Source of the DNA: Micromonospora craterilacus
Lineage (GTDB): Bacteria; Actinomycetota; Actinomycetes; Mycobacteriales; Micromonosporaceae
Reading direction: 5' to 3'
Assembly: GCF_003236315.1 (NCBI RefSeq)
Contig: NZ_POTY01000007.1
Coordinates: 1 to 64,000 of the forward strand
Length of the DNA: 64,000 bases
Shown piece by piece: positions 1-64,000 of the stretch. The position numbers and the translations under genes are program-made. Numbering within the stretch: the stretch's first letter is position 1; the number at the start of each line of letters is the position of its first letter. Under the pieces are notes generated by a model. It was not told the DNA's origin and did no database searches. It saw only the letters and a list, made by a program, of their open reading frames with translations.

Positions 1-220
1 CCAGCAGGGTCGAGCCGTCCTCGGCCAGCGCGACCGAGTCACCGGCGATCGACATCGCCAACACACCCGGCTCCCTGATCGGCTCGATATCCACCGTCAC
101 CCGCACATCCGACTCGTCACCAGGCTCCGCCAACGCCGGCGACCCGATCGCCACCGAACCGGCCAACATGGCACCCGCGGCACCCGCCGCGAACAGCCGC
201 TTACGATTCCACACGTTCAT
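1..220 (-). CDS. Secreted protein, N-terminal part only
   Basis: The gene reads leftwards and leaves the window, so only about 73 residues are visible. ATG at 220 is preceded by GGAG at a normal distance. The N-terminus has a basic start (MNVWNRKRLF), an Ala/Gly-rich hydrophobic stretch and a likely cleavage site after SPALA, a classical Sec signal peptide. The mature part begins with acidic, beta-type sequence (VRVTVDIEP). It lies 25 nt downstream of the GH43-type gene on the same strand and may be the last gene of that transcript. The visible part shows no known catalytic motif, so function is unknown. Confidence 0.7.
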   Translation of the reverse strand, partial: MNVWNRKRLFAAGAAGAMLAGSVAIGSPALAEPGDESDVRVTVDIEPIREPGVLAMSIAGDSVALAEDGSTLL

Positions 221-245
221 CTCGATGCTCCGTTATCACTCGTGG

Positions 246-3200
246 TTACTGGGCTTGACGGGGGTCGGCGGCGCAGTCGACGCCGGAGTACTGCTCGGTG
301 ACGACAGTCGTCACGTCCTTGCCGTTGACGGCACCGGTGACCTGGACGGTCGCCGAACCGGCCGGCACCGAGCCCGCCCGGGTGGCGAACTGCTGGAAGG
401 CGTTCCCACCCGGCGCCACGTTCGCGACGGAACGCTCGCCGTACGCGGTCTCCAGCGTGATGCCCACCGCCGCGGTGTGGTCGTTGCGCGCCTGCACCGC
501 GACGTACGCCTTACCGGCGACGCACCGCGCCTGCACGGTCACCGTGACCGGCAACTTGGGCTGGACACCCGGGTCGTCGGCGAAGACCCGCCAGTCCGTG
601 ATCGCAACTGCGGAGTAGGTGGTGCCGTTGCCGTTGGCCCGGATCGTGGCCCGCACCCGCGAGGTGGTGACGGGGTCGAAGGTGACGCTGTTGAACGCGG
701 TCGTGCTCGTGCCGTAGTTGGACGCGCCGGTCACGTCCCGCCAGGCCGAGCCGGCCTCGTCCCAGTACTGCAGCACCCACCCGTCGGGCTGGGCGACACC
801 ATCGCCGGAACCCTGGTTGGAGTCCCGCCAGAACTTCAGCTCCGTGCCGACGATCCGCACCGGGCGGGCCCAGTCGTACTGGACCCACTGGGTGGCCGGC
901 CGGGTGCCGGACCAGGTGCCCCAGATCTGCGCCTGGCTCGGGCTCGCCGGGTCGGCGCCGTCGTTGAGCGCGGTGATGCTGTTCCAGCTCGCCGTGTAGG
1001 AGGCGGTCGGGGTCGCGATGGGCGCGATGTTGCCCGTGAGCGGCCCGGACAGGTCCGCCGGGAGGACGACCGACTTGGCGGTCTCCAGGTTCCCGGCCAC
1101 GTCGAGCGCCCGGAACGACACGGTGTGCCGGTTCGAGTCGGGTGCCGTGATGGCACCGCTGTACGTGGTCCACGCACCGGTGCCGATGGCGTACTCGATC
1201 CGGGCGACGCCGGAGGTGGCGTCGGTCGCGGTCACCGTGACCGAACGGTTGGTGCTGTTCACGGTGCCCGTGCTGACCGGTGCGGTGGCGTCGATGCGTA
1301 CGGCGAGGTTCGCCGGCACCGAGACGTTGCCCGCACGGTCGGTCGCGGTCGCCGTGACGGTGTGCTGCCCGTCCCCGGAGACGTTGACGTCGACGAACCG
1401 CACGTCGTTGGCGACGGTCGGCTGGCCGTTGTTCACCCGCGAGGAGATGCTCAGCCGGCCACCACGGTCGTCGACACCGGCGACCCGCACCCGCACCGCC
1501 GACCGGAACCAGCCGGCGCTACCGGCGCTGCCACTGGGCGTGAGCGTCACCGTCGGGGCGGTCTCGTCGCCCTCGGTGTCGTCCGGAGAGATCACCGTGA
1601 CCTGCGCGGAGACCCGCCCGGCGGCGTAGCCGAGCACGGTGCCCTGGATGGTGAACGTCCGAGGCGCCGCGACATCCTCCGGCTTGACCGCGTCCCAGTA
1701 GACCGGCACCCGCAGCGTCTCGCTGCCGAACGACACCGGAAGGGTGTCGGGCAGGTCGGTCTCGCCCACCTCGACCGTCAACGCGGGTGCGGTGACGGCG
1801 GTGCTCGGCTGCGCGGCGAGGATCTTCCACTCCTCGACCGCCACCGCCGAGTAGGTGCTGCCGTTGGTCGACGCGTCGAACACCGCGCGGACCTGCGTGG
1901 TGGTCACCGGGTCGAAGGTGGTGTTCTGGAAGCCCTGCGTGCTGGTCGGGAAGCCGCTCGGGTTCGGCACGTCGGCCCACTGGCCGGTGTCGAGGTTCCA
2001 GTACTGGATGCGCCAGCGGGCCGGCGCGGCCACACCGACTCCGCTGCCCTGCGGCTGGTCGTTCCAGAAGTCGATCTGCGAACCGGAGATCCGCATCGGC
2101 TGGTCCCAGGTGTACTGCACCCACTGCTGGGGCGGGTTGTTGCCGGTCCAGGTGCCCCACATGTCCGGCGGCAGCGGGTTCGACCGGACGATCTCGTCGT
2201 TGAGCGCCTTCACCCAGTACTGGGTGGGTACCGGCTCGTTGGAGACGGTGACCCTGGCCTCCTGGGCGATGTTCGGCCGGGGGGTGAGGTCGCGTCCCTT
2301 GGCCGGCGTCGGCGTGACGAGCTTCATCCGCGGCGGGGTCTGCGTGTCGTCCCACTCGACCGGGTCGATCGCCACCGAACGACGGAAGTGGCCGCCGCCG
2401 ACCGCGTCGGCGGTGTGGTACGCGAGGTACCACTTGCCGTTGAACTCCAGGATGCCCGGGTGGCTCGTGGTCGAGGAGACCGGCCGGAGCATGGTCCCCC
2501 GGTAGGTCCACGGCCCCTCGGGCGACGACGCCGTCCCGTACGCGATGCAGGCGTGGTAGTTCGCCGGGGTGCACTGCGAGGTCGGGCCGGCGTTGTTGCC
2601 GGCGTACGCCATGTAGTAGGTGTTGTTGCGCTTGAAGATCCAGGCGCCCTCGAAGAAGCCGGTCAGTCCCGTGACGGTGCGCGGGCTGCCGATCGTGGTC
2701 TTCATGTCCTGCTGGAGTTCGAGCATGCGCAGGTTGCTGAACGAGCCCCACCAGATGTACACCCGCTGGTTGGGGGCCTGCCCGTCGATGAGGATCGTCG
2801 GGTCGATGTTGTGGATGGTGTTGGCCGTGGGCACCCGCTGGGAGATGATCGGCCCGCCTGCGTGGTCGGTCCACGGGCCGGTCGGGCTGTCCGAGACGGC
2901 CACGCCGATCGCGAACTTGTCGGACGCCGGGCTGTTGCGCTCGTGGATCGGGACGTACCAGTAGTAGCGCCCGTCAATGCCCTGGACCACCTGACCCGCG
3001 TACGCCCGTCCCGCCGTGGCCCAGGCGAAGACCGTTTCCGGACGCATCAGCGACGGGAAGTGGGTCCACTCGCCGGCTTCGACGTCGGTGGTCCGGAACG
3101 CACCCCACTCGTTCATGATGAAGTCGTTGGTGGACGGTCCGGCCTGGTCGTGGCCGGTGTAGATGTAGAGCTGGTCCTTGCCGGTGTCGTTGCCCGGCGC

Positions 3201-3440
3201 GCCGGCCTTCACGACGACCGGTGCCGGGTCGGCCGAGTAGTAGCTGCCGTCGCCGAGGATGGGATTGACGGTGTTGGTGAAGGTGCGCGACTCGGGTTCG
3301 GCCGCCGAGGCCGGGGCAGCGACCCCGACCAGACCGCCGGCGACGAGCCCGGCGACCGCGGCCACGGAGAGCATCCGGCGGAACCGGCCCGACGGCCGAA
3401 GGGATAGTGGGGCGGCGCCGCGTCCCACGGTGGTGTTCAC
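246..3440 (-). CDS. Secreted GH43-type glycosidase with discoidin-like domains
   Basis: Predicted extracellular five-bladed propeller glycosidase (1064 aa) acting on arabinose- or xylose-containing polysaccharide. GTG at 3440 is chosen because GAGGAG lies 9 nt upstream; a longer frame to 3509 would start inside a hairpin. A signal peptide ends near ASAA (residue 47). GH43-like acidic residues are visible: Asp in SADPAP (about 71), Asp in NIDPTILID (about 213) and Glu in FFEGAW (about 264). Two discoidin/F5-8C-like modules follow (about 400-545 and 830-970), both with WVQY, with an OmpL47-like beta domain between them. The last ~95 residues match the C-terminus of the upstream giant glycosidase. 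The substrate is inferred from the araA, GH127 and transporter context. Confidence 0.8.
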   Translation of the reverse strand: MNTTVGRGAAPLSLRPSGRFRRMLSVAAVAGLVAGGLVGVAAPASAAEPESRTFTNTVNPILGDGSYYSADPAPVVVKAGAPGNDTGKDQLYIYTGHDQAGPSTNDFIMNEWGAFRTTDVEAGEWTHFPSLMRPETVFAWATAGRAYAGQVVQGIDGRYYWYVPIHERNSPASDKFAIGVAVSDSPTGPWTDHAGGPIISQRVPTANTIHNIDPTILIDGQAPNQRVYIWWGSFSNLRMLELQQDMKTTIGSPRTVTGLTGFFEGAWIFKRNNTYYMAYAGNNAGPTSQCTPANYHACIAYGTASSPEGPWTYRGTMLRPVSSTTSHPGILEFNGKWYLAYHTADAVGGGHFRRSVAIDPVEWDDTQTPPRMKLVTPTPAKGRDLTPRPNIAQEARVTVSNEPVPTQYWVKALNDEIVRSNPLPPDMWGTWTGNNPPQQWVQYTWDQPMRISGSQIDFWNDQPQGSGVGVAAPARWRIQYWNLDTGQWADVPNPSGFPTSTQGFQNTTFDPVTTTQVRAVFDASTNGSTYSAVAVEEWKILAAQPSTAVTAPALTVEVGETDLPDTLPVSFGSETLRVPVYWDAVKPEDVAAPRTFTIQGTVLGYAAGRVSAQVTVISPDDTEGDETAPTVTLTPSGSAGSAGWFRSAVRVRVAGVDDRGGRLSISSRVNNGQPTVANDVRFVDVNVSGDGQHTVTATATDRAGNVSVPANLAVRIDATAPVSTGTVNSTNRSVTVTATDATSGVARIEYAIGTGAWTTYSGAITAPDSNRHTVSFRALDVAGNLETAKSVVLPADLSGPLTGNIAPIATPTASYTASWNSITALNDGADPASPSQAQIWGTWSGTRPATQWVQYDWARPVRIVGTELKFWRDSNQGSGDGVAQPDGWVLQYWDEAGSAWRDVTGASNYGTSTTAFNSVTFDPVTTSRVRATIRANGNGTTYSAVAITDWRVFADDPGVQPKLPVTVTVQARCVAGKAYVAVQARNDHTAAVGITLETAYGERSVANVAPGGNAFQQFATRAGSVPAGSATVQVTGAVNGKDVTTVVTEQYSGVDCAADPRQAQ

Positions 3441-3476
3441 GGTGTCGATCTCCTCACTGTTGCGCAGGGGGGAGGG

Positions 3477-3509
3477 GTGGTGGCGGCGCCGGGAAGGCGC
3501 CGCCACCAC
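3477..3509 (-). terminator. Strong stem-loop between two glycosidase genes
   Basis: A perfect 14-bp inverted repeat (3477-3490 with 3496-3509) has a 5-nt loop. It lies 6 nt past the stop of the giant glycosidase gene and 37 nt before the GH43-type start. No U-tract follows. It may be a partial terminator or an mRNA-stabilising hairpin setting the expression ratio of the two enzymes. Confidence 0.6.
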
Positions 3510-3515
3510 AAAGGG

Positions 3516-6500
3516 TCAGCCGCAGCTGAGCGCGCCGAACGGCGCCGGGATCTCGATGGTCGTCGGCACGCCGTTGAACGTCCCGGTGACCTTCACCGTC
3601 GCGGTTGCGGCCTGCACCGTCTTGGCCCGGGAGTTGAACGACTGGAAGACGGACTTCCCGGGAGCGACGTCGGCCACCTTGCGCGACCCGTACGGCGTGA
3701 CCAGCTCGATGGTGAGCGGCACGTCCTCCGCGTTGCGCGCGTTGACCGAGACGTAGACGTTGGCGCCGGTGCACTGGGTGCGCGCCTGCACCTCGACGTC
3801 CCAGGTCGGGACCGCCGGAGGGTTGCCAACGGTGAGGGTCAGCGTGGTCCGCGTGGCGCCGGCTTCGCTGACGTAGTCGGGCAGGATCAGGTCACCGATG
3901 ATGGTGTAGCGACCCTCGGTGTTGACGATGTTCGGGTCGAACCTCCAGTTGACGCCGATGGCCTGGTTGTCCCGCGAACCGTCGTTGTAGGAGACCTCGA
4001 TCTTGTTGGGCAGGTAGGGCTGCTCGCCCACCTCGACCTTCTGCTCGAAGGACTCGGCGCCCTGGATCGAGATGCCGCCGGTGGACATTTCCGGCCGCAC
4101 GTACACGCGGGCCTCGGCGATCAGGCCGTACGCGTCGTTGGTGCCGTAGACCACGAACGGGTCGACGTTGGTCTCCGCGACCATCTCAGGCGTGATCGTC
4201 TGCCAGTTGAACGCGACGTTGCCGCGAGCGCCACTGGCGTAGACCGCGTCGAGCGTGCTCGGCAGGGTCGGCACCTGGCCCACACCGGTACGGATCAGCA
4301 CCGGCGAGCGCACCGAGTCGACGGTCTCGCCGTTGGCGCGCCAGCGCAGCACGCCCGTGCCCGCACCGCTGCCCTGCACGCCCCAGATGCGGATGCGCAG
4401 GTAGCTGGTCGTGATCGGTTCGAAGTTGAACTTGTTGTAGGTGTTGGTGGCCAGCCCACCGGCGTACGTCGACCCACCGGTGAGGGTGACCGGCGTCCAG
4501 GTGGTGCCGTTCGTGGAGCTCTCGATGGCGTAGGTGGTCGCGTTCGGCCGACGGGTGCCACCGTTGTCGTCGTACCAGTAGATGTCGGTCGAGGAGAGGC
4601 GCACCGGTGCGCTCCACCGGTACTGGATCCACGCCGTGTTCGCGACGCTGGTGCCGTTGGCCGGCTGACCCCAGTTACCCCAACCGTTCCCGGCACCCGG
4701 GTTCGAGTTGGCCGGGTTGCTGGCCTCGTTGACCCGCGAGTGGTTCTCCCACGACGCGGTGCCGCTGGTGCTGACCGTCGCCGAGGAGCCGAACTCCGCG
4801 GAGACCTCCCGCTTGGCGAGGGTCACCGCCACGGTCACCTCGGACCGCTTCTCCCCGTCGTTGGCGAAGAACCGGAACACGTAGTCACCGGCGACCGTGC
4901 CGGTCACCCGGGTGGCGAGCGCCTTCGAGTCGGCGAAGATGACGCCCGCGCCCTGCGGCGCCGAGACGGTCTCCCAGCCGAAGGTGAGCTCGCTGTCGTA
5001 CGGGATGCCGTCGTCGGTCGCCGTGCCGACCAGGCGGGTGGACAGGTTGCCGTCCGCCGAGCCGTCCCGGGTGGCGGTGACGACCGGTGCCTGGTTCGAG
5101 ACCTCCGGTACGTCACGCCCCGAGTCGAACACCTGGATCTCGGAGATCGCGGTGAAGAAGGTCGGGTTGTTGGTGAACGCGATCCGCACCTTGTTCGAGG
5201 TCACCTTGTTGAAGAGCGCCTCGTTGAACTTCGCCGACGGGACGGTCGGGCTCTTGAACTGGCCCGGCACCTCCTTCCAGCCACCGCTGCCGTTGGGCAC
5301 CTGGATCCACCAGCGCGACGGCTCACGGTAGCCACCGGCCTGCCGGTCGCTGACGAAGGTCACCTTCACGTTGTCGAACGACTTCGCCGAGCCCAGGTCG
5401 AGCTCGATGTAGCCGTTGCGGTCGGTCGTGCCGTAGTTGCCCCAGTACGGCTCGTTGGCGGTGATGCCGTCGGTCACGGCGGCCAGCGACACCGGCCGCT
5501 CGGTCTCCTTGATCGCGCCCGGCGTGTAGTTCATCGAGGTGGTGCTCCAGCCCGGCGTGTGGAACTGCCGCCACGGCGTCGGCCGCACGCCCTGCTGGGT
5601 GTACGACGAGCTCAGGGTGGCGCCCTTGGCCAGGTTCGGCGCGTTCTCGGTGAGGTCGATGCCGGCCGTCTTGAGGTAGCTGACGACGCGGTCGTCCTCG
5701 ATCTGGGTGTTCACCGCGCTCGGGAAGGTACTTCCGGTCGCCGCGGTGAAGGTGACGGTCAGACCGTCCTCGGCCTGCACCTGGTTGGTGTTCGGGTCGT
5801 AGGTGAACTTGCCGAGCTTGTCGGTGCTGACCTTCTTCTCGCCGTTGAGGAACAGGCTGTAGCCGGCGCCCAGGCCGTACTTGCTGCCGTCCGGGTCCCA
5901 GACGATGGTCACGTCCTGCCCGTGGTAGCGCAGGTTGTTGGCCATGAAGTGGTCGTAGCCGAACTTGATCGGCCACAGCTCGATCTTGTCATCGGAACGC
6001 GGCTGGATGCCCGCCATGTCCTCGATGAAGATGTAGTTCATGTTGCCGAGCATGATGTGGTTCGGGTTGTTGCGGTTGTAGGTCTTCGCGGTCGCGTTCC
6101 AGTTGGAGTAGTACTCCGCCTGGTTCGCCACGCGCATGTCCGCACTCGGGTAGATGCTCCACGCCATCCAGTCCAGCAGCCGCTTGGCGTAGGTCGGGGT
6201 GACGTACTTCTGCTCCGGGTCGTAGTGGCGCAGCGCCGACCGGACACCGCGGTACTGCACGGTGAAGTTGATGTTGGAGAAGTTGTTCGAGCCGCCGATC
6301 CCGTAGGCCGCCCGGTCGTACTGGTTGGCCGTGTAGAACGGGAAGATCGGGAAGTTGTCGCCGTAGGTCAGGAAGCGGAAACCGTCGACGTACTTCTGCC
6401 ACTGGTCGGTCGGGATGAGGTTCTCGGCGTAGATGTCGTAGAGGTTCGACTCCTTGGCCGGGATCAGGTTACGAGCCGAGGCCGGCAGCGGGTTGTTCCG

Positions 6501-8252
6501 GCCGTTGGAGCTGGCCGCGCTGGTGGCGCCGTGCGACGTGCCGGCCAGGAACATCCGCATGTCCGGGCTCCACAGCCGGTTGAGGATCGCGTCGCGGATC
6601 TCGTCGGCCTTGGTCCCCATCTCGTTGACCTTGGCCTGGTCCGCGTCGGAGATCTGGTAGAGCTGCCGGGCCGCGTCCAAGGCGCCCCACACGTACGCCG
6701 ACTCCGGACGCTCGATCGTCCGCGCGCCGGGTGCGCTGGCGTTGCTCTTCGGGTAGCCGAACGTGATCGCGTCGGCGTCGTTGCCCGGCATGTAGTTGGT
6801 GTCGTAGGCGATCAGCTTGTCGTTGTTGCCGTCGTAGTGCTCAAGCTGACCGACGCCGTCGCCCTCGAAGTACTTGGCGAACTTGCGGGCGATGTCCTTG
6901 CCACCACCGTGCACGTTGTAGGCCTCGAGCCCGGCCGTGCCGATGTACTGCGAGTAGTGGTTGTTCCAGCTCGTGTGACCGGGGCTGTCCAGGAACGCCG
7001 AGGAGCCGGACAGTTCACCGATGTTGAGGATCTGCCCGTACGGCAGGTACGGCGTACGCAGCCACTTGGTGTCCTGCAGGTGCATCGGCTGGGTCAGCGC
7101 GACGGCGTTCTGGTAGAGGTTCACCCCCTCGATCGTCGTCGGGTACTGGTAGACGTGGCCGGACGCGTTGGCGTCGAGGCTGTTGTAACGCTCGCCCCAC
7201 CAGCGGTAGACGATCGCCTTCTCCAGCGCGGGGTCCGGCACGTTGATGTACGGGACGTCCTGCGCCCAGCGGCGGTTGAACTCGGTGATGCCGGAGCGCA
7301 CGGCCTCGGCCGGCGACTTGCCGGCGTACTCCTGGTAGCTCTGCACCGTCTTCGGCAGGGTGGCCGAGGAGACGGCACCGACGACCGACAGCGACACCGA
7401 GCCGCCGGCCGGCACGGTGATCTCGCGGTCGAGATTGCTGCCGCTTCGGGTGAAGCCGGCACCGCTGAGGTCGATCTTGATCGAGTCCCACGCGGTGTCG
7501 ACGAGCCCGTTGTTGGAGCCGCTGGTGATGTTGCGGCTGCCGGTGAGCGAGTTCGTGCCCGGTCCGGCCTGGGTGGCCAGCGGCGAGGCGGCGCGGACCG
7601 TGAAGGTCGCCGCCGAGGTGCCCGGGTTGGTGAAGTCGATGGCGGTGACCGCGACGTTGTCGTAGGTCATGAACTTGGTCAGATCGGCGCTGACACCGGT
7701 GGTGCCGATCGTGTAGCGGCTCTTGGCGTGGCTCGGCGCGTTGAACCGGTTGGCGTTGACCTCGGTGACGGTCTGCCCGGGCACGGTGACCGTGTACAGG
7801 TTGCCGAGGTTGTTCGGGCCACCGACGTACGCGCTGCCGGCGAAGCCCATGATGGTGAAGTTGTTGTTGCTCGCACCACGCATGTACAGGGAACGGCCTC
7901 GGGTCATCAGCACCGCTGACCCGAGGGTTCCCTGGACGCCCAGAATCCGGTCGAGGTAGTAGTCCGTGCCGCCGGCGGCCAGGTCCTTCTCGAAGATCGA
8001 CTGGTGCATGTTCCCCGCGCTGAACGGCACACCGGGCCGCAGCTGGTTGGCGACGTCGCCAACGTTGCTGTAGACCGGGTCGCCGATCTCCATGACGTGG
8101 TTCTGCCCGTTGGTGTAGACACCAACGTCACCCTCGTTGCCGGGCAGGATCGGGCTGGCGGCGTGGGCCGGGGACGGTACGCCGACTCCTCCCACCACTA
8201 GCGCGGCTAGGGCCGCCCAGAGGGGCGCCCTCCTCACGCGTCTACGGCTCAT
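3516..8252 (-). CDS. Giant secreted (alpha/alpha)6-barrel glycosidase, multi-domain
   Basis: A 1578-residue exported protein. ATG at 8252 follows an excellent AAGGAGG site; the same frame stays open upstream, but that part overlaps the GH127 gene and is spurious. A signal peptide ends near PAHAA (about 32). Residues ~35-780 are rich in Trp/Tyr/Asn helical repeats (RWWGERYNS, HTSWNNHYSQY, GDNFPIFPFYTANQYDR, ELWPIKFGYDH), which I read as an MGH1-like/GH63-type barrel. Downstream are a discoidin module (~910-1035), an REJ/Ig-like domain, a second discoidin module, two group-4 Ig-like repeats (for example VSYNDGSRDN) and a C-terminal domain shared with the GH43-type protein. A LacI-type operator lies upstream. 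The exact family and substrate are uncertain; arabinan or arabinogalactan side chains would fit. Confidence 0.75.
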   Translation of the reverse strand: MSRRRVRRAPLWAALAALVVGGVGVPSPAHAASPILPGNEGDVGVYTNGQNHVMEIGDPVYSNVGDVANQLRPGVPFSAGNMHQSIFEKDLAAGGTDYYLDRILGVQGTLGSAVLMTRGRSLYMRGASNNNFTIMGFAGSAYVGGPNNLGNLYTVTVPGQTVTEVNANRFNAPSHAKSRYTIGTTGVSADLTKFMTYDNVAVTAIDFTNPGTSAATFTVRAASPLATQAGPGTNSLTGSRNITSGSNNGLVDTAWDSIKIDLSGAGFTRSGSNLDREITVPAGGSVSLSVVGAVSSATLPKTVQSYQEYAGKSPAEAVRSGITEFNRRWAQDVPYINVPDPALEKAIVYRWWGERYNSLDANASGHVYQYPTTIEGVNLYQNAVALTQPMHLQDTKWLRTPYLPYGQILNIGELSGSSAFLDSPGHTSWNNHYSQYIGTAGLEAYNVHGGGKDIARKFAKYFEGDGVGQLEHYDGNNDKLIAYDTNYMPGNDADAITFGYPKSNASAPGARTIERPESAYVWGALDAARQLYQISDADQAKVNEMGTKADEIRDAILNRLWSPDMRMFLAGTSHGATSAASSNGRNNPLPASARNLIPAKESNLYDIYAENLIPTDQWQKYVDGFRFLTYGDNFPIFPFYTANQYDRAAYGIGGSNNFSNINFTVQYRGVRSALRHYDPEQKYVTPTYAKRLLDWMAWSIYPSADMRVANQAEYYSNWNATAKTYNRNNPNHIMLGNMNYIFIEDMAGIQPRSDDKIELWPIKFGYDHFMANNLRYHGQDVTIVWDPDGSKYGLGAGYSLFLNGEKKVSTDKLGKFTYDPNTNQVQAEDGLTVTFTAATGSTFPSAVNTQIEDDRVVSYLKTAGIDLTENAPNLAKGATLSSSYTQQGVRPTPWRQFHTPGWSTTSMNYTPGAIKETERPVSLAAVTDGITANEPYWGNYGTTDRNGYIELDLGSAKSFDNVKVTFVSDRQAGGYREPSRWWIQVPNGSGGWKEVPGQFKSPTVPSAKFNEALFNKVTSNKVRIAFTNNPTFFTAISEIQVFDSGRDVPEVSNQAPVVTATRDGSADGNLSTRLVGTATDDGIPYDSELTFGWETVSAPQGAGVIFADSKALATRVTGTVAGDYVFRFFANDGEKRSEVTVAVTLAKREVSAEFGSSATVSTSGTASWENHSRVNEASNPANSNPGAGNGWGNWGQPANGTSVANTAWIQYRWSAPVRLSSTDIYWYDDNGGTRRPNATTYAIESSTNGTTWTPVTLTGGSTYAGGLATNTYNKFNFEPITTSYLRIRIWGVQGSGAGTGVLRWRANGETVDSVRSPVLIRTGVGQVPTLPSTLDAVYASGARGNVAFNWQTITPEMVAETNVDPFVVYGTNDAYGLIAEARVYVRPEMSTGGISIQGAESFEQKVEVGEQPYLPNKIEVSYNDGSRDNQAIGVNWRFDPNIVNTEGRYTIIGDLILPDYVSEAGATRTTLTLTVGNPPAVPTWDVEVQARTQCTGANVYVSVNARNAEDVPLTIELVTPYGSRKVADVAPGKSVFQSFNSRAKTVQAATATVKVTGTFNGVPTTIEIPAPFGALSCG

Positions 8253-8383
8253 CTTTCTTTCCTCCTTGTAATCGGTACGGCTCGGTGACGACGGCGACGT
8301 CACCAGCACCGCACCTTGGTGGTGATATCGAGCGGCATGTGGCTGTCGTCCCTGGAGGGCGCGCCGGACATTCCGGCCACCGA

Positions 8384-8399
8384 CGTGAGCGTTAACATC
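8384..8399. promoter_or_regulatory. LacI-type operator upstream of giant glycosidase gene
   Basis: The top strand reads GTGAGCGTTAACATC, sharing the core AGCGTTAAC with the operators before araB/araA (15596-15610) and the lacI gene (17030-17044). It lies about 130 nt upstream of the glycosidase start at 8252, after the GH127 stop. This implies a separate promoter for the secreted enzymes under the same repressor. Confidence 0.65.
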
Positions 8400-8428
8400 A
8401 AGCCCGCCCTCCAGGGCATTTCGGGTGA

Positions 8429-10351
8429 TCAGTTGGTAGTGGGGAGCCAGACGCGCATCGTCGACGGCCCGCGGTTGGCCCACGCGTGGTACGCCACCAG
8501 CGGCACCTGGTCGAGCTGCTCCCCCGCGACGGGCGCCGAGTCGGCCGAGTCGGTCCGGTACGGCCAGTCGTGGTCGTGCGGACGCCCACGCCGGCAGCGC
8601 ACGGTGACCCGGCCGTCGAACAGGCGGGGCGGCTGGCTGGTGTCGACGCAAAGCTCGTCGACGGTTTCGACGCCCGGGACGTCCACGGACTCCAGGGCGA
8701 ACACGAGCGGACCGCGCTCCACCGCGACACAGCCGCGGACCGCGTCGATACGCGCGTCCGGGTAGCTGAACCGGGGTGCCATCGGCAGCGACAGGACGAC
8801 CTCGTCGCCGCGCCGCCACGTCCGCCGCTCGGTGACCACGCCCGGGCCGACCGGCCGGGTGTCGCCGTCGACGGTCAGCGTCGCGCCCTGGGCCGCCCAC
8901 CCGGGCACTCGCAACGACAGCGCCCAGGGGCGTTCGTCGTCGCTGTCGATCCGCACCCGGATCTCGCCGTCGTGCGGGTACTCGGTCGCGACGGTCACGC
9001 ACAGCGCACGCCCGTCGGCGAGGCGGTGCTCGACCGTGCCGGGCAGGTACTGGTGCAGCTGGAGACCCTCGTCGTCGGAGGTCGCCACGTACGCCGCCAG
9101 ACTGGCCAGGGTGCGGGCCACGTTGGTCGGGCAGCAGGAGACCTCGAACCAGGGCGCCCGCAGCGAGGCCGCCGCGCGCAGGCTGGGCCGGTCGGCGTCG
9201 GGAACGGTGCCGAGCTCACGGCGGTGCAGGGTGTTTGTGTAGAAGAAGCTCCGCCCGTCCGCCGACGGTGAGGTCGCCACGACGTTGAAGAGCGTCCGCT
9301 CGATGAGGTCGGCGTACCGGGGGTCGCCGTCGGCGAGCAGCAGCCGCCAGGCCAGCATCACCGAACCGATCCCGGCGCAGGTCTCCGAGTAGGCGCGGTC
9401 GGGGGGCAGCACGAAGTCCCCGCCGAACGCCTCGTCCTGGTGGCGGGAGCCCTGCCCACCGGTGACGTAGGTACGCCGCGCCACCGCGTTCTTCCACTGG
9501 TTGCGTACCGACTCCAGCAGGCTGGCGTCCTTCAGTTCGACCGCGACGTCGACGACGCCGGCGGCGAGGTAGTTCGCCCGGACCGCGTGCCCACGCAGCA
9601 CCGTCGCCTCCCGGACCGGAGTCTCGTCCTGGAAGTACTCCCGTCCGAATTCCACGTCGCTGAGCCGGCCGTGGCCCCGCCGGTCGACGAAGAGCGCGGC
9701 CTGGGCGAGGTAGCGGTCGTCACCGGTGACCCGGGCGAACTCCACCAGCGCGGGCTCGATCTCCGCGTGCCCGCAGAGCCCGTCGATGCCGTCGGGTCCG
9801 AACGTCTCGCAGATGTTGTCGGCGGCCCGGCGGGCGACCTCGACCAGCCCGTCGTCCGCGCCCGGACGGGTCCGGGCGCGGGCCACCGCGGCCTGCAGGA
9901 GGTGACCGATGCAGTAGATCTCGTGGCCCCATTCGAGGTCGGACCAGCGCGGTGCCTGCCCGCGCCGACCGAACTTGGTGTTCAGGTAGCCGTCGGGCTC
10001 CTGTGCCGCGGCCACCCGCCGCACCACGGCGCGGAACCGCGACTCGAGTTCCGGGTCGTCGGTCCGGCCGATCTCCCACGCCATCGCTTCGAGGAACTTG
10101 TAGATCTCCGAGTCGGAGAACTCGCGTCCGCGGCGGTCACGGGCGAGGTCGCCCTGCACGGCCAGGTCGAAGTTCCGGATCCAGCCCTCACGCTCAAGCC
10201 AGTACTCGATGTGCTCGAGGGTCGCGAGAGCGTTGACCGACTGACGCTCGGCCCAGAATCCGCCCGTGATGCGGATTTCGTCCAACCCGAGCGGCCGGAG
10301 CTGGCCACGGATCGGCAGAACCGGCGCGACCGTAGGTGCGGTGCCGCTCAT
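8429..10351 (-). CDS. GH127 beta-L-arabinofuranosidase
   Basis: Cytoplasmic glycosidase of 640 aa; no signal peptide. GH127 enzymes release L-arabinofuranose from beta-linked arabino-oligosaccharides using a cysteine nucleophile at a zinc site. The needed residues are present: Glu307 (HQDEAFGG), corresponding to acid/base Glu322 of HypBA1, Glu323 and Cys325 (SETCAG), and Cys406-Cys407 (SCCPTN), matching the zinc/nucleophile set Glu338, Cys340, Cys417 and Cys418. The start is ATG at 10351 with AAAGGA 5 nt upstream. An alternative ATG at 10357 overlaps the permease stop as ATGA, so translation is probably coupled to the transporter. It would cleave the sugar imported by that transporter and feed araA. 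Confidence 0.9.
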   Translation of the reverse strand: MSGTAPTVAPVLPIRGQLRPLGLDEIRITGGFWAERQSVNALATLEHIEYWLEREGWIRNFDLAVQGDLARDRRGREFSDSEIYKFLEAMAWEIGRTDDPELESRFRAVVRRVAAAQEPDGYLNTKFGRRGQAPRWSDLEWGHEIYCIGHLLQAAVARARTRPGADDGLVEVARRAADNICETFGPDGIDGLCGHAEIEPALVEFARVTGDDRYLAQAALFVDRRGHGRLSDVEFGREYFQDETPVREATVLRGHAVRANYLAAGVVDVAVELKDASLLESVRNQWKNAVARRTYVTGGQGSRHQDEAFGGDFVLPPDRAYSETCAGIGSVMLAWRLLLADGDPRYADLIERTLFNVVATSPSADGRSFFYTNTLHRRELGTVPDADRPSLRAAASLRAPWFEVSCCPTNVARTLASLAAYVATSDDEGLQLHQYLPGTVEHRLADGRALCVTVATEYPHDGEIRVRIDSDDERPWALSLRVPGWAAQGATLTVDGDTRPVGPGVVTERRTWRRGDEVVLSLPMAPRFSYPDARIDAVRGCVAVERGPLVFALESVDVPGVETVDELCVDTSQPPRLFDGRVTVRCRRGRPHDHDWPYRTDSADSAPVAGEQLDQVPLVAYHAWANRGPSTMRVWLPTTN

Positions 10352-10353
10352 GC

Positions 10354-11268
10354 TCATCCTTTCAATGCGCCGGACATGAAGCCGCGCACGTAGTGACGTT
10401 GAAGCAGTAGGAACAGGACGATGCACGGGAGGGCGAGAACGACGACGCCCGCTTCGGTGGCCCCGTAGTCGACGACACCTTGGACCTGGCCGCGCAGGTT
10501 GGACACGGCGAGCGGCAGGGTCATCCGCTCGCTGTCGTTGATGAGGATCAGCGGCGCCATGAAGTCGTTCCAGGCGGCGAGGAACGCGAACAGCCCGACG
10601 GTGATCAGGCCCGGCTTCACCGCGGGCAACAGCACCCGCCAGAGCGCGCCGAACGACGAGCATCCGTCGACCATCGCGGCCTCGTCGAGTTGGCGCGGCA
10701 CCGCTTCGAACGAGATGCGCATCAGGAAGGTGGCGAAGGGCAACTGGAACATCGCGAGTACCAGCGCCACCCCGACCAGGGAGTTCTGCAGCCCCACCTG
10801 GTTGAGCAACACGTAGAGCGGGATCAGCAACGTCGCGTACGGGACCATGAGAATGGCGAGCGTGACCAGGAACAGGATGTTCTTGCCGGGGAACTTGAAC
10901 CGGGCGAACGCGTAACCGCCGAGGAAGGAGATCACCAGCGTCAGGGCGACGGTGAGCAGCGAGACGAACGCCGAGTTGGCGAGGTAACGCCAGACGCCGG
11001 CCTGATAGCCGCCCAGCGTCTCGTAGTTGCCGAACCCCCAGCCGTCCACCTGGTTCGTGCCGGCCTGCGGGGAGACCGAGGCGACCGCCGTCCAGAGCAG
11101 CGGTGCCAGGAAGATCAACCCGACCGCTCCGGTGAACACCCAGTACGGCGTGCGCAGCGCGATGCCGGCGATGGTGATCCCGTCCGACTTCTTCGGGCCG
11201 GCCGGGGCCGCGGCGGACGGCGGAGCCGAGCCGCCGGCGGTCGGGGTGGAGGTGGAATCGATGGCCAT
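10354..11268 (-). CDS. CUT1 sugar ABC transporter permease (MalG type)
   Basis: Integral membrane permease of 304 aa with about six hydrophobic segments and the conserved cytoplasmic EAA loop (DEAAMVDGCSSFGALWRVLLP at about 190-210) that contacts the ATPase. ATG at 11268 has GAGGAG upstream, lying within the end of the preceding permease gene; the two genes are 4 nt apart. It pairs with the MalF-type permease and the lipoprotein binding protein. No ATP-binding gene is in the locus, so a shared MsiK-type ATPase encoded elsewhere is likely, as is common in actinomycetes (inference). Confidence 0.9.
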   Translation of the reverse strand: MAIDSTSTPTAGGSAPPSAAAPAGPKKSDGITIAGIALRTPYWVFTGAVGLIFLAPLLWTAVASVSPQAGTNQVDGWGFGNYETLGGYQAGVWRYLANSAFVSLLTVALTLVISFLGGYAFARFKFPGKNILFLVTLAILMVPYATLLIPLYVLLNQVGLQNSLVGVALVLAMFQLPFATFLMRISFEAVPRQLDEAAMVDGCSSFGALWRVLLPAVKPGLITVGLFAFLAAWNDFMAPLILINDSERMTLPLAVSNLRGQVQGVVDYGATEAGVVVLALPCIVLFLLLQRHYVRGFMSGALKG

Positions 11269-11272
11269 CGGG

Positions 11273-12190
11273 TCAGCTCTCCTCGGACCGGAAGGCGCGC
11301 AGTTGCAGCGCGTTGATGAGGACCAGGGCCACCAGCACGATGACCGAGAGGGCCGCCGCCACACCGAGGTCGTTCTGACCTTGGAACGCCACCATGTAGA
11401 TGAGCTGGACGACGGTGATCGTGCTGTTGTCCGGGCCGCCCTTGGTGAGGATGTAGAACTGCTCGAAGGCGAGCAGGGAGCCGGTCACGCAGAGCACGGT
11501 CGTCAGTGCCAGCGTCGGGCGCAGCAGCGGCAGGGTGACCTTCCGGAAGGTCTGCCAACGGCTGGCGCCGTCCGAGCGGGCGGCTTCGTACACGTCCGCC
11601 GGGATGCCTTGCAGACCGACGAGCATGAGCACCATGTAGAAGCCGGCGTAGCGCCACACGATGAGGAAGGTCGTCGAGAACAGCGCCGCGTTCGGTGAGC
11701 CGAGGAAGGTGATGCCGAGGTGGTCCATCACGGGTGCCAGCGGGCTCGCGTACGGCGAGTAGAGCACGTAGAACAGCAGCGACGCCGAGGCCAACCCGAG
11801 GGCACTGGGAATCAGGAACGACGCCCGGAGCAGGTTGTTCCACCGGCTCGACTCCTGCACCAGCAGGGCCAGCCCCAACCCCAGGGCCAGCAGCAGTACG
11901 GTCGCCAGCACGGTGTACTTGACGGTGAACACCACCGAGTCGGTGAAGAAGCGGTGGTTGATCGCCTTCACGAAGTTGTCGGGAGCGTTGATTCCCTGGT
12001 CGCCGGTGAGCAGCGGCCACTTCGACACCGACATCTTGATGACGAGCAGCAGCGGAACCGCGAACAGCGCCACCACGAAGACCGCCGTCGGCGTCGCGTA
12101 GATCCAGCCGAGCAGGGCCTGACGGCCACGGGGGCGGGCGCGGCCCCGTTTCGCCGCGCTTGGCGGGCGAGACGGTGCGGTGACTGTCAT
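11273..12190 (-). CDS. CUT1 sugar ABC transporter permease (MalF/UgpA type)
   Basis: A 305-aa membrane permease. An Arg-rich cytoplasmic N-terminus precedes the first membrane helix (WIYATPTAVFVVALFAVPLLL), and the EAA loop is visible as YEAARSDGASRWQTFRKVTLP. ATG at 12190 is preceded by GAGAGG at 5 nt; the frame extends 30 codons further upstream without a better site. It is separated from the binding-protein gene by 108 nt holding a long stem-loop, and from the second permease by 4 nt. Together they should form the heterodimeric channel for the imported arabino-oligosaccharide. Confidence 0.9.
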   Translation of the reverse strand: MTVTAPSRPPSAAKRGRARPRGRQALLGWIYATPTAVFVVALFAVPLLLVIKMSVSKWPLLTGDQGINAPDNFVKAINHRFFTDSVVFTVKYTVLATVLLLALGLGLALLVQESSRWNNLLRASFLIPSALGLASASLLFYVLYSPYASPLAPVMDHLGITFLGSPNAALFSTTFLIVWRYAGFYMVLMLVGLQGIPADVYEAARSDGASRWQTFRKVTLPLLRPTLALTTVLCVTGSLLAFEQFYILTKGGPDNSTITVVQLIYMVAFQGQNDLGVAAALSVIVLVALVLINALQLRAFRSEES

Positions 12191-12241
12191 GGGAACCTCT
12201 CGTTCGTTCGGCGGCAGGCTGGTCGTTGACGCGTCCGGTGC

Positions 12242-12289
12242 CGCAGGCGTGTGCCGGCCCGATAACCGGTCGGTCGGCACACGCCTGCG
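12242..12289 (-). terminator. 15-bp stem-loop between binding-protein and permease genes
   Basis: Perfect 15-bp arms (12242-12256 with 12275-12289) enclose an 18-nt loop. It starts 10 nt after the binding-protein stop. Such hairpins in sugar-transport operons usually protect the upstream mRNA or cause partial termination, so that binding protein exceeds permease; no U-run is present. Confidence 0.7.
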
Positions 12290-12298
12290 ACGGTGGCG

Positions 12299-13597
12299 CT
12301 ACTGCTTGAGCACGGCGGTGATCTCGCCGTTGTCCTTCTGCAGGTCGCCGCTACCGTTGAGCACCTGGTTGCGGATGAGGGTCAGCCACGGGCTGTTCGG
12401 GGCGTTGAACGCCTGCTGGAAGTTCAGCGCGACCGGGGTGTCGCCCTTGCCGGCCACCTCGTTGATGGTGACCAGTCGCGGGTCCTCGGCGGCGTACTTG
12501 TTGTTCGCGAGGTCGGAACGCGACACCACGTCCTTGTTCTTCGCCAGCACCTCGACCTGGGCGTCCTCGGACATCATCCAGCTGAGGAAGTTCCAGGCCT
12601 GCGCCGCCTTCTTCGAGTCCTTCGAGACACCGATGCCGTCGCCACCGACGAAGGTGGAGGCACCGCCGGTGGGGCCGGGGATGCCGGCGACACCGACGTC
12701 GAACGGGGTCGAGGAGAGCAGCGTCGCCGGGTAGAACATCAGACCGACCTTGCCCTCGGTGAAGCCGGCGGTCCAGGTCGGACCGGTCTCGCCCGCCGAG
12801 GAGGGCAGCACGGCGCCGGACTTCCACAGGTCGGCCCAGGTGCTGTAGACCTTCTGGGCGGTCTCGTCGGCGAGCTTGGACTCGGTGCCGTCCGGGCTCA
12901 TCACCTGACCGCCGCTGGCCCAGATCGACGGGAACCAGGTGAAGACCAGGCAGCCGCCGCAGTTCAGACCGGCCGCCGTGCCGTAGACGCCGTCCTTCTT
13001 CAGCGCCTGGACGGCCTTGGCGGCGGCGGCGTACTCCTCGAGGTTCGCCGGCGCCTTCTCCGGGTCCAGCCCGGCCTCCCGGAACAGATCCTTGTTCCAG
13101 AACAGCATCGACAGGTCCAGCACGAACGGCAGCACGTGCGGCTTGCCGTCAACCGTGCCGGCCGAGAGGTGCCCCTTGTTGATGGTGTCCTTGAAGCTGA
13201 GGCCGTTGATGTTCGAGCTGAGGTCCTGGAACAGTCCCTGGCTCACCCAGTTCGGCACGTAGACGATGTCCGCGGCGAACAGGTCCGGGAGGCCGCTCGA
13301 ACCGGCCGCCGCGCCGACCTTCGCGACGTAGTCGTCGTTGGGAACGACGGTCAGCTTGACCGTGTTCTCGTGGCTGGCGTTGTAGGCGTCGACGAGGAGC
13401 TTCGCCTGCTTCTCCAGCGGGGCGCGGGTCCACAGGGTGAGCTCGCTGCCGTCGTCGATGCCGTTGGGGCCGGCCTCGGCCGCGTTCGAGCCGCTCGGTT
13501 CGTCGCTGCTGCACGCTGCGCCGCTGAGGGCCAGCGTCGCCACCAGCACGCCGGCCAGCGAACGCAGGACTGGGCGCCTGCCCAAGGTTCTTCTCAT
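12299..13597 (-). CDS. Sugar-binding lipoprotein of CUT1 ABC transporter
   Basis: Extracytoplasmic solute-binding protein of 432 aa. The N-terminus has basic residues, a hydrophobic stretch and a lipobox LSGAAC with the acylated Cys at about 29. The body resembles family 1 binding proteins (TLWTRAPLEKQAKLLVDAYNAS near the start, and the FVGGDGIGVSKDSKK type hinge region). ATG at 13597 follows AGGAGAAGGA. The araA and GH127 neighbours make arabinose-containing oligosaccharides the expected ligand; that is context, not sequence proof. Confidence 0.9.
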   Translation of the reverse strand: MRRTLGRRPVLRSLAGVLVATLALSGAACSSDEPSGSNAAEAGPNGIDDGSELTLWTRAPLEKQAKLLVDAYNASHENTVKLTVVPNDDYVAKVGAAAGSSGLPDLFAADIVYVPNWVSQGLFQDLSSNINGLSFKDTINKGHLSAGTVDGKPHVLPFVLDLSMLFWNKDLFREAGLDPEKAPANLEEYAAAAKAVQALKKDGVYGTAAGLNCGGCLVFTWFPSIWASGGQVMSPDGTESKLADETAQKVYSTWADLWKSGAVLPSSAGETGPTWTAGFTEGKVGLMFYPATLLSSTPFDVGVAGIPGPTGGASTFVGGDGIGVSKDSKKAAQAWNFLSWMMSEDAQVEVLAKNKDVVSRSDLANNKYAAEDPRLVTINEVAGKGDTPVALNFQQAFNAPNSPWLTLIRNQVLNGSGDLQKDNGEITAVLKQ

Positions 13598-13703
13598 TGT
13601 TCCTTCTCCTAGGGGGTTCGTCGTTCGGCGGGAGCCGCTGTGCGGTCCCAGCGAGCCGAGGATTCTCCGGTCGTTGGTGCGGTTCTGCTGCGAGACGGCG
13701 GCG

Positions 13704-15212
13704 TTACAGCCGCTGCGCCAGCCGGTAGTAGGCGTTGTTCCAGCGGATGTGATTGGCGAACGACCGCTGGTCGGAGGCGGCGTCGATCATCGCCAGCTCG
13801 ACGCCCGCCATGTCGGCGAAGTCGGCGAGCGGTTCCCGGCCGACTGCGGTACTGAGTACGGTGTGGTGCGGCCCGCCGGCGAGCAGCCAGCACTCGGCCG
13901 ACGTGGCGAGGTCGGGGCGGGGCTTCCAGACCGCCCGGGCGACCGGCAGCCGCGGCAGCGGCTCGTCCGGCTCCACCAGGTCGATCTCGTTGGCGGTCAG
14001 CCGGAGCCGGCCACCCAGATCCGCGAGGCCGACGACGAGACCCGGGCCGGGCGCGGCGGTGAAGACCAGGCGGACCGGGTCTTCGCGACCGCCGATCGAC
14101 AGCGGGTGGATCTGGAGGCTTGGCCGGCCGGCCGCGATGCTCGGGCAGACCTCGAGCATGTGCGCGCCGAGGATCTTCGGCTCGCCCGGCCCCAGGTGGT
14201 AGGTGTAGTCCTCCATGAACGAGGTGCCGCCGGGCGCGTCGCCGGCCATCACCTTCATGATCCGCAGCAGTGCCGCCGTCTTCCAGTCGCCCTCACCACC
14301 GAACCCGTAGCCGTCGGCCATCAGGTTCTGCACGGCGAGGCCGGGAAGTTGCCGCAGACCTCCCAGGTCCTCGAAGTTCGTGGTGAAGGCGTCGAAGCCG
14401 CCGGCTTCGAGGAACTGGCGGAGCCCGATCTCGATCCGGGCGCCGTACCGCAGCGAGTCGTGCCGCTCGCCACCGCGACGCAGCTCGGCTGCCACGTCGT
14501 AGCGCTCCTCGTACTCGACGACGAGCTTGTCCACGTCGGCGTCCGCGACCTCGTCGACCGCCGCGACGAGCGCGTTCACCCCGTAGCCGTTGACCGAGAC
14601 GCCCAGGGTCGCCTGGGCACCGACCTTGTCGCCCTCGGTCACGGCCACGTCCCGCATGTTGTCGCCGAAGCGGGCCAGCCGGAGTGACCGGGCGGCCCGC
14701 CAGCCCGTCGCCGCCCGCGCCCAGTCGTCGATCCGGGCCAGCACCGCCGGATCGCCGGCGAAGCCCGCGACGGTCTTCCGGGCCACGCCTAGCCGCGACT
14801 GCACGTACCCGAACTCACGGTCGCCGTGCGCGGCCTGGTTGAGGTTCATGAAGTCCATGTCCAACTCGGCCCACGGCAGTGCCCGGTTGGCCTGGGTGTG
14901 CAGGTGCAGCATCGGCTTGCCGAGCGCGGTCAGACCGGCGATCCACGCCTTCGCCGGCGAGAACGTGTGCATCCAGGTGATGACGCCGACCACCGCATCG
15001 TTCGCGGTGGCGTCCAGGCAGGTCCGGCGGATCGCGTCGGCGGTCGTGAGCACCGGCTTCCACACCACCCGTGGACCCGAGCGCAGCCCGCTGGCGACCA
15101 GCTGGCACACCTCGCGGGACTGCGCCGCGACCTGTTCAAGCACCTGTTCGCCGTACAGCGCCTGGCTACCCGTCAGGAACCAGATCTCTCCGGTTTCGTC
15201 CAATGTCGACAC
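13704..15212 (-). CDS. araA: L-arabinose isomerase
   Basis: Converts L-arabinose to L-ribulose in the cytoplasm. The 502-aa protein has typical AraA length and motifs: IWFLTGSQ at the N-terminus, [29 protein letters not shown] and SFMEDYTYH with the two metal-binding Glu residues, and further His residues in [12 protein letters not shown] and GGPHHTV. GTG at 15212 is preferred because GGAG lies 8 nt upstream; GTG at 15221 overlaps the stop of the araB remnant as GTGA but has its GGAG too close. It follows the deleted ribulokinase gene and precedes the transporter genes. No intact araB or araD is nearby. Confidence 0.93.
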
Positions 15213-15217
15213 GAGTG

Positions 15218-15523
15218 TCACTCCGTTCCAACGGGCCGGCCGGGCTGGCCGTACGTGTTCGGGTGGCCGTGGAGCGCGGCGCGGGCCGCGGTGGAGATCG
15301 CCGCGCCGCCCGCGGGTGCGTGGGTGGCACCCGCGACGCGCGGCAGTCGCTCACCGGTAGCGGCCAGGAACTCGCCCGTGACACGATGCGCGTACTTGTG
15401 GACAGCGGAGCCAACCACCGCACCATCGGAGACGCGGACCATGACGGCCCTGCCCGACAGCGCACCACAGTCGACACCCACCAGGTATCGATGGGAGTGA
15501 GCGATAACAGTGGGGGACCGCAT
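15218..15523 (-). pseudogene. araB: Ribulokinase remnant with large internal deletion
   Basis: A 101-residue frame begins like ribulokinase (YLVGVDCGALSGRAVMVRVSDG, the N-terminal phosphate-binding segment of FGGY kinases, with Cys where Phe is usual) and continues to about [12 protein letters not shown]. It then runs into unrelated sequence. Full AraB has about 550 residues, so most of the sugar-binding and C-terminal ATPase domain is missing. ATG at 15523 has a strong GGAGGAG site and the promoter/operator is intact, so the stub is probably still translated as a leader for araA. It cannot be a working kinase. Confidence 0.75.
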
Positions 15524-15595
15524 CGTGGCTCCTCCAAGCAAGCGGGCGCGAGGCCAAAGAGGGATTCCGCCCTGTTGTGAGCGGAGTCACGCACG

Positions 15596-15623
15596 ATGTT
15601 AGCGTTAACTAGAGCGCCGTCAA
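15596..15623 (-). promoter_or_regulatory. araB/araA promoter with LacI-type operator
   Basis: On the minus strand a -35 TTGACG (15618-15623) and a -10 TAACAT (15596-15601) are 16 nt apart. The near-palindrome ATGTTAGCGTTAACT on the top strand (15596-15610) covers the -10 and part of the spacer, so a bound repressor would block RNA polymerase. It lies 73 nt upstream of the araB remnant start. Confidence 0.7.
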
Positions 15624-15677
15624 GACTTGGCGAAGAGATTGTTTCCGGAAGGTTGCGTAGGGGCCCCTGCGGACGTG

Positions 15678-16706
15678 CTACGGGCGCCGACTGGACGTAC
15701 TGTTACGAATTACCAGCTCAGGGGGGATAACGGACGAAACGCCGCCCGCCTCGCCGCCCTCGACCTCGCCCAGCAGGAACTCGATGCTGCGCCGCCCGAC
15801 CTCGCGGAACGGCTGGCTGACGGTGGTCAGCGGCGGCGTCACGAACGCCCCCTCGGGGATGTCGTCGAAGCCCACCACGCTGACGTCCTCCGGCACCCGC
15901 ACCCCGGCGTCGAGCAGCGCCCGCAGCACGCCCAGGGCCATCGAGTCGTTCGCCGCGAACACCGCCGTCGCCCGGCGATCCCGGGCCAGCTTCTGACCGG
16001 CCAGGTAGCCGGACTTGGCGCTCCAGTCACCGACGAGTTCCCGAGGCACCATCCGGCCGCTCTCCTCGAGTGCGGCCACCCACCCGTCGACGCGCCCGTT
16101 CGCCTCGCTCCAGTCCGACGGACCCCGCACGTGGTGAACGGTCTCGTGGCCGAGGGACAGCAGGTACTCGGTGACCATCCGGGCACCCAGCACCTGGTCG
16201 ACCGAGACACTCGTGACACTCGGCAGCGCGTTCTCGACGGCGATCACCGGGATGTCGGTGGGCAGCGCCCGGACGAACGCCATCGCCTCGGCGGCCTGCG
16301 GCGCGATCAGGACCAGCCCCTCCACCGACTGGTGGACGAGGCGCTGCACCGCCTGGGTCGCCGCCGCGGCGGTGGGCCGGCGCAGGCTCGCCACGCTGAC
16401 CGCGTACCCCGCTTCCTCGGTGGCCTGCACGATGCCGTTGAGCATCGACGCCGGCCCGTACAGCGTGGTGTCGAAACAGACCACGCCGAGCGTCTGCGAA
16501 CGCCGGGTGACCAGGCTCCGCGCGGCGCTGTTACGCCGGTAACCGAGCTGCTTGATGGCCAGCAGGACCCGCTCGCGGGTTTCCGGGCGCACCGACTCGG
16601 GCTCGTTGAGGACGCGGGACACGGTCATGTGCGACACGCCCGCCAGCCGCGCGACATCCCCCATGACCGGCAAACGCCGACTCTTTGCCACGCTCACGTC
16701 GACCAT
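15678..16706 (-). CDS. LacI-family transcriptional repressor of the arabinose locus
   Basis: A 342-aa regulator. The N-terminal helix-turn-helix with hinge reads VMGDVARLAGVSHMTVSRVLNEP (about 14-37), followed by a periplasmic-binding-protein-like sensor domain (LGVVCFDTTLYGPASMLNGI, VFAANDSMALGVLRAL, VVGFDDIPEGAFVTPPLTTV). ATG at 16706 is preceded by AGGGG; the frame stays open further upstream without a better start. It is transcribed toward araB/araA from upstream of their promoter. Three operator copies in the locus, one before this gene, suggest autoregulation and local control. The effector is likely L-arabinose or an arabino-oligosaccharide (inference). Confidence 0.9.
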   Translation of the reverse strand: MVDVSVAKSRRLPVMGDVARLAGVSHMTVSRVLNEPESVRPETRERVLLAIKQLGYRRNSAARSLVTRRSQTLGVVCFDTTLYGPASMLNGIVQATEEAGYAVSVASLRRPTAAAATQAVQRLVHQSVEGLVLIAPQAAEAMAFVRALPTDIPVIAVENALPSVTSVSVDQVLGARMVTEYLLSLGHETVHHVRGPSDWSEANGRVDGWVAALEESGRMVPRELVGDWSAKSGYLAGQKLARDRRATAVFAANDSMALGVLRALLDAGVRVPEDVSVVGFDDIPEGAFVTPPLTTVSQPFREVGRRSIEFLLGEVEGGEAGGVSSVIPPELVIRNSTSSRRP

Positions 16707-17005
16707 GCTTCCCCTCGTCCCGGGCGGACCAGGACCTGGGGCCCTTCCCGCACCGCCGCCGCATTCGCCTCGCCCGCCCTGGCCAGCGGAAACGGTGCCG
16801 GCACCAGCGGGGTCACGTAGTTCTGCCGGCACGCGGCCAATTCGATCGCACGAGGGAGAACCTCGCCCATCCGCCGGGACCCTACCAGCGTTGATACCGC
16901 CCGGCGGGCCAGGCGAGCGGTGGTGGTCGTCCGGTCGCTGCCGACATCGGCGACCGAGCGGAGCGGGCGAGAGCGCAACGCCACCCTCACGGTCGACTCG
17001 ACCAC
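16694..17005 (-). CDS. Possible short ORF ahead of lacI
   Basis: A 103-codon frame starts at GTG 17005 with a very good GGAGGAG site 4 nt upstream, and its stop overlaps the lacI start by 13 nt. About 80 percent of third positions are G/C, consistent with coding. The protein is basic and Arg-rich at its N-terminus (VALRSRPLRSV) and includes ELAACRQNYVTPLVPAPFPLA; I recognise no family. A LacI-type operator overlaps the probable -10 just upstream. It may be a true small gene, a translated leader coupling lacI expression, or the remnant of a larger gene. Confidence 0.4.
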   Translation of the reverse strand: MVESTVRVALRSRPLRSVADVGSDRTTTTARLARRAVSTLVGSRRMGEVLPRAIELAACRQNYVTPLVPAPFPLARAGEANAAAVREGPQVLVRPGRGEAWST

Positions 17006-17029
17006 TGAACTCCTCCAGCTCATGCGTCC

Positions 17030-17044
17030 GGTAACGCTAACATA
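17030..17044 (-). promoter_or_regulatory. LacI-type operator upstream of regulator transcript
   Basis: The minus strand reads TATGTTAGCGTTACC, 12 of 13 core bases matching the araB/araA operator. A -10-like TATGTT (17039-17044) is part of it. It lies 25 nt before the GTG of the short ORF preceding lacI, so it probably gives autoregulation. Confidence 0.6.
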
Positions 17045-17271
17045 CGAACTGGGGACTGCGATGCTTGGCTTTGTGTGGTAATGACCGTCTGCGGCGCCCA
17101 TCGAGCGCCCTGGAAGGGTTGTTTCCCGCCCCCGGGCACCGAGAGGTGCACGCCAAGGCGGGCCGCACCGGATCAGACCCCGGCATCACCGGCAATCTGG
17201 GATTATCCAGGCAGCGCCTTTCCGCTGCGCGGCACCACACCGCTGCCGCCGCCACCTCCTGAAGGAGTGTC

Positions 17272-18219
17272 ATGCGTGCTCTGCATGTCCCGGCCGCTGG
17301 TGAACAGCCCCGGCTGGCCGAGCTGCCGGTTCCGGCACCCGGTGAGGGTCAGGTGCTGGTCCGGGTCCAGGCCGCCGGCCTCAACGCCATCGACACCAGC
17401 ATCGCCAGCGGAACGATGGCGCAGATGATGCCGCACGCGTACCCCCTGATCCTGGGTCGCGACGCAGCCGGCGTGGTCGAGGCTGTCGGCGCGGGGGTCG
17501 ACGACCTGACTCCTGGCCAGGAGGTGTTCGGGCATGTCCTGCTGGCCCCACCGATCCAGGCCGGCACCCTGGCCGACGACGCGCTGCTGTCCGCGGCCGC
17601 CGTCTCACCCCGGCCGGCCGGGCTCGATGTCGTCACCGCCGCCGCGCTGCCCCTCGCCGGTGCCGCCGCCAGCGCGGCCGTCGACGCGGTCAAGCCGCAG
17701 CCGAGAGAGACCGTGCTGGTCGTCGGCGCCAGCGGCGGCGTCGGCTCGTTCGCCGTCCAGATGCTGGCCTCGCGCGGAGTCACGGTGCTGGCCACCGGCA
17801 CCGCGGCCGACACCGAGCGGTTGACCGGTCTCGGCGCGGCCACCGTGATCGACTACACCCCGGCGTCGGTGGTCGACCAGATTCGAGCCGCCTACCCCGA
17901 CGGCATCGACGCCGTGATCGACCTGGTCGCCCGCGGCACGGACCAACTCCCCCTGTCGGTGCTCCGCAGCGGCGGCCGGGTGGCCAGTTCGCTCGGCGCG
18001 GTCGACGACGATGCCCTCGGCGCCGCCGGCCTGACCGGTACCAACATCAAGGCCAGGCCGACCCGCGAGGTGTTGTCCGCCCTCGCCGAGCAGGCGCTCG
18101 CCGGCACCCTCACGGTCGACATCGACACCGTCGTGCCGCTGGAGCAGGCCGCCGACGGCCTGAACACCCTTGCCAACCGGCACACCAGCGGCAAGATCGT
18201 CGTCAAGGTCAGCGACTGA
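17272..18219 (+). CDS. NADP-dependent quinone-oxidoreductase-like enzyme (MDR family)
   Basis: Medium-chain dehydrogenase/reductase of 315 aa lacking zinc ligands, the quinone oxidoreductase or enoyl-reductase type. It has a GroES-like N-terminal half (GLNAIDTSIASG, PLILGRDAAGVVEAVG) and a Rossmann half with VLVVGASGGVGSFAVQMLASRG at about 148-168. ATG at 17272 follows GAAGGAG with 4 nt spacing. It is divergent from the arabinose locus and separated from it by 228 nt without other signals. The substrate cannot be told from sequence. Confidence 0.88.
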   Translation: MRALHVPAAGEQPRLAELPVPAPGEGQVLVRVQAAGLNAIDTSIASGTMAQMMPHAYPLILGRDAAGVVEAVGAGVDDLTPGQEVFGHVLLAPPIQAGTLADDALLSAAAVSPRPAGLDVVTAAALPLAGAAASAAVDAVKPQPRETVLVVGASGGVGSFAVQMLASRGVTVLATGTAADTERLTGLGAATVIDYTPASVVDQIRAAYPDGIDAVIDLVARGTDQLPLSVLRSGGRVASSLGAVDDDALGAAGLTGTNIKARPTREVLSALAEQALAGTLTVDIDTVVPLEQAADGLNTLANRHTSGKIVVKVSD

Positions 18220-18276
18220 CGACCCGGCGGCGCGGATCCCTCCCGCTGCCGCCCGAGGACGACGCCGATCATCGGC

Positions 18277-18450
18277 TCAGTGAACCGGTGCGGTTCCGGT
18301 GTCGGTGGGGCCGGTCTCGACCAGGGTTCCGGCGGTTCGACCGGCGCGGATCCGCCACCGGCCGCAGTGGCAGGACTGATAGTGCAGGGTTCCTTCGCTC
18401 GTCCGATGCCGGGACCGGGTCCGCCAGACGTGCCCATCGCTGTCGCTCAT
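18277..18450 (-). CDS. Small conserved Cys-rich actinobacterial protein
   Basis: A 57-residue protein starting at ATG 18450, divergent from the CGNR gene with only 25 nt between the two starts. It contains HRTSEGTLHYQSCHCGRWRI, with a CxC pair next to His residues that could bind zinc. I recall similar tiny proteins with the motif CHCGRW in actinomycetes; their function is unknown to me. No Shine-Dalgarno is visible. The shared promoter region suggests co-regulation with the CGNR protein. Confidence 0.55.
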   Translation of the reverse strand: MSDSDGHVWRTRSRHRTSEGTLHYQSCHCGRWRIRAGRTAGTLVETGPTDTGTAPVH

Positions 18451-18475
18451 GTCCACAGCCTGCTGTAATGGCATT

Positions 18476-19003
18476 GTGCATCTCAACCCTTACGGCGCGG
18501 ACCCGGTACGGCTCGCCGTCGACCTGGCCAACGACCCGCCCCGGTCGGTGGCGGAGCTGGCCCGCCGGTGCCAGGCCGCCGGGGTGGTGATGGACATGCC
18601 GGTACGAGACGACGACCTCCCGGTCACCCGCCGGCTGATCGAGGAGTGGTCGGAGATCGTCGACGCCGCCTCGGCGAACGAGCGGGCGGGGCTGCTCAAC
18701 CGGATGCTGGCCAGCGCGTCGACGTACCCCCGGCTCACCGATCACGCGGACGGACACTGGCACCTGCACTACCGCGACGACGGTGTGTCGTTGTCGGCGG
18801 TGCTCCGCGCGCTGGTCAGCGTCGGCACCGCGCTGCACCTGACCAACCGGGGGATGGACCGGCTGGGCCGGTGTGCCCTGGACGGGTGCCGGACGATCTA
18901 CGCCGACCTGTCCCGCAACGGCCGGCAGCGCTACTGCTCTCCCCCGTGCGCCAACCGCGACGCGGTACGCCGGCACCGCGCCCGCAGCAGCCCGAAGCGT
19001 TGA
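18476..19003 (+). CDS. CGNR zinc-finger / ABATE-domain protein
   Basis: A 175-aa putative regulator. The N-terminus (MHLNPYGADPVRLAVDLAND) is typical of ABATE-domain proteins. The C-terminus carries the zinc-finger pattern CALDGCRTIYADLSRN followed by RYCSPPCANRDAVRRHRAR. GTG at 18476 is chosen because homologues begin with the NPYG segment; TGTAAT lies 6 nt upstream and no ribosome-binding site is seen, so the mRNA is probably leaderless. Family members are annotated as stress-induced regulators on weak evidence. Confidence 0.8.
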   Translation: MHLNPYGADPVRLAVDLANDPPRSVAELARRCQAAGVVMDMPVRDDDLPVTRRLIEEWSEIVDAASANERAGLLNRMLASASTYPRLTDHADGHWHLHYRDDGVSLSAVLRALVSVGTALHLTNRGMDRLGRCALDGCRTIYADLSRNGRQRYCSPPCANRDAVRRHRARSSPKR

Positions 19004-19124
19004 GCCAGGCACCGGAAGAGGCTTGCGCGTGCACGCCTCGACGACGGCACGGGGAAGCACTGGGCCGGCGGAAAATGCGATGCGATCCCGTACCGGGGCG
19101 GTCGATGCTCACCCGGTGGTGACG

Positions 19125-20027
19125 ATGCACTCCAACCAGCTCGACGTGACGGTTGACGTGGTGAGGGCCCTGGTGGCCGAGCAGTTTCCCGCCTGGGCGG
19201 ATCTGCCGGTCGAGGCGGTGGCCGCGCACGGAACGGTCAACGCGCTGTTCCGCCTCGGCGACCGGCTGGCAGCCCGGTTCCCGCTCGAACCAGGAGAGGT
19301 GGCGGGGAAACGGCGGTGGCTGGAAACCGAAGCGGCGGCGGCCCGCGAGTTGTTCGGGCGGACCCGGTTCCCGACTCCCGAACCCCTCGCCCTGGGGGAG
19401 CCCGGCCACGGATATCCGCTCCCCTGGTCGGTCCAGACCTGGCTGCCGGGCACGGTGGCCACGGAGGCAGACCCGGGTGGGTCACGGTCCTTCGCTGGTG
19501 ATCTTGCCGAGTTCATCGGCGATGTACGGGCCATCGCCACCCGTGGCCGTGCCTTCGCCGGATCAGGCCGCGGCGGCGAGCTGACCGCCCACGACGAGTG
19601 GGTGGAGGTCTGCTTCTCGCGCAGCGAGCGACTGTTGGACGTGCCACGACTGCGGCGGATGTGGACAGTCCTGCGGGCAACGCCCCGACCCGACCGCCGG
19701 GACGTGATGACCCACGGCGACCTGATCCCGGGCAACGTCCTCGTTGCCGACGGGCGGCTGGCCGGGGTGATCGATGTCGGCGGGCTCGGACCGGCCGATC
19801 CCGCACTGGACCTGGTCGGCGCCTGGCACCTGCTCGAAGCCGGCCCGAGACAGGTGTTCCGCGAGCAGTTGGGATGCGACGACCACGAATGGGAACGCGG
19901 CAAGGGCTGGGCTTTCGTCCAGGCGATGGGGGTGGTCTGGTACTACGTCGAGAGCAACCCGGTGATGGCCACCGTCGGACGCCGCACGCTGGACCGCCTG
20001 CTGGAAGCGGTGGCCGCGACCCGCTGA
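19125..20027 (+). CDS. Aminoglycoside phosphotransferase-family kinase
   Basis: A 300-aa APH/choline-kinase-fold protein. The catalytic loop is HGDLIPGNVLV (about 196-206). The metal-binding motif is DVGGLGPADPALDL, with DVG replacing DFG, a change often seen in the family. The N-terminal lobe has AAHGTVNALFRLGDRLAARFP. ATG at 19125 has no strong ribosome-binding site, and an in-frame GTG at 19119 is a possible start. Such proteins phosphorylate antibiotics or small metabolites; a resistance role is not supported by the neighbours. Confidence 0.85.
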   Translation: MHSNQLDVTVDVVRALVAEQFPAWADLPVEAVAAHGTVNALFRLGDRLAARFPLEPGEVAGKRRWLETEAAAARELFGRTRFPTPEPLALGEPGHGYPLPWSVQTWLPGTVATEADPGGSRSFAGDLAEFIGDVRAIATRGRAFAGSGRGGELTAHDEWVEVCFSRSERLLDVPRLRRMWTVLRATPRPDRRDVMTHGDLIPGNVLVADGRLAGVIDVGGLGPADPALDLVGAWHLLEAGPRQVFREQLGCDDHEWERGKGWAFVQAMGVVWYYVESNPVMATVGRRTLDRLLEAVAATR

Positions 20028-20061
20028 GGGCCACGCCGGCGTGGCCCTCACGGCGCGCCGC

Positions 20062-21438
20062 TCAGCCCAGCAGCTCGCCGAGCGCGTCGGCGAAGACCTC
20101 GTGGTGCCGGGCGACGTCCTCGACGGTGGTCTGCGGGCACATCAACGCCATGTTGTGGAACGGCGTCATCAGGATGCCCCGGTTGATCAGGTAGACGTGC
20201 AGATAATCCTCCAGGCCGGCGTCGGCGCAGCGGGCTGACTCGGTACCGGTGCGCGGCGCCGGAGCGGCGAAGCGGTACTCCACCCGCGCGCCGAGCTGGC
20301 TCACCGACCACGGCAGCGCGTACTCCTCGAAGACCTTGCCGATGCCGTCGGCGAAGACGGTCGCCACGTCGATCATGCCGGCGAACGCGTCGTCGGTGAG
20401 CACCTCCTGCAGGGTGGCCCGGGTGGCCGCGATCGACACCGGGTTGCCGGCGAGGGTGCCTCCCACCCCGCCCATGTCGACCAGGTCGAGGTCCGTTCGA
20501 CCGGTCAACGCGCCGGCCAGGTCGGCGGACAGCCCGTACGCGCCGACCGGGATCCCACCGCCGATGGCCTTGCCGATGGTGACCACGTCCGGCGCCAGGC
20601 CCCACGCGGCGGTCGCGCCGCCCGGCCCGGCGGAGAACGTGTGAGTCTCGTCGTTGATGAGGTACGTGCCGTGCTGCCGGGTGAGCGTGCGGACCCCGTC
20701 GAGGTAACCGGGTTCGGGCAGCACGATGCCGATGTTGGTCAGGGCCGGTTCCATCAGCACCGCGGCGACATCGCCGTGGGCGAGTTCGCGGGCCAGCCCG
20801 TCGAGGTCGTTGAACTCGGCGACCCGGCTGGTCACGGTCACGTCGCAGGGGGCGCCGACGTTGCCCTCCCGGCTTCGCGGGCGGCCGTCCGGCCCGACCA
20901 CGATCAGGGATTCGTCCACCGAGCCGTGGTAGCAGTAGCTGTTGACCAGGATGCGCGGACGGCCGGTGACGGCGCGCAGCAACCGGATCGCCCACCGGTT
21001 GGCGTCGGTGGCGGTGAGCGTGAAACTCCAGGCGGGAAGCCCGAAGCGGCGGCTCAGCTCGGCCCCGACCGTCGCCGCCTCCTCGGTGGGCAGCATGGTG
21101 GCCGCTCCGCCGAGGTCGGCCAGCCGCCGGGTGACCGCGGCGACCACCGGAGCCGGGGAGTGCCCGGCCATCGCCCCGGTGTCACCGAGGCAGAAGTCGA
21201 GGTAGTCGTTTCCGTCGATGTCGGTGAGCCGGGCCCCACGGGCCCGGTCCACGTACACCGGGAAACCGGCCGCGTTCTTGTTCATCCAGGTCATCGGCAC
21301 CTTGCCGAACAGGTGCCCGGCGCCGGCGTACGCGGCGGCCGACCGGGGGTGCCGGTCGACGAACGCAGCCCGCTCCCGGTCCAGCAGCCCGGCAAGGCGG
21401 GAGCGGTCGATGCTGTCAGCTTCGAAATCCGTCGACAT
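20062..21438 (-). CDS. Class III PLP-dependent aminotransferase
   Basis: A 458-aa protein resembling glutamate-1-semialdehyde aminomutase/omega-transaminases. Features are DIDGNDYLDFCLGDTGAMAGHSP near residue 75, the PLP region LINDETHTFSAGPGG, and the Schiff-base lysine in TIGKAIGGGIPVGAYG. Homologous aminomutases act in haem synthesis, but the diverged substrate region and isolated location argue against a hemL role. ATG at 21438 lies 6 nt after TACTGT and lacks a ribosome-binding site, suggesting leaderless translation. It converges with the APH gene, 34 nt between stops. Confidence 0.85.
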   Translation of the reverse strand: MSTDFEADSIDRSRLAGLLDRERAAFVDRHPRSAAAYAGAGHLFGKVPMTWMNKNAAGFPVYVDRARGARLTDIDGNDYLDFCLGDTGAMAGHSPAPVVAAVTRRLADLGGAATMLPTEEAATVGAELSRRFGLPAWSFTLTATDANRWAIRLLRAVTGRPRILVNSYCYHGSVDESLIVVGPDGRPRSREGNVGAPCDVTVTSRVAEFNDLDGLARELAHGDVAAVLMEPALTNIGIVLPEPGYLDGVRTLTRQHGTYLINDETHTFSAGPGGATAAWGLAPDVVTIGKAIGGGIPVGAYGLSADLAGALTGRTDLDLVDMGGVGGTLAGNPVSIAATRATLQEVLTDDAFAGMIDVATVFADGIGKVFEEYALPWSVSQLGARVEYRFAAPAPRTGTESARCADAGLEDYLHVYLINRGILMTPFHNMALMCPQTTVEDVARHHEVFADALGELLG

Positions 21439-21629
21439 CGGGCGACAGTACCAACGAGATGAGCGTCCAACTAGTGGCTGCGCGACTGATTCCTGCCCGG
21501 TAGGCGGCTGCGCCTTCAGCTCTCGCGGCTTCGCGCGGCAGCCCCCGACCAGTGCCGACCGGGCCCGACGAGCCGGGAGTGCCGCGGCCCCGGAGCCCGT
21601 GCGGACCGAGGGGCGGTAGCGTCGGCGTC

Positions 21630-22091
21630 GTGACGTTCTGGGTTCACTACGTGGTGCCGCCCGGCGCGGCTCACGACGGAATGGCCTTGCCCACCGGAGA
21701 CGAGGTCATCGGTTTCGCACAGACCGTCGACACCGGTGCGGGTGATCGAACCGTCGACTTCTCCATCCTCGCGGTCGGCAACGGGTACCAGATCGCCACG
21801 GATATCGACTGCACCGCACTGCTGCGCGGACACGCCGAAGAGGTCGCCGCCGCCCAGGCAGTGGATGCTTGGGTTCTCGATCTCGCCTCCCGCGCGATCC
21901 GAATCCACGAGCTGCTGCTACACCGGTGGCACGACGTCTGTTCGGAGTCCCATCGGTCGTCCACCGAGGTGCTGGAACGATGGCTGACAGCTCATGACCC
22001 GGCCGGAGATTACTGGGCGTCGCTCGGCCAGACCTCGAAGCCGGACAGGAGGCAGGTTCCGGCCGAATCGCTCGGGTCCCCTCCGGCCTAG
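21630..22091 (+). CDS. Hypothetical protein
   Basis: A 153-aa soluble protein beginning VTFWVHYVVPPGAAHDG. GTG at 21630 lies 7 nt after TAGCGT, matching the leaderless pattern of neighbours; the frame is open 26 codons further upstream with unlikely composition. The middle contains DTGAGDRTVDFSILAVGNGYQI. No family recognised. Its stop overlaps the stop of the converging metallophosphoesterase gene by 4 nt. Confidence 0.6.
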   Translation: MTFWVHYVVPPGAAHDGMALPTGDEVIGFAQTVDTGAGDRTVDFSILAVGNGYQIATDIDCTALLRGHAEEVAAAQAVDAWVLDLASRAIRIHELLLHRWHDVCSESHRSSTEVLERWLTAHDPAGDYWASLGQTSKPDRRQVPAESLGSPPA

Positions 22092-22867
22092 AAACCGCCG
22101 AGCACTCCGGCGGCGTGGCTGGCGGGCATGGAGTGTGTGATGCAGCTGCCGTCCAAAAGTTGGTGCAGCAGATAACCGGTGGGCTCAGCGAGATAACCGG
22201 GCGGCTGCGCGTCATGCAGGCGAAGCGCGCTTTGGCGGTAGGTGCTCGGTGCGATGGTCACCGTGGTCCCGGCGAAGGGCACGAAGATCACCCGATGGAC
22301 GTGACCGGCCAGGACCCGGGCGACGTGCCGGTGCCGCGAGATGACTTCGGCCAGGGCAGCCCCATCGTCGAGGCGCATGCCGTCGAGAAACGGGATGCCC
22401 ACGGGAACCGGAGGATGGTGCAGGCAGACGAACGCGGGCACGTCGGACCGGCGGGCCAGCATGCCGTCCAGCCACCCAAGCTGCTCGTCACCGAGCAGCC
22501 CCGCCGGGCTGTCGGAGCGGCGCGAGTCGAGCACGATGATGGACGCCGCGGGGTAGTCGACGCGGTATCTGGTTGCGGCGGTGCCACCAAGAAACGGCGA
22601 GCCGCCGAAGGTCGCCAGCAGGGCCTCAGGGTCGTCGTGGTTGCCGGTCGTCAGGTGGATCGGTATGGGGAAGCCTTCGGTGAGGGTACGAAGATCCGGA
22701 TAGGCGCCGGCGTGCCCGTACTCGCACAAGTCACCGGTGATGACCACGCAGTCCGGTCGCGGTTGCCGGGCAATGATCCACGCCAACACGTGATGCAGGT
22801 TGGCAGCCGGCTCACCCGCCAACGGGCCGGTACGGATATGAGGGTCGCTCACATGGGCGATGAGCAT
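22088..22867 (-). CDS. Metallophosphoesterase (class III cyclic-nucleotide phosphodiesterase type)
   Basis: A 259-aa calcineurin-like phosphoesterase. All five metal-binding blocks are in order: SDPHI (Asp and His), ITGDLCEYG, TGNHDD, CLHHPPVP and LAGHVHRV. This arrangement, with GNHD and GHVH, is that of CpdA/GpdQ-like enzymes that hydrolyse cyclic nucleotides or phosphodiesters. ATG at 22867 is preceded by GGGAG; the frame is open far upstream but without a start that fits. No adjacent partner suggests a specific substrate. Confidence 0.88.
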   Translation of the reverse strand: MLIAHVSDPHIRTGPLAGEPAANLHHVLAWIIARQPRPDCVVITGDLCEYGHAGAYPDLRTLTEGFPIPIHLTTGNHDDPEALLATFGGSPFLGGTAATRYRVDYPAASIIVLDSRRSDSPAGLLGDEQLGWLDGMLARRSDVPAFVCLHHPPVPVGIPFLDGMRLDDGAALAEVISRHRHVARVLAGHVHRVIFVPFAGTTVTIAPSTYRQSALRLHDAQPPGYLAEPTGYLLHQLLDGSCITHSMPASHAAGVLGGF

Positions 22868-22977
22868 GGCCACTCCCTTCCACCTTGGACAAGGCAGCCT
22901 TTCCGGCGTTGCCGCGTGCTGGAACGATGACGCGATGGGCAGCCGTCGTCGCCGGCGGGGTGCGAGAGGAGCCCGTA

Positions 22978-23559
22978 ATGATCGATCTGTCGGCGGATCC
23001 GCCGCCACCCAGCTCGGAGACGCCACGAATGCCGCGGCGGCAAATGCTGCTCGCCGCCCTTTGCGGACTAATCGGAGGCGCGGGCGGCGCCTGGACGATC
23101 GTGTCGCTCGCCGGACCCGCCGGCCGGAACCAGGCCGCAGACAGCATCGCAGCGGTCGAGCCGGCTGACGGGTCCGGGGCGTTCGTCGACCTGGCAACGG
23201 TCGGGCCAACCGTGACGGTGTCCATCGGCCGGTCCGGGCGCTATGCCGTCACCGTCGGGGCCACCATCGCCTACGGTTCATCGGACGACGGCGTCCTGTC
23301 ACAGGGGGGAGCCATGTCGTTCGAAGCGACCGGCGCCAACCAGATTCCGCCCAGCCTCGACCGCGCGGCCAGGTCGTTTCTGTCGCTCAGCGGCATAGAC
23401 GTCCCGTTCAGCGTGACGCAACCCTTTGCCTCCACGACCGTGCTCGCCGATCTTCGTCCGGGCCGGACGACGTTCACGGCGAAGTATCGCGCCGAGGGCG
23501 GCTCGCCCGTGCCGGTCTTCTTCAGCGATCGCACCATCCTCGTCACGCCGCTCGCCTGA
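22978..23559 (+). CDS. Membrane-anchored extracellular hypothetical protein
   Basis: A 193-aa protein with a short Pro-rich cytoplasmic N-terminus, basic residues RMPRRQ, one hydrophobic helix (MLLAALCGLIGGAGGAWTIV, about 21-40) and a beta-rich outside domain (VGPTVTVSIGRSGRYAVTVGATI). ATG at 22978 has AGAGGAG at 7 nt. It diverges from the metallophosphoesterase. No catalytic motif is recognised. Confidence 0.7.
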   Translation: MIDLSADPPPPSSETPRMPRRQMLLAALCGLIGGAGGAWTIVSLAGPAGRNQAADSIAAVEPADGSGAFVDLATVGPTVTVSIGRSGRYAVTVGATIAYGSSDDGVLSQGGAMSFEATGANQIPPSLDRAARSFLSLSGIDVPFSVTQPFASTTVLADLRPGRTTFTAKYRAEGGSPVPVFFSDRTILVTPLA

Positions 23560-23783
23560 CGGCCGCCGGCCAGGTCACGGATCTCGAGCGGCTGGCCGGC
23601 GCCATCGCCCGCCGTCCCGGCCGGCGCGGGCCAGCCCACCCTGTTCACGACCCGACCCAACGCGCGAGCCGTCGCCGGAGGTAGACCTACCCGAGCCAGA
23701 GGCTCCTGCCGCCTTCTGGCTGCCTCGCTGCCTGACGTCTCGCTGACAAGCTCCAACCGGGGCTACGCGTCAGGCAGCTGGCG
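23560..23783. other. Intergenic, no gene found
   Basis: Short frames here lack ribosome-binding sites and show no recognisable family. The stretch leads into decamer repeats at 23784. Confidence 0.5.
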
Positions 23784-23820
23784 CGTTCGGGATCGTTCGG
23801 AACCGTTCGGAATCGTTGCC
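23784..23820 (+). repeat. Tandem 10-bp direct repeats upstream of secreted protein gene
   Basis: Units CGTTCGGGAT, CGTTCGGAAC and CGTTCGGAAT follow head to tail, with a partial fourth (CGTTGCC). The 10-bp period places each unit on the same helix face, as in arrays of activator sites. It lies 110 nt upstream of the secreted-protein gene at 23930. Confidence 0.7.
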
Positions 23821-23929
23821 CGGATGACCACCCCTGCTCATGATGAGTGAGTTCGCGGACAAGGTAGCTCTGACGTCCTGGCGAACCTATTTGATTCACC
23901 CGATTGCGATGATGTAGGCGGAGGTGCCA

Positions 23930-24439
23930 GTGAAGAGAGCGATTGCCATCGCTGCGGTAGTTCTCACCATTCTCGTGGGCGGGCAAAGTCAAGCCCTGGC
24001 CGCGACTTTCGCAAGGCCCTTCGAGGACAATATAGCCACCTTCACCTATGATTCAGGCGGCGACGCCTGTTCAGAGGCCTGGGCTCTCGTTCCGACCATT
24101 GGATGGGTCATGACCGCCAAGGGCTGCTTCAACAAGTACGGCGACATCTGGCGAATTCAAGACGGCTTCGCAGATGGAAGCCAGACCTTCATCTACTGGG
24201 AAAACTGGCTGAAAGACGGCTCCACGTGGAGGCCATACCGTCACGGCGAGTGCAACAACAACCTGGGTGCCCCCAGCTGGGGCAGCTGCAACAAGGATTA
24301 CTACGAGTCCTCCAGCACCAACTACTACGGCGACAAAGGCAGCAGAATTCGCTTCCAAACTTGTCGTCGGGCGCCGCTGGACAACGTATGCACCCCTGGC
24401 AGCATCGACGCGGCGCCCTGGATCCACAACAACGCCTGA
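23930..24439 (+). CDS. Small secreted protein, atypical lower GC
   Basis: A 169-aa exported protein. GTG at 23930 has GGAG 6 nt upstream; an earlier GTG at 23924 lies inside that spacing. The signal peptide is MKRAIAIAAVVLTILVGGQS with cleavage near QALAA. The mature part is rich in Trp, Tyr, Asn and Cys (six Cys, pairs possible), e.g. SEAWALVPTIGWVMTAKGCFNKYGD. Codon use is visibly less G/C-ending than neighbours, hinting at recent acquisition. Family not recognised. Confidence 0.75.
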   Translation: MKRAIAIAAVVLTILVGGQSQALAATFARPFEDNIATFTYDSGGDACSEAWALVPTIGWVMTAKGCFNKYGDIWRIQDGFADGSQTFIYWENWLKDGSTWRPYRHGECNNNLGAPSWGSCNKDYYESSSTNYYGDKGSRIRFQTCRRAPLDNVCTPGSIDAAPWIHNNA

Positions 24440-24466
24440 TCCTCGATCCAGGCCTGTCCCGCTTTC

Positions 24467-24499
24467 GGCTCTGTCTCCATCCCTATTGGAGGCAGAGCC
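24467..24499 (+). terminator. Terminator hairpin after secreted protein gene
   Basis: Twelve-base arms GGCTCTGTCTCC and GGAGGCAGAGCC (one G-U pair in RNA) enclose a 9-nt loop, 28 nt after the stop at 24439. No U-tract follows, as usual for actinomycete terminators. Confidence 0.65.
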
Positions 24500-24631
24500 G
24501 CCGGCGACTACGCTGACCGAATGGCGGCTATCTCGCCCGCCTCCGCAGCCGCCAGCGAGGCATGGCACGAGAATCCCGAACCGGGAAGTGGCCTTTCACC
24601 CTCAGTCGCATGAGCATGAACTGAGGAAGGT

Positions 24632-25336
24632 CTAGCCGGCCCGGACGCATGATTGATCCCACCGAGTGTGCTTGAGCGCCACGGGGAACGACACCTGACC
24701 GAACCGATCGTCAGCGGTTTGAATCAATATCCGAAGCCCAACGGGTCCGGCAGGGACGCCCGTGGCACAGTCCAAAGTCGCCGTGACGTCGACCGTCAAC
24801 CACTCGCCGGGCTTGATCCACCGCTGATTCTCTAGCGCCCGCAGGGTGACCCCCTGCTCATCCCCCTTCAAGTCCTGGACGTTGACCAACCGCGGGCCCG
24901 TGTTCACGACCGTCATCTGCCCGTCGACACGCAACCGCTGTCCTTCAACGACAGCCGTCATCGGACCTACCGTGTCGGCGAGCACCAACACCGACGCGGT
25001 CGATGTCTCCGCCCGCTCATGCTGCGTGAGGTCCCAGTTGCGCATACCGACGCCACCAATCACGCCGCCCAGGAGCAACACGCCCAGCGCGGCCAGGGCC
25101 AGCACCCGGGCGGATACATCAAACCGCCGCCACCAGTACCGCCGCCACCAGTACCGCGGTCGATCGCCGGACCGGGGCGGGCGCTCGCCGATCATGCCCA
25201 GGTCGATCAGCGGCTCCTTGTGCGCTTCCACCCGAGCACTGTAGCGATTCACGACGCCCTCAACCGCTTCGGCGACTCCCGCACCGCAAGCGGTGGTGCA
25301 ACGCGGCGCCGCCGGCGTCCGCCGCACGACAGACAT
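24632..25336 (-). CDS. Single-pass membrane protein, unknown function
   Basis: A 234-aa frame from ATG 25336. A basic, Trp-rich stretch RYWWRRYWWRRF, encoded by a tandem DNA duplication, precedes one membrane helix (VLALAALGVLLLGGVIGGVG). The outside domain is beta-like (LRVDGQMTVVNTGPRLVNVQDL). No ribosome-binding site is seen at 25336; an internal GTG (VEAHKEPLIDLG) or ATG (MIGERPP) could be the true start. No family recognised. Confidence 0.6.
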   Translation of the reverse strand: MSVVRRTPAAPRCTTACGAGVAEAVEGVVNRYSARVEAHKEPLIDLGMIGERPPRSGDRPRYWWRRYWWRRFDVSARVLALAALGVLLLGGVIGGVGMRNWDLTQHERAETSTASVLVLADTVGPMTAVVEGQRLRVDGQMTVVNTGPRLVNVQDLKGDEQGVTLRALENQRWIKPGEWLTVDVTATLDCATGVPAGPVGLRILIQTADDRFGQVSFPVALKHTRWDQSCVRAG

Positions 25337-25417
25337 TGATTGTCTTGCATGTCTCGTTCGGGTTCGTGTATGAAGACTTAGGACTCGTTAAGTTCTGGTT
25401 CCTGGGGAGGAGCGACG

Positions 25418-26644
25418 ATGAAACATGCCCTGCGGCGCCTGCGAACGGTGGCGGTCACGCTCGGCGCCTGCACACTTGGGCTGAGCCTGCTGTCGGCGCC
25501 CGCCGAGGCGTACTCGGTTCAACCTCTCGCGCCGCACTCCGACCGGGCACCCGAGTCGGATCAGTTCACGGCCGAGGGCGTGACGACAGTCGGTGAACTT
25601 CGCACCGTCGACGGCTCGTTGTCGTACGCCCGCAACAGCCGGACCCAGATCATCCGTCACCCTGGCGCCACCTACGTCAAGGTTCACTTCAGCTCGCTGC
25701 GGCTGGCCCCCGGCGAGTACGTCACCGTGTCGAGCCCGGACGGCCGGGAGAGCCACCGGTACGACCGCAACCTGAACAGGGCGACCGGCTCGGACTACAC
25801 CACCGACGGCCAGCCGGGCTTCTGGGCGATGTCGGTGGAGGGCGACACCGCAGTGGTGACGCTGCACAGCAGCCGCCTCTCCCGTGGCAGCGCCGCGACC
25901 ATCGACCGGTTCTGGCGCGGCTACGACCGCACGGAGATCACGCAGCACAACTTCTCCACGCAGTCGGTCTGTAGCACGGACGCCCGCCGCGACGTGGTCT
26001 GCTACCAGAGCAGCCACCCCACCGAATTCGCCCGCAGCAACGCGGTGGCGCGGCTGCTGATCAGCGGCGGCGGCATGTGCACCACCTGGCGGGTCGGCAA
26101 CACCAACCGCATGCTGACCAACAAGCACTGCTTCTCGACGCAGGCTGCGGTCAGCGGCAGCGAGATGCAGTTCAACTACCAGTGCGCCACCTGCGGCGGC
26201 GCGAACCCCGGTCCCGGCACCAAGGTGAGCGGTGCCACGCTCTACCGGGTGAGCAGTGGTGGCTCCAACCAACTGGACTACACCCTGTACTCGGTGAACA
26301 ACTTCGCCGCCATCCAGGGATTCGGCACGCTCTACCTGGCGACGACCGCCACCACCACCGGCGCGCAGATGTACATCCCCGGGCACGGCGACGGCAACCC
26401 GAAGCGCTTGTCGATCTTCGAAGACTCCCAGAACGGCGCGAGATGCACCGTACGGAACGCGAACTACAACACCTGGAACATCAGCTACAGCTGTGACACC
26501 TCCGGCGGCAACTCGGGCTCGCCGGTGCTGAACAGCAGCCACCGGGTGATCGCCCTGCACCACCTTGGCGGCTGCCCGTCCAACCAGGGCGCGAAGGCGC
26601 ACCTCATCTACAACGAGATCGCCAGTCTGATCGACAACGGCTGA
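25418..26644 (+). CDS. Secreted trypsin-fold serine protease
   Basis: A 408-aa exported protease. ATG at 25418 follows GGGGAGGAG. The signal peptide ends near APAEAYS (about 31). A beta-type propeptide-like region (to about 180) precedes the S1 domain. The catalytic triad is visible: His237 (LTNKHCF), Asp287 (NQLDYTLY) and Ser366 (GGNSGSPV). Several Cys (CTTW, CATCGG, GARCTV, SYSCDT, GGCPS) could form disulfides. The closest type I recognise is the lysyl-endopeptidase-like S1 branch; specificity is not proven. A G/C-rich hairpin follows the stop. Confidence 0.88.
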   Translation: MKHALRRLRTVAVTLGACTLGLSLLSAPAEAYSVQPLAPHSDRAPESDQFTAEGVTTVGELRTVDGSLSYARNSRTQIIRHPGATYVKVHFSSLRLAPGEYVTVSSPDGRESHRYDRNLNRATGSDYTTDGQPGFWAMSVEGDTAVVTLHSSRLSRGSAATIDRFWRGYDRTEITQHNFSTQSVCSTDARRDVVCYQSSHPTEFARSNAVARLLISGGGMCTTWRVGNTNRMLTNKHCFSTQAAVSGSEMQFNYQCATCGGANPGPGTKVSGATLYRVSSGGSNQLDYTLYSVNNFAAIQGFGTLYLATTATTTGAQMYIPGHGDGNPKRLSIFEDSQNGARCTVRNANYNTWNISYSCDTSGGNSGSPVLNSSHRVIALHHLGGCPSNQGAKAHLIYNEIASLIDNG

Positions 26645-26656
26645 CGACGACGGGCC

Positions 26657-26685
26657 GGGTGGGGGCGTGCTCCGCGTCCCCACCC
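26657..26685 (+). terminator. Terminator hairpin after protease gene
   Basis: GGGTGGGG (26657-26664) pairs with CCCCACCC (26678-26685) across a 13-nt loop, 12 nt after the protease stop. Confidence 0.6.
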
Positions 26686-26846
26686 AGACGATGAGTTCAG
26701 CTGTCGAGCAGGGACAGCTGACCTCCCCCCGGCAACCGGTGCGCCAGGCGACAACCTCGCCTGACTGCGGCTACTGAGGATGCTGGCTGCGGTCATCGGA
26801 CGGATGGAGCGACAGGCGCCGAGTCGACGCCGTGCGCCACCAGCCG

Positions 26847-27434
26847 CTAGGCGCGCAGTCCACGCAGCAGGATGTCGATATACCGGTCGGTGCCGGTGCC
26901 GCCACCGACCCGGACCGTGTGCTGCAACCCGCAGAACAGCGCCTGGAGGTTCCCGGCGGTGATCTCCGGGCGGATCACTCCGGTGGCACGGGCCCGCTCC
27001 AGCAGCCGCTCCACGGCGGCGGTCAGTGCCTCACCCAGTTCCCTGGTTTCCGGCCGGGCGGCATCGGGCTCGGCCAGCACGGCGGCGAGCGCCGGGTCAG
27101 CGCGCTGGTGTTCCAGTGCCGCCCGGAGCAGTCTGGCCAACTCGGCGGCGACATCCGGCCCGACGGCCGCCCGCTCGGCCACATCGACCAGCAGGGCGAA
27201 CCGCTCGGCGGCCAACGCCTCCAGCAGCGCCTGCCGGCTGGGGAAGTGCCGGTAGACGGTGCCGACGCCGACCCCGGCCGCCTTGGCGATGGCGTTCATC
27301 GGCAGCTCCAGGTCACCGGCGGCCAACCGCTCCCGGGCTGCCCGCAGCATCCGGGCACGCACCCGGGCCGAGTCCGCGCGCAGGGGCTCGGCGTTGGTGG
27401 GGGGCACGGTGGGCACAGCACGAGGATAATCCAT
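26847..27434 (-). CDS. TetR-family repressor, divergent from SDR gene
   Basis: A 195-aa regulator with a TetR helix-turn-helix (NAIAKAAGVGVGTVYRHFPSRQALLEAL, about 47-74) and a C-terminal helical ligand domain. ATG at 27434 is 8 nt from the first of two palindromes in the 93-nt gap to the SDR gene. Homologues in this layout repress themselves and the neighbouring reductase. The inducer is unknown. Confidence 0.88.
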   Translation of the reverse strand: MDYPRAVPTVPPTNAEPLRADSARVRARMLRAARERLAAGDLELPMNAIAKAAGVGVGTVYRHFPSRQALLEALAAERFALLVDVAERAAVGPDVAAELARLLRAALEHQRADPALAAVLAEPDAARPETRELGEALTAAVERLLERARATGVIRPEITAGNLQALFCGLQHTVRVGGGTGTDRYIDILLRGLRA

Positions 27435-27441
27435 CCGCCCG

Positions 27442-27506
27442 CGAGCGGATATTCTATCCGCTCGCCTGCTAAGGTCGATCCACCCACAGCGGATAGGCTA
27501 TCCGCT
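27442..27506. promoter_or_regulatory. Two TetR-type palindromic operators
   Basis: Palindrome one has 10-bp arms CGAGCGGATA/TATCCGCTCG around TTC (27442-27464). Palindrome two has 8-bp arms AGCGGATA/TATCCGCT around GGC (27488-27506). Both have the same half-site and 3-nt centre, and the centres are 44 bp apart. They occupy the shared TetR/SDR promoter region. Confidence 0.85.
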
Positions 27507-27527
27507 CCGGCTCACCGGAGGTGTCCC

Positions 27528-28457
27528 ATGCCTGTTTCCTGGACGTTCGACGAGATCCCCGACCAGAGCGGCCGTACGGCTGTCGTCACCGGCGCGAGCA
27601 GCGGGCTCGGCCTGATCGCGGCCGAACAGCTCGCCGCCCGGGGCGCGACCGTGATCATGGCCGTCCGTGACCTGGCCAAGGGCGAGCGGGCCCGCGCCGG
27701 AATGGCCGGCGACTTGACGGTACGCCGGCTCGACCTGGCCGACCTCGACTCGGTCCGCGAGTTCGCCGCCGAGTTGCGCGCCGAGGGCCGGCAGGTCGAC
27801 CTGCTGCTCAACAACGCCGGGGTCGGGAAGGGGCACGGGCACTCCGCCCAGGGGTACGAGCCCGTCTTCGCCACCAATCACCTAGGCCCGTTCGCCCTGA
27901 CCGGCCTGCTGTTGGAGCTCTTCCGGCCCGAGCGGGACCCGAGGGTGGTCACCGTCGGCTCCGGCTTCTACCGACTGCTACGCGGCGGCCCCGACCTGGA
28001 CAACCTGGCCGGCGGCCCGACCAGTGCCCCAGGCGTGCCGTACATCCGGTCGAAGCAGGCCAACGCCCTCTTCGGCGCCGAGCTGGATCGCCGGCTACGC
28101 CGCGCCGGCAGCCCGGTACGCAGCTTCCTCGCGCACCCCGGCATGGCCCGGACACCGATGAACCGGCGGTACGACACTGCGGCGGAGTGGGCGGTGACCC
28201 GAATCGGTGGTCTCCTGCTCGCCCGCAGTCCCCAGCGCGGGACCATCCCGCTCCTCTACGCCGCCACCGCCCCGACCGCCGAAACCGGCGTCTTCCTCGG
28301 CCCGTCCCTGCTCAGGTGGGAGAGCCGGGTGTACGCCCGCCCGATCGTCGCCCCCGCCGACGATCGGGCTCTCGCGGGGCGGCTCTGGCAGGTCTCCGAG
28401 GCCGCGACCGGCGTGCGCTACCTCGGCGATACGCCGGCCGAATCCCGGTTACGGTGA
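27528..28457 (+). CDS. Short-chain dehydrogenase/reductase
   Basis: A 309-aa SDR oxidoreductase of the retinol-dehydrogenase/protochlorophyllide-reductase-like branch. The cofactor motif is TGASSGLG (about 21-28), with NNAG near 100 and the catalytic Tyr-Lys in YIRSK. ATG at 27528 follows GGAGG; the much longer open frame upstream runs antisense through the TetR gene and is spurious. It is probably induced when the divergent TetR protein releases the twin operators. Its stop overlaps that of the converging YdeI-like gene by 9 nt. Confidence 0.88.
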   Translation: MPVSWTFDEIPDQSGRTAVVTGASSGLGLIAAEQLAARGATVIMAVRDLAKGERARAGMAGDLTVRRLDLADLDSVREFAAELRAEGRQVDLLLNNAGVGKGHGHSAQGYEPVFATNHLGPFALTGLLLELFRPERDPRVVTVGSGFYRLLRGGPDLDNLAGGPTSAPGVPYIRSKQANALFGAELDRRLRRAGSPVRSFLAHPGMARTPMNRRYDTAAEWAVTRIGGLLLARSPQRGTIPLLYAATAPTAETGVFLGPSLLRWESRVYARPIVAPADDRALAGRLWQVSEAATGVRYLGDTPAESRLR

Positions 28458-29054
28458 GTTCGGAGGCTGGGCCTTCTGCGGGTAGATCGTCTCGTGGCGG
28501 GCCAGCATGGCAACGAACTCGCTGATCTTCCGCTCGCGGGTCTGTGTCCGTTTGACGGCGTTGACGCGGTGGATCAGGGCGAACCTGTTGGTCTTGGTGA
28601 GTACGTCGAACATGGCCTGGGCGGCGGGGTCGGCGGTGATGGCGGCGAGGAGGTCGGCCGGCACCTCGGCTTCCGAGGGTGGGGCGTAGGCGGCAGCCCA
28701 CCGCCCGTCCGCCTTCGCGGCTTCCACCGCGGCGCGGCCTGGGGGCAGCATTCGCCCCTCCGCCTCCAGCCGGGCCACGTGCGTGACGTTGCGCTGTGAC
28801 CAGGAACTGCGGGGCCTGCGAGGGGTGAACCGGATCCAGGAGGTTTCCTGATCCCGTTTGCGGGCCTGCCCGTCGATCCAGCCGAAGCACAGGCCCTCGT
28901 CGACCGCATGCTGCCAGGTCAGGGTCGTGACTGTGCCGCCCTTTCTGGTCAGGGCGAGCCAGACGCCGGGCGACGTGGCGTGGTTGGCCGACAACCATTC
29001 GCGCAGCGCCTCCGCGTCCGCGACGATCAACTCATCCAGTTCGGCGTTCGCCAT
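28449..29054 (-). CDS. YdeI/OmpD-associated family protein
   Basis: A 201-aa protein of the bacteriocin-protection YdeI/OmpD-associated family. Typical blocks are LREWLSANHATSPGVWLAL, ALCFGWIDG-like (EGLCFGWIDGQARK), TPRRPRSSWSQRN and the C-terminal KRTQTRERKISEFVAML. ATG at 29054. The family name comes from a phenotype in other bacteria; the biochemical role is unknown. Confidence 0.85.
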   Translation of the reverse strand: MANAELDELIVADAEALREWLSANHATSPGVWLALTRKGGTVTTLTWQHAVDEGLCFGWIDGQARKRDQETSWIRFTPRRPRSSWSQRNVTHVARLEAEGRMLPPGRAAVEAAKADGRWAAAYAPPSEAEVPADLLAAITADPAAQAMFDVLTKTNRFALIHRVNAVKRTQTRERKISEFVAMLARHETIYPQKAQPPNSP

Positions 29055-29563
29055 GACAGCAGGCTAACCGCTGCGTCGTAGCCGCTGCCTCTGCCTGTTG
29101 GCCAGCCCCGACTCGCCGGGCTGCCGGCGCGCCGATCGTTCGGCGTCAGGGGCAGAACCTCGATCCTCGGGGCGATCTCGCCGTCAGGGCGGCATGTCGG
29201 ACTCCTGGTGCCCGTGCCGCGTGCGGCGAGCGTCGTCCACGACCACGGGTCCCTCTCGGTGACTCGGCCGGCACCGTGGGTCGGCGGACGTGGTCGAGGC
29301 CGACAGCGAGTGACACGCCGTGCTGCGGGCCGGGTCGGCCAGCATGGCCATCCGAGATCGCCCCGGGCGCAGCTCCCACCCGGGTACGCGGAGGTCCACC
29401 TGTCGGAGGACGCGGGCGGCCGGACTCACCCGCCTGGTGTACGCGGCGGTCAGGTCGTGGGCCGACGACCAGAGCCCGTCCTCGGCGCAGCATGTAACGC
29501 ATCGATCATCGACGGACGCCCACGGCCGGACACCCGGCCCGGGGCGCGTGGGAGGAGAACCCG
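29055..29563. other. About 500 bp without a recognisable gene
   Basis: Short frames on both strands lack ribosome-binding sites and show no recognisable protein. The sequence is G/C-rich without clear repeats; it may be degraded coding DNA. Confidence 0.5.
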
Positions 29564-29851
29564 ATGCGCAAACAATCGCTGCGGCAGCGACTGGCCCGGA
29601 CAGTCGTGGTGGTCACCCTGGTGGCCAGTGGCCTGGGCACGACGGCCGGGGCTGCCCACGCCGCCCCCGTTCCCGCCGTCAGCGCGGCGGTGAGTGCCGC
29701 GCCGGTCACGCTGGCCGCAGCGGGTGGCTGGGGACTCCAAGGTGTCTTCCCCGACCCGATCACCTGCCACATCGCCGGAATCGCCTCCGGGCGGGAGTAC
29801 GTCTGCGTCTGGTACGTCCTCGCCTGGGCCCTGAACGTCTGGCAGGACTAG
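29564..29851 (+). CDS. Small secreted peptide precursor
   Basis: A 95-aa precursor. ATG at 29564 follows GGGAGGAG. A twin-basic N-terminus (MRKQSLRQRLAR) and hydrophobic stretch end near AAHAAP (about 35). After an Ala/Val-rich linker the last ~40 residues hold two Cys (ITCHIAG, EYVCVWYV) and many Trp/Tyr. One disulfide could form. Family not recognised; a secreted bioactive peptide is possible but not shown. Confidence 0.6.
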   Translation: MRKQSLRQRLARTVVVVTLVASGLGTTAGAAHAAPVPAVSAAVSAAPVTLAAAGGWGLQGVFPDPITCHIAGIASGREYVCVWYVLAWALNVWQD

Positions 29852-30010
29852 TGAGCCCCGCGTCGTCGCTTCCCTCGAACAGAGAGCCCGGGTCCCGGCC
29901 CGCGATCACGGGGTCGAGACACGGACATCAACGGTGTGCTGCGCCACCTGATCGAGCGCCGACGCCTCGGGCTGCTATGGACGACGAGAACTGACCCAAC
30001 CCGCAAGCCA

Positions 30011-30046
30011 GTGTCGCCCGGTCCGCGATGGCGGACCGGGCGACAC
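30011..30046 (+). terminator. Perfect 15-bp stem-loop
   Basis: Arms 30011-30025 and 30032-30046 are perfectly complementary with a 6-nt loop. It lies about 160 nt downstream of the small secreted peptide gene and 78 nt before the CPT-like start, consistent with a terminator insulating the two. Confidence 0.7.
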
Positions 30047-30123
30047 CCGTCAGCCGTACCGAGGACCCTCGCCGCCGCAGATACCCAGGAACACTTGCAG
30101 GTCCCGGGCCGTACCGTGACCAC

Positions 30124-30651
30124 ATGCCCACGCAAGTGATCGTGCTCAACGGCGGGGCGAGCGCAGGAAAGTCGGGAATCGTCCGCTGTCTGCAGGCGAT
30201 CCTGCCGGATCCGTGGCTTGCCACTGGGGTCGACCGGCTTATCGAGGCGATGCCCGCAACCATGCGTTCGCCGGAGAGCATCGACTTCGCAGCAGACGGC
30301 ACCGTCATCGTCGGGCCGGAGTTCGGCCAGCTCCAGGACGCTTGGATGGCCGGGGTCGCGGTGACTGCTGGGGCCGGTGCCCGGGTCATCATCGATGACG
30401 TCTTCCTCGGCGGCGCTGGATCTCAGCAGCGGTGGCGGGCCGTACTCGAAGGCCTGGACGTGGTGTGGGTCGGCGTCCGCTGCGATGCGGAGGTCGCCGC
30501 CGGTCGGGAGATCGCCCGTGGCGACCGGGTTCGAGGGATGGCCGCCGCCCAGGCCGAAATGGTCCACCGGGGCGTGGTGTACGACGTGGAGGTCGACACC
30601 ACGTACACCGAGTCGATCGTGTGCGCCCAAGCAATCGCGGCGCGGCTGTAG
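30124..30651 (+). CDS. Chloramphenicol-phosphotransferase-like kinase
   Basis: A 175-aa P-loop protein of the CPT family. The Walker A is [11 protein letters not shown] (about 8-18). An Asp pair in [11 protein letters not shown] and the Arg-rich stretch [16 protein letters not shown] fit the lid region of these kinases. ATG at 30124 lies 6 nt after TACCGT with no ribosome-binding site. CPT from a chloramphenicol producer inactivates the drug, but most homologues are uncharacterised, so resistance is not claimed. Confidence 0.78.
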
Positions 30652-30845
30652 AGGGCCGAACGTGCCGTGCAGGGCAGCCGTCGTCGATGCATGGACGAGA
30701 AAGGACGGCTGAAACGCCGGTCGCTGTTCACCTGCGTCTCCCCCGGCCAGTGTCCATTGCCTTCGCGAGGTCGGTCCATGGTTCGGCGAGGACTCACGCG
30801 TACGACGATGACCATCGGCATCTGGCACCGCCGACAAGGCGCGCT

Positions 30846-31073
30846 CTACCGGCGCCGATTGCGGGGATGCTTCTTCGCCGTCCGCTCGTTGCCGTGTTTG
30901 TAGTTGCCGGTGATGCGCGCCATCAACTCCTGAGGATCTCCGCTGCCCACGTCGATCAGGAACCGGGCCGCAGCGGCGCCCCGAAGCACAGCGGCAGGGC
31001 GGCCGTGATGGAGCACCTCCACGTCCCCATTCTTGCGGAGGCGATAGGTGAATCCCTCAGGTGCACCGGACAT
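30846..31073 (-). CDS. Small conserved actinobacterial protein
   Basis: A 75-aa protein from ATG 31073. The sequence FTYRLRKNGDVEVLHHGR followed by AAVLRGAAAARFLIDVGSGD and ELMARITGNYKHGNER resembles a small family I recall in Micromonosporaceae and Streptomyces with no assigned function. It ends in a basic tail. No strong ribosome-binding site is visible. Confidence 0.6.
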   Translation of the reverse strand: MSGAPEGFTYRLRKNGDVEVLHHGRPAAVLRGAAAARFLIDVGSGDPQELMARITGNYKHGNERTAKKHPRNRRR

Positions 31074-31281
31074 CGCCGTATCGTCCTCGCGGGCGGATCC
31101 GCACGCGACCGATTTACGCCGCGTGCCGGGCCGCCTCGGTCGTAGCACCGGACGGCGGCGGCATCCTCAGCTGGCCGCTCGGTCGCGCTGTGGCTGGTCG
31201 AAGCGGCGGGTTGGCGCGGCACGATCTCAGCGAGTTGGCCCGGCTTCCTGACCGCGCGAGTTTCAGCCTGGGCGAGGTACC

Positions 31282-31965
31282 TCAGCCCCGGGCGTACCGC
31301 CGCAGGATGTCCGCCAGTTCCTTCGGGCGGCTGAGCGCGACGCAATGACCCGCGACGATCTCGTCGGCGGTGATGCCCAGGCGCTCGACCACCTGCCGAC
31401 GCATGAAGTCCGGCGGGAAGAAGCGGTCCTGCGTGCACAGCACGAACCGGGTCGGCACGTCCGGCAACGCATTGAGCGGCCATGGCGCCTGCATGGCCGC
31501 GGCCGACGGGTGGTTTCGCTCCTTGCTCATCGCCTCTTCGGCCAACGCCCGCGGCACATCGTGATAGAAGGACGCGTACGGGTCGTCGTTGCCGGTCAGG
31601 CCGCCGTCACGGGCCGCCTGTTCCCGTACCGCAGTGCGGTAGTCGGTGTTGGCCCACCAGTCGTCGGGTGTCTCGCCCGGCGCCGGGATCATCCCGGCCA
31701 CGAAGACCAACGCGTCAACCGGAAGCCGGTCGGCGACCAGCGGTGCGGTGAACCCGCCGAACGACTGCCCCGCCACGACCAGGTTCGTCCGGTCGCCGAC
31801 GGCCGCCACCACCGCGTCGGCGTAGTCGGTCAGCTGCGCTGTATCGTCGTCGGCTGGCAGGTCGGGAGCCACCACGTCGTGCCCGTGCGCTCGCAGTTCG
31901 GCCGCCACCAGGTGCCAGTACCAGCCGACGTCACCCGCTCCATGTATCAGCACGAAGGTACTCAT
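31282..31965 (-). CDS. Alpha/beta hydrolase
   Basis: A 227-aa hydrolase of the salicylate-esterase-like type. HGAGDVGWYWH (about 8-18) is the oxyanion region, GQSFGG (about 67-72) carries the nucleophilic Ser, and GHCVALSRP near the C-terminus the catalytic His. ATG at 31965 lies 7 nt after TAGACT, consistent with leaderless translation. A broken histidine-kinase tail ends at TGATG overlapping this start, so the hydrolase may once have followed that kinase in an operon. Confidence 0.82.
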   Translation of the reverse strand: MSTFVLIHGAGDVGWYWHLVAAELRAHGHDVVAPDLPADDDTAQLTDYADAVVAAVGDRTNLVVAGQSFGGFTAPLVADRLPVDALVFVAGMIPAPGETPDDWWANTDYRTAVREQAARDGGLTGNDDPYASFYHDVPRALAEEAMSKERNHPSAAAMQAPWPLNALPDVPTRFVLCTQDRFFPPDFMRRQVVERLGITADEIVAGHCVALSRPKELADILRRYARG

Positions 31966-32090
31966 CAGCCGGAGTCTAGGCACCGGCCGGCCGAAGACAG
32001 TGGCAGCCGTACCGTGAATGTCGCACCCTCGCCGGGCGCTGCGCACGCCGACCGTGCCGCCGTGCGCGGCCACGGCCGGCCCCAGGGCGG
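31966..32090 (-). pseudogene. Sensor histidine kinase C-terminal remnant
   Basis: Reading the minus strand gives AVAAHGGTVGVRSAR, then, after a one-base shift, GEGATFTVRLPLSSAGR. Joined, this is the usual C-terminal end of a HATPase kinase domain. The nucleotide-binding N and G1 boxes and the rest of the kinase are absent, and the one-base frameshift breaks the remainder. It abuts a DUF664 fragment on the other strand. Confidence 0.6.
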
Positions 32091-32091
32091 C

Positions 32092-32400
32092 GCCGGATCG
32101 GGTATTTCGGCGAGGTGTTCGACCGTCCCTTTCCCGAACCCGTCGCGGGCCTTGACGAAGACGCGGAGCCGAACAGGGACATGTGGGCCTCAGCCGACGA
32201 GTCCCGCGATGACATCATCGGCCGGTGGCACCGAGTGCGGGCACACGCCGACGCCACGATCGAAACGTTCCCGATCGACGCGCCCGGCTGGGTGCGGTGG
32301 TGGCAACACACGCCGGTGGCGCTGCATCTCGTGCTCGCGCTCGTGCTCGTGCTCGCCGAGATGAACTGGCACGCCGGGCACGCCGACATCGTGCGGCCCT
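32092..32400 (+). pseudogene. DUF664 (DinB superfamily) gene fragment
   Basis: An in-frame stretch reads GYFGEVFDRPFPEP, DEDAEPNRDMWASADESRDD and NWHAGHADIVR, the middle and late part of DUF664 proteins (compare the intact paralogue at 52366). About 50 N-terminal residues and the C-terminal end are missing. No start codon with a ribosome-binding site is present. The fragment ends exactly at the promoter of the next gene. Confidence 0.7.
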
Positions 32401-32412
32401 ACAGTGGGCATC

Positions 32413-33396
32413 GTGATCTTCGCCTGGTGGATGGTCGCTGTCCGGTACCGCCGTGCGATCTTCGTGCTGGCAGTGCTGGGCCTGGCAGCGGTCGTCGCTG
32501 TCGGCACGCTGTCGCCGAGGGAACCGACCGGCTTGATTCTCGGCCTGTTCGTCGCGATGGTGGTACTTCTCGTGCTGCTGATGCTGGTGGTCCGGGTCGC
32601 CCGGCGGCGTGTTCCCACCGGTCTGGAGGTCACCGGCGGCGCGTTCCGGTCCCCGCGGCCCTCCTTCTTCCTGGGCTTGGTCCTGCCGCACCTGTGCGCG
32701 ATCGCTATTTTCGTTCTTCCGGGTTCGTGGACGGCACGGTACGAGCACGTCGTCGACCCCAATTGGCTGCTGGTCGTTGCACTGAGCGCCGCGCCGATCG
32801 GGCTCTACCTGCCAGGTCTCTGGCGCGGAGTCGGGGTGATCCTGACTCCGGACGGCATCCGCTCGGATCGCTACCTCGGCACGCTGACGATTCCCTGGGA
32901 TGCCCTGGCCGACGTCCAGCCGGTCCAACCCGCTGACGCTCGGGGCGAGGTTCGGCTCACCTACACCCGTCCGGAGCTGCTCCGACGCACCGGCCTTCTG
33001 CCGCATCGGGACCGGATCTACTTCGAGGGCACCGACCGTGACCTGATCGCCGACGCCGTCGCTCATTACGCCGCGCATCCCGCCGCCCGTTCGACCATCG
33101 GCAGCCACACCGGCTACGAAAATCTCCAACAGCTACATGCCGACGCCACCCCGGCACGCCGGCATGCACCCGAGCCGATACCGTCCCGATGGAAGATCTC
33201 CGGATCGTTCCTCATCGCCGCCCTCGCCACCGTGGCGGCGGCCCGGCCGCCTGCGGCGCTGACCGGCTCCCGGATCATGATCGGTCTTATCGGCCTTCTC
33301 TGCTTCCTCGGCGCGGCCGCGAATCTGTACACGCGATCCACGACCCGAAAGCAGAGCAGGCGTCCGGTCCTGCCGAATAGCGGACAGTGGTCTTGA
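32413..33396 (+). CDS. Membrane protein with PH-like domain
   Basis: A 327-aa protein with two N-terminal membrane helices (about 12-30, 42-60), another pair at about 90-145, a soluble PH-like segment (LTPDGIRSDRYLGTLTIPWDALADV) and two C-terminal helices. GTG at 32413 is preferred over GTG 32404 because TACAGT lies 7 nt upstream, matching leaderless neighbours. A protein of similar layout is encoded at 47925. Function unknown. Confidence 0.65.
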   Translation: MIFAWWMVAVRYRRAIFVLAVLGLAAVVAVGTLSPREPTGLILGLFVAMVVLLVLLMLVVRVARRRVPTGLEVTGGAFRSPRPSFFLGLVLPHLCAIAIFVLPGSWTARYEHVVDPNWLLVVALSAAPIGLYLPGLWRGVGVILTPDGIRSDRYLGTLTIPWDALADVQPVQPADARGEVRLTYTRPELLRRTGLLPHRDRIYFEGTDRDLIADAVAHYAAHPAARSTIGSHTGYENLQQLHADATPARRHAPEPIPSRWKISGSFLIAALATVAAARPPAALTGSRIMIGLIGLLCFLGAAANLYTRSTTRKQSRRPVLPNSGQWS

Positions 33397-33474
33397 CCAT
33401 GCGCTTGCTGATCGCCTGGTTGACCGTGGTTTCCTCGTAGGCTGCATCTGGCACGTGATGGACAGGAGGCTGAG

Positions 33475-34146
33475 GTGACTGCGACGACGGTGGCCGAGGT
33501 GATGGCCGAGCTGGCCGCGCTCGAGGACCCGAAGACACGCGAGGTGAACGAGAAACTCGGTGACGATCACGGTGTGAACCTCAGCAAGCTGCGCGCGCTC
33601 GCGAAGCGGCTGAAGACGCAGCAGGAACTCGCGAGCCAGCTCTGGAAGACGGATGACGCCGCAGCGAGACTGCTGGCGATGCTGATCTGCCGCCCGAAGG
33701 CGTTCGAGCGTGACGAGTTGGACGCCATGCTGCGCGAGGCGCGCACACCTAAGCTGCACGACTGGCTGGTGAACTACGTGGTGAAAAAGAACCCGTACTC
33801 CGAAGAACTGCGCCTGGCCTGGTCCGCCGATTCGGATCCGGTGGTCGCGAGTGCCGGTTGGGCGCTGACCACCGAACGCGTGGCCAAGACGCCCGAGGGC
33901 CTCGATCTCGCAGGAGTGCTCGACGTCATCGAGGCGGAGATGAGAAACGCGCCGGATCGCCTGCAGTGGGCGATGAACCAATGCCTGGCTCAGATCGGGA
34001 TCGACCACGCCGAGCATCGCGCCCGTGCAATTGACATCGGCGAGCGCCTGGAGGTGCTCAAGGACTACCCGACTTCCCCGGGCTGCACGTCTCCGTTCGC
34101 ACCCATCTGGATCAACGAGATGGTGCGCCGACAGCACGACACGTAG
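33475..34146 (+). CDS. DNA alkylation repair protein (AlkD-like HEAT fold)
   Basis: A 223-aa all-helical protein matching the DNA alkylation repair (PF08713-type) family: MAELAALEDPKTREVNEKLGDDHGVNLSKLRALAKRLK at the N-terminus and repeated helical pairs such as KLHDWLVNYVVKKNPYSEELRLAWSADSDPVVASAGWAL. AlkC/AlkD proteins excise positively charged alkylated bases by base capture. GTG at 33475 is preceded by AGGAGG at 6 nt. It stands alone, with 78 nt to the upstream gene. Confidence 0.8.
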   Translation: MTATTVAEVMAELAALEDPKTREVNEKLGDDHGVNLSKLRALAKRLKTQQELASQLWKTDDAAARLLAMLICRPKAFERDELDAMLREARTPKLHDWLVNYVVKKNPYSEELRLAWSADSDPVVASAGWALTTERVAKTPEGLDLAGVLDVIEAEMRNAPDRLQWAMNQCLAQIGIDHAEHRARAIDIGERLEVLKDYPTSPGCTSPFAPIWINEMVRRQHDT

Positions 34147-34247
34147 GAAGGTGCGTGCCCGCGCTCGTGCTGCCACCCTGACGACCCGCCGATCGCGGCG
34201 GTGTTGCGAGATCCTGCGCCGGGCTGCGGCCTTTTGCGGGTGGCGTC

Positions 34248-34305
34248 TTTGAGGCAGAAGCCATCCGTGCTGAGGCCTTCGGGCTCGCCGAAGAGGTCAC
34301 CGCGC
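34248..34305 (+). repeat. 58-bp dispersed repeat, copy 1
   Basis: This stretch matches 63012-63069 at 52 of 58 positions without gaps. It includes an imperfect hairpin around CTTCGG/CCGAAG. It ends 17 nt before the start of the propeller-like gene at 34323. Confidence 0.8.
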
Positions 34306-34322
34306 TGTGGCAGGATGCGCGG

Positions 34323-35423
34323 GTGCCGATCATCCCTCGTCTTGTGGAGTCCTTCCGTGTGCCGGCGAACGCTCCTCGCGTAGCTGGTACCGCCAGCACC
34401 ACGGACACCCCCGACGTCCAGCGGTGGCCGCACCGCCGGCTCGTCGTGATCCGCCGCGACGACGAACTGCTGGCGTACGACCTGGCCCGGATGACAGCCG
34501 GCGACGGCGCTCCCGCCGCCCGGTTTCCTGCGCCGTGGCCACGCGGAGCGGGCGGGATCGATGCGGTCAGCCCCACCCTCGACCTTGCCGTCTTCAGCGG
34601 TCAGCACGCGCTCCACGCGGTGGACGCGGCAGGCGCGCTGCGCTGGGAGGTGCGGCATGCGTGCTGGGCGCCTACCTGCCTGTCGCACCACGACTCCTAC
34701 CAGGAGTACGCCGACTGCCGCGAGCACCGCTACCCCGATTCGGGCTCCTGCTGGATCAGTGCGGACGGCTCAACCGCATGGGTTCACGTGCGCACACCGC
34801 TGCCTGATGATCCCGAGTCGGAACTCGACGAGGAATGGCTCGTGCTCGACACCGCCGATGGCCGTGTCCTGGGACGGGCATCAACCGGCACCGCCGCCGC
34901 TGGCTCCTACCATGTCCCTCACCCAGCGCCCAGCCAGATGGGCCTCAGCGTCGGAGAGGGTCAGGACGGTGTGCCGCTGCTGTGGGGCCGATGGGACGGC
35001 ACTCGACTCACCGTCACCCGCATCGGCGATGACGACCGGAGCCTGGTCGACGTCAGCCCCTGCGGGACGCAGTTCCTCACGATCACCCACTGGGGACAGG
35101 AGCCGGCGATCCATCGACTTCCCGATGGCGCGGTGACCCACGGCATCGCCGCCGACGCTTGGCCTCGAACGCCGCCAGACGCCGAGGAAGAGCTCTTCTG
35201 GGGCGATCAGTGCGGCTTCGTCAACAGTCACACGGTCATTGCGAGCACCATCGATAGCCAAGAGCAGTCACGACACTGGCTGATCGACACTGCGTCCGGG
35301 AACATCCTCGGCCAGGTGCAGTATCCGAAGCCTGTCTCGGAAGACCCGATGGCGCTCGGCGACGGCACCTGGCTCACCTGCAGCGAAGACCCCTTCCGAC
35401 TCCTCATGTGGAGTCTCCAATGA
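34323..35423 (+). CDS. Beta-propeller-like protein, paralogue A
   Basis: A 366-aa cytoplasmic protein with repeated WD40-like blades (AVFSGQHALHAVDAAGALRWEVRHACW; WLVLDTADGRVLGRA; HWLIDTASGNILGQV). It is clearly paralogous to the protein at 54628-55683, which has AVFAGVHALRAVDSTGAVRWEIRHGCW at the same place. GTG at 34323 lies 6 nt after CAGGAT, so translation is probably leaderless. A dispersed repeat sits directly upstream. Function unknown. Confidence 0.7.
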   Translation: MPIIPRLVESFRVPANAPRVAGTASTTDTPDVQRWPHRRLVVIRRDDELLAYDLARMTAGDGAPAARFPAPWPRGAGGIDAVSPTLDLAVFSGQHALHAVDAAGALRWEVRHACWAPTCLSHHDSYQEYADCREHRYPDSGSCWISADGSTAWVHVRTPLPDDPESELDEEWLVLDTADGRVLGRASTGTAAAGSYHVPHPAPSQMGLSVGEGQDGVPLLWGRWDGTRLTVTRIGDDDRSLVDVSPCGTQFLTITHWGQEPAIHRLPDGAVTHGIAADAWPRTPPDAEEELFWGDQCGFVNSHTVIASTIDSQEQSRHWLIDTASGNILGQVQYPKPVSEDPMALGDGTWLTCSEDPFRLLMWSLQ

Positions 35424-35627
35424 CCTGCTTCCGACCTCACGGTCAGGAGGGCCGAGGAGGATGACCATCGTCGACCCGGGAGCTTCGTCGGCTCGTGATG
35501 AGCCTCGCGGGGAGGTGCTTGCGACCCCTGCCTGGTGCGCGCCCATCCGCATGAGCGTGCGTGCATCCCGGGGCGAACTGAAGCCGCGGTTGGCATGTTT
35601 CTCAGACAGCCCGTGGGCCTGCTCGCT

Positions 35628-36626
35628 CTATGCCTCGTAAGGGTCCCAGTGGGTGCCGTAGCACAGCAGCGAGCGGGCCAGGTCCGGGTGCGCCGCGGCC
35701 CATCGGGTGTCGAAGAGGAACCACTGGTCGAACCCGAAGAAGCTGTCGATGTAGCGCGCTACCTGCGCGATGTGGGGGTCCCGCCGGGTCAGCGACTCGG
35801 CGGGCGGCTCCGGGAGCAGCAACTGCAGCATCTCGCGGTGGATCGTGCCGTGCTCGGGTACCCGGTCGATGCCGGCGGGCGACGGGGCATATCCGGGCAG
35901 CCGGGCGTAGCGCTCCAGTGCCAAGCCGATGTCGTCCTCCCCGGGGGCGACCAAGGCGCGCAGCAGCCGGGCGTCGTGCGGCCAGCGGTCGGCGCAGGGG
36001 GCGCCGATGCCACGCAGTCCGGCGGCGAGGTCCGGCAGGGTCAGACCGGGGAAGACGATGGCGCCGGCCAGGTCCAGGTTCCGGTAGGTGTCAGGCGATT
36101 CCCAGCACAGGCGGACCGAGAAGACGGACTCCGGCCCGGACGGGACCAGCCGGACAATACGGGCCGGTACTCCATGGTTGAAGACCGCATCGGTCGCGGC
36201 GACGTCGGTGGGTAGCGGCCACGTGTCGTGCAGCAGGAACGCAAGTCGGTCAGGCGACGCGGCAGCAGCGTCGTCGTCGACGAAGTAGTAGGCGAGGTCG
36301 ACCTCGTCATCGTCGGTACGCACCCGCAGCGCGTGTTCACCGAGCCGGATGAAGGTGCCGTCGTCGTCACCCTCCACCCACAGATACTCGTTCAGCAGTT
36401 CACGGAGCTCGTCAACGGTCTGTGGCCGGGGCAGGTTCCGCTCCCGGGCCTCCTCGAAGATCGAATCCAAGCCGTAGACGTTGCCACCCAGCTCGCTGTC
36501 GATCCACTCGCACGGATCCTCGTGGTCCCAGCCGCGGCCGAACCAGTCCAGCACGGTCGCGTCGGGCACGGTAACCACCCGCTTGCTGAACGGCGACTCC
36601 TCCCGCCACCGGCACACAAAGTACAC
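35628..36626 (-). CDS. Hypothetical protein
   Basis: A 332-aa protein starting VYFVCRWREESPFSKRVVTVPDATVLDWFGRGW. GTG at 36626 lies 5 nt after TAGAGT. The N-terminal third resembles proteins from related genomes I cannot name. The middle is acidic (RTDDDEVDLAYYFVDDDAA) and the C-terminus ends FDTRWAAAHPDLARSLLCYG. There is no membrane segment or catalytic motif. Contact-dependent toxin/immunity proteins can look like this, but there is no direct support. Confidence 0.6.
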   Translation of the reverse strand: MYFVCRWREESPFSKRVVTVPDATVLDWFGRGWDHEDPCEWIDSELGGNVYGLDSIFEEARERNLPRPQTVDELRELLNEYLWVEGDDDGTFIRLGEHALRVRTDDDEVDLAYYFVDDDAAAASPDRLAFLLHDTWPLPTDVAATDAVFNHGVPARIVRLVPSGPESVFSVRLCWESPDTYRNLDLAGAIVFPGLTLPDLAAGLRGIGAPCADRWPHDARLLRALVAPGEDDIGLALERYARLPGYAPSPAGIDRVPEHGTIHREMLQLLLPEPPAESLTRRDPHIAQVARYIDSFFGFDQWFLFDTRWAAAHPDLARSLLCYGTHWDPYEA

Positions 36627-37052
36627 ACCGCTGACTCTAAGCAAACCACCCGACAGAGTGCGTACCACAGCGACCGGTCACGACCAACCCGGGAGCTGGG
36701 CCGACAGCCGCCGCGTCCGCACGAGCCGGACCGTTCAGGTGTCCGGGCTCGCCGTTCGGCATCAGGCGGACGCATCCCGCATTTCCGCCCGGCACCTGCA
36801 CGACACCCGAGACCATCGCATCGCGCGCCTCCGCAGCGGCCCCGCTCGTAAGTCCCCAGGCGATAACGTTGTGCGGCCGTCGTGCGTGAGTGGAACCACG
36901 TCGACCCAGGCGAACGGTGCCGAGCCACCGCCGGGCCGGCGCCGCAACTCGCCACTACCAGGATCTGGAGCACGGCGACCCGCTCGCCTGCGAAGCGCGA
37001 TCGGCGGCAATCCGGATGGCGGATCATGAGGATGCCGGGACATGATCATCGC

Positions 37053-37520
37053 GTGGATGCTCCCCGAACGATCGTTCTGGTCGATGACCTCCGTTCGTTC
37101 TTGGATGGCCGCAACGCCGAGGTGGCCCGGACGAGCACTGCCGGAGTCGAGCTTCTCAATCGGTACCGGGACGGGCACCTGGACGAGCTGTGGCTGGACC
37201 ACGACTTGGGCGGGGACGACACGATCTGGCCGATGGTAGAGATCCTGGAACAGGCCGCCTTCGAGAAGCACCCCTTCGACATCGGCGTCATCAATGTCCA
37301 CTCCGCCAACCCAGTCGGCGCCGCGAAGATCGCCCAGGTCCTGCGGCACTGGGGCTATCGCGTCCACGTCGCGTCGGGCTCCACGGACGTCGGCTACCTC
37401 GACGGCCCCACAGTGAGGCTGACCGAATCGAACGACCGGGCGGGGCGGCCATCACGCTCGGACGGCGGCATGTCCGTACACTCGATCTTGGGCAGACCGA
37501 TTGTCGAGATGACCAGTTGA
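37053..37520 (+). CDS. Receiver-like cyclic-phosphate processing (cREC) domain protein
   Basis: A 155-aa single-domain protein with a response-regulator-like fold: TIVLVDDLRSF at the start (acidic pair), ELWLDHDLGGDDTIWPMV at the phospho-acceptor position and GVINVHSANPVGAAKIAQVLRHWGY. This matches the cREC receiver-like family that is linked to RNA or cyclic-phosphate processing systems rather than histidine kinases. GTG at 37053 lies 6 nt after CATGAT; ATG at 37032 is an alternative. No partner gene is adjacent. Confidence 0.65.
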   Translation: MDAPRTIVLVDDLRSFLDGRNAEVARTSTAGVELLNRYRDGHLDELWLDHDLGGDDTIWPMVEILEQAAFEKHPFDIGVINVHSANPVGAAKIAQVLRHWGYRVHVASGSTDVGYLDGPTVRLTESNDRAGRPSRSDGGMSVHSILGRPIVEMTS

Positions 37521-37829
37521 GGGTCTCCAGTCAAGCGGTGTCAGGGGGCTGCCTCGTCGGCGTGAGGTGACCTGGGTGGTGTCAGTTTGGGGTGCTGGCT
37601 GACGGGACCGTCTGGTAGGTCGGTCAAGGTGGCCGCTGCCACGCCGCGGCGTGCGGTGAACGCCTGCGGCTCGGCGGCGACGAGCACGCCTAAGTACCGC
37701 ACGCCTTCCGCAACTGCATCAAGGGTGGCGCCGGAGAGCGAATCTCCTGCACCCCCCTTCACCGGACTGGCGGCGCTCGTCGCGGCCGGGGCTGTCGTTC
37801 GCCGGGGGCTGACAGGCTAGTTTGCTCGG
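37521..37829. other. About 300 bp without a convincing gene
   Basis: A 73-codon minus-strand frame (37541-37762) contains SGATLDAVAEGVRYLGVLVAAEPQAF but lacks a ribosome-binding site and its G/C third-position bias is weak. It may be a gene remnant. A TAGTTT hexamer at the right end serves the next gene. Confidence 0.4.
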
Positions 37830-38270
37830 ATGAGTCTCCTCGATGACGTCGCGAGGCGTGACAGCTGGCGATGCTGGGTGTGCGACGAGTTGGTCGACGC
37901 CGACATGTCGGTGAATGACCCGCGTGGTCCCAGCGTCGACAGCCGCACCGCCGACAAGAAGGCCAAGGTCGCGGAGCGGCTCGCGCATCGGGCCTGCAAC
38001 ACCCGCAAGGGCGCGGTCAAGGTGGTCATCGCGTGGCCGGACCGTCTGCACGTGGTGGAGCCGGCGCCGCTGATCGCCGTCGCCGAGCGGCTCGAACGCA
38101 AGGGTGGCCGCGAGTTGGTCGCCCGCTGTCCGAGCAAGAAGGACGCCCAGGAGGCGGCGGACTGGCTGGTCGATCGGTTCTCCCGGCTGGTGCCCGGACT
38201 GCCGGTGACCGCAAGCGTCGAAGCGGGCGGCGGACAGTACCTCGTCGCATTGGCCACCGGCCGCCGCTGA
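37830..38270 (+). CDS. HNH-endonuclease-like protein
   Basis: A 146-aa protein. The N-terminal half has the zinc-knuckle pattern of HNH-like domains: WRCWVCDELVD followed by LAHRACNTRKGA; the first catalytic His of canonical HNH is not obvious. The C-terminal half (about 75-146) looks like a separate alpha/beta module (KKDAQEAADWLVDRFSRLVPGL). ATG at 37830 lies 6 nt after TAGTTT, hence leaderless. Nuclease activity is uncertain. Confidence 0.65.
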   Translation: MSLLDDVARRDSWRCWVCDELVDADMSVNDPRGPSVDSRTADKKAKVAERLAHRACNTRKGAVKVVIAWPDRLHVVEPAPLIAVAERLERKGGRELVARCPSKKDAQEAADWLVDRFSRLVPGLPVTASVEAGGGQYLVALATGRR

Positions 38271-38461
38271 CCGGTGGCCCTGGTCGGTGGGCCGCCGCCG
38301 ACCCAGGGCAGCCCCGGACCCGAGCCACCACCAGATCCGCTCGCCACTCACGACCCCTGCCGCTCACAGTGCGTCGACGGCGGAGAGCGGCACGCGCGTT
38401 CTCAGCGGCAGAGTGCGCGCTTGACCTGCCCTAGATTCCGCCTGGCATCGTCGGTCTTCGC

Positions 38462-38812
38462 CTACCTGTTCGTCCGCAGCCAGCGGCGATGGGTGGCCCC
38501 GGCGATGCCGTGGACCAGCCGGGCCAGGTCCGCTGCTCCCTCGGCGTCGTCGGCGCAGCGCACCGTCGTGAGGATTGGCGCAACCTCGTCGAGTTCGACG
38601 CTCTCGCGCAGCAGCACGAATTGGAACACCAGGCCGAACAAACGTGCGTTGCCGTCGTCGTACGGGTGGTAGAACGCGACATCTAGGTAGGCCCGGGCCG
38701 CCCGTGCCGTCACCGGTGTATCTCGTTCGGCGGTCTGCCAGACATGAGGCGAACCGGTGCTCGGTGTCGGCGTGCAGCCCGTACCGTTCCCGGCCGTTCT
38801 TCGCGTGTGCCG
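38462..38812 (-). pseudogene. Fic-family protein, truncated and frameshifted
   Basis: One minus-strand frame gives HAKNGRERYGLHADTEHRFASCLA (about 38810-38740), the usual segment before a Fic active site. The next frame gives TARAARAYLDVAFYHPYDDGNAR to a stop at 38462, the active-site motif region (HPFxDGNxR). A single shift near 38735-38741 would join them. The N-terminal ~90 residues of the family are missing. AMPylation by this locus is therefore unlikely. Confidence 0.65.
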
Positions 38813-38947
38813 GTGCCCGGCGGATCCGCGGGCGAGACCGGCGACACGATCGCGATGGCCGGTGCCGAGTCGACGCTGCGCGGAGGGCCACGACTCTGCG
38901 GAACCGTCGAAGACCACGAGGAGCAACGCCGGATCTAGGGTGTCGCT

Positions 38948-39556
38948 GTGAGCAATCAACCGGTACGCGATGCCTATTCGTCCATGTCAGAGCAGTACAT
39001 CGCTCTGTTCGATGGTGGCTGGCAGGCCCACGTGGACGACACGGCCCTCGTCGGGGGCCACCTCGCCGCCCTGGAAGGCACGGTGCTCGATCTCGGTTGC
39101 GGCCCCGGCCATTGGACCGCCTACCTGCATTCGCTCGGCGTCGACGTGACCGGCATCGACCTGGTCCCTGAGTTCATCGACCACGCCCGAGCGAACTTCC
39201 CCGGGCCGGCGTTTCGGCTCGGCTCGATGACCGAACTGGACGTCCCCGACCATTCGGTGGCCGGCGTCCTCTCCTGGTACTCGACAATTCACCTGCCGCC
39301 CCAGGAATTGGACCACGTGCTCACCGAGTTCCGCCGGATGCTGACCCCGTCCGGGAGGTTGGTGATCGGCTTCTTCGACAGCGACGACGAGGTGGCCGAG
39401 TTCGACCACAAGATCCTCACGGCGTACCGCTGGCCGGTGGACGAGTTCTCCGCCCGCCTGGCGAAGGCCGGTTTCACCGAACTCCAGCGCCTGCAACAGC
39501 AGTTTCCGGACCGCCCGGACCGCAGGTACGCGGCGATCGCCGCAAGCGCCACCTGA
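38948..39556 (+). CDS. Class I SAM-dependent methyltransferase
   Basis: A 202-aa methyltransferase. Motif I is VLDLGCGPGHWTAYL (about 47-61) and the acidic motif II VTGIDLVPEFI; motif III-like SVAGVLSWYSTIHL and GRLVIGFFDSDDE follow. Length and layout fit the UbiE/small-molecule type. GTG at 38948 lies 6 nt after TAGGGT, so leaderless. The substrate is unknown and neighbours give no hint. Confidence 0.85.
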   Translation: MSNQPVRDAYSSMSEQYIALFDGGWQAHVDDTALVGGHLAALEGTVLDLGCGPGHWTAYLHSLGVDVTGIDLVPEFIDHARANFPGPAFRLGSMTELDVPDHSVAGVLSWYSTIHLPPQELDHVLTEFRRMLTPSGRLVIGFFDSDDEVAEFDHKILTAYRWPVDEFSARLAKAGFTELQRLQQQFPDRPDRRYAAIAASAT

Positions 39557-39666
39557 GTCCGTTGCGCAGAGACCAGTATCTGGACGATGCTGGCGGTCCG
39601 GCCGGTCTCGATCATGGTCAAGGTATTCAAGGCGCGAGTCGAAAGTTCGACTAGCTAACGTTCGTG

Positions 39667-40746
39667 TCACTTGATGTGGGTACGGAAGAAGTCCCTGATG
39701 TCCTCGGCGAGCAGGTCCGGCACCTCCATCGCGGCGAAGTGGCCGCCGCGCTCGAACTCCGACCACTGCCTGATGTCGTACAGCCGCTCGGCCAGCGGTC
39801 GTACCGACAGTGTGATGTCGTGCGCGAACACCGCCACGCCGAGCGGCACCCGGCAGGGCTGCTGGCTCCCCCTGGGGGTGTCGTGGTGGAACCGGCCTGA
39901 GGAGGCTGCGGTCGCGGTCAGCCAGTACAGCGAGATGTCGGTGAGCATCCGATCGTCGCTGACCGGTGTGGCGGGGTCGGTCCACTGTGCGAAACGCTCG
40001 GCGATCCAGACCAACTGGCCGACCGGCGAGTCGGTCAACGCGTAGCCGATGGTCTGCGGGGTGAGCGCCGTCAGAGCCTGGTACGGCGGGCGGTTCGCCA
40101 TCAGCTGCCTGACCTTGTCCAGTCGGGCCTCATCCGCTTCGGACACCTCGACGTCGGGGTCCGGCCGGGTCGGCAGGTAGTTGACGTGCACCCCGACAAC
40201 GTGCTCGGGCGCGACCGCGCCGAGCCCGATGGAGATGCCCGCGCCGAAGTCGCCGCCCTGCGCGCCATAGCGCTCGTACCCGAGGCGGCGCATTAGCTCG
40301 GCCCAGGCCCGGGCGACCCGGACGGCGTCCCAGCCGCGCTCGTGGGTCGGCCCGGAGAACCCGAAGCCGGGGATGGACGGAATCACCAGGTGGAAGTCGC
40401 GCGACAGCGGCTCGATCACGTCGAGGAACTCCACGAACGAACCGGGCCAGCCGTGGGTGAGGATGAGCGCGAGCGCGTCCGGTTTCGAGGACCGGACGTG
40501 GACGAAGTGGATGTTCTGGCCGTCGATCTCGGTGGTGAAGTGCGGAAGCTCGTTGAGCTTGGCCTCGTGCTCGCGCCAGTCGTAGCCGGTGCGCCAGTAT
40601 TCGGCCAGATCCTTGAGCCGCGCCAGCGGGAAGCCGTAGTCCCATCCGGCGTCTGCGACCTCGTTGGGCCAACGGGTGCGGGAGAGCCGGTCGGTCAGGT
40701 CGTCGAGGTCGGCCTGGGGGATGTCGATGCGGAACGGCTTGATCAT
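39667..40746 (-). CDS. Epoxide hydrolase (EHN-type alpha/beta hydrolase)
   Basis: A 359-aa enzyme with the N-terminal epoxide-hydrolase domain ([23 protein letters not shown]) followed by the alpha/beta core: oxyanion motif HGWPGS (about 103-108), nucleophile Asp in QGGDFGAG, and lid Tyr/Trp-rich segments. The final [17 protein letters not shown] carries the catalytic His. ATG at 40746 has GGAG 8 nt upstream. It is divergent from a MarR gene with repeated CGTTCGG boxes between, so it is probably MarR-regulated. Confidence 0.9.
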
Positions 40747-40780
40747 GGTCTTGACTCCAGAGGGGCTCATTCGACACCCA

Positions 40781-40846
40781 ATCGTTCGGGCAACCAACGT
40801 TTGATGTCCGAACGATATCGCAATCATTGGTGCTCCGAACGGTTCG
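40781..40846. promoter_or_regulatory. Probable MarR-binding boxes between epoxide hydrolase and marR
   Basis: ATCGTTCGG (40781-40789) and CCGAACGAT (40808-40816) form a 9-bp inverted repeat. A third box, CCGAACG at 40835, is part of the palindrome CGAACGGTTCG (40836-40846) that overlaps the marR -10 TAGACT region. Box starts are 25-27 bp apart. Confidence 0.65.
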
Positions 40847-40859
40847 TTAGACTTGTCAC

Positions 40860-41327
40860 ATGGAGAACCCACCCGAGAAGACGCCCGCGACCTGGGAAAG
40901 CCTGCCCACCTGGCTGCTCACCCAGACCGCCAGCCATGCGCAACGCCTGGTGGCCGAAGGGTTCTCGTCCGTCGGCGCCCGCGGCTACCACTACCGCCTG
41001 CTGGCGACGCTGGAGGAGTTCGGCCCGGCCAGCCAGGCCGCGCTGGGCCGCCGTAGCGGCATCCACCTCAGCGACATGGTGGCGGCGATCAACGAACTCA
41101 CCGATCGCAAACTGGTCGAGCGTGCCCCGGACCCCGCCGATCGGCGGTGCAACATCATCTCGCTCACCGCCGCGGGCAAGCGGCAGCTGCGGCGACTGGA
41201 GAAGCGGCTGGCCGAAACCCAGGACGAACTGCTGGCTCCGCTGTCACCCGAGGAGCGACAGCGGCTGACCGAGCTGCTGTCCAGGCTGTTGGACCACCAC
41301 AGCCGGCGAACCCGTACCCCCGAATAA
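40860..41327 (+). CDS. MarR-family regulator
   Basis: A 155-aa winged-helix regulator: [65 protein letters not shown] contains recognition helix and wing (DPADRR), followed by the dimerisation helix. ATG at 40860 lies 6 nt after TAGACT and is probably leaderless. It is divergent from the epoxide hydrolase gene, and the repeated boxes between them suggest it controls both. Confidence 0.9.
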
Positions 41328-41713
41328 CCGCGGCGCTGACAGGGAAGCGCCCAAGAGTTCCTCGAAGGCCCGCGCGGGCCGCGAAGCCGTTGTCAGAGTT
41401 CTGGGTGGCCCACGTTCGCCCACTTCACCCGCAAGCCCTGTTCTCCCAGCCCAGGGCCATAGCTCAGAGCACACGAACCCCGCTTTGCGACCGGTGGTCG
41501 GCCACGGTGAACCACGCTGGCACCGGTTGACCCGGGTTAGCATCCGCTGGAGAGCGCACACCGCGCACATGATCCAGGATCATGAAACGCCGGGACTCAG
41601 CCGAGGTTCCAGATCAGCAGCAGGTACTGCACGGTCCATGCCTTGGGTACGGGCCACCGTCGGTGGCGCCTCTCGCGGACGGGTCGGAGCCGGGACGCCC
41701 GATCCGAGAGAAG
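41328..41713. other. About 390 bp without a gene, with one palindrome
   Basis: No frame here has a recognisable protein. The only clear structure is the perfect palindrome at 41568-41584. Confidence 0.5.
41568..41584. promoter_or_regulatory. Perfect 17-bp palindrome CATGATCC-A-GGATCATG
   Basis: Eight-base arms around a single A. It lies between the stop codons of marR and the converging DUF2786 gene, so it is not in an obvious promoter. It could be a protein-binding site or a relic. Confidence 0.55.
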
Positions 41714-42919
41714 TCAGCGACCCCGGCGTACCGGCCGGCGTGCCTGGGTGCCGACGTCGAGTGAGGCCCGGTCGGCGGCCGACGTGCCCGAGGTCCAGCC
41801 TTCGGCGTCGCGCGCCTGGAGCCGGTGCCGGGTGACACCGGGAAAGAGCTGGTCGACGCGCTCCCGGACGGCGTCCGAGCGGGCGGCGAGCACCGGGAGC
41901 AGCCGGTCGCCGCCGCGCTCCCCGGCCGCTTCCCGGCCCGCCTCCGCGGTCACCGCCTGCAGCCGCTCCCCGATTCGCACTGCGTACGCGTTGAGGAAGG
42001 ACTCGTCGTAGCCCTTGGTCCGCCGGCCGCGGCCCGCGCGGCGCTCGCCCCGGCCACGCAGCATCGCCGCGGTGGCCTGCACCAGCAGCGAGGTGTGCAG
42101 CAGCTCGACCGCCGCCAGGTCGGCGGGGAAGCCGAGCACGGTGGCGAAGCCGAGGTCGTCGGACCAGACCGACTCGCACCGGTTCGCCGCCGCCACCTCC
42201 TGGATCAGCAGCGCCTTCGCCGCCGCGTACGGGGCGTCGGTGCCGAGCCGGAGGCCGCTGGGCCGATCCGGCCGCTCGGCGGTCGCGTCGAGCAGGGCGG
42301 CGTCGATGCTGTGCCGGGCCATCAGCTCCTGCGCCTTCCCGGTGAGCGCCTCCGCCTCGGCGGGGAAGGTGGTCGACTCGGCCTTGGCCAGCAGGGCGCG
42401 TACCCGGTCCAGCATCCGCGAGCCGGTGGCCGGCGCGGTGCTGCGCGGGGCGGCGGTCGGCCCGCCCGGCGGCGGGCGGAGCACCGCGATCGGCGGCAGC
42501 CCCTCGACCAGCCCGAGCGCGTCGACCGCGTCCCGCAACGCGGTGATCCGGTCGCCCCCGGCCCGGCGGTCCAGCCAGCCCGCGTCGCCGTCCCAGCCCG
42601 GGGCCAACTCGGCGAGCTGGTCGTCGAACCACTGCGGGACCGGGCCCGGCTGCGTCTGCCGCTGGGCGGCCAGCACGTCCCGGAGCATCCGCGCACCCCC
42701 GGTGGCCAGCCGCCGGGCCGCGATCCGGTCCAGGTCGACCGGCTGCCAGCCCCGCGGCCAGAGCCGCCCGACGCCCCGGAGCAGGCGGGCGAGCAGCGCC
42801 GCGTCCACCGCCAGTCCGTCGCTGACCACCAGCCGGTCGAGGGCGCGTTCGGCCGCCCTTACGTCGGTGCCGCGCGCCGCCGCGAGGGCGTCGGCGAGCA
42901 GCTGCTCGGCCTCCGGCAC
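41714..42919 (-). CDS. DUF2786-domain protein
   Basis: A 401-aa protein. GTG at 42919 follows an excellent GAGGAGG site. The central block MLDRVRALLAKAESTTFPAEAEALTGKAQELMARHSID (about 165-202) is the DUF2786 signature. The region after it (YDESFLNAYAVRIGERL) also fits the family. Residues 1-160 form an Ala/Leu-rich helical region that is variable among homologues. The function of DUF2786 is unknown; members are frequent in actinomycetes and phages. Confidence 0.82.
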   Translation of the reverse strand: MPEAEQLLADALAAARGTDVRAAERALDRLVVSDGLAVDAALLARLLRGVGRLWPRGWQPVDLDRIAARRLATGGARMLRDVLAAQRQTQPGPVPQWFDDQLAELAPGWDGDAGWLDRRAGGDRITALRDAVDALGLVEGLPPIAVLRPPPGGPTAAPRSTAPATGSRMLDRVRALLAKAESTTFPAEAEALTGKAQELMARHSIDAALLDATAERPDRPSGLRLGTDAPYAAAKALLIQEVAAANRCESVWSDDLGFATVLGFPADLAAVELLHTSLLVQATAAMLRGRGERRAGRGRRTKGYDESFLNAYAVRIGERLQAVTAEAGREAAGERGGDRLLPVLAARSDAVRERVDQLFPGVTRHRLQARDAEGWTSGTSAADRASLDVGTQARRPVRRGR

Positions 42920-43611
42920 GGGGCCTCCTCTGCTCGGGGTGGTCCGGCGGGAGCGCCGTGATCCAGGCGGGTGCGATCGGTCGGGGCCTCGCCGCGGGCG
43001 GGTCAGCACAGGTCGCCGGCCCGGCGCGGCGGTGCTCGCACCCGAGGAGGAACAGTACCGGCGGGCCGGCTGCCGCCGCCCGTAAGCGCCCTCACCTCAG
43101 GCGGTCAAGGGCCCGGCCCCGCTGCGGTTCAGCGGGGAACGAGGCCCATGGGTTTCTTGGTGCCGCCGGTCACCACCTGACGGCGAGGGAGACCGACTGT
43201 GCCAGCAGCAGCCCGCGACCGCCCGAGTCGAGCGGGCTGGTCACGGGCGACGCACGGCCTGATATGGCCACTCGCCGTGGCCCGCGGCGGGCAGCCACCT
43301 CGATCCACCACCATCAGGTGGCTGCCCCACATCCGAGCAACTCACGACTCGGACCTTGCGCGCGCCGCCGCGAATACGCCGCAGCTGGGTCGCGTCGATC
43401 TCGTCGAGGGCCCGCTAGGCGGTGGTGTCCGAGGCGACCGGCCCGAACACCTCGTGCTAGCGGCGCAGGCACGCCGATGTCGCAGATTGCCTCGCCACCA
43501 TCGGTGATCAGCCGCTTGAGGCCGGCCTCGGTCAGCTCGAACGTGCGGCGGCCGGGTCCGACGTGGCGCACGGCCATCCTGATCTGGCCGAGCTGGCAAG
43601 CCATTGGCAGA
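42920..43611. other. About 700 bp without a confident gene
   Basis: A minus-strand stretch near 43460-43600 reads MAVRHVGPGRRTFELTEAGLKRLITDGG, resembling the wing of a small transcription regulator, but it lacks a full domain or start. The rest shows no family. The region is probably decayed DNA upstream of the TetR operon. Confidence 0.4.
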
Positions 43612-43641
43612 GGTGCTAAATTTTTGGCCATGGTGCCAAAT
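43612..43641. promoter_or_regulatory. Repeat operator overlapping the TetR gene start
   Basis: Direct repeats GGTGCTAAAT (43612-43621) and GGTGCCAAAT (43632-43641) are 20 bp apart. TTTGGC and GCCAAA also form a palindrome (43623-43640) centred on the ATG at 43630. TAAATT inside the first repeat acts as -10. Binding here would block the transcript start. Confidence 0.6.
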
Positions 43642-44271
43642 ACTGATCACGACGGCCAGTCACGCTCCTTCATCGAAGAGGCGCGGCGGGCCCAGATTGT
43701 GAACGCCGCCGTTGAGACCATCGCGGAGGTCGGCTACCACCGTGCGTCGATGGGCAGGATCGGCACCCGTGCGGGGATCAGCCGCGGACTGATCTCGTAC
43801 CACTTCGCGGGGAAGTCCGAACTGATCGCCCAGGTCGTCACCACCGTCTACACCGATGCAGCAGCATTCATGACACCGATGATCGACGCCGAGACCACGC
43901 CGGCAGGCCAGCTGCGCGCCTACGTCAGCTCCAACCTGGAGTACATGCGCGCCCACCCGGCCCGGATGATCGCGCTCGTTGAGATTCTCACCGGCGGTGG
44001 CCTGGCTGACCTGCCCGACGCCGACCCAGCCGCATTCGACCGGCAAATGTTGTTGCCGCTGGAGCAACTGTTCGCGGCGGGGCAGGAATGCGGCGAATTC
44101 CGGGACTTCGACGTCACCGTCATGGCCCGGATCGTGCGCGGCGTGATCGACGCCGTACCCACCGCGCTGTCCCGCGATCCCGACCTCGACATCGACCGTT
44201 ACCTGCGGGAAATCACCACCGCTATCGCCCACGCCACCCGGCCGGTCCCGTCCACCCCGGAGGAGACATGA
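43630..44271 (+). CDS. TetR-family repressor of SDR-ABC operon
   Basis: A 213-aa regulator. The helix-turn-helix is VETIAEVGYHRASMGRIGTRAGISRGLISYHFAGKSELIAQV (about 30-71); the C-terminal region fits a TetR ligand domain. ATG at 43630 lies 7 nt after TAAATT, so leaderless. Its TGA overlaps the next ATG as ATGA, so it is the first gene of a coupled operon with an SDR and a two-part ABC exporter. It probably represses its own operon, induced by an exported compound. Confidence 0.88.
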   Translation: MVPNTDHDGQSRSFIEEARRAQIVNAAVETIAEVGYHRASMGRIGTRAGISRGLISYHFAGKSELIAQVVTTVYTDAAAFMTPMIDAETTPAGQLRAYVSSNLEYMRAHPARMIALVEILTGGGLADLPDADPAAFDRQMLLPLEQLFAAGQECGEFRDFDVTVMARIVRGVIDAVPTALSRDPDLDIDRYLREITTAIAHATRPVPSTPEET

Positions 44272-45041
44272 GCCCCCTCGACGGCAAAGTCGCACTCGTC
44301 ACCGGCGGAGCCAGCGGAATCGGTGCGGCCATCGCCCGCCGCTTCGCGTCTGGCGGCGCCCGCGTCGTCATCGCCGACGTCGATCCGGTTGGGGAGACGG
44401 TCGCCCGGGAGATTGCCGGCGCCTTCGTCCGTACCGACGTCGCCCGGCTGGCCGACAACATCGCCGCCGTCCGAACCGCGACCAAGCTCTTCGGCAGCCT
44501 CGACATCGCTGTGCTGAACGCCGGAATCGGTGAACAGGGCGGCTTCATCGAGGATTTCCGGCCCGAGCACTACCGCGACCTGGTCTCGGTCAATCTCGAC
44601 GGGGTGGTCTACGGGCTGCACGCCGCACTGGAGATATTCACCGAACAGGGTTCCGGCGCGATCCTGGCCACCGCCAGCCTGGCCGGGTTGAGCGAGAGCC
44701 CGATGAACCCGCTCTACGCGGCCACCAAGCACGCCGTGATCGGGCTGGTCCGCTCGGTCGCACCGGTCGTGGCCGACCGGGGCGTCACCGTCAACGCGCT
44801 GTGTCCCACCTTCATCGACACCCCGATCCTGGGGGAGGCGATCCCGTTCATCAGCGACATGGGAGTGGCGGTCCTTTCGCCCGAACGGGTCGCCGAGGTC
44901 GCCGAACTGGTGCTGGCACGCGGCGGCACCGGACAGGCGTGGCCGGTCGTGCCGCACGGCGAGCCGGGCCCCTTTGCCTTCCCCGATATCCCGTCGATCA
45001 TGTCCGACCCGAACCGACAGGTCCCGGAGGCCGCCTCATGA
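44268..45041 (+). CDS. Short-chain dehydrogenase/reductase
   Basis: A 257-aa classical SDR. The cofactor motif is TGGASGIG (about 12-19), NAGIG near 85, and the catalytic Tyr-Lys YAATK near 150. The acidic residue after beta-2 (IADVD) suggests NAD preference. ATG at 44268 has GGAGGAG upstream and overlaps the TetR stop; its own stop overlaps the ABC gene start. Association with an exporter suggests modification of a compound handled by the same operon. Confidence 0.88.
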   Translation: MSPLDGKVALVTGGASGIGAAIARRFASGGARVVIADVDPVGETVAREIAGAFVRTDVARLADNIAAVRTATKLFGSLDIAVLNAGIGEQGGFIEDFRPEHYRDLVSVNLDGVVYGLHAALEIFTEQGSGAILATASLAGLSESPMNPLYAATKHAVIGLVRSVAPVVADRGVTVNALCPTFIDTPILGEAIPFISDMGVAVLSPERVAEVAELVLARGGTGQAWPVVPHGEPGPFAFPDIPSIMSDPNRQVPEAAS

Positions 45042-45916
45042 CCCTCCTCGCCCGCGCACTCGACCTCACCCGCCGATACAACGACACGACCGCGCTGGAC
45101 GGCGTGTCCCTGGATATCCCGGCCGGGCAGATCCTCGGATTGCTAGGCCCCAACGGTGCCGGAAAGTCCACACTGATCAACGTCATGACCGGCCTGCTGC
45201 GGCCCAGTTCCGGCAGTGTCGAACTGTGCGGCGGCGACCCGCGCAGCGAGTCGACGCGCAGCGTGATCGGCGTGACGCCGCAGGAGACCGGGCTTCCGGA
45301 GACCTGGCGGGTCGCCGAACTGGTGGACTTCGTCGCGGCGCACTTCCCCGATCCGGTGGACCGGGCCGAACTACTTGACCGCTTCGACCTCACCCCGCTG
45401 GCCGACCGGCAGGCCGGCGGCCTTTCCGGCGGACAACAGCGGCGGGTCGCGGTCGCGCTGGCCTTCGTCGGGCGGCCCCGGCTGGTGTTCCTGGACGAGC
45501 CCACCACCGGTCTCGACGTGGACGCCCGGCGGGCGCTGTGGGACGGCATCCGTTCCTTCCACGCCGACGGCGGAGCCGTCCTGCTGACCAGCCACTACAT
45601 CGAGGAGGTGGAGGCGCTGGCCGACCGGGTCGTGGTGATGGACCACGGCCGGATCATCGCCGACGGCAGTGTCGCCGAGATCCGCAGCCAGGTCCGGCTC
45701 AAACGGGTCACACTGACCGACCCGATGCTGCCCGCGCTAAGCGGGGTCGCCTCGATCCAGCGAGACGCCGACCGCACCCATCTGCTCACCAACGACGCCA
45801 CCGCGCTGGTCCGGGAACTGGTGACCTCCGGGGCCTCCTTTACCGACATCGAGATCGAATCCGCATCGCTGGAGGACGCCTTCCTGGCGATCACCGGCGC
45901 CCGGCGGACCACCTGA
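45038..45916 (+). CDS. ABC exporter ATP-binding protein
   Basis: A 292-aa DrrA/ABC-2-type ATPase. Walker A GPNGAGKST (37-45), Q-loop near PQETG, signature LSGGQQRR (129-136), Walker B LVFLDEP (149-155) and switch His in LLTSHYIEE are all intact. The C-terminal ~75 residues fit the usual extension. ATG at 45038 overlaps the SDR stop as ATGA. It works with the permease encoded 16 nt downstream. Confidence 0.92.
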   Translation: MTLLARALDLTRRYNDTTALDGVSLDIPAGQILGLLGPNGAGKSTLINVMTGLLRPSSGSVELCGGDPRSESTRSVIGVTPQETGLPETWRVAELVDFVAAHFPDPVDRAELLDRFDLTPLADRQAGGLSGGQQRRVAVALAFVGRPRLVFLDEPTTGLDVDARRALWDGIRSFHADGGAVLLTSHYIEEVEALADRVVVMDHGRIIADGSVAEIRSQVRLKRVTLTDPMLPALSGVASIQRDADRTHLLTNDATALVRELVTSGASFTDIEIESASLEDAFLAITGARRTT

Positions 45917-45932
45917 CCCGAAGGGCCGTTCC

Positions 45933-46673
45933 ATGTCCTCCTTGACCATGACCTACACCCGACGGAACCTCGCTGACACCATCCGGACGCCCACGATGTT
46001 CCTGACCGTGGCGCTGGTCCCGGTCGGAGTCATGGTGTTCTTCGTCGTACCGTTCATCGGGCAGGATGCGGTGGCGATCACCGCGGCCACCGCAACCCTG
46101 GTGGTGTTCGGGGTGCTCATGGCCTGCGTCGGCCACTTCAGCGTCGCGATCGCGGCGCAACGGGAATCGGTCTGGGGGCACTATCTGCGCACCCTGCCCG
46201 GCGGGATCGCGCCGCAGATGTTCGGCTACCTGCTGGTCGGGCTGACGGTCGTCGCCGCGGCGATCATCCCGATCCTGCTGGTGGCCGGACTGTTCACCGC
46301 CGCCTCGGCGCCGCCGTCACGGGTGCTGCTGGCGGCGGGGGCGCTGCTGATCACGGTGGTGACCTTCACCCTGCTGGGGCTGGCGATGGGCTACCTGATG
46401 TCGATGCGGGCGGCCGCCATCGCCAACAGCATCGGCTTCCTGCCGCTGGCGGTGGCCGGCGGAATGTTCTTCGACAAGGCGGAAACGCCGGAGATCATCG
46501 AGCAGATCGCACCCTTCGTACCCACCCGGGGCGCGACCGACCTGGTGCTGGTCGCGCTCACCGGGGAGTCCGTCGGGCCGCTGTCACTGGTGATGCTCGC
46601 AGTGTGGATCACGATCTTCGCCGGACTCACCGTCTGGGGCCACCGCCGCGATCAGGTCCGCCGGTTCGACTGA
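45933..46673 (+). CDS. ABC-2-type exporter permease
   Basis: A 246-aa membrane protein with six hydrophobic segments (for example FLTVALVPVGVMVFFVVPFI and LLVGLTVVAAAIIPILLVAG). Length and the short N-terminus fit ABC-2 permeases of the DrrB/YhhJ type. ATG at 45933 lies 16 nt after the ATPase stop. It is the last gene of the TetR-SDR-ABC operon. Confidence 0.88.
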   Translation: MSSLTMTYTRRNLADTIRTPTMFLTVALVPVGVMVFFVVPFIGQDAVAITAATATLVVFGVLMACVGHFSVAIAAQRESVWGHYLRTLPGGIAPQMFGYLLVGLTVVAAAIIPILLVAGLFTAASAPPSRVLLAAGALLITVVTFTLLGLAMGYLMSMRAAAIANSIGFLPLAVAGGMFFDKAETPEIIEQIAPFVPTRGATDLVLVALTGESVGPLSLVMLAVWITIFAGLTVWGHRRDQVRRFD

Positions 46674-47255
46674 GGCCCCGCCCTCCCCCCTCGGGTGGAA
46701 TGTCCCGCTGCGCGAGGCACAGTTCCAGCAGATCAGCGAAACCAAGCGAAGCTTCAGACCTCTTCAGACGGTGTCGGGCGAGTACGACCCGTCGGTCCTG
46801 TGACGGGATGCGCCCCATGACGAACCGCCGGTGCCGGTGTTGGAGATGCTGTGGGAGGCGCACGACCCGCACCACACGCTGAAGAGAATCTTCAGCAACC
46901 GATCACAGCAACGCCCCGCAGCGATCGGCACACGGGGTAGGACCGAAAAACCGCAGGCCATCGGCCCTGCGGACAAGGGCAGAGCAGGACGGTGGAGGTC
47001 GGCAAAGGGAAAAAGATCCTGTACGGCCGGCTTGACGTTAGTCTCGCCGCTTTTCGGCGACTACCTCCCGCCCCACGAAAAGTGGAGCGGCAACCGTTGC
47101 ACTGGTTGGCATGGAAGGCGGCCACGGTGTCATGGAAGGAGACCAGCTCGTCTGACCGTGGATGAGGGGTGCCTGGTCGCCCAGCCGCGAGTGACGCTGC
47201 GACCAAACCACCTGCCTGAATCACCGCGGCTTGTCCCTCACGCCCCTGGTCCTCA
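46674..47255. other. About 580 bp without a gene; repeats and a terminator
   Basis: No convincing frame. CTTCAGAC occurs twice near 46751-46769, an 8-bp palindrome GCTGAAGA/TCTTCAGC is at 46878-46896, and a minus-strand terminator is at 46944-46970. The right end runs into a broken integrase. Confidence 0.5.
46944..46970 (-). terminator. Rho-independent terminator on minus strand
   Basis: On the minus strand CCGCAGG pairs with CCTGCGG across an 8-nt loop and is followed by TTTTT. The U-run is unusual for this window. No gene or RNA that it would end was recognised to the right. Confidence 0.65.
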
Positions 47256-47374
47256 TTGCCGACAGACGTCCAGGCCGTGATGGACCACGAAAGCCGTCGA
47301 CCACGCTCAACCTCTACACCCACCGGTCGGACGGACGAGATCGACGCATCCGCGACGCTTTCGCTGACTCATAG
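47256..47374 (+). pseudogene. Tyrosine integrase C-terminal remnant, frameshifted
   Basis: One frame reads LPTDVQAVMDHES. After a one-base loss the next frame reads STTLNLYTHRSDGRDRRIRDAFADS and a stop at 47374. Together this is the C-terminal end of a phage-type integrase, with the active-site Tyr in LYTH. The catalytic Arg/His boxes upstream are not recognisable. It lies 78 nt before a tRNA fragment, the usual position of int next to its attachment site. Confidence 0.75.
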
Positions 47375-47411
47375 CTGACTCATGACCATGTCCGTCGATG
47401 CAGTCAGCAAG

Positions 47412-47439
47412 AGAGGCACCCTCTTCCGAGGGTGCCTCT
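47412..47439 (-). terminator. Perfect 12-bp hairpin downstream of tRNA fragment
   Basis: AGAGGCACCCTC (47412-47423) pairs with GAGGGTGCCTCT (47428-47439) across TTCC. It lies 12 nt beyond the CCA end of the tRNA-Val fragment and is probably the tRNA terminator carried along with the attachment site. Confidence 0.75.
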
Positions 47440-47451
47440 GCTGCTTATTCG

Positions 47452-47497
47452 TGGTGGGCGATACTGGGATCGAACCAGTGACCTCTTCGGTGTGAAG
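47452..47497 (-). tRNA. 3' half of tRNA-Val (CAC): attachment-site fragment, not functional
   Basis: The minus strand reads from the anticodon loop (TTCACAC, anticodon CAC) through CGAAG, AGGTC, the T-arm ACTGG-TTCGATC-CCAGT, and acceptor strand ending CGCCCACCA. The 5' half (acceptor, D-arm, 5' anticodon stem) is absent; unrelated DNA begins at 47498. This is the footprint of site-specific integration into a tRNA gene. Confidence 0.85.
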
Positions 47498-47681
47498 CAG
47501 GACGCGGCACCGACTCTGACCTGCGGAAACACAAAGCCGCAGGTGGCGCCGGTGCCGTTGAGTGCTGTTCAGCGCCGTTGGACGCAGTTGACTGCCGTTC
47601 AGCGCACCCGTCTGCTCCCATCCCGCTCCCCGATCCCCCTGCCCACAGTGGCGTCAGATACGGATCACCGGGCGGCCAAGA
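47494..47681 (+). repeat. ~188-bp element-arm repeat, copy A
   Basis: It matches 63501-63690 at roughly nine of ten positions. It holds a hairpin ACCTGCGG/CCGCAGGT with 10-nt loop, and two 19-bp direct repeats of type GTTGASTGCYGTTCAGCGC at 47557 and 47587, 30 bp apart. It abuts the tRNA-Val fragment, so these may be integrase arm-binding sites (inference). Confidence 0.8.
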
Positions 47682-47924
47682 GCCCGGTCGTCGAACGGTC
47701 GAACCCGACGGGCCAGTCGTAGCGGAACGCATCCGAGGGCTTCGTCACGGTGCCGCAGTACGAGTGATCGGTAGTGGCGTCGACTGGCCAGCGTGCGGGA
47801 AGCGGCATGAGAGTGAACACCTCGGACGTTAGGTCGACTACTTCGGCTTTCGCCGCCGGGCGGCCGTGCGGTTCACCGAGGACGAGGCCGTGGTGGAGTT
47901 GCCTGGTTCGTTGATGATGTATGG
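47682..47924. other. Intergenic, possible gene remnant
   Basis: A short open stretch near 47830-47920 reads VDYFGFRRRAAVRFTEDEAVVELPG in one frame, but has no start or recognisable family. No other signal is seen. Confidence 0.35.
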
Positions 47925-49298
47925 GTGTATCTGCGCCGTCCAGTCAGCTTCCGCGTGTTCGCGGTGGTTTTCGCGGCGTTGCTGGTGGGATTCGTCGGTT
48001 ATCTGGTGAGCCTGCAGTTCACTGTCCGGGCCTCGGTGTCCGGGCGGCTGTGCACCGGCGTGATCTCGCTGATCGTCCTGCTCATGGTGGGCAGCTTTCT
48101 CTGGTACGGGTTGCAGCGGTTTCAGGTTGATGTCGACCGGGACGGCTGGACGGTGCGGATTGGCCGGTACCGACGTGATCTGCGGTGGGCCGAGATCTCA
48201 GCGGTGGTGATCGAGAACCGGGAGATTGAGGGGCGGGGTCATCGCCGGACGGTTCCCGCGCTCTACCTGGTACCAGACTCGGGCGTCAGCCTGGACGTTC
48301 CGAGTGACTTGCGGGCCACCGTGGACGGGCGACCGGCGGTGCGGCTGTTCGACCTGGCCGACCCGAAGATCGAGGAGAAGCAGTTCGTCAGCGACCTGGC
48401 GGGTCTGGCCGGTGACCGCCTTGAGGTTCGGGTCCACCGCCTCAACGTGATGCTGCTGAGCGAGGACGCCCGGCAACGGCTGAACGGTGGAAGAGCTCTC
48501 CCCGCCTTCCCGCCTGGAGCGGAGGGCGTGCGGACGCAGCGCTGGCTGAACCGGCGGCGCTTCCTGCTCTTCGTCGGCTGGTACCTGTTCGCCGTTGTCC
48601 CCGCGCTGCTGCTCACCGGCGTCACGGCCCGGCTGCACGAGCTGCTCGGCGCTGCGGTCGCGGTACTGGGCCTGTTCGCGGTCGTCGCCGCGTACGCCCA
48701 GTTCGTCACGCTGTTCAGCCATGCCATCGACCTCGTCGATGCCGAGGTGGCGATCGCCGGTACGGAGCTCGTTCGGGTGATCGGCGACCGCACTGACCGC
48801 GACGACATGCATGGCGGCAAAGTCGTGGTGCTGCCACCGGGGGCGAAACGCGGCTACGGCAAGGCGTGGCTGCTCGGGTTCCCGCACGCCGTGGCGCTAC
48901 TCGGCGATCCGCGGACCGGACGGCTTCGCCACCACGACGACCTGCGCGCCCTGTCGGCAGTGCTACGCGAGTCGCCACATGCCACCGACCGGGCCGCCGC
49001 CCGGGACATCGACAGCCTCGCCGTGCAGTCGCAGGTCGGCGACCCGACGGAGCCAGACGGCGCCGAGAACGCCCGCCTGTGGATTTCGCTGACCAAAGCC
49101 GGCCGCATCCTGGCCTGGGCCGTCGTCGTGGGCTCCGTCCTGCTGGCCGGCGGCTGGATGCTCGAGAGCACCCACTACCTGGGCGGCGCGGTCATCCTCA
49201 TCTGTGTGCCTCTGGCCACCGTGTGGGCGCTATACGCGCTGTACCGCATACTCTCGCTGCTCGGCGCAGCGTGGCAAGCAGTCCGGAAGAACCACTAA
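47925..49298 (+). CDS. Multi-pass membrane protein with PH-like domain
   Basis: A 457-aa protein with two N-terminal helices (about 10-30, 43-62), a beta-rich PH-like region (DVDRDGWTVRIGRYRRDLRWAEISAVVIENRE), a central pair of helices (about 212-262), a soluble part and two C-terminal helices. The layout recalls the protein at 32413. GTG at 47925 has no ribosome-binding site. Function unknown. Confidence 0.7.
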   Translation: MYLRRPVSFRVFAVVFAALLVGFVGYLVSLQFTVRASVSGRLCTGVISLIVLLMVGSFLWYGLQRFQVDVDRDGWTVRIGRYRRDLRWAEISAVVIENREIEGRGHRRTVPALYLVPDSGVSLDVPSDLRATVDGRPAVRLFDLADPKIEEKQFVSDLAGLAGDRLEVRVHRLNVMLLSEDARQRLNGGRALPAFPPGAEGVRTQRWLNRRRFLLFVGWYLFAVVPALLLTGVTARLHELLGAAVAVLGLFAVVAAYAQFVTLFSHAIDLVDAEVAIAGTELVRVIGDRTDRDDMHGGKVVVLPPGAKRGYGKAWLLGFPHAVALLGDPRTGRLRHHDDLRALSAVLRESPHATDRAAARDIDSLAVQSQVGDPTEPDGAENARLWISLTKAGRILAWAVVVGSVLLAGGWMLESTHYLGGAVILICVPLATVWALYALYRILSLLGAAWQAVRKNH

Positions 49299-49567
49299 CC
49301 AGCCCACCCCCGCAGTACCTCGGCGGCGAAGAGCTTCCCTTCGCTTGATCACGCTGGCGGGCGTTGCACCCGCAACCGCCCGCCAACTCGCCACGCCAGG
49401 GGCAGCAGCCAGCGACGCGGCCACCCGGCGCTGCGCCTTATAGGCGGCAGATCCGGCCGACGGTTCAGCTGACGATTCGCCCGATCAGCCCCGTACGACG
49501 CGCGAACGGTGCCACGATGCCGGCAGGGTGTGCCGGCGGTGGCCGCCCCCAGTCGAGAGGGGCCGAC

Positions 49568-49735
49568 GTGAGCACCGTCCCGCCGGGCACGGCCTGCTGG
49601 GCCGACCTGGCCACCCCGGATCTCGCCGACGCACGGCGCTTCTACCCGGAGCTGTTCGGCTGGACCGGGCGAATCACGCTCGCCACCATCCCGCCGAGAG
49701 TTGCCCGAGCAGAGGAAGCGAAGACGAAGCCATGA
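49568..49735 (+). pseudogene. Truncated VOC/glyoxalase-like ORF
   Basis: A 55-codon frame starting at GTG 49568 reads VPPGTACWADLATPDLADARRFYPELFGW, nearly the same as the start of the next gene (IPPGAPAWVDLVTTDLPGAARFYAPLFGW). After about 35 residues it diverges and stops, with TGA overlapping the next ATG. It looks like a tandem duplicate that lost nearly all its length. It may still couple translation to the full gene. Confidence 0.6.
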
Positions 49736-50502
49736 CAGATATTCCACCGGGGGCACCCGCCTGGGTCGACCTGGTCACCACCGACCTCCCCGGCGCGGCG
49801 CGCTTCTACGCGCCCTTGTTCGGCTGGGCCGTCGCCGAGGCGGACCGGCAACCCCCGGCTGACGGTCACCTCGTATTCCACCAGCAGGGCAAACCGGTGG
49901 CCGGTGCCGGGCTGGGAGCCGGCCCGCAACGGCCGCCTGCCTGGATGCCCTACCTGGCGACCGACGACGCCGAGAGGGCCTGCCAGCGAGTGACCGCCGC
50001 CGGCGGCCGGATCCTGACCGAGCCTTTCGACGTCCCCGGCTCCCGGCGGACGGCGCTCTTCGCCGATCCGGCCGGGGCGCCGTTCGGGGTATGGCAGTCG
50101 CTCGGCATGCCGGGGGCCGAGGTGTTCGACGTGCCCGGCTCGCTGACCTGGCCCGAGCTGACCACGCGGGAGTGGGACCGGGCGAAGGAGTTCTACGGGT
50201 CGGTGTTCGGCTGGACGGCGGACGACCAACCGATGGGCCCAATCACCTACACCACCTGGCAGCTGGATGGCCGCCCGGTCGCCGGGATGATGCCCATGAT
50301 CGGCGAAGACTGGGGTGACCTCCCGTCGCACTGGATGGTCTACTTCGCGGTGTCGGACACCGACGCCGTCGCCGACGAGGCGCAACGGTTGGAGGGGGCG
50401 GTGTCCGTGCCGCCGACCGATCTGACGCGGGGCCGGTTCGCGGTGCTCACCGATCCACAGGGAGCGTTCTTCTCGATCCTCGGGGCTACCTTGCCAGCCT
50501 GA
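49732..50502 (+). CDS. Two-domain VOC (glyoxalase/bleomycin resistance fold) protein
   Basis: A 256-aa protein with two VOC modules, each starting with a FYxxLFGW-type motif (RFYAPLFGW near 25, EFYGSVFGW near 157) and containing a DPxGAxFGVWQ-type end (ADPAGAPFGVWQ, TDPQGAFFSIL). This layout is typical of actinobacterial CFP-30-like hydrolase/hydroxylase-annotated proteins. ATG at 49732 overlaps the stop of the truncated copy; no separate ribosome-binding site is needed if coupled. The ligand is unknown. Confidence 0.85.
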   Translation: MTDIPPGAPAWVDLVTTDLPGAARFYAPLFGWAVAEADRQPPADGHLVFHQQGKPVAGAGLGAGPQRPPAWMPYLATDDAERACQRVTAAGGRILTEPFDVPGSRRTALFADPAGAPFGVWQSLGMPGAEVFDVPGSLTWPELTTREWDRAKEFYGSVFGWTADDQPMGPITYTTWQLDGRPVAGMMPMIGEDWGDLPSHWMVYFAVSDTDAVADEAQRLEGAVSVPPTDLTRGRFAVLTDPQGAFFSILGATLPA

Positions 50503-50956
50503 CCAGACGCGGCTCCGGCCACACCGGCACCATCAGCGGCGTGGTCGCCGTCCACCACCCGCACGCCCGTCCGGTAGTGCTCGGCGATCAGATTCTCGGT
50601 GAATACCTCCCGGGTGGGCCCGCGGCGACCACCCGCCCGTCGAGCTGGTGGCTGGCTCCTACCAGCACAATCCACGCCACCGGCTGCTCACAGCGGCCGG
50701 ATGGTTCCGGCTGCCGAGTGAGATTGAGGCGGCGCTACGAAGCCGCCTACGCGCCCGAGCCGAAGATCAGCCGGCGTGAGGAGGGCGCACTGTTCTCGGC
50801 TACTCCGGACGCCAGCGGCCGGCGCCGAGTCACGTTCGGTGACGAGCGCTTCGCGGCAGATGCGAATGCCGCCAGCAGGGTTCGGGTCGGCTTGGTGCTT
50901 GCGTTAGTGCGGAATCTGGGTGGAACGGTCGGGCTCTTATCGGTGAGGATCGGGGT
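50503..50956. other. About 450 bp without a convincing gene; one repeat-family copy
   Basis: Frames here show no family. A short intergenic repeat copy is at 50829-50864. GAGGAT 6 nt before the next GTG is that gene's -10. Confidence 0.5.
50829..50864 (+). repeat. Short intergenic repeat, type 1
   Basis: It aligns with 57134-57169 over 36 nt, sharing GTCACNTTCGGYGAC and TCGCGGCA, and in part with 52253-52287 (GCGCTTCGCGGC then AGATG). Confidence 0.6.
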
Positions 50957-51598
50957 GTGTCCGTTCCCGTCCGTCAGGTCCGTGCCCGCTACTCGGCCGA
51001 CACCATCACCGTGTACCAGGCGTACCCGCCGCAGATCGCGTTGCCGGCGGTGTCAGCCGGCCGTTTCGTCGCCCCCTTCAAGCGGGATCGCATGACGTGG
51101 ATCAAGCCCTCCTTCCTGTGGATGATGTACCGCTGCGGTTGGGCCACCAAGCCGGGGCAAGAACGAGTGCTGTCCATCGACATCACCCGGGAAGGGTTCG
51201 AGTGGGCGCTGGCGCGAGCCTGCCTGAGTCACTACGACCGGGACCTGCATGGCGACAAGACGACCTGGACGCGGCAGTTGAAGACCAGACCGGTCCGAGT
51301 GCAGTGGGACCCGGAGCGTTCACTGCGCATGCACGCGTTGCCCCACCGGTCGCTGCAGGTCGGCTTGTCCGCCGGGGCTGTCGACCGGTACGTAGATGAC
51401 TGGATCGTCGCCGTCGAGGACATCACCCCCACAGTTCAGCGAGCCCGGGACCTGCTGCGCCGCGGTGACGAACAGGCAGCGGCAGCTCAGCTTCCCCTCG
51501 AGCACGCCTACCCGCTCCCGGAGCAGATCGTTGTCGGCCTCAACGCCAGCCCGGACCCCGCCACCGAGGAAGACCCCGAGCGACAACACAGAAAGTGA
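50957..51598 (+). CDS. DUF4291 family protein
   Basis: A 213-aa protein matching DUF4291 throughout: YSADTITVYQAYPPQIA, KRDRMTWIKPSFLWMMYRCGWATK and QERVLSIDITREGFEWAL are strongly conserved blocks. GTG at 50957 lies 6 nt after GAGGAT, so leaderless. The family is common in bacteria and some fungi and has no known activity. It stands alone between repeat copies. Confidence 0.88.
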   Translation: MSVPVRQVRARYSADTITVYQAYPPQIALPAVSAGRFVAPFKRDRMTWIKPSFLWMMYRCGWATKPGQERVLSIDITREGFEWALARACLSHYDRDLHGDKTTWTRQLKTRPVRVQWDPERSLRMHALPHRSLQVGLSAGAVDRYVDDWIVAVEDITPTVQRARDLLRRGDEQAAAAQLPLEHAYPLPEQIVVGLNASPDPATEEDPERQHRK

Positions 51599-51789
51599 CA
51601 GTCAATCGGAGAAGACGCGCTCCAGCCGCCATGTTTGCGGCAAATGAGCGCATTCATCGGCCGACTCGCCAGGGGCCGTCGGGTGCGTGCACCGGCCCTG
51701 ACCGGGATTATGCATGCCGCGTGGCTGCTGTTCTTCTGCCCGATGTTCTTCGCGTGCCACCTCGAAGCCGTTTTGTCTACTCTGGTCGC

Positions 51790-52239
51790 ATGGAAGCTCG
51801 GAAGATCAGCGTCTGGCGGAGCCGTTACAGCGTGACGGACCGAGGCCGAGAGATCACGGTGTGGGATCGCTCGGTGTGGAAGAGCGGTGGCGAGTTCGAG
51901 CTGGATGGGCAGCGTTTTCAGGTCCGCTCTAACGCCTGGGGCAACAAGTACACGATGGTCGACGACGCGGGGACTATGGTCGCCACAGCCGACCGGGTAG
52001 GCCGCAAGCGGTGGACCGTCGAGGCGGCCGGGCAGACCTACCATTTCCGGCGTAAGTCCTTCTGGGGCGAGGAGGAACTAATCCTCGGCGACACACGGGT
52101 GGGCTCGGTACGCAAGACCAGCTTCTGGCGCGGCGACGTCGCCATCGAACTGCCGGGCCTCGCGACAGCGTTGCAGCTCTTCGTGTTCGGTGTGGTCATC
52201 GGCATGTGGCACACGCAGGCCGCAGCGGCAGGAAGCTGA
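51790..52239 (+). CDS. Hypothetical protein with C-terminal membrane helix
   Basis: A 149-aa protein. The body is a beta-rich barrel-like repeat (GGEFELDGQRFQVRSNAWGNKYTMVDDAGTM, then RWTVEAAGQTYHFRRKSFW), reminiscent of LURP-one/Tubby-like folds; this is a guess from pattern. The C-terminus has one helix (ALQLFVFGVVIGMW). ATG at 51790 lies 6 nt after TACTCT, leaderless. Confidence 0.6.
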   Translation: MEARKISVWRSRYSVTDRGREITVWDRSVWKSGGEFELDGQRFQVRSNAWGNKYTMVDDAGTMVATADRVGRKRWTVEAAGQTYHFRRKSFWGEEELILGDTRVGSVRKTSFWRGDVAIELPGLATALQLFVFGVVIGMWHTQAAAAGS

Positions 52240-52252
52240 GCTGTTACATAGC

Positions 52253-52287
52253 GTGACAAGCGCTTCGCGGCTAGATGTGCGTATACC
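52253..52287 (+). repeat. Short intergenic repeat, type 1
   Basis: It shares GTGACAAGCGCTTCGCGGC and the following TAGATGTGCG with the copies at 50829 and 53081. It lies between the helix-tailed protein gene and the DinB gene. Confidence 0.55.
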
Positions 52288-52365
52288 GGCCGGTCCAGCC
52301 GGGCGGTGATCTTGCAGGCAACGCCTCGCAGAAATGGCTCGGGCGCATAAGGAAGACTGGCAGGC

Positions 52366-52956
52366 ATGGCTGATCTGGGCGACCCGAAGGCTGCGCTGCA
52401 CCACTACCTCCAGGCGACTCGCGATAACCTGATCTGGAAGCTCGACGGGCTGAGCGAACGCGAGGCCAGACTGCCCCGCACCGCGACCGGCAACAACCTG
52501 CTGGGAGTCCTCAAGCACTGCCTCAATGTCGAAGCCGGCTACTTCGGGCCTGCCTTCGGGCGTGAGTTCCCGATGCCTGAGGAACTGGTCCCCATGCAGG
52601 CGTTCGAGGAGGACCCGCAGGCAGACTGGTACGCGCGGGAGGGCGAGACGAAGAATGGGCTGATCAACCTGTATCGCCGTGTCGGGGTGTTCGCGGATCA
52701 GACGATCGAACAGCTACCCCTTGACGCGCCAGGGCAGGTGCCGTGGTGGCGCCCAGGCGAAAGGGACGTGACGCTGCACAGGATCATCATCCACGTGACC
52801 ACCGACCTCGCCCGTCACGCCGGTCACGCCGACATCATGCGCGAGCAGCACGACAGGGCGATCGGCTTGCGGCGGGAGAACTCTGGCGTCCCCCACGACT
52901 ACGACTGGCCGGCGTACGTCACCAAGCTGACGAAGCTCGCTGACCGGTTCGGTTAG
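52366..52956 (+). CDS. DinB superfamily (DUF664) protein
   Basis: A 196-aa four-helix-bundle protein of the DUF664 mycothiol-dependent-like group. The metal-binding His pattern is visible: LLGVLKHCLNVEAGYFGP (first His), then LHRIIIHVTTDLARHAGHADIMRE. The fragment at 32092-32400 is a broken relative. ATG at 52366 lies 7 nt after AAGACT. Members act as thiol transferases or have unknown roles; the substrate here is unknown. Confidence 0.85.
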   Translation: MADLGDPKAALHHYLQATRDNLIWKLDGLSEREARLPRTATGNNLLGVLKHCLNVEAGYFGPAFGREFPMPEELVPMQAFEEDPQADWYAREGETKNGLINLYRRVGVFADQTIEQLPLDAPGQVPWWRPGERDVTLHRIIIHVTTDLARHAGHADIMREQHDRAIGLRRENSGVPHDYDWPAYVTKLTKLADRFG

Positions 52957-53080
52957 CCACCCCGGTCCCGTCGATACAGGCAGAGAGGCCAGTATCCGCT
53001 CATCGGCATGTCCGCAAGGGAACCGCACGGAGCCTGATCGACGCAGCGTGACCGGTGTGCCGAGGCCCCAGCGCGCGCGA

Positions 53081-53105
53081 TCGGCGGCTAGATGAGCGCG
53101 TCCCG
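53081..53105 (+). repeat. Short intergenic repeat, type 1
   Basis: TCGGCGGCTAGATGAGCGCG, with TCGGCGGCTAG occurring again 35 nt later at about 53116. It lies just upstream of the phosphatase gene. Confidence 0.55.
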
Positions 53106-53149
53106 GTAGCGCGTCGTCGGCGGCTAGCATCGGGCGTGCGGAGGACGAG

Positions 53150-53905
53150 ATGGCGAAGCTCGTGATCATTGGTGACGTCGGCGGATGTGTCGATCAACTG
53201 TCCCAGGCCGTGATGCCTGCGCTGGAGGATCCAGATGCCGTGGTGATTCAGGTCGGCGACCTGATCGATCGTGGCCCGGACAGCGCAGGCGTGCTCGCCT
53301 TCGTTCGGCACCGACTGGAGGACTCGCGGCGGTGGATCCAGCTCATCGGTAATCACGAGTCGCAGTACCTGGGTGCCGAGAAGTTCTGGCCACAGCGGCT
53401 GTCCGGCGAAGATGCCGCGCTCCTAAAGAACTGGTGGCTGCGGGATCGTCTGCGAGCCGCCGCCGCGATGCGCACCGGGGAAGGAGAGGAATTCCTGATC
53501 ACCCACGCCGGTCTCACTGTCGATGCTTGGCGGAAGCTGGGTGAACCGGTCACCGCTGCCACCACTGCGGACCTGCTCAACACCCGCCCCGAGGACATCC
53601 TGTGGCACGAACGCGGACCGCTGTGGGCCGAAGCAGGCCCCGACCTGTACGACTCGTGGTTGCACTCCGCCGAACCACCGCCCTTCGGCCAGGTGCACGG
53701 ACACTCCACCATCGTTGATTTCCGTCGCAGAGCGTGGCGGTGTGGCGAACGGATCCGCCAGCGAGCGGCAGTGGACTGGGACGCCCGCCACACGTTCACG
53801 CGGATCAGCATGAGCCGGTTCATCGGCGTCGACCCACAACACGGACGCGACGGCGCACCGCAATGGTCGCCGATGGTGTTCCATGACGCCACATTGCTCG
53901 TCTGA
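53150..53905 (+). CDS. PPP-like serine/threonine or bis(5'-nucleosyl)-phosphatase-fold protein
   Basis: A 251-aa calcineurin-fold enzyme with PPP-type motifs: GDVGGCVDQL (usually GDIHG, here the His is replaced by Gly), QVGDLIDRGPDS, LIGNHESQYLG, THAGL and VHGHS. The GDxxDRG and GNHE motifs mark PPP phosphatases or ApaH-like enzymes. The first motif lacks the expected metal-binding His, so activity may be altered. ATG at 53150 follows GGAGG. Confidence 0.82.
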   Translation: MAKLVIIGDVGGCVDQLSQAVMPALEDPDAVVIQVGDLIDRGPDSAGVLAFVRHRLEDSRRWIQLIGNHESQYLGAEKFWPQRLSGEDAALLKNWWLRDRLRAAAAMRTGEGEEFLITHAGLTVDAWRKLGEPVTAATTADLLNTRPEDILWHERGPLWAEAGPDLYDSWLHSAEPPPFGQVHGHSTIVDFRRRAWRCGERIRQRAAVDWDARHTFTRISMSRFIGVDPQHGRDGAPQWSPMVFHDATLLV

Positions 53906-54009
53906 CCTGCCGCCCACGAATCGTCCATCTCATAAGGCACCGTCGGGCATCCGCTCATCGGCTACGACCACGCGACCAGCGGCAGAGGCGGATGTGCCAG
54001 GATCGACCG

Positions 54010-54348
54010 GTGGACCCGATCGAGATCGAGACAACGGAGTCGGGCGGGTACAGCCTTTGGCTCGAGGCCGGCACCACCGACGTTGACGATGTGATCCGCG
54101 AACTCGGTCACGAGCCGAACGGCTACTTCTGGGAAGGCGTCGCCGAGCTGCTCGTTGCCTCTGAAGCAGCAAGCCTGGGAGGCCGATTCTCGTCCGATCC
54201 CGAAGCCGGGGCCTTCTGCGCCTATAGCGACGACCGCGCTGCGCTAGAGGACCTGGCGGCTCGGCTCCGCAAGGTCGCGACGGAGGAGACCCGAGTGCGG
54301 CAACTTGTTGATTTGGCGACTGCCACTGGCTTCGAGTTCGACGACTGA
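54010..54348 (+). CDS. Imm51-like immunity protein
   Basis: A 112-aa protein matching the Imm51 polymorphic-toxin immunity family: DDVIRELGHEPNGYFWEGVAELL and DPEAGAFCAYSDDRAALEDLAARL are the typical blocks. GTG at 54010 lies 6 nt after CAGGAT, leaderless. Such proteins neutralise a specific secreted or contact-delivered toxin, normally encoded next door. No toxin gene is recognised here, so it may be an orphan immunity gene. Confidence 0.75.
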   Translation: MDPIEIETTESGGYSLWLEAGTTDVDDVIRELGHEPNGYFWEGVAELLVASEAASLGGRFSSDPEAGAFCAYSDDRAALEDLAARLRKVATEETRVRQLVDLATATGFEFDD

Positions 54349-54471
54349 TCACGCACAAAGGTCACCGGAGCGTCCTGCGGCTTTGAGTGGCTTCACGGAT
54401 GTCGACCAGCCGAGCATGCGATCATCATTGGCCGGACAGGCGACGGCTGCCGAACCGGCGGGCGCGCACGA

Positions 54472-54501
54472 CCGGCGGCAGATCAGTGCGCCTGATCTTG
54501 C
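54472..54501 (+). repeat. Short intergenic repeat, type 2
   Basis: CCGGCGGCAGATCAGTGCG followed by CCTGATCTTG. Aligned with copies at 57156, 58041, 58445 and 62964 (inverted). Confidence 0.55.
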
Positions 54502-54627
54502 ATTTTGGCGCCCGGGTATCCATCGCCGATGGCACTGACGAGCGATGAACGCGAGCGTCTCCGTGGGTCAAACGCCCACGCGCGGACGAGGCCCGCCAGT
54601 CCCCACTGGGGGCCGCGCCGCGTCGAG

Positions 54628-55683
54628 TCAGTCCTCGTCGGCCAGCTGCCACAGGTGGAGGGTGGTCTGGTCCTTGGAGACCGTGTACCAGGCGCCCTGT
54701 CCTGCCGATCGGGGAGATCCCGAGACAGGAATGGGGTAGGTGATCCGGCCGCGTAGGGCCATCGTGCGTGGGTCGACAAGCCAGTGGCGGGGGACCTGCG
54801 CGTGGTACTCGGTGCCGACCACGGCGTTGTCGTCGTACGGGAACGCCGCCTCGTAGTCCCAGCAAACGCGGTCGTTGTCCTCGCTTGAGAGAGGCGGCAC
54901 GGCTTCCTCGGCGTTCAGACGCCGCAGTTCCGTGCCGTCCTCGGCCCGGTGCAGGTAGAGGGACCACTGCCCGGGATCCGTGGTCAGGAAGTGCTCCCCG
55001 GACGGGTTCACGGCGAGGAGGACCTCCTCGTCGAACCGCTGGAAGGTGAGCTTCGCGCCATCGAAGTGTCCCCACAGCACGGGCGAGTCCTCTTCGCCCG
55101 CGAGGACAGTCAGTCCCATGTACGCCGGGTTCGGATGGGGGAAATGGATGGAGCCCGAGCCCACGGTCATCGTCTCGGCCCGGGTCAGCACCGTGCCGTC
55201 GGCGGGGTCGAGGATCAGCCATTCCTCCTCGACGTCGCGCCCCGCCCGATTACGGATGTGGGCCCACAGGAGCTTGCCGTCCGAGGAGAAGGCCACCGAG
55301 CCGCTGTCCGCGTGGGCGTGGTGGTAGTCGTCGGCATACTCGGAGAACGAGGCATGGGCCTCGGTGCACACGGCGGCGGACCAGCAACCGTGCCGGATCT
55401 CCCACCGTACGGCGCCGGTCGAATCCACGGCTCGTAACGCGTGGACGCCGGCGAACACGGCGAGATCACCCGTGGGAGAGACCGCCACCGAGCCGTACCG
55501 GTGTGGCCAGGGCGCGGGGAAGCGGACCCCTGTCCCCTCCCCGTCCAGGTCGCGGACGGCCAGCTCGGTGTCCCCACGCTGCACCAGCAGCCTGCGTCCG
55601 GGCCAGTGCAGCACCTGCGGGGCGTCCGCCGACCCGGGGTCGAGCGGAGCGGCCACGGTAGCGACAAGACGAGCAAAGGTCAC
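54628..55683 (-). CDS. Beta-propeller-like protein, paralogue B
   Basis: A 351-aa protein paralogous to the one at 34323-35423 over its whole length (AVFAGVHALRAVDSTGAVRWEIRHGCW, EEEWLILDPADGTVLTRAET, RHWLVDPRTMALRGRITYPIPVSGSP). GTG at 55683 follows TGGAGGA; the frame is open to 55860 without a start. It has repeated WD-like blades and no signal peptide. The two copies are 19 kb apart in opposite orientation. Function unknown. Confidence 0.72.
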   Translation of the reverse strand: MTFARLVATVAAPLDPGSADAPQVLHWPGRRLLVQRGDTELAVRDLDGEGTGVRFPAPWPHRYGSVAVSPTGDLAVFAGVHALRAVDSTGAVRWEIRHGCWSAAVCTEAHASFSEYADDYHHAHADSGSVAFSSDGKLLWAHIRNRAGRDVEEEWLILDPADGTVLTRAETMTVGSGSIHFPHPNPAYMGLTVLAGEEDSPVLWGHFDGAKLTFQRFDEEVLLAVNPSGEHFLTTDPGQWSLYLHRAEDGTELRRLNAEEAVPPLSSEDNDRVCWDYEAAFPYDDNAVVGTEYHAQVPRHWLVDPRTMALRGRITYPIPVSGSPRSAGQGAWYTVSKDQTTLHLWQLADED

Positions 55684-55917
55684 GGAATCCTCCAGCGCGC
55701 GTGGGACGCGAAACAGGGAACCTGGAAGCGTCCACCATATGGGGAAAGACCGGCGGCATCGGGGGGCGACAACGCGACCGGGGGTCGACGGGCTCCGACC
55801 GGCTCCAGACGCGCTCACATCGGCAAGACCGTGTTTCGAGCACCACTGCACGAGCGTCACGCACGGTGACGCCTGGTCGGGGGCGCAGGCGATCAGTTTG
55901 GATGCCTGGGGGTAGAC

Positions 55918-56910
55918 CTAGGCATCGATCTCATAGCGGTACCAACGCCGGCGATCGCCGTTTACCTGAAGCCAGAGCATCTCGTCACGGCCGACCTTTC
56001 CACGCGCCCAACCTGACGGTCGTCGGCCGTCTGGCAGCACCAGATGCTCGCGTTCCTTCTCGACCACGACCTCCCCGTCTCGGCGGGCTCGACGGATTTC
56101 CCAGCGGTACCGACCGCCCTCCCGGTGCTGGTCGAGGAAGGCGAAATCGGAGCCGGAGCCGGCCAGGCCAGCGCAGCGCGTGATGGTGTTCGGCGTAGCC
56201 GACCGAATACCATTCGCGTCGAGTTCGACCAGAGGAAAGTCAGGGTAGGGACAGGCATGAACGCGCTCCCGGCCGACGTTCAGCGCGTAGCAGTCGCACC
56301 AGGCCACTCCCGGGGTGTCGGATGACACCGTCCAGGGCTCGCCGCCCGTGCTGTCCCAGCGTGCCAGACCGAGCATGAACCCGTACGAGCGCGTGCCGTC
56401 TGGATTGGCGGACCAGTAGCTCGACTCGTCGAAGTAGCTGGTCCAGATGTTCCCGTGGGGATCGGTCACGAGTTGCTCGATGCCGTCGCCCGCATAGAAC
56501 GATGCCCGGATCTGACCACGGCTGTCGAACACCCGAAGGTTCTCCGTGAGGTGAAGCTCATCCCGCTGCACCGGCTCCCCGTAGTGTTCATACGAGACAC
56601 CCGGCGGATCGCAGCGGGCGGAGGCCAGCACGACACCGTCGCCGAGAGTGTCGATGTCGGAGAACCACAGATCAAGATCCTTCAGCGGGATCTCGTGAAC
56701 CTCCGCGTCACCACAGATGAGGGCAGTCGCGTCGTAACGCGGCGGCGGACGAAGCTCGGAAAAGTGCGGGACAGGGACGAAACCTTGGCCGGGATCGGCG
56801 ACCAGGGCGACGAGCCGGCCAAGATGATCGATGGTGGAGGCCAAGACCTCGAGATGGGCGTAACGGTCCGGAAGCATCGCGTCGAGCGCGAGCCGGCGGT
56901 CAGCGGCCAT
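55918..56910 (-). CDS. Hypothetical protein, repeat-rich, propeller-like
   Basis: A 330-aa protein from ATG 56910 with repeated beta segments (GDGIEQLVTDPHGNIWTSYFDES, SGSDFAFLDQHREGGRYRWEIRRARR), suggesting a propeller. It shows no clear sequence match to the two propeller paralogues. AAAGG lies 3 nt before the start. No family recognised. Confidence 0.6.
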   Translation of the reverse strand: MAADRRLALDAMLPDRYAHLEVLASTIDHLGRLVALVADPGQGFVPVPHFSELRPPPRYDATALICGDAEVHEIPLKDLDLWFSDIDTLGDGVVLASARCDPPGVSYEHYGEPVQRDELHLTENLRVFDSRGQIRASFYAGDGIEQLVTDPHGNIWTSYFDESSYWSANPDGTRSYGFMLGLARWDSTGGEPWTVSSDTPGVAWCDCYALNVGRERVHACPYPDFPLVELDANGIRSATPNTITRCAGLAGSGSDFAFLDQHREGGRYRWEIRRARRDGEVVVEKEREHLVLPDGRRPSGWARGKVGRDEMLWLQVNGDRRRWYRYEIDA

Positions 56911-57238
56911 AAGCCTTTCTGGTTGTCATGCTCTGATGATCGCACATCGAATGCGTACCCCGGCGCGCCGATCGACAGCAGCCGGTATCCCCAAAGATCT
57001 GCCACCTTCAAGTGAACCACCGCCACCTCCGGGCTGGCGCCTGCCAGCACGACCACGCCCCGAGCGCCGCCGACCCTTCGTCCATACCGCGACGCCCGGT
57101 CATCGGCAGCTAGAGGGCAGCGGCCGGGCCGGGGTCACCTTCGGCGACAGGCGACTCGCGGCATGAGCGCACATCCGATCTTGCGGCCAGCCCCTCGCTG
57201 GGGCCGGAGGGCGCGTCGGTGCCCGCGATAATGTCCGC
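56911..57238. other. About 330 bp without a gene; repeat cluster
   Basis: No coding frame is recognised. A repeat copy (57134-57186) fills the right part. TAATGT at 57229 is the -10 of the next gene. Confidence 0.5.
57134..57186 (+). repeat. Short intergenic repeat, types 1 and 2 joined
   Basis: The left part aligns with 50829-50864 and the right part (TCGCGGCATGAGCGCACATC then CGATCTTG) with the type 2 copies. It is the only copy where both types are contiguous, and so may show the full unit. Confidence 0.6.
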
Positions 57239-57955
57239 GTGTCAGGGAGCAAGGAGATCAACCGGTCGATCACGACGGCGGCCCGTTCTGCTTTACGTCC
57301 GCTTGGCCTTCGGCAGAAGGGGCGGTCGCGGGTGTGGTACGACGATCGTGCCTGGTGGTTGAGCATTGTGGAGTTTCAGCCGGGCCGTGGCCTGGGCACG
57401 TACCTCAACGTGGGTGCCATGTGGCTCTGGGCAAAGCGCGATCATTGGGCGTTTGATGAAGGCTCACGGTTGTACTGGCGCGATGACGGGTCCTTCGTCA
57501 CCCGGCCGCCAGTCGGTGAACGTGGTTGGAGCCAACACGTCGACTTCTTGAAACCTGACCAGTTCTTCCGGGACGTCACCTTGACCGCTGGGGTTGCTGC
57601 CGGTCGGATCGTCGAACTCCGCGCGCAGTTTCCCCACGTCGGCGCCGTTGCCGAAAGCTTGACGTCCCGTGCCGCCAGGCCAGACGAGTCGCTCTTGTGG
57701 CATGCTTACCATGCCGGAACGGCGGCCGCCGTCTGCGGCGACGTGATGCCGGCCAGGCAGCATCTCACGCACGTGGTGTCAGCCGACCTAGCAGCAAGTT
57801 GGGAGCGCGCTCTGGCTGCGCAGGCGTCGGACCTACTGGGTCTCATGGACGATCGCGTCGCACTACACGAACGCCTGGTCCAGACGGTCAACCAGACCAG
57901 GAAACGGCTGAAGCTTCCGGTAGCGGCACTTGGTTACGACGAGATCGGATTCTGA
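57239..57955 (+). CDS. DUF4304 family protein
   Basis: A 238-aa protein; the first half matches DUF4304: ARSALRPLGLRQKGRSRVWYDD, WWLSIVEFQPG and TYLNVGAMWLWAKRDHWAFDEGSRLYW. The second half is helical. GTG at 57239 lies 4 nt after TAATGT with no ribosome-binding site. DUF4304 proteins have no known activity and occur as isolated accessory genes, often in interbacterial-competition regions. Confidence 0.78.
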   Translation: MSGSKEINRSITTAARSALRPLGLRQKGRSRVWYDDRAWWLSIVEFQPGRGLGTYLNVGAMWLWAKRDHWAFDEGSRLYWRDDGSFVTRPPVGERGWSQHVDFLKPDQFFRDVTLTAGVAAGRIVELRAQFPHVGAVAESLTSRAARPDESLLWHAYHAGTAAAVCGDVMPARQHLTHVVSADLAASWERALAAQASDLLGLMDDRVALHERLVQTVNQTRKRLKLPVAALGYDEIGF

Positions 57956-58040
57956 GCCGACACGCGGACCTCGGCAGTTCGGGACGCTCTCGCACCGGTC
58001 AGGGAGCGCGAAGGTCTCCCCGTCGGCCGGCGCGTACGGA

Positions 58041-58070
58041 CGGCGGCATGAGAGTGAAGCTGATCTTGTT
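58041..58070 (+). repeat. Short intergenic repeat, type 2
   Basis: CGGCGGCATGAGAGTGAAGC then TGATCTTGTT, lying between the DUF4304 and DUF4265 genes. Confidence 0.55.
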
Positions 58071-58111
58071 CGTCCCATGCCTCTGGCCTTTCGGTGCGGC
58101 AAACTTGAGCG

Positions 58112-58456
58112 ATGCCCTCGACAGGAGACGCCGTGGTCACACCGGCAGCAGCGGAACGGGTGCGGGTTTGGTTCCCGATGTCAGGTAGGCCGGCCTCAGC
58201 CCTCGGGATGCGCGCCGAGGCGCTCTCGCCGGACCGAGTCCGGCTGCCGTTTGCACCATGGGCCGCGCTGGATGCCGCCAAGGGTGACATTTTTCGTGTT
58301 CAGCGGGAAGAAGACGGACAGCTCTGGGTGCGAGAGAAACTCGAGGCATCCGGTTACTGCGCGATCCGGGTGATACTTGCCGCCGACAGTCCGCTCGGTC
58401 CACTCGATGTTGGTACCGAAGCCATGTGGCCCAGCGGTGTGCCCACGGCGGCATGA
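58112..58456 (+). CDS. DUF4265 family protein, C-terminally truncated
   Basis: A 114-aa protein. VRVWFPM, LSPDRVRLPFAPWAALDAAKGDIFRV and REKLEASGYCAIRVI match DUF4265. Members usually continue for about 40 more residues; here the match ends at SPLGPLDVG and the frame stops where a repeat copy begins (58445). The gene was probably cut by recombination at the repeat. ATG at 58112 lies 6 nt after CAAACT. A partly functional product cannot be excluded. Confidence 0.65.
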   Translation: MPSTGDAVVTPAAAERVRVWFPMSGRPASALGMRAEALSPDRVRLPFAPWAALDAAKGDIFRVQREEDGQLWVREKLEASGYCAIRVILAADSPLGPLDVGTEAMWPSGVPTAA

Positions 58457-58475
58457 GCGCGCACCTGATCGAGCG
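58445..58475 (+). repeat. Short intergenic repeat, type 2
   Basis: ACGGCGGCATGAGCGCGCAC then CTGATCGAGCG. It forms the 3' end of the truncated DUF4265 gene. Confidence 0.55.
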
Positions 58476-58771
58476 CGCGTTCACACGGTCCCTCGGTGCG
58501 AGCCTGGCGTGCCTGAAAAGTGGTTCGACCACCCAGGCCTTCCGGTGCCCGGCAAGGCAACCACAGCGTGAGCCGGGGTGTACTCATCGGCGCCGCCGGC
58601 CAACTGGCGGAAACTGCTGACCGCCGGCCCGGCACCCCACCGCCGTACGCGCTCCGGTCGACTGGCCGCCGTCCACCGCCGCCCGTCTGTGGCCGTGCGG
58701 CCAGCCGGAAACGTGTTTCTCCGGTTGGCGTTCGCTCCGTAGGATCTCCGGCGATCAAGGGGGATGGAACG

Positions 58772-60781
58772 GTGGGCGATTTCCAGCAGTTCGTGACGGA
58801 TGTGACTTCGCGTCTGTCCACGATGTCCAGGGGTGAGTTGTACGTCGTCGGCGACGGTCTCGACCGGGACTCACTCTGGCTCACCTTTCTCGATTCCTTC
58901 CCCGCCGGCACCAATCTGCGGTTCCGTGAGCGGTCCGAGTACGACTGCTCGACCTGCCGCGGTTTCATCAAGCACTTCGGCAACGTCGTTGAGATCCACG
59001 ACGGGCGGGTCCGTACCGTCTGGTCCGGGGTGTCGGCCTCCGACCCGGTCTTCTCCGTCCTCGCCGCCGCTCTGGACGAGTTCGCTCTTTCGCTGCCGTT
59101 GTCCACCATCTTCCGGTCCACTCAGGCGCAGTACGGGACGAAGACCACCCGAACGCTGCGCGACGGCCAGGTCGAGGTGTGGCACCACCTACACGGCCGG
59201 GTGGAGAAGCGGCATCGCATCGAAGACGTCGGCGCGGCACAGGGCAACTTCGACGCCGCGGTGCAGGTCTTCCAGCGTGGCCTGGCCGAGCTGGCCCAGC
59301 ACGCTCTGGACACCGTCGTCGACCTTATCGACGACAACGCCCTCTACCGCGGCACGGAGCATCGCCGGGCGGTGACCGAGTTCCGGTCGCTGCAGAACCA
59401 GTGGACGAAGGCGACCGACCGGCGGGCCTTCGTCTTCGCCAACGCCATGAACCCGGCGGCCCGGTTCCGCAACACGGTGATCGGCACCCTCGTCCAGGAT
59501 CTCTGCGCGGGCGTCGACCTGGAGCAGGCGGTCCGGTCGTTCGAGACGAAGGTGGCGCCGCAGAATTACCAGCGCCCCACGGCGTTGATCACCCCGGCCA
59601 TGGTCAAGGCCGCCATGAAGACCATCGACGAGTTGGGTATCGAGGAGTCGTTGCAGCGACGGCTCGCCCGGCTGTCCGATGTGTCGGTCACCAACGTGCT
59701 GTGGGTCGACAACGACACACAGTCGCGGATGAAGGACGGCATCGAAGGGCTGCTCATGCAGGCGGCCACCACCGGGTCGTCAGGTGCGCGCCTTCGTGAC
59801 GCGAAGCCGGAGGAGATTCCCGTGGTCTCCTTCATGAAGGACATCCTGCCCGGTGCCGCGACCATCGACCTGTGGGTGGCCAACAGCCACGAACCGCACT
59901 TCGTCGTTCTCACCACCGGCCGGCATCCGGCCGCCCCGCGGCTGTTCACCTGGGACAACGATTTCGGCTGGTCCTACAACGGCAACGTCACCGACTCGAT
60001 CAAGGAGAAGGTCAAGCGGGCCGGCGGCAACGTCACCGGCAAGCTGCGGGTGAGCCTGTCCTGGTTCAACCACGACGACCTCGACCTGCACGTGTACGAA
60101 CCCGACGGCGACCACATCTGGTACCAGGAGAAGCGCAACAAGCTGGACGTCGACATGAACGCGGGCGGGACGCTCTCCCGCGAGCCGGTGGAGAACGTCA
60201 CCTGGACCGACCGTGTCCCCGACGGTGAGTACCGGATCGAGGTGAACCAGTACCGCAAGCGGGACAGCACCCAGGTCGGCTTCGTGATCGAGACCGAGAG
60301 CAACGGAAAGATCGAGCATTACAGCCACGAGCGCGCGGTCGGCCACAAGGAGACCGTCGAGGTGGGCCGGATGACGGTTGCCGGCGGGGTGATCACCGCT
60401 TTCCGGCCGGGTAAGGACATGCAGCCGGGCAGTGCGGGCAAGGAGTTGTGGGGCATCACCACCGAACAGTTCGTACCGGTATCCACCATCATGTACTCGC
60501 CGAACTACTTCGACGACAACGAGGTCGGCAACCGCCACTACTTCTTCATCCTCAAGGGGTGCGTGAACGACCAGCCGACCCGGGGAATCTACAACGAGTT
60601 CCTCCGCGGCGACCTGCAACCGCACCGCAAGGTGTTCGAGGTTCTCGGCGACCGCACCAAGTGCGAGCCGTCCCCGGATCAGCTGTCCGGCCTCGGCTTC
60701 AGCTCCACGATCCGCAGCTCCGTGGTCGCCAAGGTGACCATGACCGGCGGCCGGCGCCGCCTCATCAGCATCCAGTTCTGA
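58772..60781 (+). CDS. Large protein of a phage-like two-gene module, DUF2135-like C-terminal domain
   Basis: A 669-aa soluble protein. GTG at 58772 has AAGGGGG upstream; the frame is open earlier but overlaps a repeat. The N-terminal region has a CxxC-type segment (YDCSTCRGFIKHFGNVVEIHDG) and long helices. The second half has a beta-sandwich like DUF2135/YfaP (LRVSLSWFNHDDLDLHVYEP near 425 and GEYRIEVNQYRKRDS near 485). I recall similar large proteins in tailed phages, paired with a small coiled-coil protein, and the same pairing is present here 31 nt downstream. Role unknown. Confidence 0.7.
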   Translation: MGDFQQFVTDVTSRLSTMSRGELYVVGDGLDRDSLWLTFLDSFPAGTNLRFRERSEYDCSTCRGFIKHFGNVVEIHDGRVRTVWSGVSASDPVFSVLAAALDEFALSLPLSTIFRSTQAQYGTKTTRTLRDGQVEVWHHLHGRVEKRHRIEDVGAAQGNFDAAVQVFQRGLAELAQHALDTVVDLIDDNALYRGTEHRRAVTEFRSLQNQWTKATDRRAFVFANAMNPAARFRNTVIGTLVQDLCAGVDLEQAVRSFETKVAPQNYQRPTALITPAMVKAAMKTIDELGIEESLQRRLARLSDVSVTNVLWVDNDTQSRMKDGIEGLLMQAATTGSSGARLRDAKPEEIPVVSFMKDILPGAATIDLWVANSHEPHFVVLTTGRHPAAPRLFTWDNDFGWSYNGNVTDSIKEKVKRAGGNVTGKLRVSLSWFNHDDLDLHVYEPDGDHIWYQEKRNKLDVDMNAGGTLSREPVENVTWTDRVPDGEYRIEVNQYRKRDSTQVGFVIETESNGKIEHYSHERAVGHKETVEVGRMTVAGGVITAFRPGKDMQPGSAGKELWGITTEQFVPVSTIMYSPNYFDDNEVGNRHYFFILKGCVNDQPTRGIYNEFLRGDLQPHRKVFEVLGDRTKCEPSPDQLSGLGFSSTIRSSVVAKVTMTGGRRRLISIQF

Positions 60782-60812
60782 TTCCCTGCCCAGACATCCG
60801 AAAGAGGCAACC

Positions 60813-61208
60813 GTGACCATTTTCGAGAAGGCCACGCGGGAGAAATTCCGCTACCCGTCTGCCAAGGGACTGCTGACCACGGAACAGCTGTGGGAGCTTC
60901 CGCTGACCGCCAAGTCCGGCTTCAGCCTCGATGACGTGGCCAAGGCAGTCAACGCCGAACTCAAGGCCATCGACACCGAGTCGTTCGTGGCCACCGAGAC
61001 CAATCCGGCCAAGGCGACCTTGGAGACCAAGCTGGAGGTCGTCAAGCACGTCATCGCCATCCGCCTCTCGGAGGACCAGGCGGCGAAGGCAGCGGCGGCC
61101 AAGAAGCTGGAGAAGGAGAAGCTGCTGGCGGTCCTGGGCCGCAAGCAGGACGCGGTCCTGGAAAACCTGACCGAGGCAGAGCTGCTGGCCCGAATCAACA
61201 ACCTGTAG
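60813..61208 (+). CDS. Small helical partner of phage-like module
   Basis: A 131-aa highly charged helical protein. The start (FEKATREKFRYPSAKGLLTTEQLWELPL) and the Lys/Glu/Ala-rich C-terminal coiled coil (VVKHVIAIRLSEDQAAKAAAAKKLEKEKLLAVLGRKQD) resemble a small phage protein of unknown function that I associate with the larger gene upstream. GTG at 60813 has AAAGAGG at 5 nt. It lies 31 nt after that gene in the same orientation, so an operon. Confidence 0.7.
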   Translation: MTIFEKATREKFRYPSAKGLLTTEQLWELPLTAKSGFSLDDVAKAVNAELKAIDTESFVATETNPAKATLETKLEVVKHVIAIRLSEDQAAKAAAAKKLEKEKLLAVLGRKQDAVLENLTEAELLARINNL

Positions 61209-61596
61209 CCCGCCGACAATCAGCGTCTGCCAGCAGGTCCGCACATCGCCGAGAAGTACGGTCGCCATGCAAGACCTGTGCGGCCAGGCCGGCACTCAAC
61301 GGCCACTTCTCGGCGAACTCACATCGGTACAACAGCGACCGCGACGCCCTCTCATCGGCAGATCCGCGCCGCGAGCCCCGAGCGGTCACGTAACTCTTCG
61401 TAGCGCACGGATCGCGGCAGATCCGGGCGTCAAGATCGCCGTTGACGATCGTTGTGGTCCGGCTGGCGGCAGAAGTACCGGTGTGGATCGCCCGCCTGCC
61501 GGTGACGGCCGATGGCGAGTTGGCCGACCTCGTGTACGTGGACGTCGAGCTGAGTGCCGATCTTTCGGCGTAGTGACGCCGCCGGGGCATCGCGAC
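61209..61596. other. About 390 bp with only a weak short frame
   Basis: A possible 43-codon frame (61442-61573) reads LTIVVVRLAAEVPVWIARLP then VTADGELADLVYVDVELSAD. Its G/C third-position bias looks coding, but it starts at TTG without a ribosome-binding site, so it may be a gene fragment. Two direct stretches like GCGGCAGATCCGSG occur at about 61358 and 61414. Confidence 0.35.
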
Positions 61597-62808
61597 TCAG
61601 GCAGGGTCGGCCTGAGCCAGGGCCCGCCACGAGGATCGGTCATTGGGCAGGCGAAGCCGCGAAAACGTCCCGTCCCAGGCTTGGGCGGCCCGCGATGCGA
61701 GGTAGCGGTCCTGAGGTGGCAGTGCCCGGAGATCACGCTCCCAGGCGGGATCGTGCTGGGCGACCGCCGCGGCGAGTCGGCGCTGCGCGGGCGTGGCCGC
61801 CGACGGCAGGCCATCCGGGAAGACCACACGCAGGTATGGCTCGCACAGCGCAGCCTCCGTCCGGTGCTCCTCGCCAACGTCGAGGTACGTCGCGCCATAC
61901 GGCACGGACGCGATCGCCGCGGGTAGAAGGCGGTCGACGTCGCCGATGCCCCGGGCGAGCACGGCCGCCGCGTGCGGCAGGACCGTGAGCGCCATCATGC
62001 CCTCGAACGGCTGCATGTCGATGACGGCCGGATTCCGGGTCGCCTCCGCCAGCAGCATTGCGGTCGCCTCAGAATCGTCGGCAAGCGCCGGAGCGAGCGC
62101 GGCGCACACTCGCACGCCGGGGTGTGGGTCGCGCAGCCACTCTCGCGGTGCCCCGTCCAGTTCGCCAGCGCCCAGCAGCATGGAGGCGCGATGGTGCGGG
62201 TCGTCCGAGACGCACTCCGCTAAGTGGTACGCCAGCAGCCGAGGCCAATGCGCCACCAGATCGGGATGGCGGCTCAGCATCGCCGCGGCCGAGGCCGCAT
62301 GGATGCGCAGGCGCGGCGCCGGGGCGACCAGCAGTGGCTCGACCGCCGCAAACACCTCGGGCAGCAGGTCGAAGCAGTCCGCGCGCGCCGCGGCCAGCAG
62401 CATCTCGCCTGGCGCGTCGGTCTCCGTCCATTCCAGAACGGAGCGGGGCTCGCGCAGGTACGCGGCCAGCCACTCCCGCACTTCGGGCTCGTCGCGCCCG
62501 GACGCCGCCACCCGGTCGACACCCGCGAGCGCGACACCGGCGACGTCGCGTAGGAACCATAGGGCTGCTTGGCGCAGGGTGGGGTCGTCGCCGCCGAATC
62601 CGGGCTCTCCGATCGTCCGGACAAGGTACCGCACGCCCTCGACCGTGGCCGGGGTCAGGCGCCCGCCGCAATAGAGCGCCGACGTCATGAATGAGTACGG
62701 CGCCCGCCAGAACGGCTCGTCAGGCTCCTGGGGACGGTCGTGACCCTGACGCAGGGCGTCGAGAAGGGCTTCGTCGTCAACGGACGGGCCGTAAGCGTGG
62801 AAGGGCAC
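61597..62808 (-). CDS. HEAT-like helical repeat protein
   Basis: A 403-aa protein of Ala/Leu-rich helical pairs (TLRQAALWFLRDVAGVALAGVDRV, LRIHAASAAAMLSRHPDLVAHW, PGVRVCAALAPALADDSEATAMLLAEA), typical of HEAT or armadillo repeats. GTG at 62808 is preceded by GAGG at 7 nt. No catalytic motif is seen. A short hydrophobic frame lies directly upstream on the same strand. Probably a protein-protein interaction scaffold. Confidence 0.72.
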   Translation of the reverse strand: MPFHAYGPSVDDEALLDALRQGHDRPQEPDEPFWRAPYSFMTSALYCGGRLTPATVEGVRYLVRTIGEPGFGGDDPTLRQAALWFLRDVAGVALAGVDRVAASGRDEPEVREWLAAYLREPRSVLEWTETDAPGEMLLAAARADCFDLLPEVFAAVEPLLVAPAPRLRIHAASAAAMLSRHPDLVAHWPRLLAYHLAECVSDDPHHRASMLLGAGELDGAPREWLRDPHPGVRVCAALAPALADDSEATAMLLAEATRNPAVIDMQPFEGMMALTVLPHAAAVLARGIGDVDRLLPAAIASVPYGATYLDVGEEHRTEAALCEPYLRVVFPDGLPSAATPAQRRLAAAVAQHDPAWERDLRALPPQDRYLASRAAQAWDGTFSRLRLPNDRSSWRALAQADPA

Positions 62809-62817
62809 GGGTCAGCC

Positions 62818-62892
62818 TCACCGGGACGAGCGCCACAGCGGGCGGGTCATGCTGATGAACAGTAACAGCGCGAGAGCCAGCGCACCGCTCAC
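62818..62892 (-). CDS. Possible 24-residue membrane peptide
   Basis: GTG at 62892 opens MSGALALALLLFISMTRPLW plus four residues and stops 9 nt before the HEAT-like gene. A TAGACG-type hexamer lies a few nt upstream. It may be a real small membrane protein, a coupling leader, or the tail of a lost larger gene. Evidence is limited to its hydrophobicity and spacing. Confidence 0.35.
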   Translation of the reverse strand: MSGALALALLLFISMTRPLWRSSR

Positions 62893-62963
62893 GACAAGGA
62901 CCGCGCGTCTAGCTCATCCGCCGCAACGGATCGCGCCAGACACCGTAGATAGGACGGAGATAG

Positions 62964-62993
62964 GAACAAGGTCAGGTACGCGCTCATCGGCAT
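62964..62993 (-). repeat. Short intergenic repeat, type 2, inverted
   Basis: The minus strand reads ATGCCGATGAGCGCGTACCT then GACCTTGTTC, close to 58445 and 58041. It lies upstream of the HEAT-like gene. Confidence 0.6.
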
Positions 62994-63011
62994 AGAAAGA
63001 CGTCGTCCGCC

Positions 63012-63069
63012 TTTGAGGCGGAAGCCATCCGTGCTGACCTCTTCGGGCATGCCGAAGAGGTCACCGCGC
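63012..63069 (+). repeat. 58-bp dispersed repeat, copy 2, with palindromes
   Basis: 52 of 58 bases match 34248-34305. It holds a perfect 11-bp inverted repeat GACCTCTTCGG/CCGAAGAGGTC with a 5-nt loop (63036-63062); a second palindrome, CCGCCT/AGGCGG (63007-63021), overlaps its left end. In copy 1 the larger palindrome is damaged, so this copy is nearer to the original. Confidence 0.8.
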
Positions 63070-63500
63070 AGGAAGCCCTGCTCAGAAGGTTGTCGGTGGG
63101 ATTCGAGTCTCAGCTCCCGGGATCCAGACCGATGCCACCACGGCGGCATCCAGTGCCGTACGTCGATGCGGCATGGCCTTCGTGAATGACGTCAGCGGGT
63201 CTCAGGACGACAGCCGGCACCATCCAGACGGGGAGCAGTAAACGCTGACCACTTCGGTCTTCTCTGGGAGGTCACATCGACCTACGCGTCGACATCACCG
63301 CAGGCCAGGGCCCTCTGCTCAGTCCGACCTCGGTGGCACTTCGGACGCGGTGACCACTTCGCCAAGCTGCACCCAATCTGCACCCACTTGCAAGGCCTGA
63401 ACGCCGACGAGGGCCTTACCGCTTTGACCTGCGAACACTCCCCTACCAGGCGACATAGAACGCCATCGACTGCCGGCCAGAACGGCCGAGCACTCCGCGG

Positions 63501-63690
63501 GAAGCAGGACGCGGCACCGACTCCGACCTGCGGAAACAGAGAACCGCAGGTGGGCACTGGTGCCGTTGAGTGCTGTTCAGCGCCGTTGGGTGCAGTTGAC
63601 TGCCGTTCAGCGCACCCGGCTGCTCCCATCCCGCTCCCCGATCCTCCTGCCCACGGTGGCGGCAGATACGGATGACCGGACGGCCAAGAA
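63501..63690 (+). repeat. ~190-bp element-arm repeat, copy B
   Basis: Same content as 47494-47681: the ACCTGCGG/CCGCAGGT hairpin and two 19-bp direct repeats (63565 and 63595, 30 bp apart). It starts with the same GAAGCAGGACGCGGCACC but is not preceded by tRNA sequence. Confidence 0.8.
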
Positions 63691-63837
63691 AGCGGCGACT
63701 TCGGCGAGTTCCTCGATCTCGAGTTCACACTTCGGGCGAGTCGGTTCCTGGCGCACCGCCGCGACTCTTGAAGGAGTTGACCCGATGCGCACCGGCGGCG
63801 AAGGCGATGCTGCGGGTGCCCGCGTTCAGATCGGCAA

Positions 63838-64000
63838 AGTGCGGCTCGGAGTCGTGGTCGTACGACACCCTGGACATTGCGCGCGCCAAGCTCGCGTACG
63901 CCCGGGACAAGCCTGTGCGGCACCTTGGCCTGGGAGCTCTCCGGCGATACGCCGGACGCCCCCCGACCGATCAGCGTACGGCCGCGGCCGGCGGCTGTTC
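63838..64000 (+). pseudogene. GH18 chitinase-like C-terminal fragment, frameshifted
   Basis: One frame reads SWSYDTLDIARAKLAYARDK. After a small shift the next reads LCGTLAWELSGDTPD, the usual end of a GH18 catalytic domain (the beta-8 WELSGD segment). Joining them needs about two missing bases. No catalytic DxxDxDxE motif lies within the window. The fragment continues to the right edge. Confidence 0.45.

Follow-up and report, generated by a model that had tools for sequence, protein, structure and literature searches.

Genes A and B of Micromonospora craterilacus, which lie in the window (the whole stretch of 64,000 nucleotides that was analysed), are a mobile two-gene unit placed differently from genome to genome, a property which the first-pass annotation had missed. 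The account of the pair as phage-derived and mobile is considered very likely to be correct. The reading preferred here combines this origin with a re-use of the pair as an anti-phage or stress-protection module, and is given a probability of roughly 0.4.

In the window, gene B is located immediately 3′ of gene A on the same strand, separated by a gap of 31 bases, and a purine-rich ribosome-binding site precedes each gene (Table 1). The source genome is a 7.3-Mb draft of 609 contigs. Coordinates, lengths and order of the two genes were exactly as the first-pass annotation had given them, and its description of both as intact with good ribosome-binding sites was borne out. It had also placed the pair amid broken genes, which is not supported by the neighbours tested, many of which are orphan genes in an intact state (DUF4291, mycothiol-transferase, metallophosphatase, Imm51, and DUF4265). 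Its statement that no capsid, portal or tail gene is nearby agrees with the PHROGs comparison, in which none of the ten neighbours tested matched a phage structural family (capsid, portal, terminase or tail). This, together with the unrelated flanks of the pair in other species, distinguishes it from a prophage remnant.

Table 1. Features of the A-B unit and of the adjoining joints in the window.
Feature	Position	Strand	Details
Joint site ahead of the upstream 238-aa gene	57104..57167	+	TCATCGGCA...GCGGCATGAG
Joint motif between two adjoining gene units	58043..58070	+	GCGGCATGAGAG...; motif family D4
Longest unit common to several genera	58448..61359	+	DNA identity ~91-95%; begins GCGGCATGAGCG, finishes CTCATCGGC
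Conserved upstream region	58682..58771	+	imperfect dyad GCCGGAAAnnCGTTTCTCCG and TAGGAT; alignment of 43 copies
Gene A, 669 aa	58772..60781	+	start GTG 58772; RBS AAGGGGGATGG
Gene B, 131 aa, partner of A	60813..61208	+	start GTG 60813; RBS AAAGAGG
Strong 3′ hairpin, unit-specific	61243..61319	+	RNA z-scores -6.05, -6.6, -5.3 in three genera
Joint site 3′ of the pair	61351..61421	+	CTCATCGGCA...GCGGCA

Profile searches against PHROGs placed both proteins end to end in phage families, A in PHROG 1735 (E 2e-220, residues 2-669) and B in PHROG 2018 (E 3e-39, residues 2-131), neither of which has an assigned function in the database. In translated searches, A was found in 504 phage records with identities of up to 47%, and B in 402. 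Furthermore, IMG/VR contains at least 543 confirmed viral-contig relatives of A. Peptide patterns taken from the bacterial protein alone matched zero viral contigs, so that the query had to include sequences from phages. The relatives of A and B are distributed over Schitoviridae, Vequintavirinae, Ackermannviridae, Caulobacter giant phages, cyanophages and others, and were also found on plasmid-like replicons of Shinella and Clostridioides.

Of 80 viral contigs with A, 79 have B behind it, directly in 71 and close by or overlapping in 8, and the 80th contig stops at A. A recurrent third partner of the phage pair was not found, the next commonest neighbours being present in 8 of 94 loci, and A and B therefore form a self-contained, strictly paired unit of large tailed phages. 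The link to tailed phages, which the first-pass annotation had named for this pair, is correct and strong on the combined grounds of PHROG matches, phage records, viral contigs and conserved pairing. The pair of M. craterilacus shares end-to-end homology as well as order and spacing with the PHROG 1735/PHROG 2018 pairs of phages. In contrast to them it is chromosomal, has a high G+C content, is mobile within one bacterial family, and has no structural gene of a phage among those neighbours that were tested.

Among 301 Micromonosporaceae genomes, 62 contain a match to A. Near full-length copies are present in 54 of these, belonging to 8 of 44 genera, and the other eight carry fragments (5) or the sandwich domain alone (3). 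In the genus Micromonospora, the unit was found in 8 of the first 37 genomes, and the closest named copies of the pair are from Micromonospora and Salinispora. Outside the family, samples of 396 genomes of the phylum and 297 of the class yielded zero full-length relatives and the sandwich domain only. The order A-B is intact in 43 of 44 Micromonosporaceae loci, the remaining one being a degraded copy (L057).

A tree was built from 84 proteins of phages and bacteria. All bacterial copies group in one clade with a support of 100, which hangs on a long stem inside the phage diversity. One bacterial clade nested in the phage tree favours a single capture of the pair from phage by Micromonosporaceae. 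The third-position G+C contents of 0.91 and 0.89 are those of a high-G+C host. The dN/dS values of 0.26 for A and 0.14 for B indicate that both proteins are under purifying selection. Domestication, suggested by the first-pass annotation, is supported by the single clade within the phage tree, the host-like base composition, the purifying selection and the wide spread.

Around the 44 loci the flanking genes differ nearly everywhere, save for a few pairs of related species. DNA identity of ~87-95% spans the pair and ends shortly outside of it. The moving unit has a length of 2.5-2.9 kb and comprises A and B together with the upstream region and, in many of the copies, a conserved 3′ hairpin; according to the limits of blastn matches, its smallest common form reaches from ~58704-58716 to the stop codon of B. 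The DNA tree mixes genera, with one Micromonospora copy paired with a Phytohabitans copy, and one copy each of Actinoplanes and Salinispora located within a mostly Micromonospora group. In addition, the median dS of A was 0.205, compared to a value of 0.41 that recA gave in these genomes, A being lower in 41 of 45 pairs, in a comparison from which 4 of 14 genomes had been dropped for technical reasons. The simplest explanation is horizontal transfer between species and genera. An empty site was sought with both window flanks in 121 genomes of the genus, and joined flanks were found in 0. In Micromonospora echinofusca (locus L019, 6959-9426), the unit is interrupted by an insert that lies at the B stop codon; the end of the insert is like an IS200/IS605-type terminus, and its gene is probably the one that gave a Cas12f-like (TnpB-type) match in PADLOC.

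A mobile pair of this kind could also be a selfish or addictive cassette, in which A and B would behave like a toxin-antitoxin system or otherwise maintain themselves, and which would spread because its loss is costly and not because the cell benefits. The compact two-gene format with an own upstream region, the patchy spread and the strict pairing of A and B are consistent with this. A, however, is a large, multi-domain protein without a match to a toxin family, and several genomes carry degraded or partial copies, which shows that loss of the unit is tolerated. This explanation is regarded as quite improbable.

The 90 bases 5′ of A are kept across 43 copies, and in most of the copies the left limit of the unit, as determined by blastn, is located inside this conserved region. 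The hairpin downstream of B, which may act as a terminator, had no occurrence other than those 3′ of this pair when 1.22 Mb of related sequence was searched, and is missing from some copies of the unit. Two base pairs of its outer stem are changed on both sides, each in one copy. A search of Rfam gave no match.

The AlphaFold2 model of A has a mean pLDDT of 86 and comprises a helical N-terminal region (~1-290), a low-confidence segment (327-343), a TerD/DUF2135-like beta-sandwich (422-550) and a conserved C-terminal domain (550-669). The first-pass annotation had described a Cys-containing N-terminal region and a DUF2135-like sandwich. The cysteines C59 and C62 are present; a metal site at this position was considered and rejected as not secure, because the Cys motif is partly or wholly missing in 3 of 15 homologues. 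Of the sandwich, the fold itself stands in the model, whereas the assignment to Pfam DUF2135 does not reach the cut-off (13.5 bits, cut-off 22), and this family was matched weakly in 18 of 70 homologues of A. Five residues (D438, D459, D461, E474, and N475) are invariant in 70 homologues.

TerD proteins top the list of fold matches, with Z values close to the level of common arrangements, and a second-look alignment of residues 422-550 with TerD-type proteins of Streptomyces gave a Z of ~8 and an rmsd of 3.6 Å over ~120 residues. The Pfam TerD profile did not match A up to an E value of 10. A Foldseek search gave no significant match in the PDB, the N-terminal region modelled alone gave no convincing fold match, and no relative was found by sequence among solved structures. 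Among predicted viral structures (BFVD), the matches of A are uncharacterised relatives only, including proteins, some of them shorter, of the giant phages Eowyn and RP12, and one distant match in the giant virus Indivirus.

Genes for MoxR, Ter or VWA proteins are close to the pair in some phages. In the Schitoviridae-like Pseudomonas phage Ebordelon, TerB, AAA and metallopeptidase-VWA protein genes lie within ~5 kb of it, and in CBA120 a VWA protein is encoded ~2 kb away. In Comamonas, a toxic-anion-resistance gene adjoins a relative of the sandwich. Ter genes of phages have been proposed to counter superinfecting phages in a study of jumbo phages (PMC7824862). The pair thus resembles Ter systems and DUF2135 proteins in its beta-sandwich with conserved acidic residues and in the Ter, MoxR and VWA genes near some phage pairs; it differs in the missing TerD Pfam match, in the fusion of the sandwich to two regions of no known fold, and in that no ter operon was seen next to the bacterial pair.

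In the explanation preferred here, A would be a soluble scaffold or sensor, whose sandwich, with its conserved acidic residues, may bind calcium or another ligand, and B would be its helical partner in a complex. The phage pair would shield the infected cell from rival phages or from stress, as proposed for phage Ter genes, and the bacterium would have re-used it for anti-phage or stress protection. A protective role of this Ter-like kind, in conflict or stress, is put forward tentatively. Against it stand the absence of a PADLOC defence family matching the pair and of a characterised homologue, as well as the fact that the TerD match concerns a single domain with a moderate Z and that Ter genes are not adjacent in most phages. 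Defence families also showed no visible enrichment in the genes that immediately flank the pair in bacteria. With phage-derived bacterial defence genes the pair has in common that a phage family is retained as a chromosomal accessory unit, but it differs from them in having neither a PADLOC match nor a known defence activity.

A different role is suggested by phage records such as NC_048647 and MT939253, in which A is labelled 'DNA-directed RNA polymerase'. The phage pair could help to take over transcription or replication in the host, or could be virion-associated and injected, with the bacterial copy serving a related regulatory task. In Ackermannviridae the pair adjoins clamp-loader and RegA genes, which is in line with such a phage role, and purified virions of the Kuttervirus Sajous1 gave 3 and 1 spectra for the homologues of A and B (PMC10892097), gp179 and its neighbour gp180, so that a virion-linked role is possible. 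The Sajous1 proteins have also been labelled putative RNA polymerase, and the authors note that low spectral counts are possibly contamination (PMC10892097). The spectra of the pair are no higher than those of likely contaminants, and its place in the genome is not constant but differs between phage groups. Furthermore, neither profile nor fold searches gave a polymerase match for A; the polymerase label was therefore rejected and looks like an unsupported carry-over. The takeover or virion role is placed on the unlikely side.

Short joint motifs, GCGGCATGAG on the left ends and CTCATCGGC on the right ends of the A-B unit and the adjoining units, were found at 57158, 58043, 58448, and 61351. 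Approximately seven distinct joint sites were obtained versus one control match. A motif on contig C600 was discarded as a chance occurrence, as it falls within an ABC transporter gene. Matches in another genome end at the joint between the two adjoining units, and close copies of the joint 3′ of the pair adjoin different genes in other genomes. The units of the 238-aa gene and of DUF4265 are located on separate contigs in another genome, with the breaks at the joints. The DUF4291, mycothiol-transferase and 410-aa genes are found near the pair in other species with 86-97% DNA identity and in rearranged order.

With its small units, recurring short joints and genes reordered elsewhere, this arrangement resembles gene cassettes as they are known from integrons. 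An integron was considered and rejected: the joints lack the GTTRRRY core and carry CATGAG instead, they do not fold like attC sites (no better than shuffled DNA, z -1.8 to +0.5), and an integron integrase was not found, with no match to TIGR02249 above the cut-off in the draft. The region 57104-61421, composed of joint-bounded units which occur in other orders elsewhere, possibly represents a cassette system without a known recombinase.

The pair could accordingly be viewed as a passive passenger of an integron-like cassette array, kept mainly through frequent transfer. The four joint motifs and the occurrence of adjoining genes as units elsewhere fit such a passage, while the purifying selection on both proteins and the 54 near full-length copies argue for a selected function. 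The passenger explanation is given little chance. A narrower form of the protective reading would make the pair a new two-gene system for anti-phage defence or superinfection exclusion that came from lytic phages and circulates among actinomycetes, borne on an uncharacterised, non-integron type of cassette with GCGGCATGAG/CTCATCGGC joints; it is considered clearly unlikely.

The pair is a clear case of a phage-to-chromosome transfer with later spread among genera. As it is kept together in hundreds of phages and is intact and selected in the culturable, non-pathogenic Micromonosporaceae, these bacteria offer a host for deletion tests. There are also hints that orphan genes move across the family in the manner of cassettes. 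Further upstream in the window (50901-56910), the orphan DUF4291, mycothiol-transferase, metallophosphatase and Imm51 genes are accompanied by genes for a 410-aa and a 330-aa protein. Finally, a direct repeat of 189 bases with 92% identity (47494-47681 and 63501-63689), the copies of which are 16 kb apart, frames the region of the gene units.
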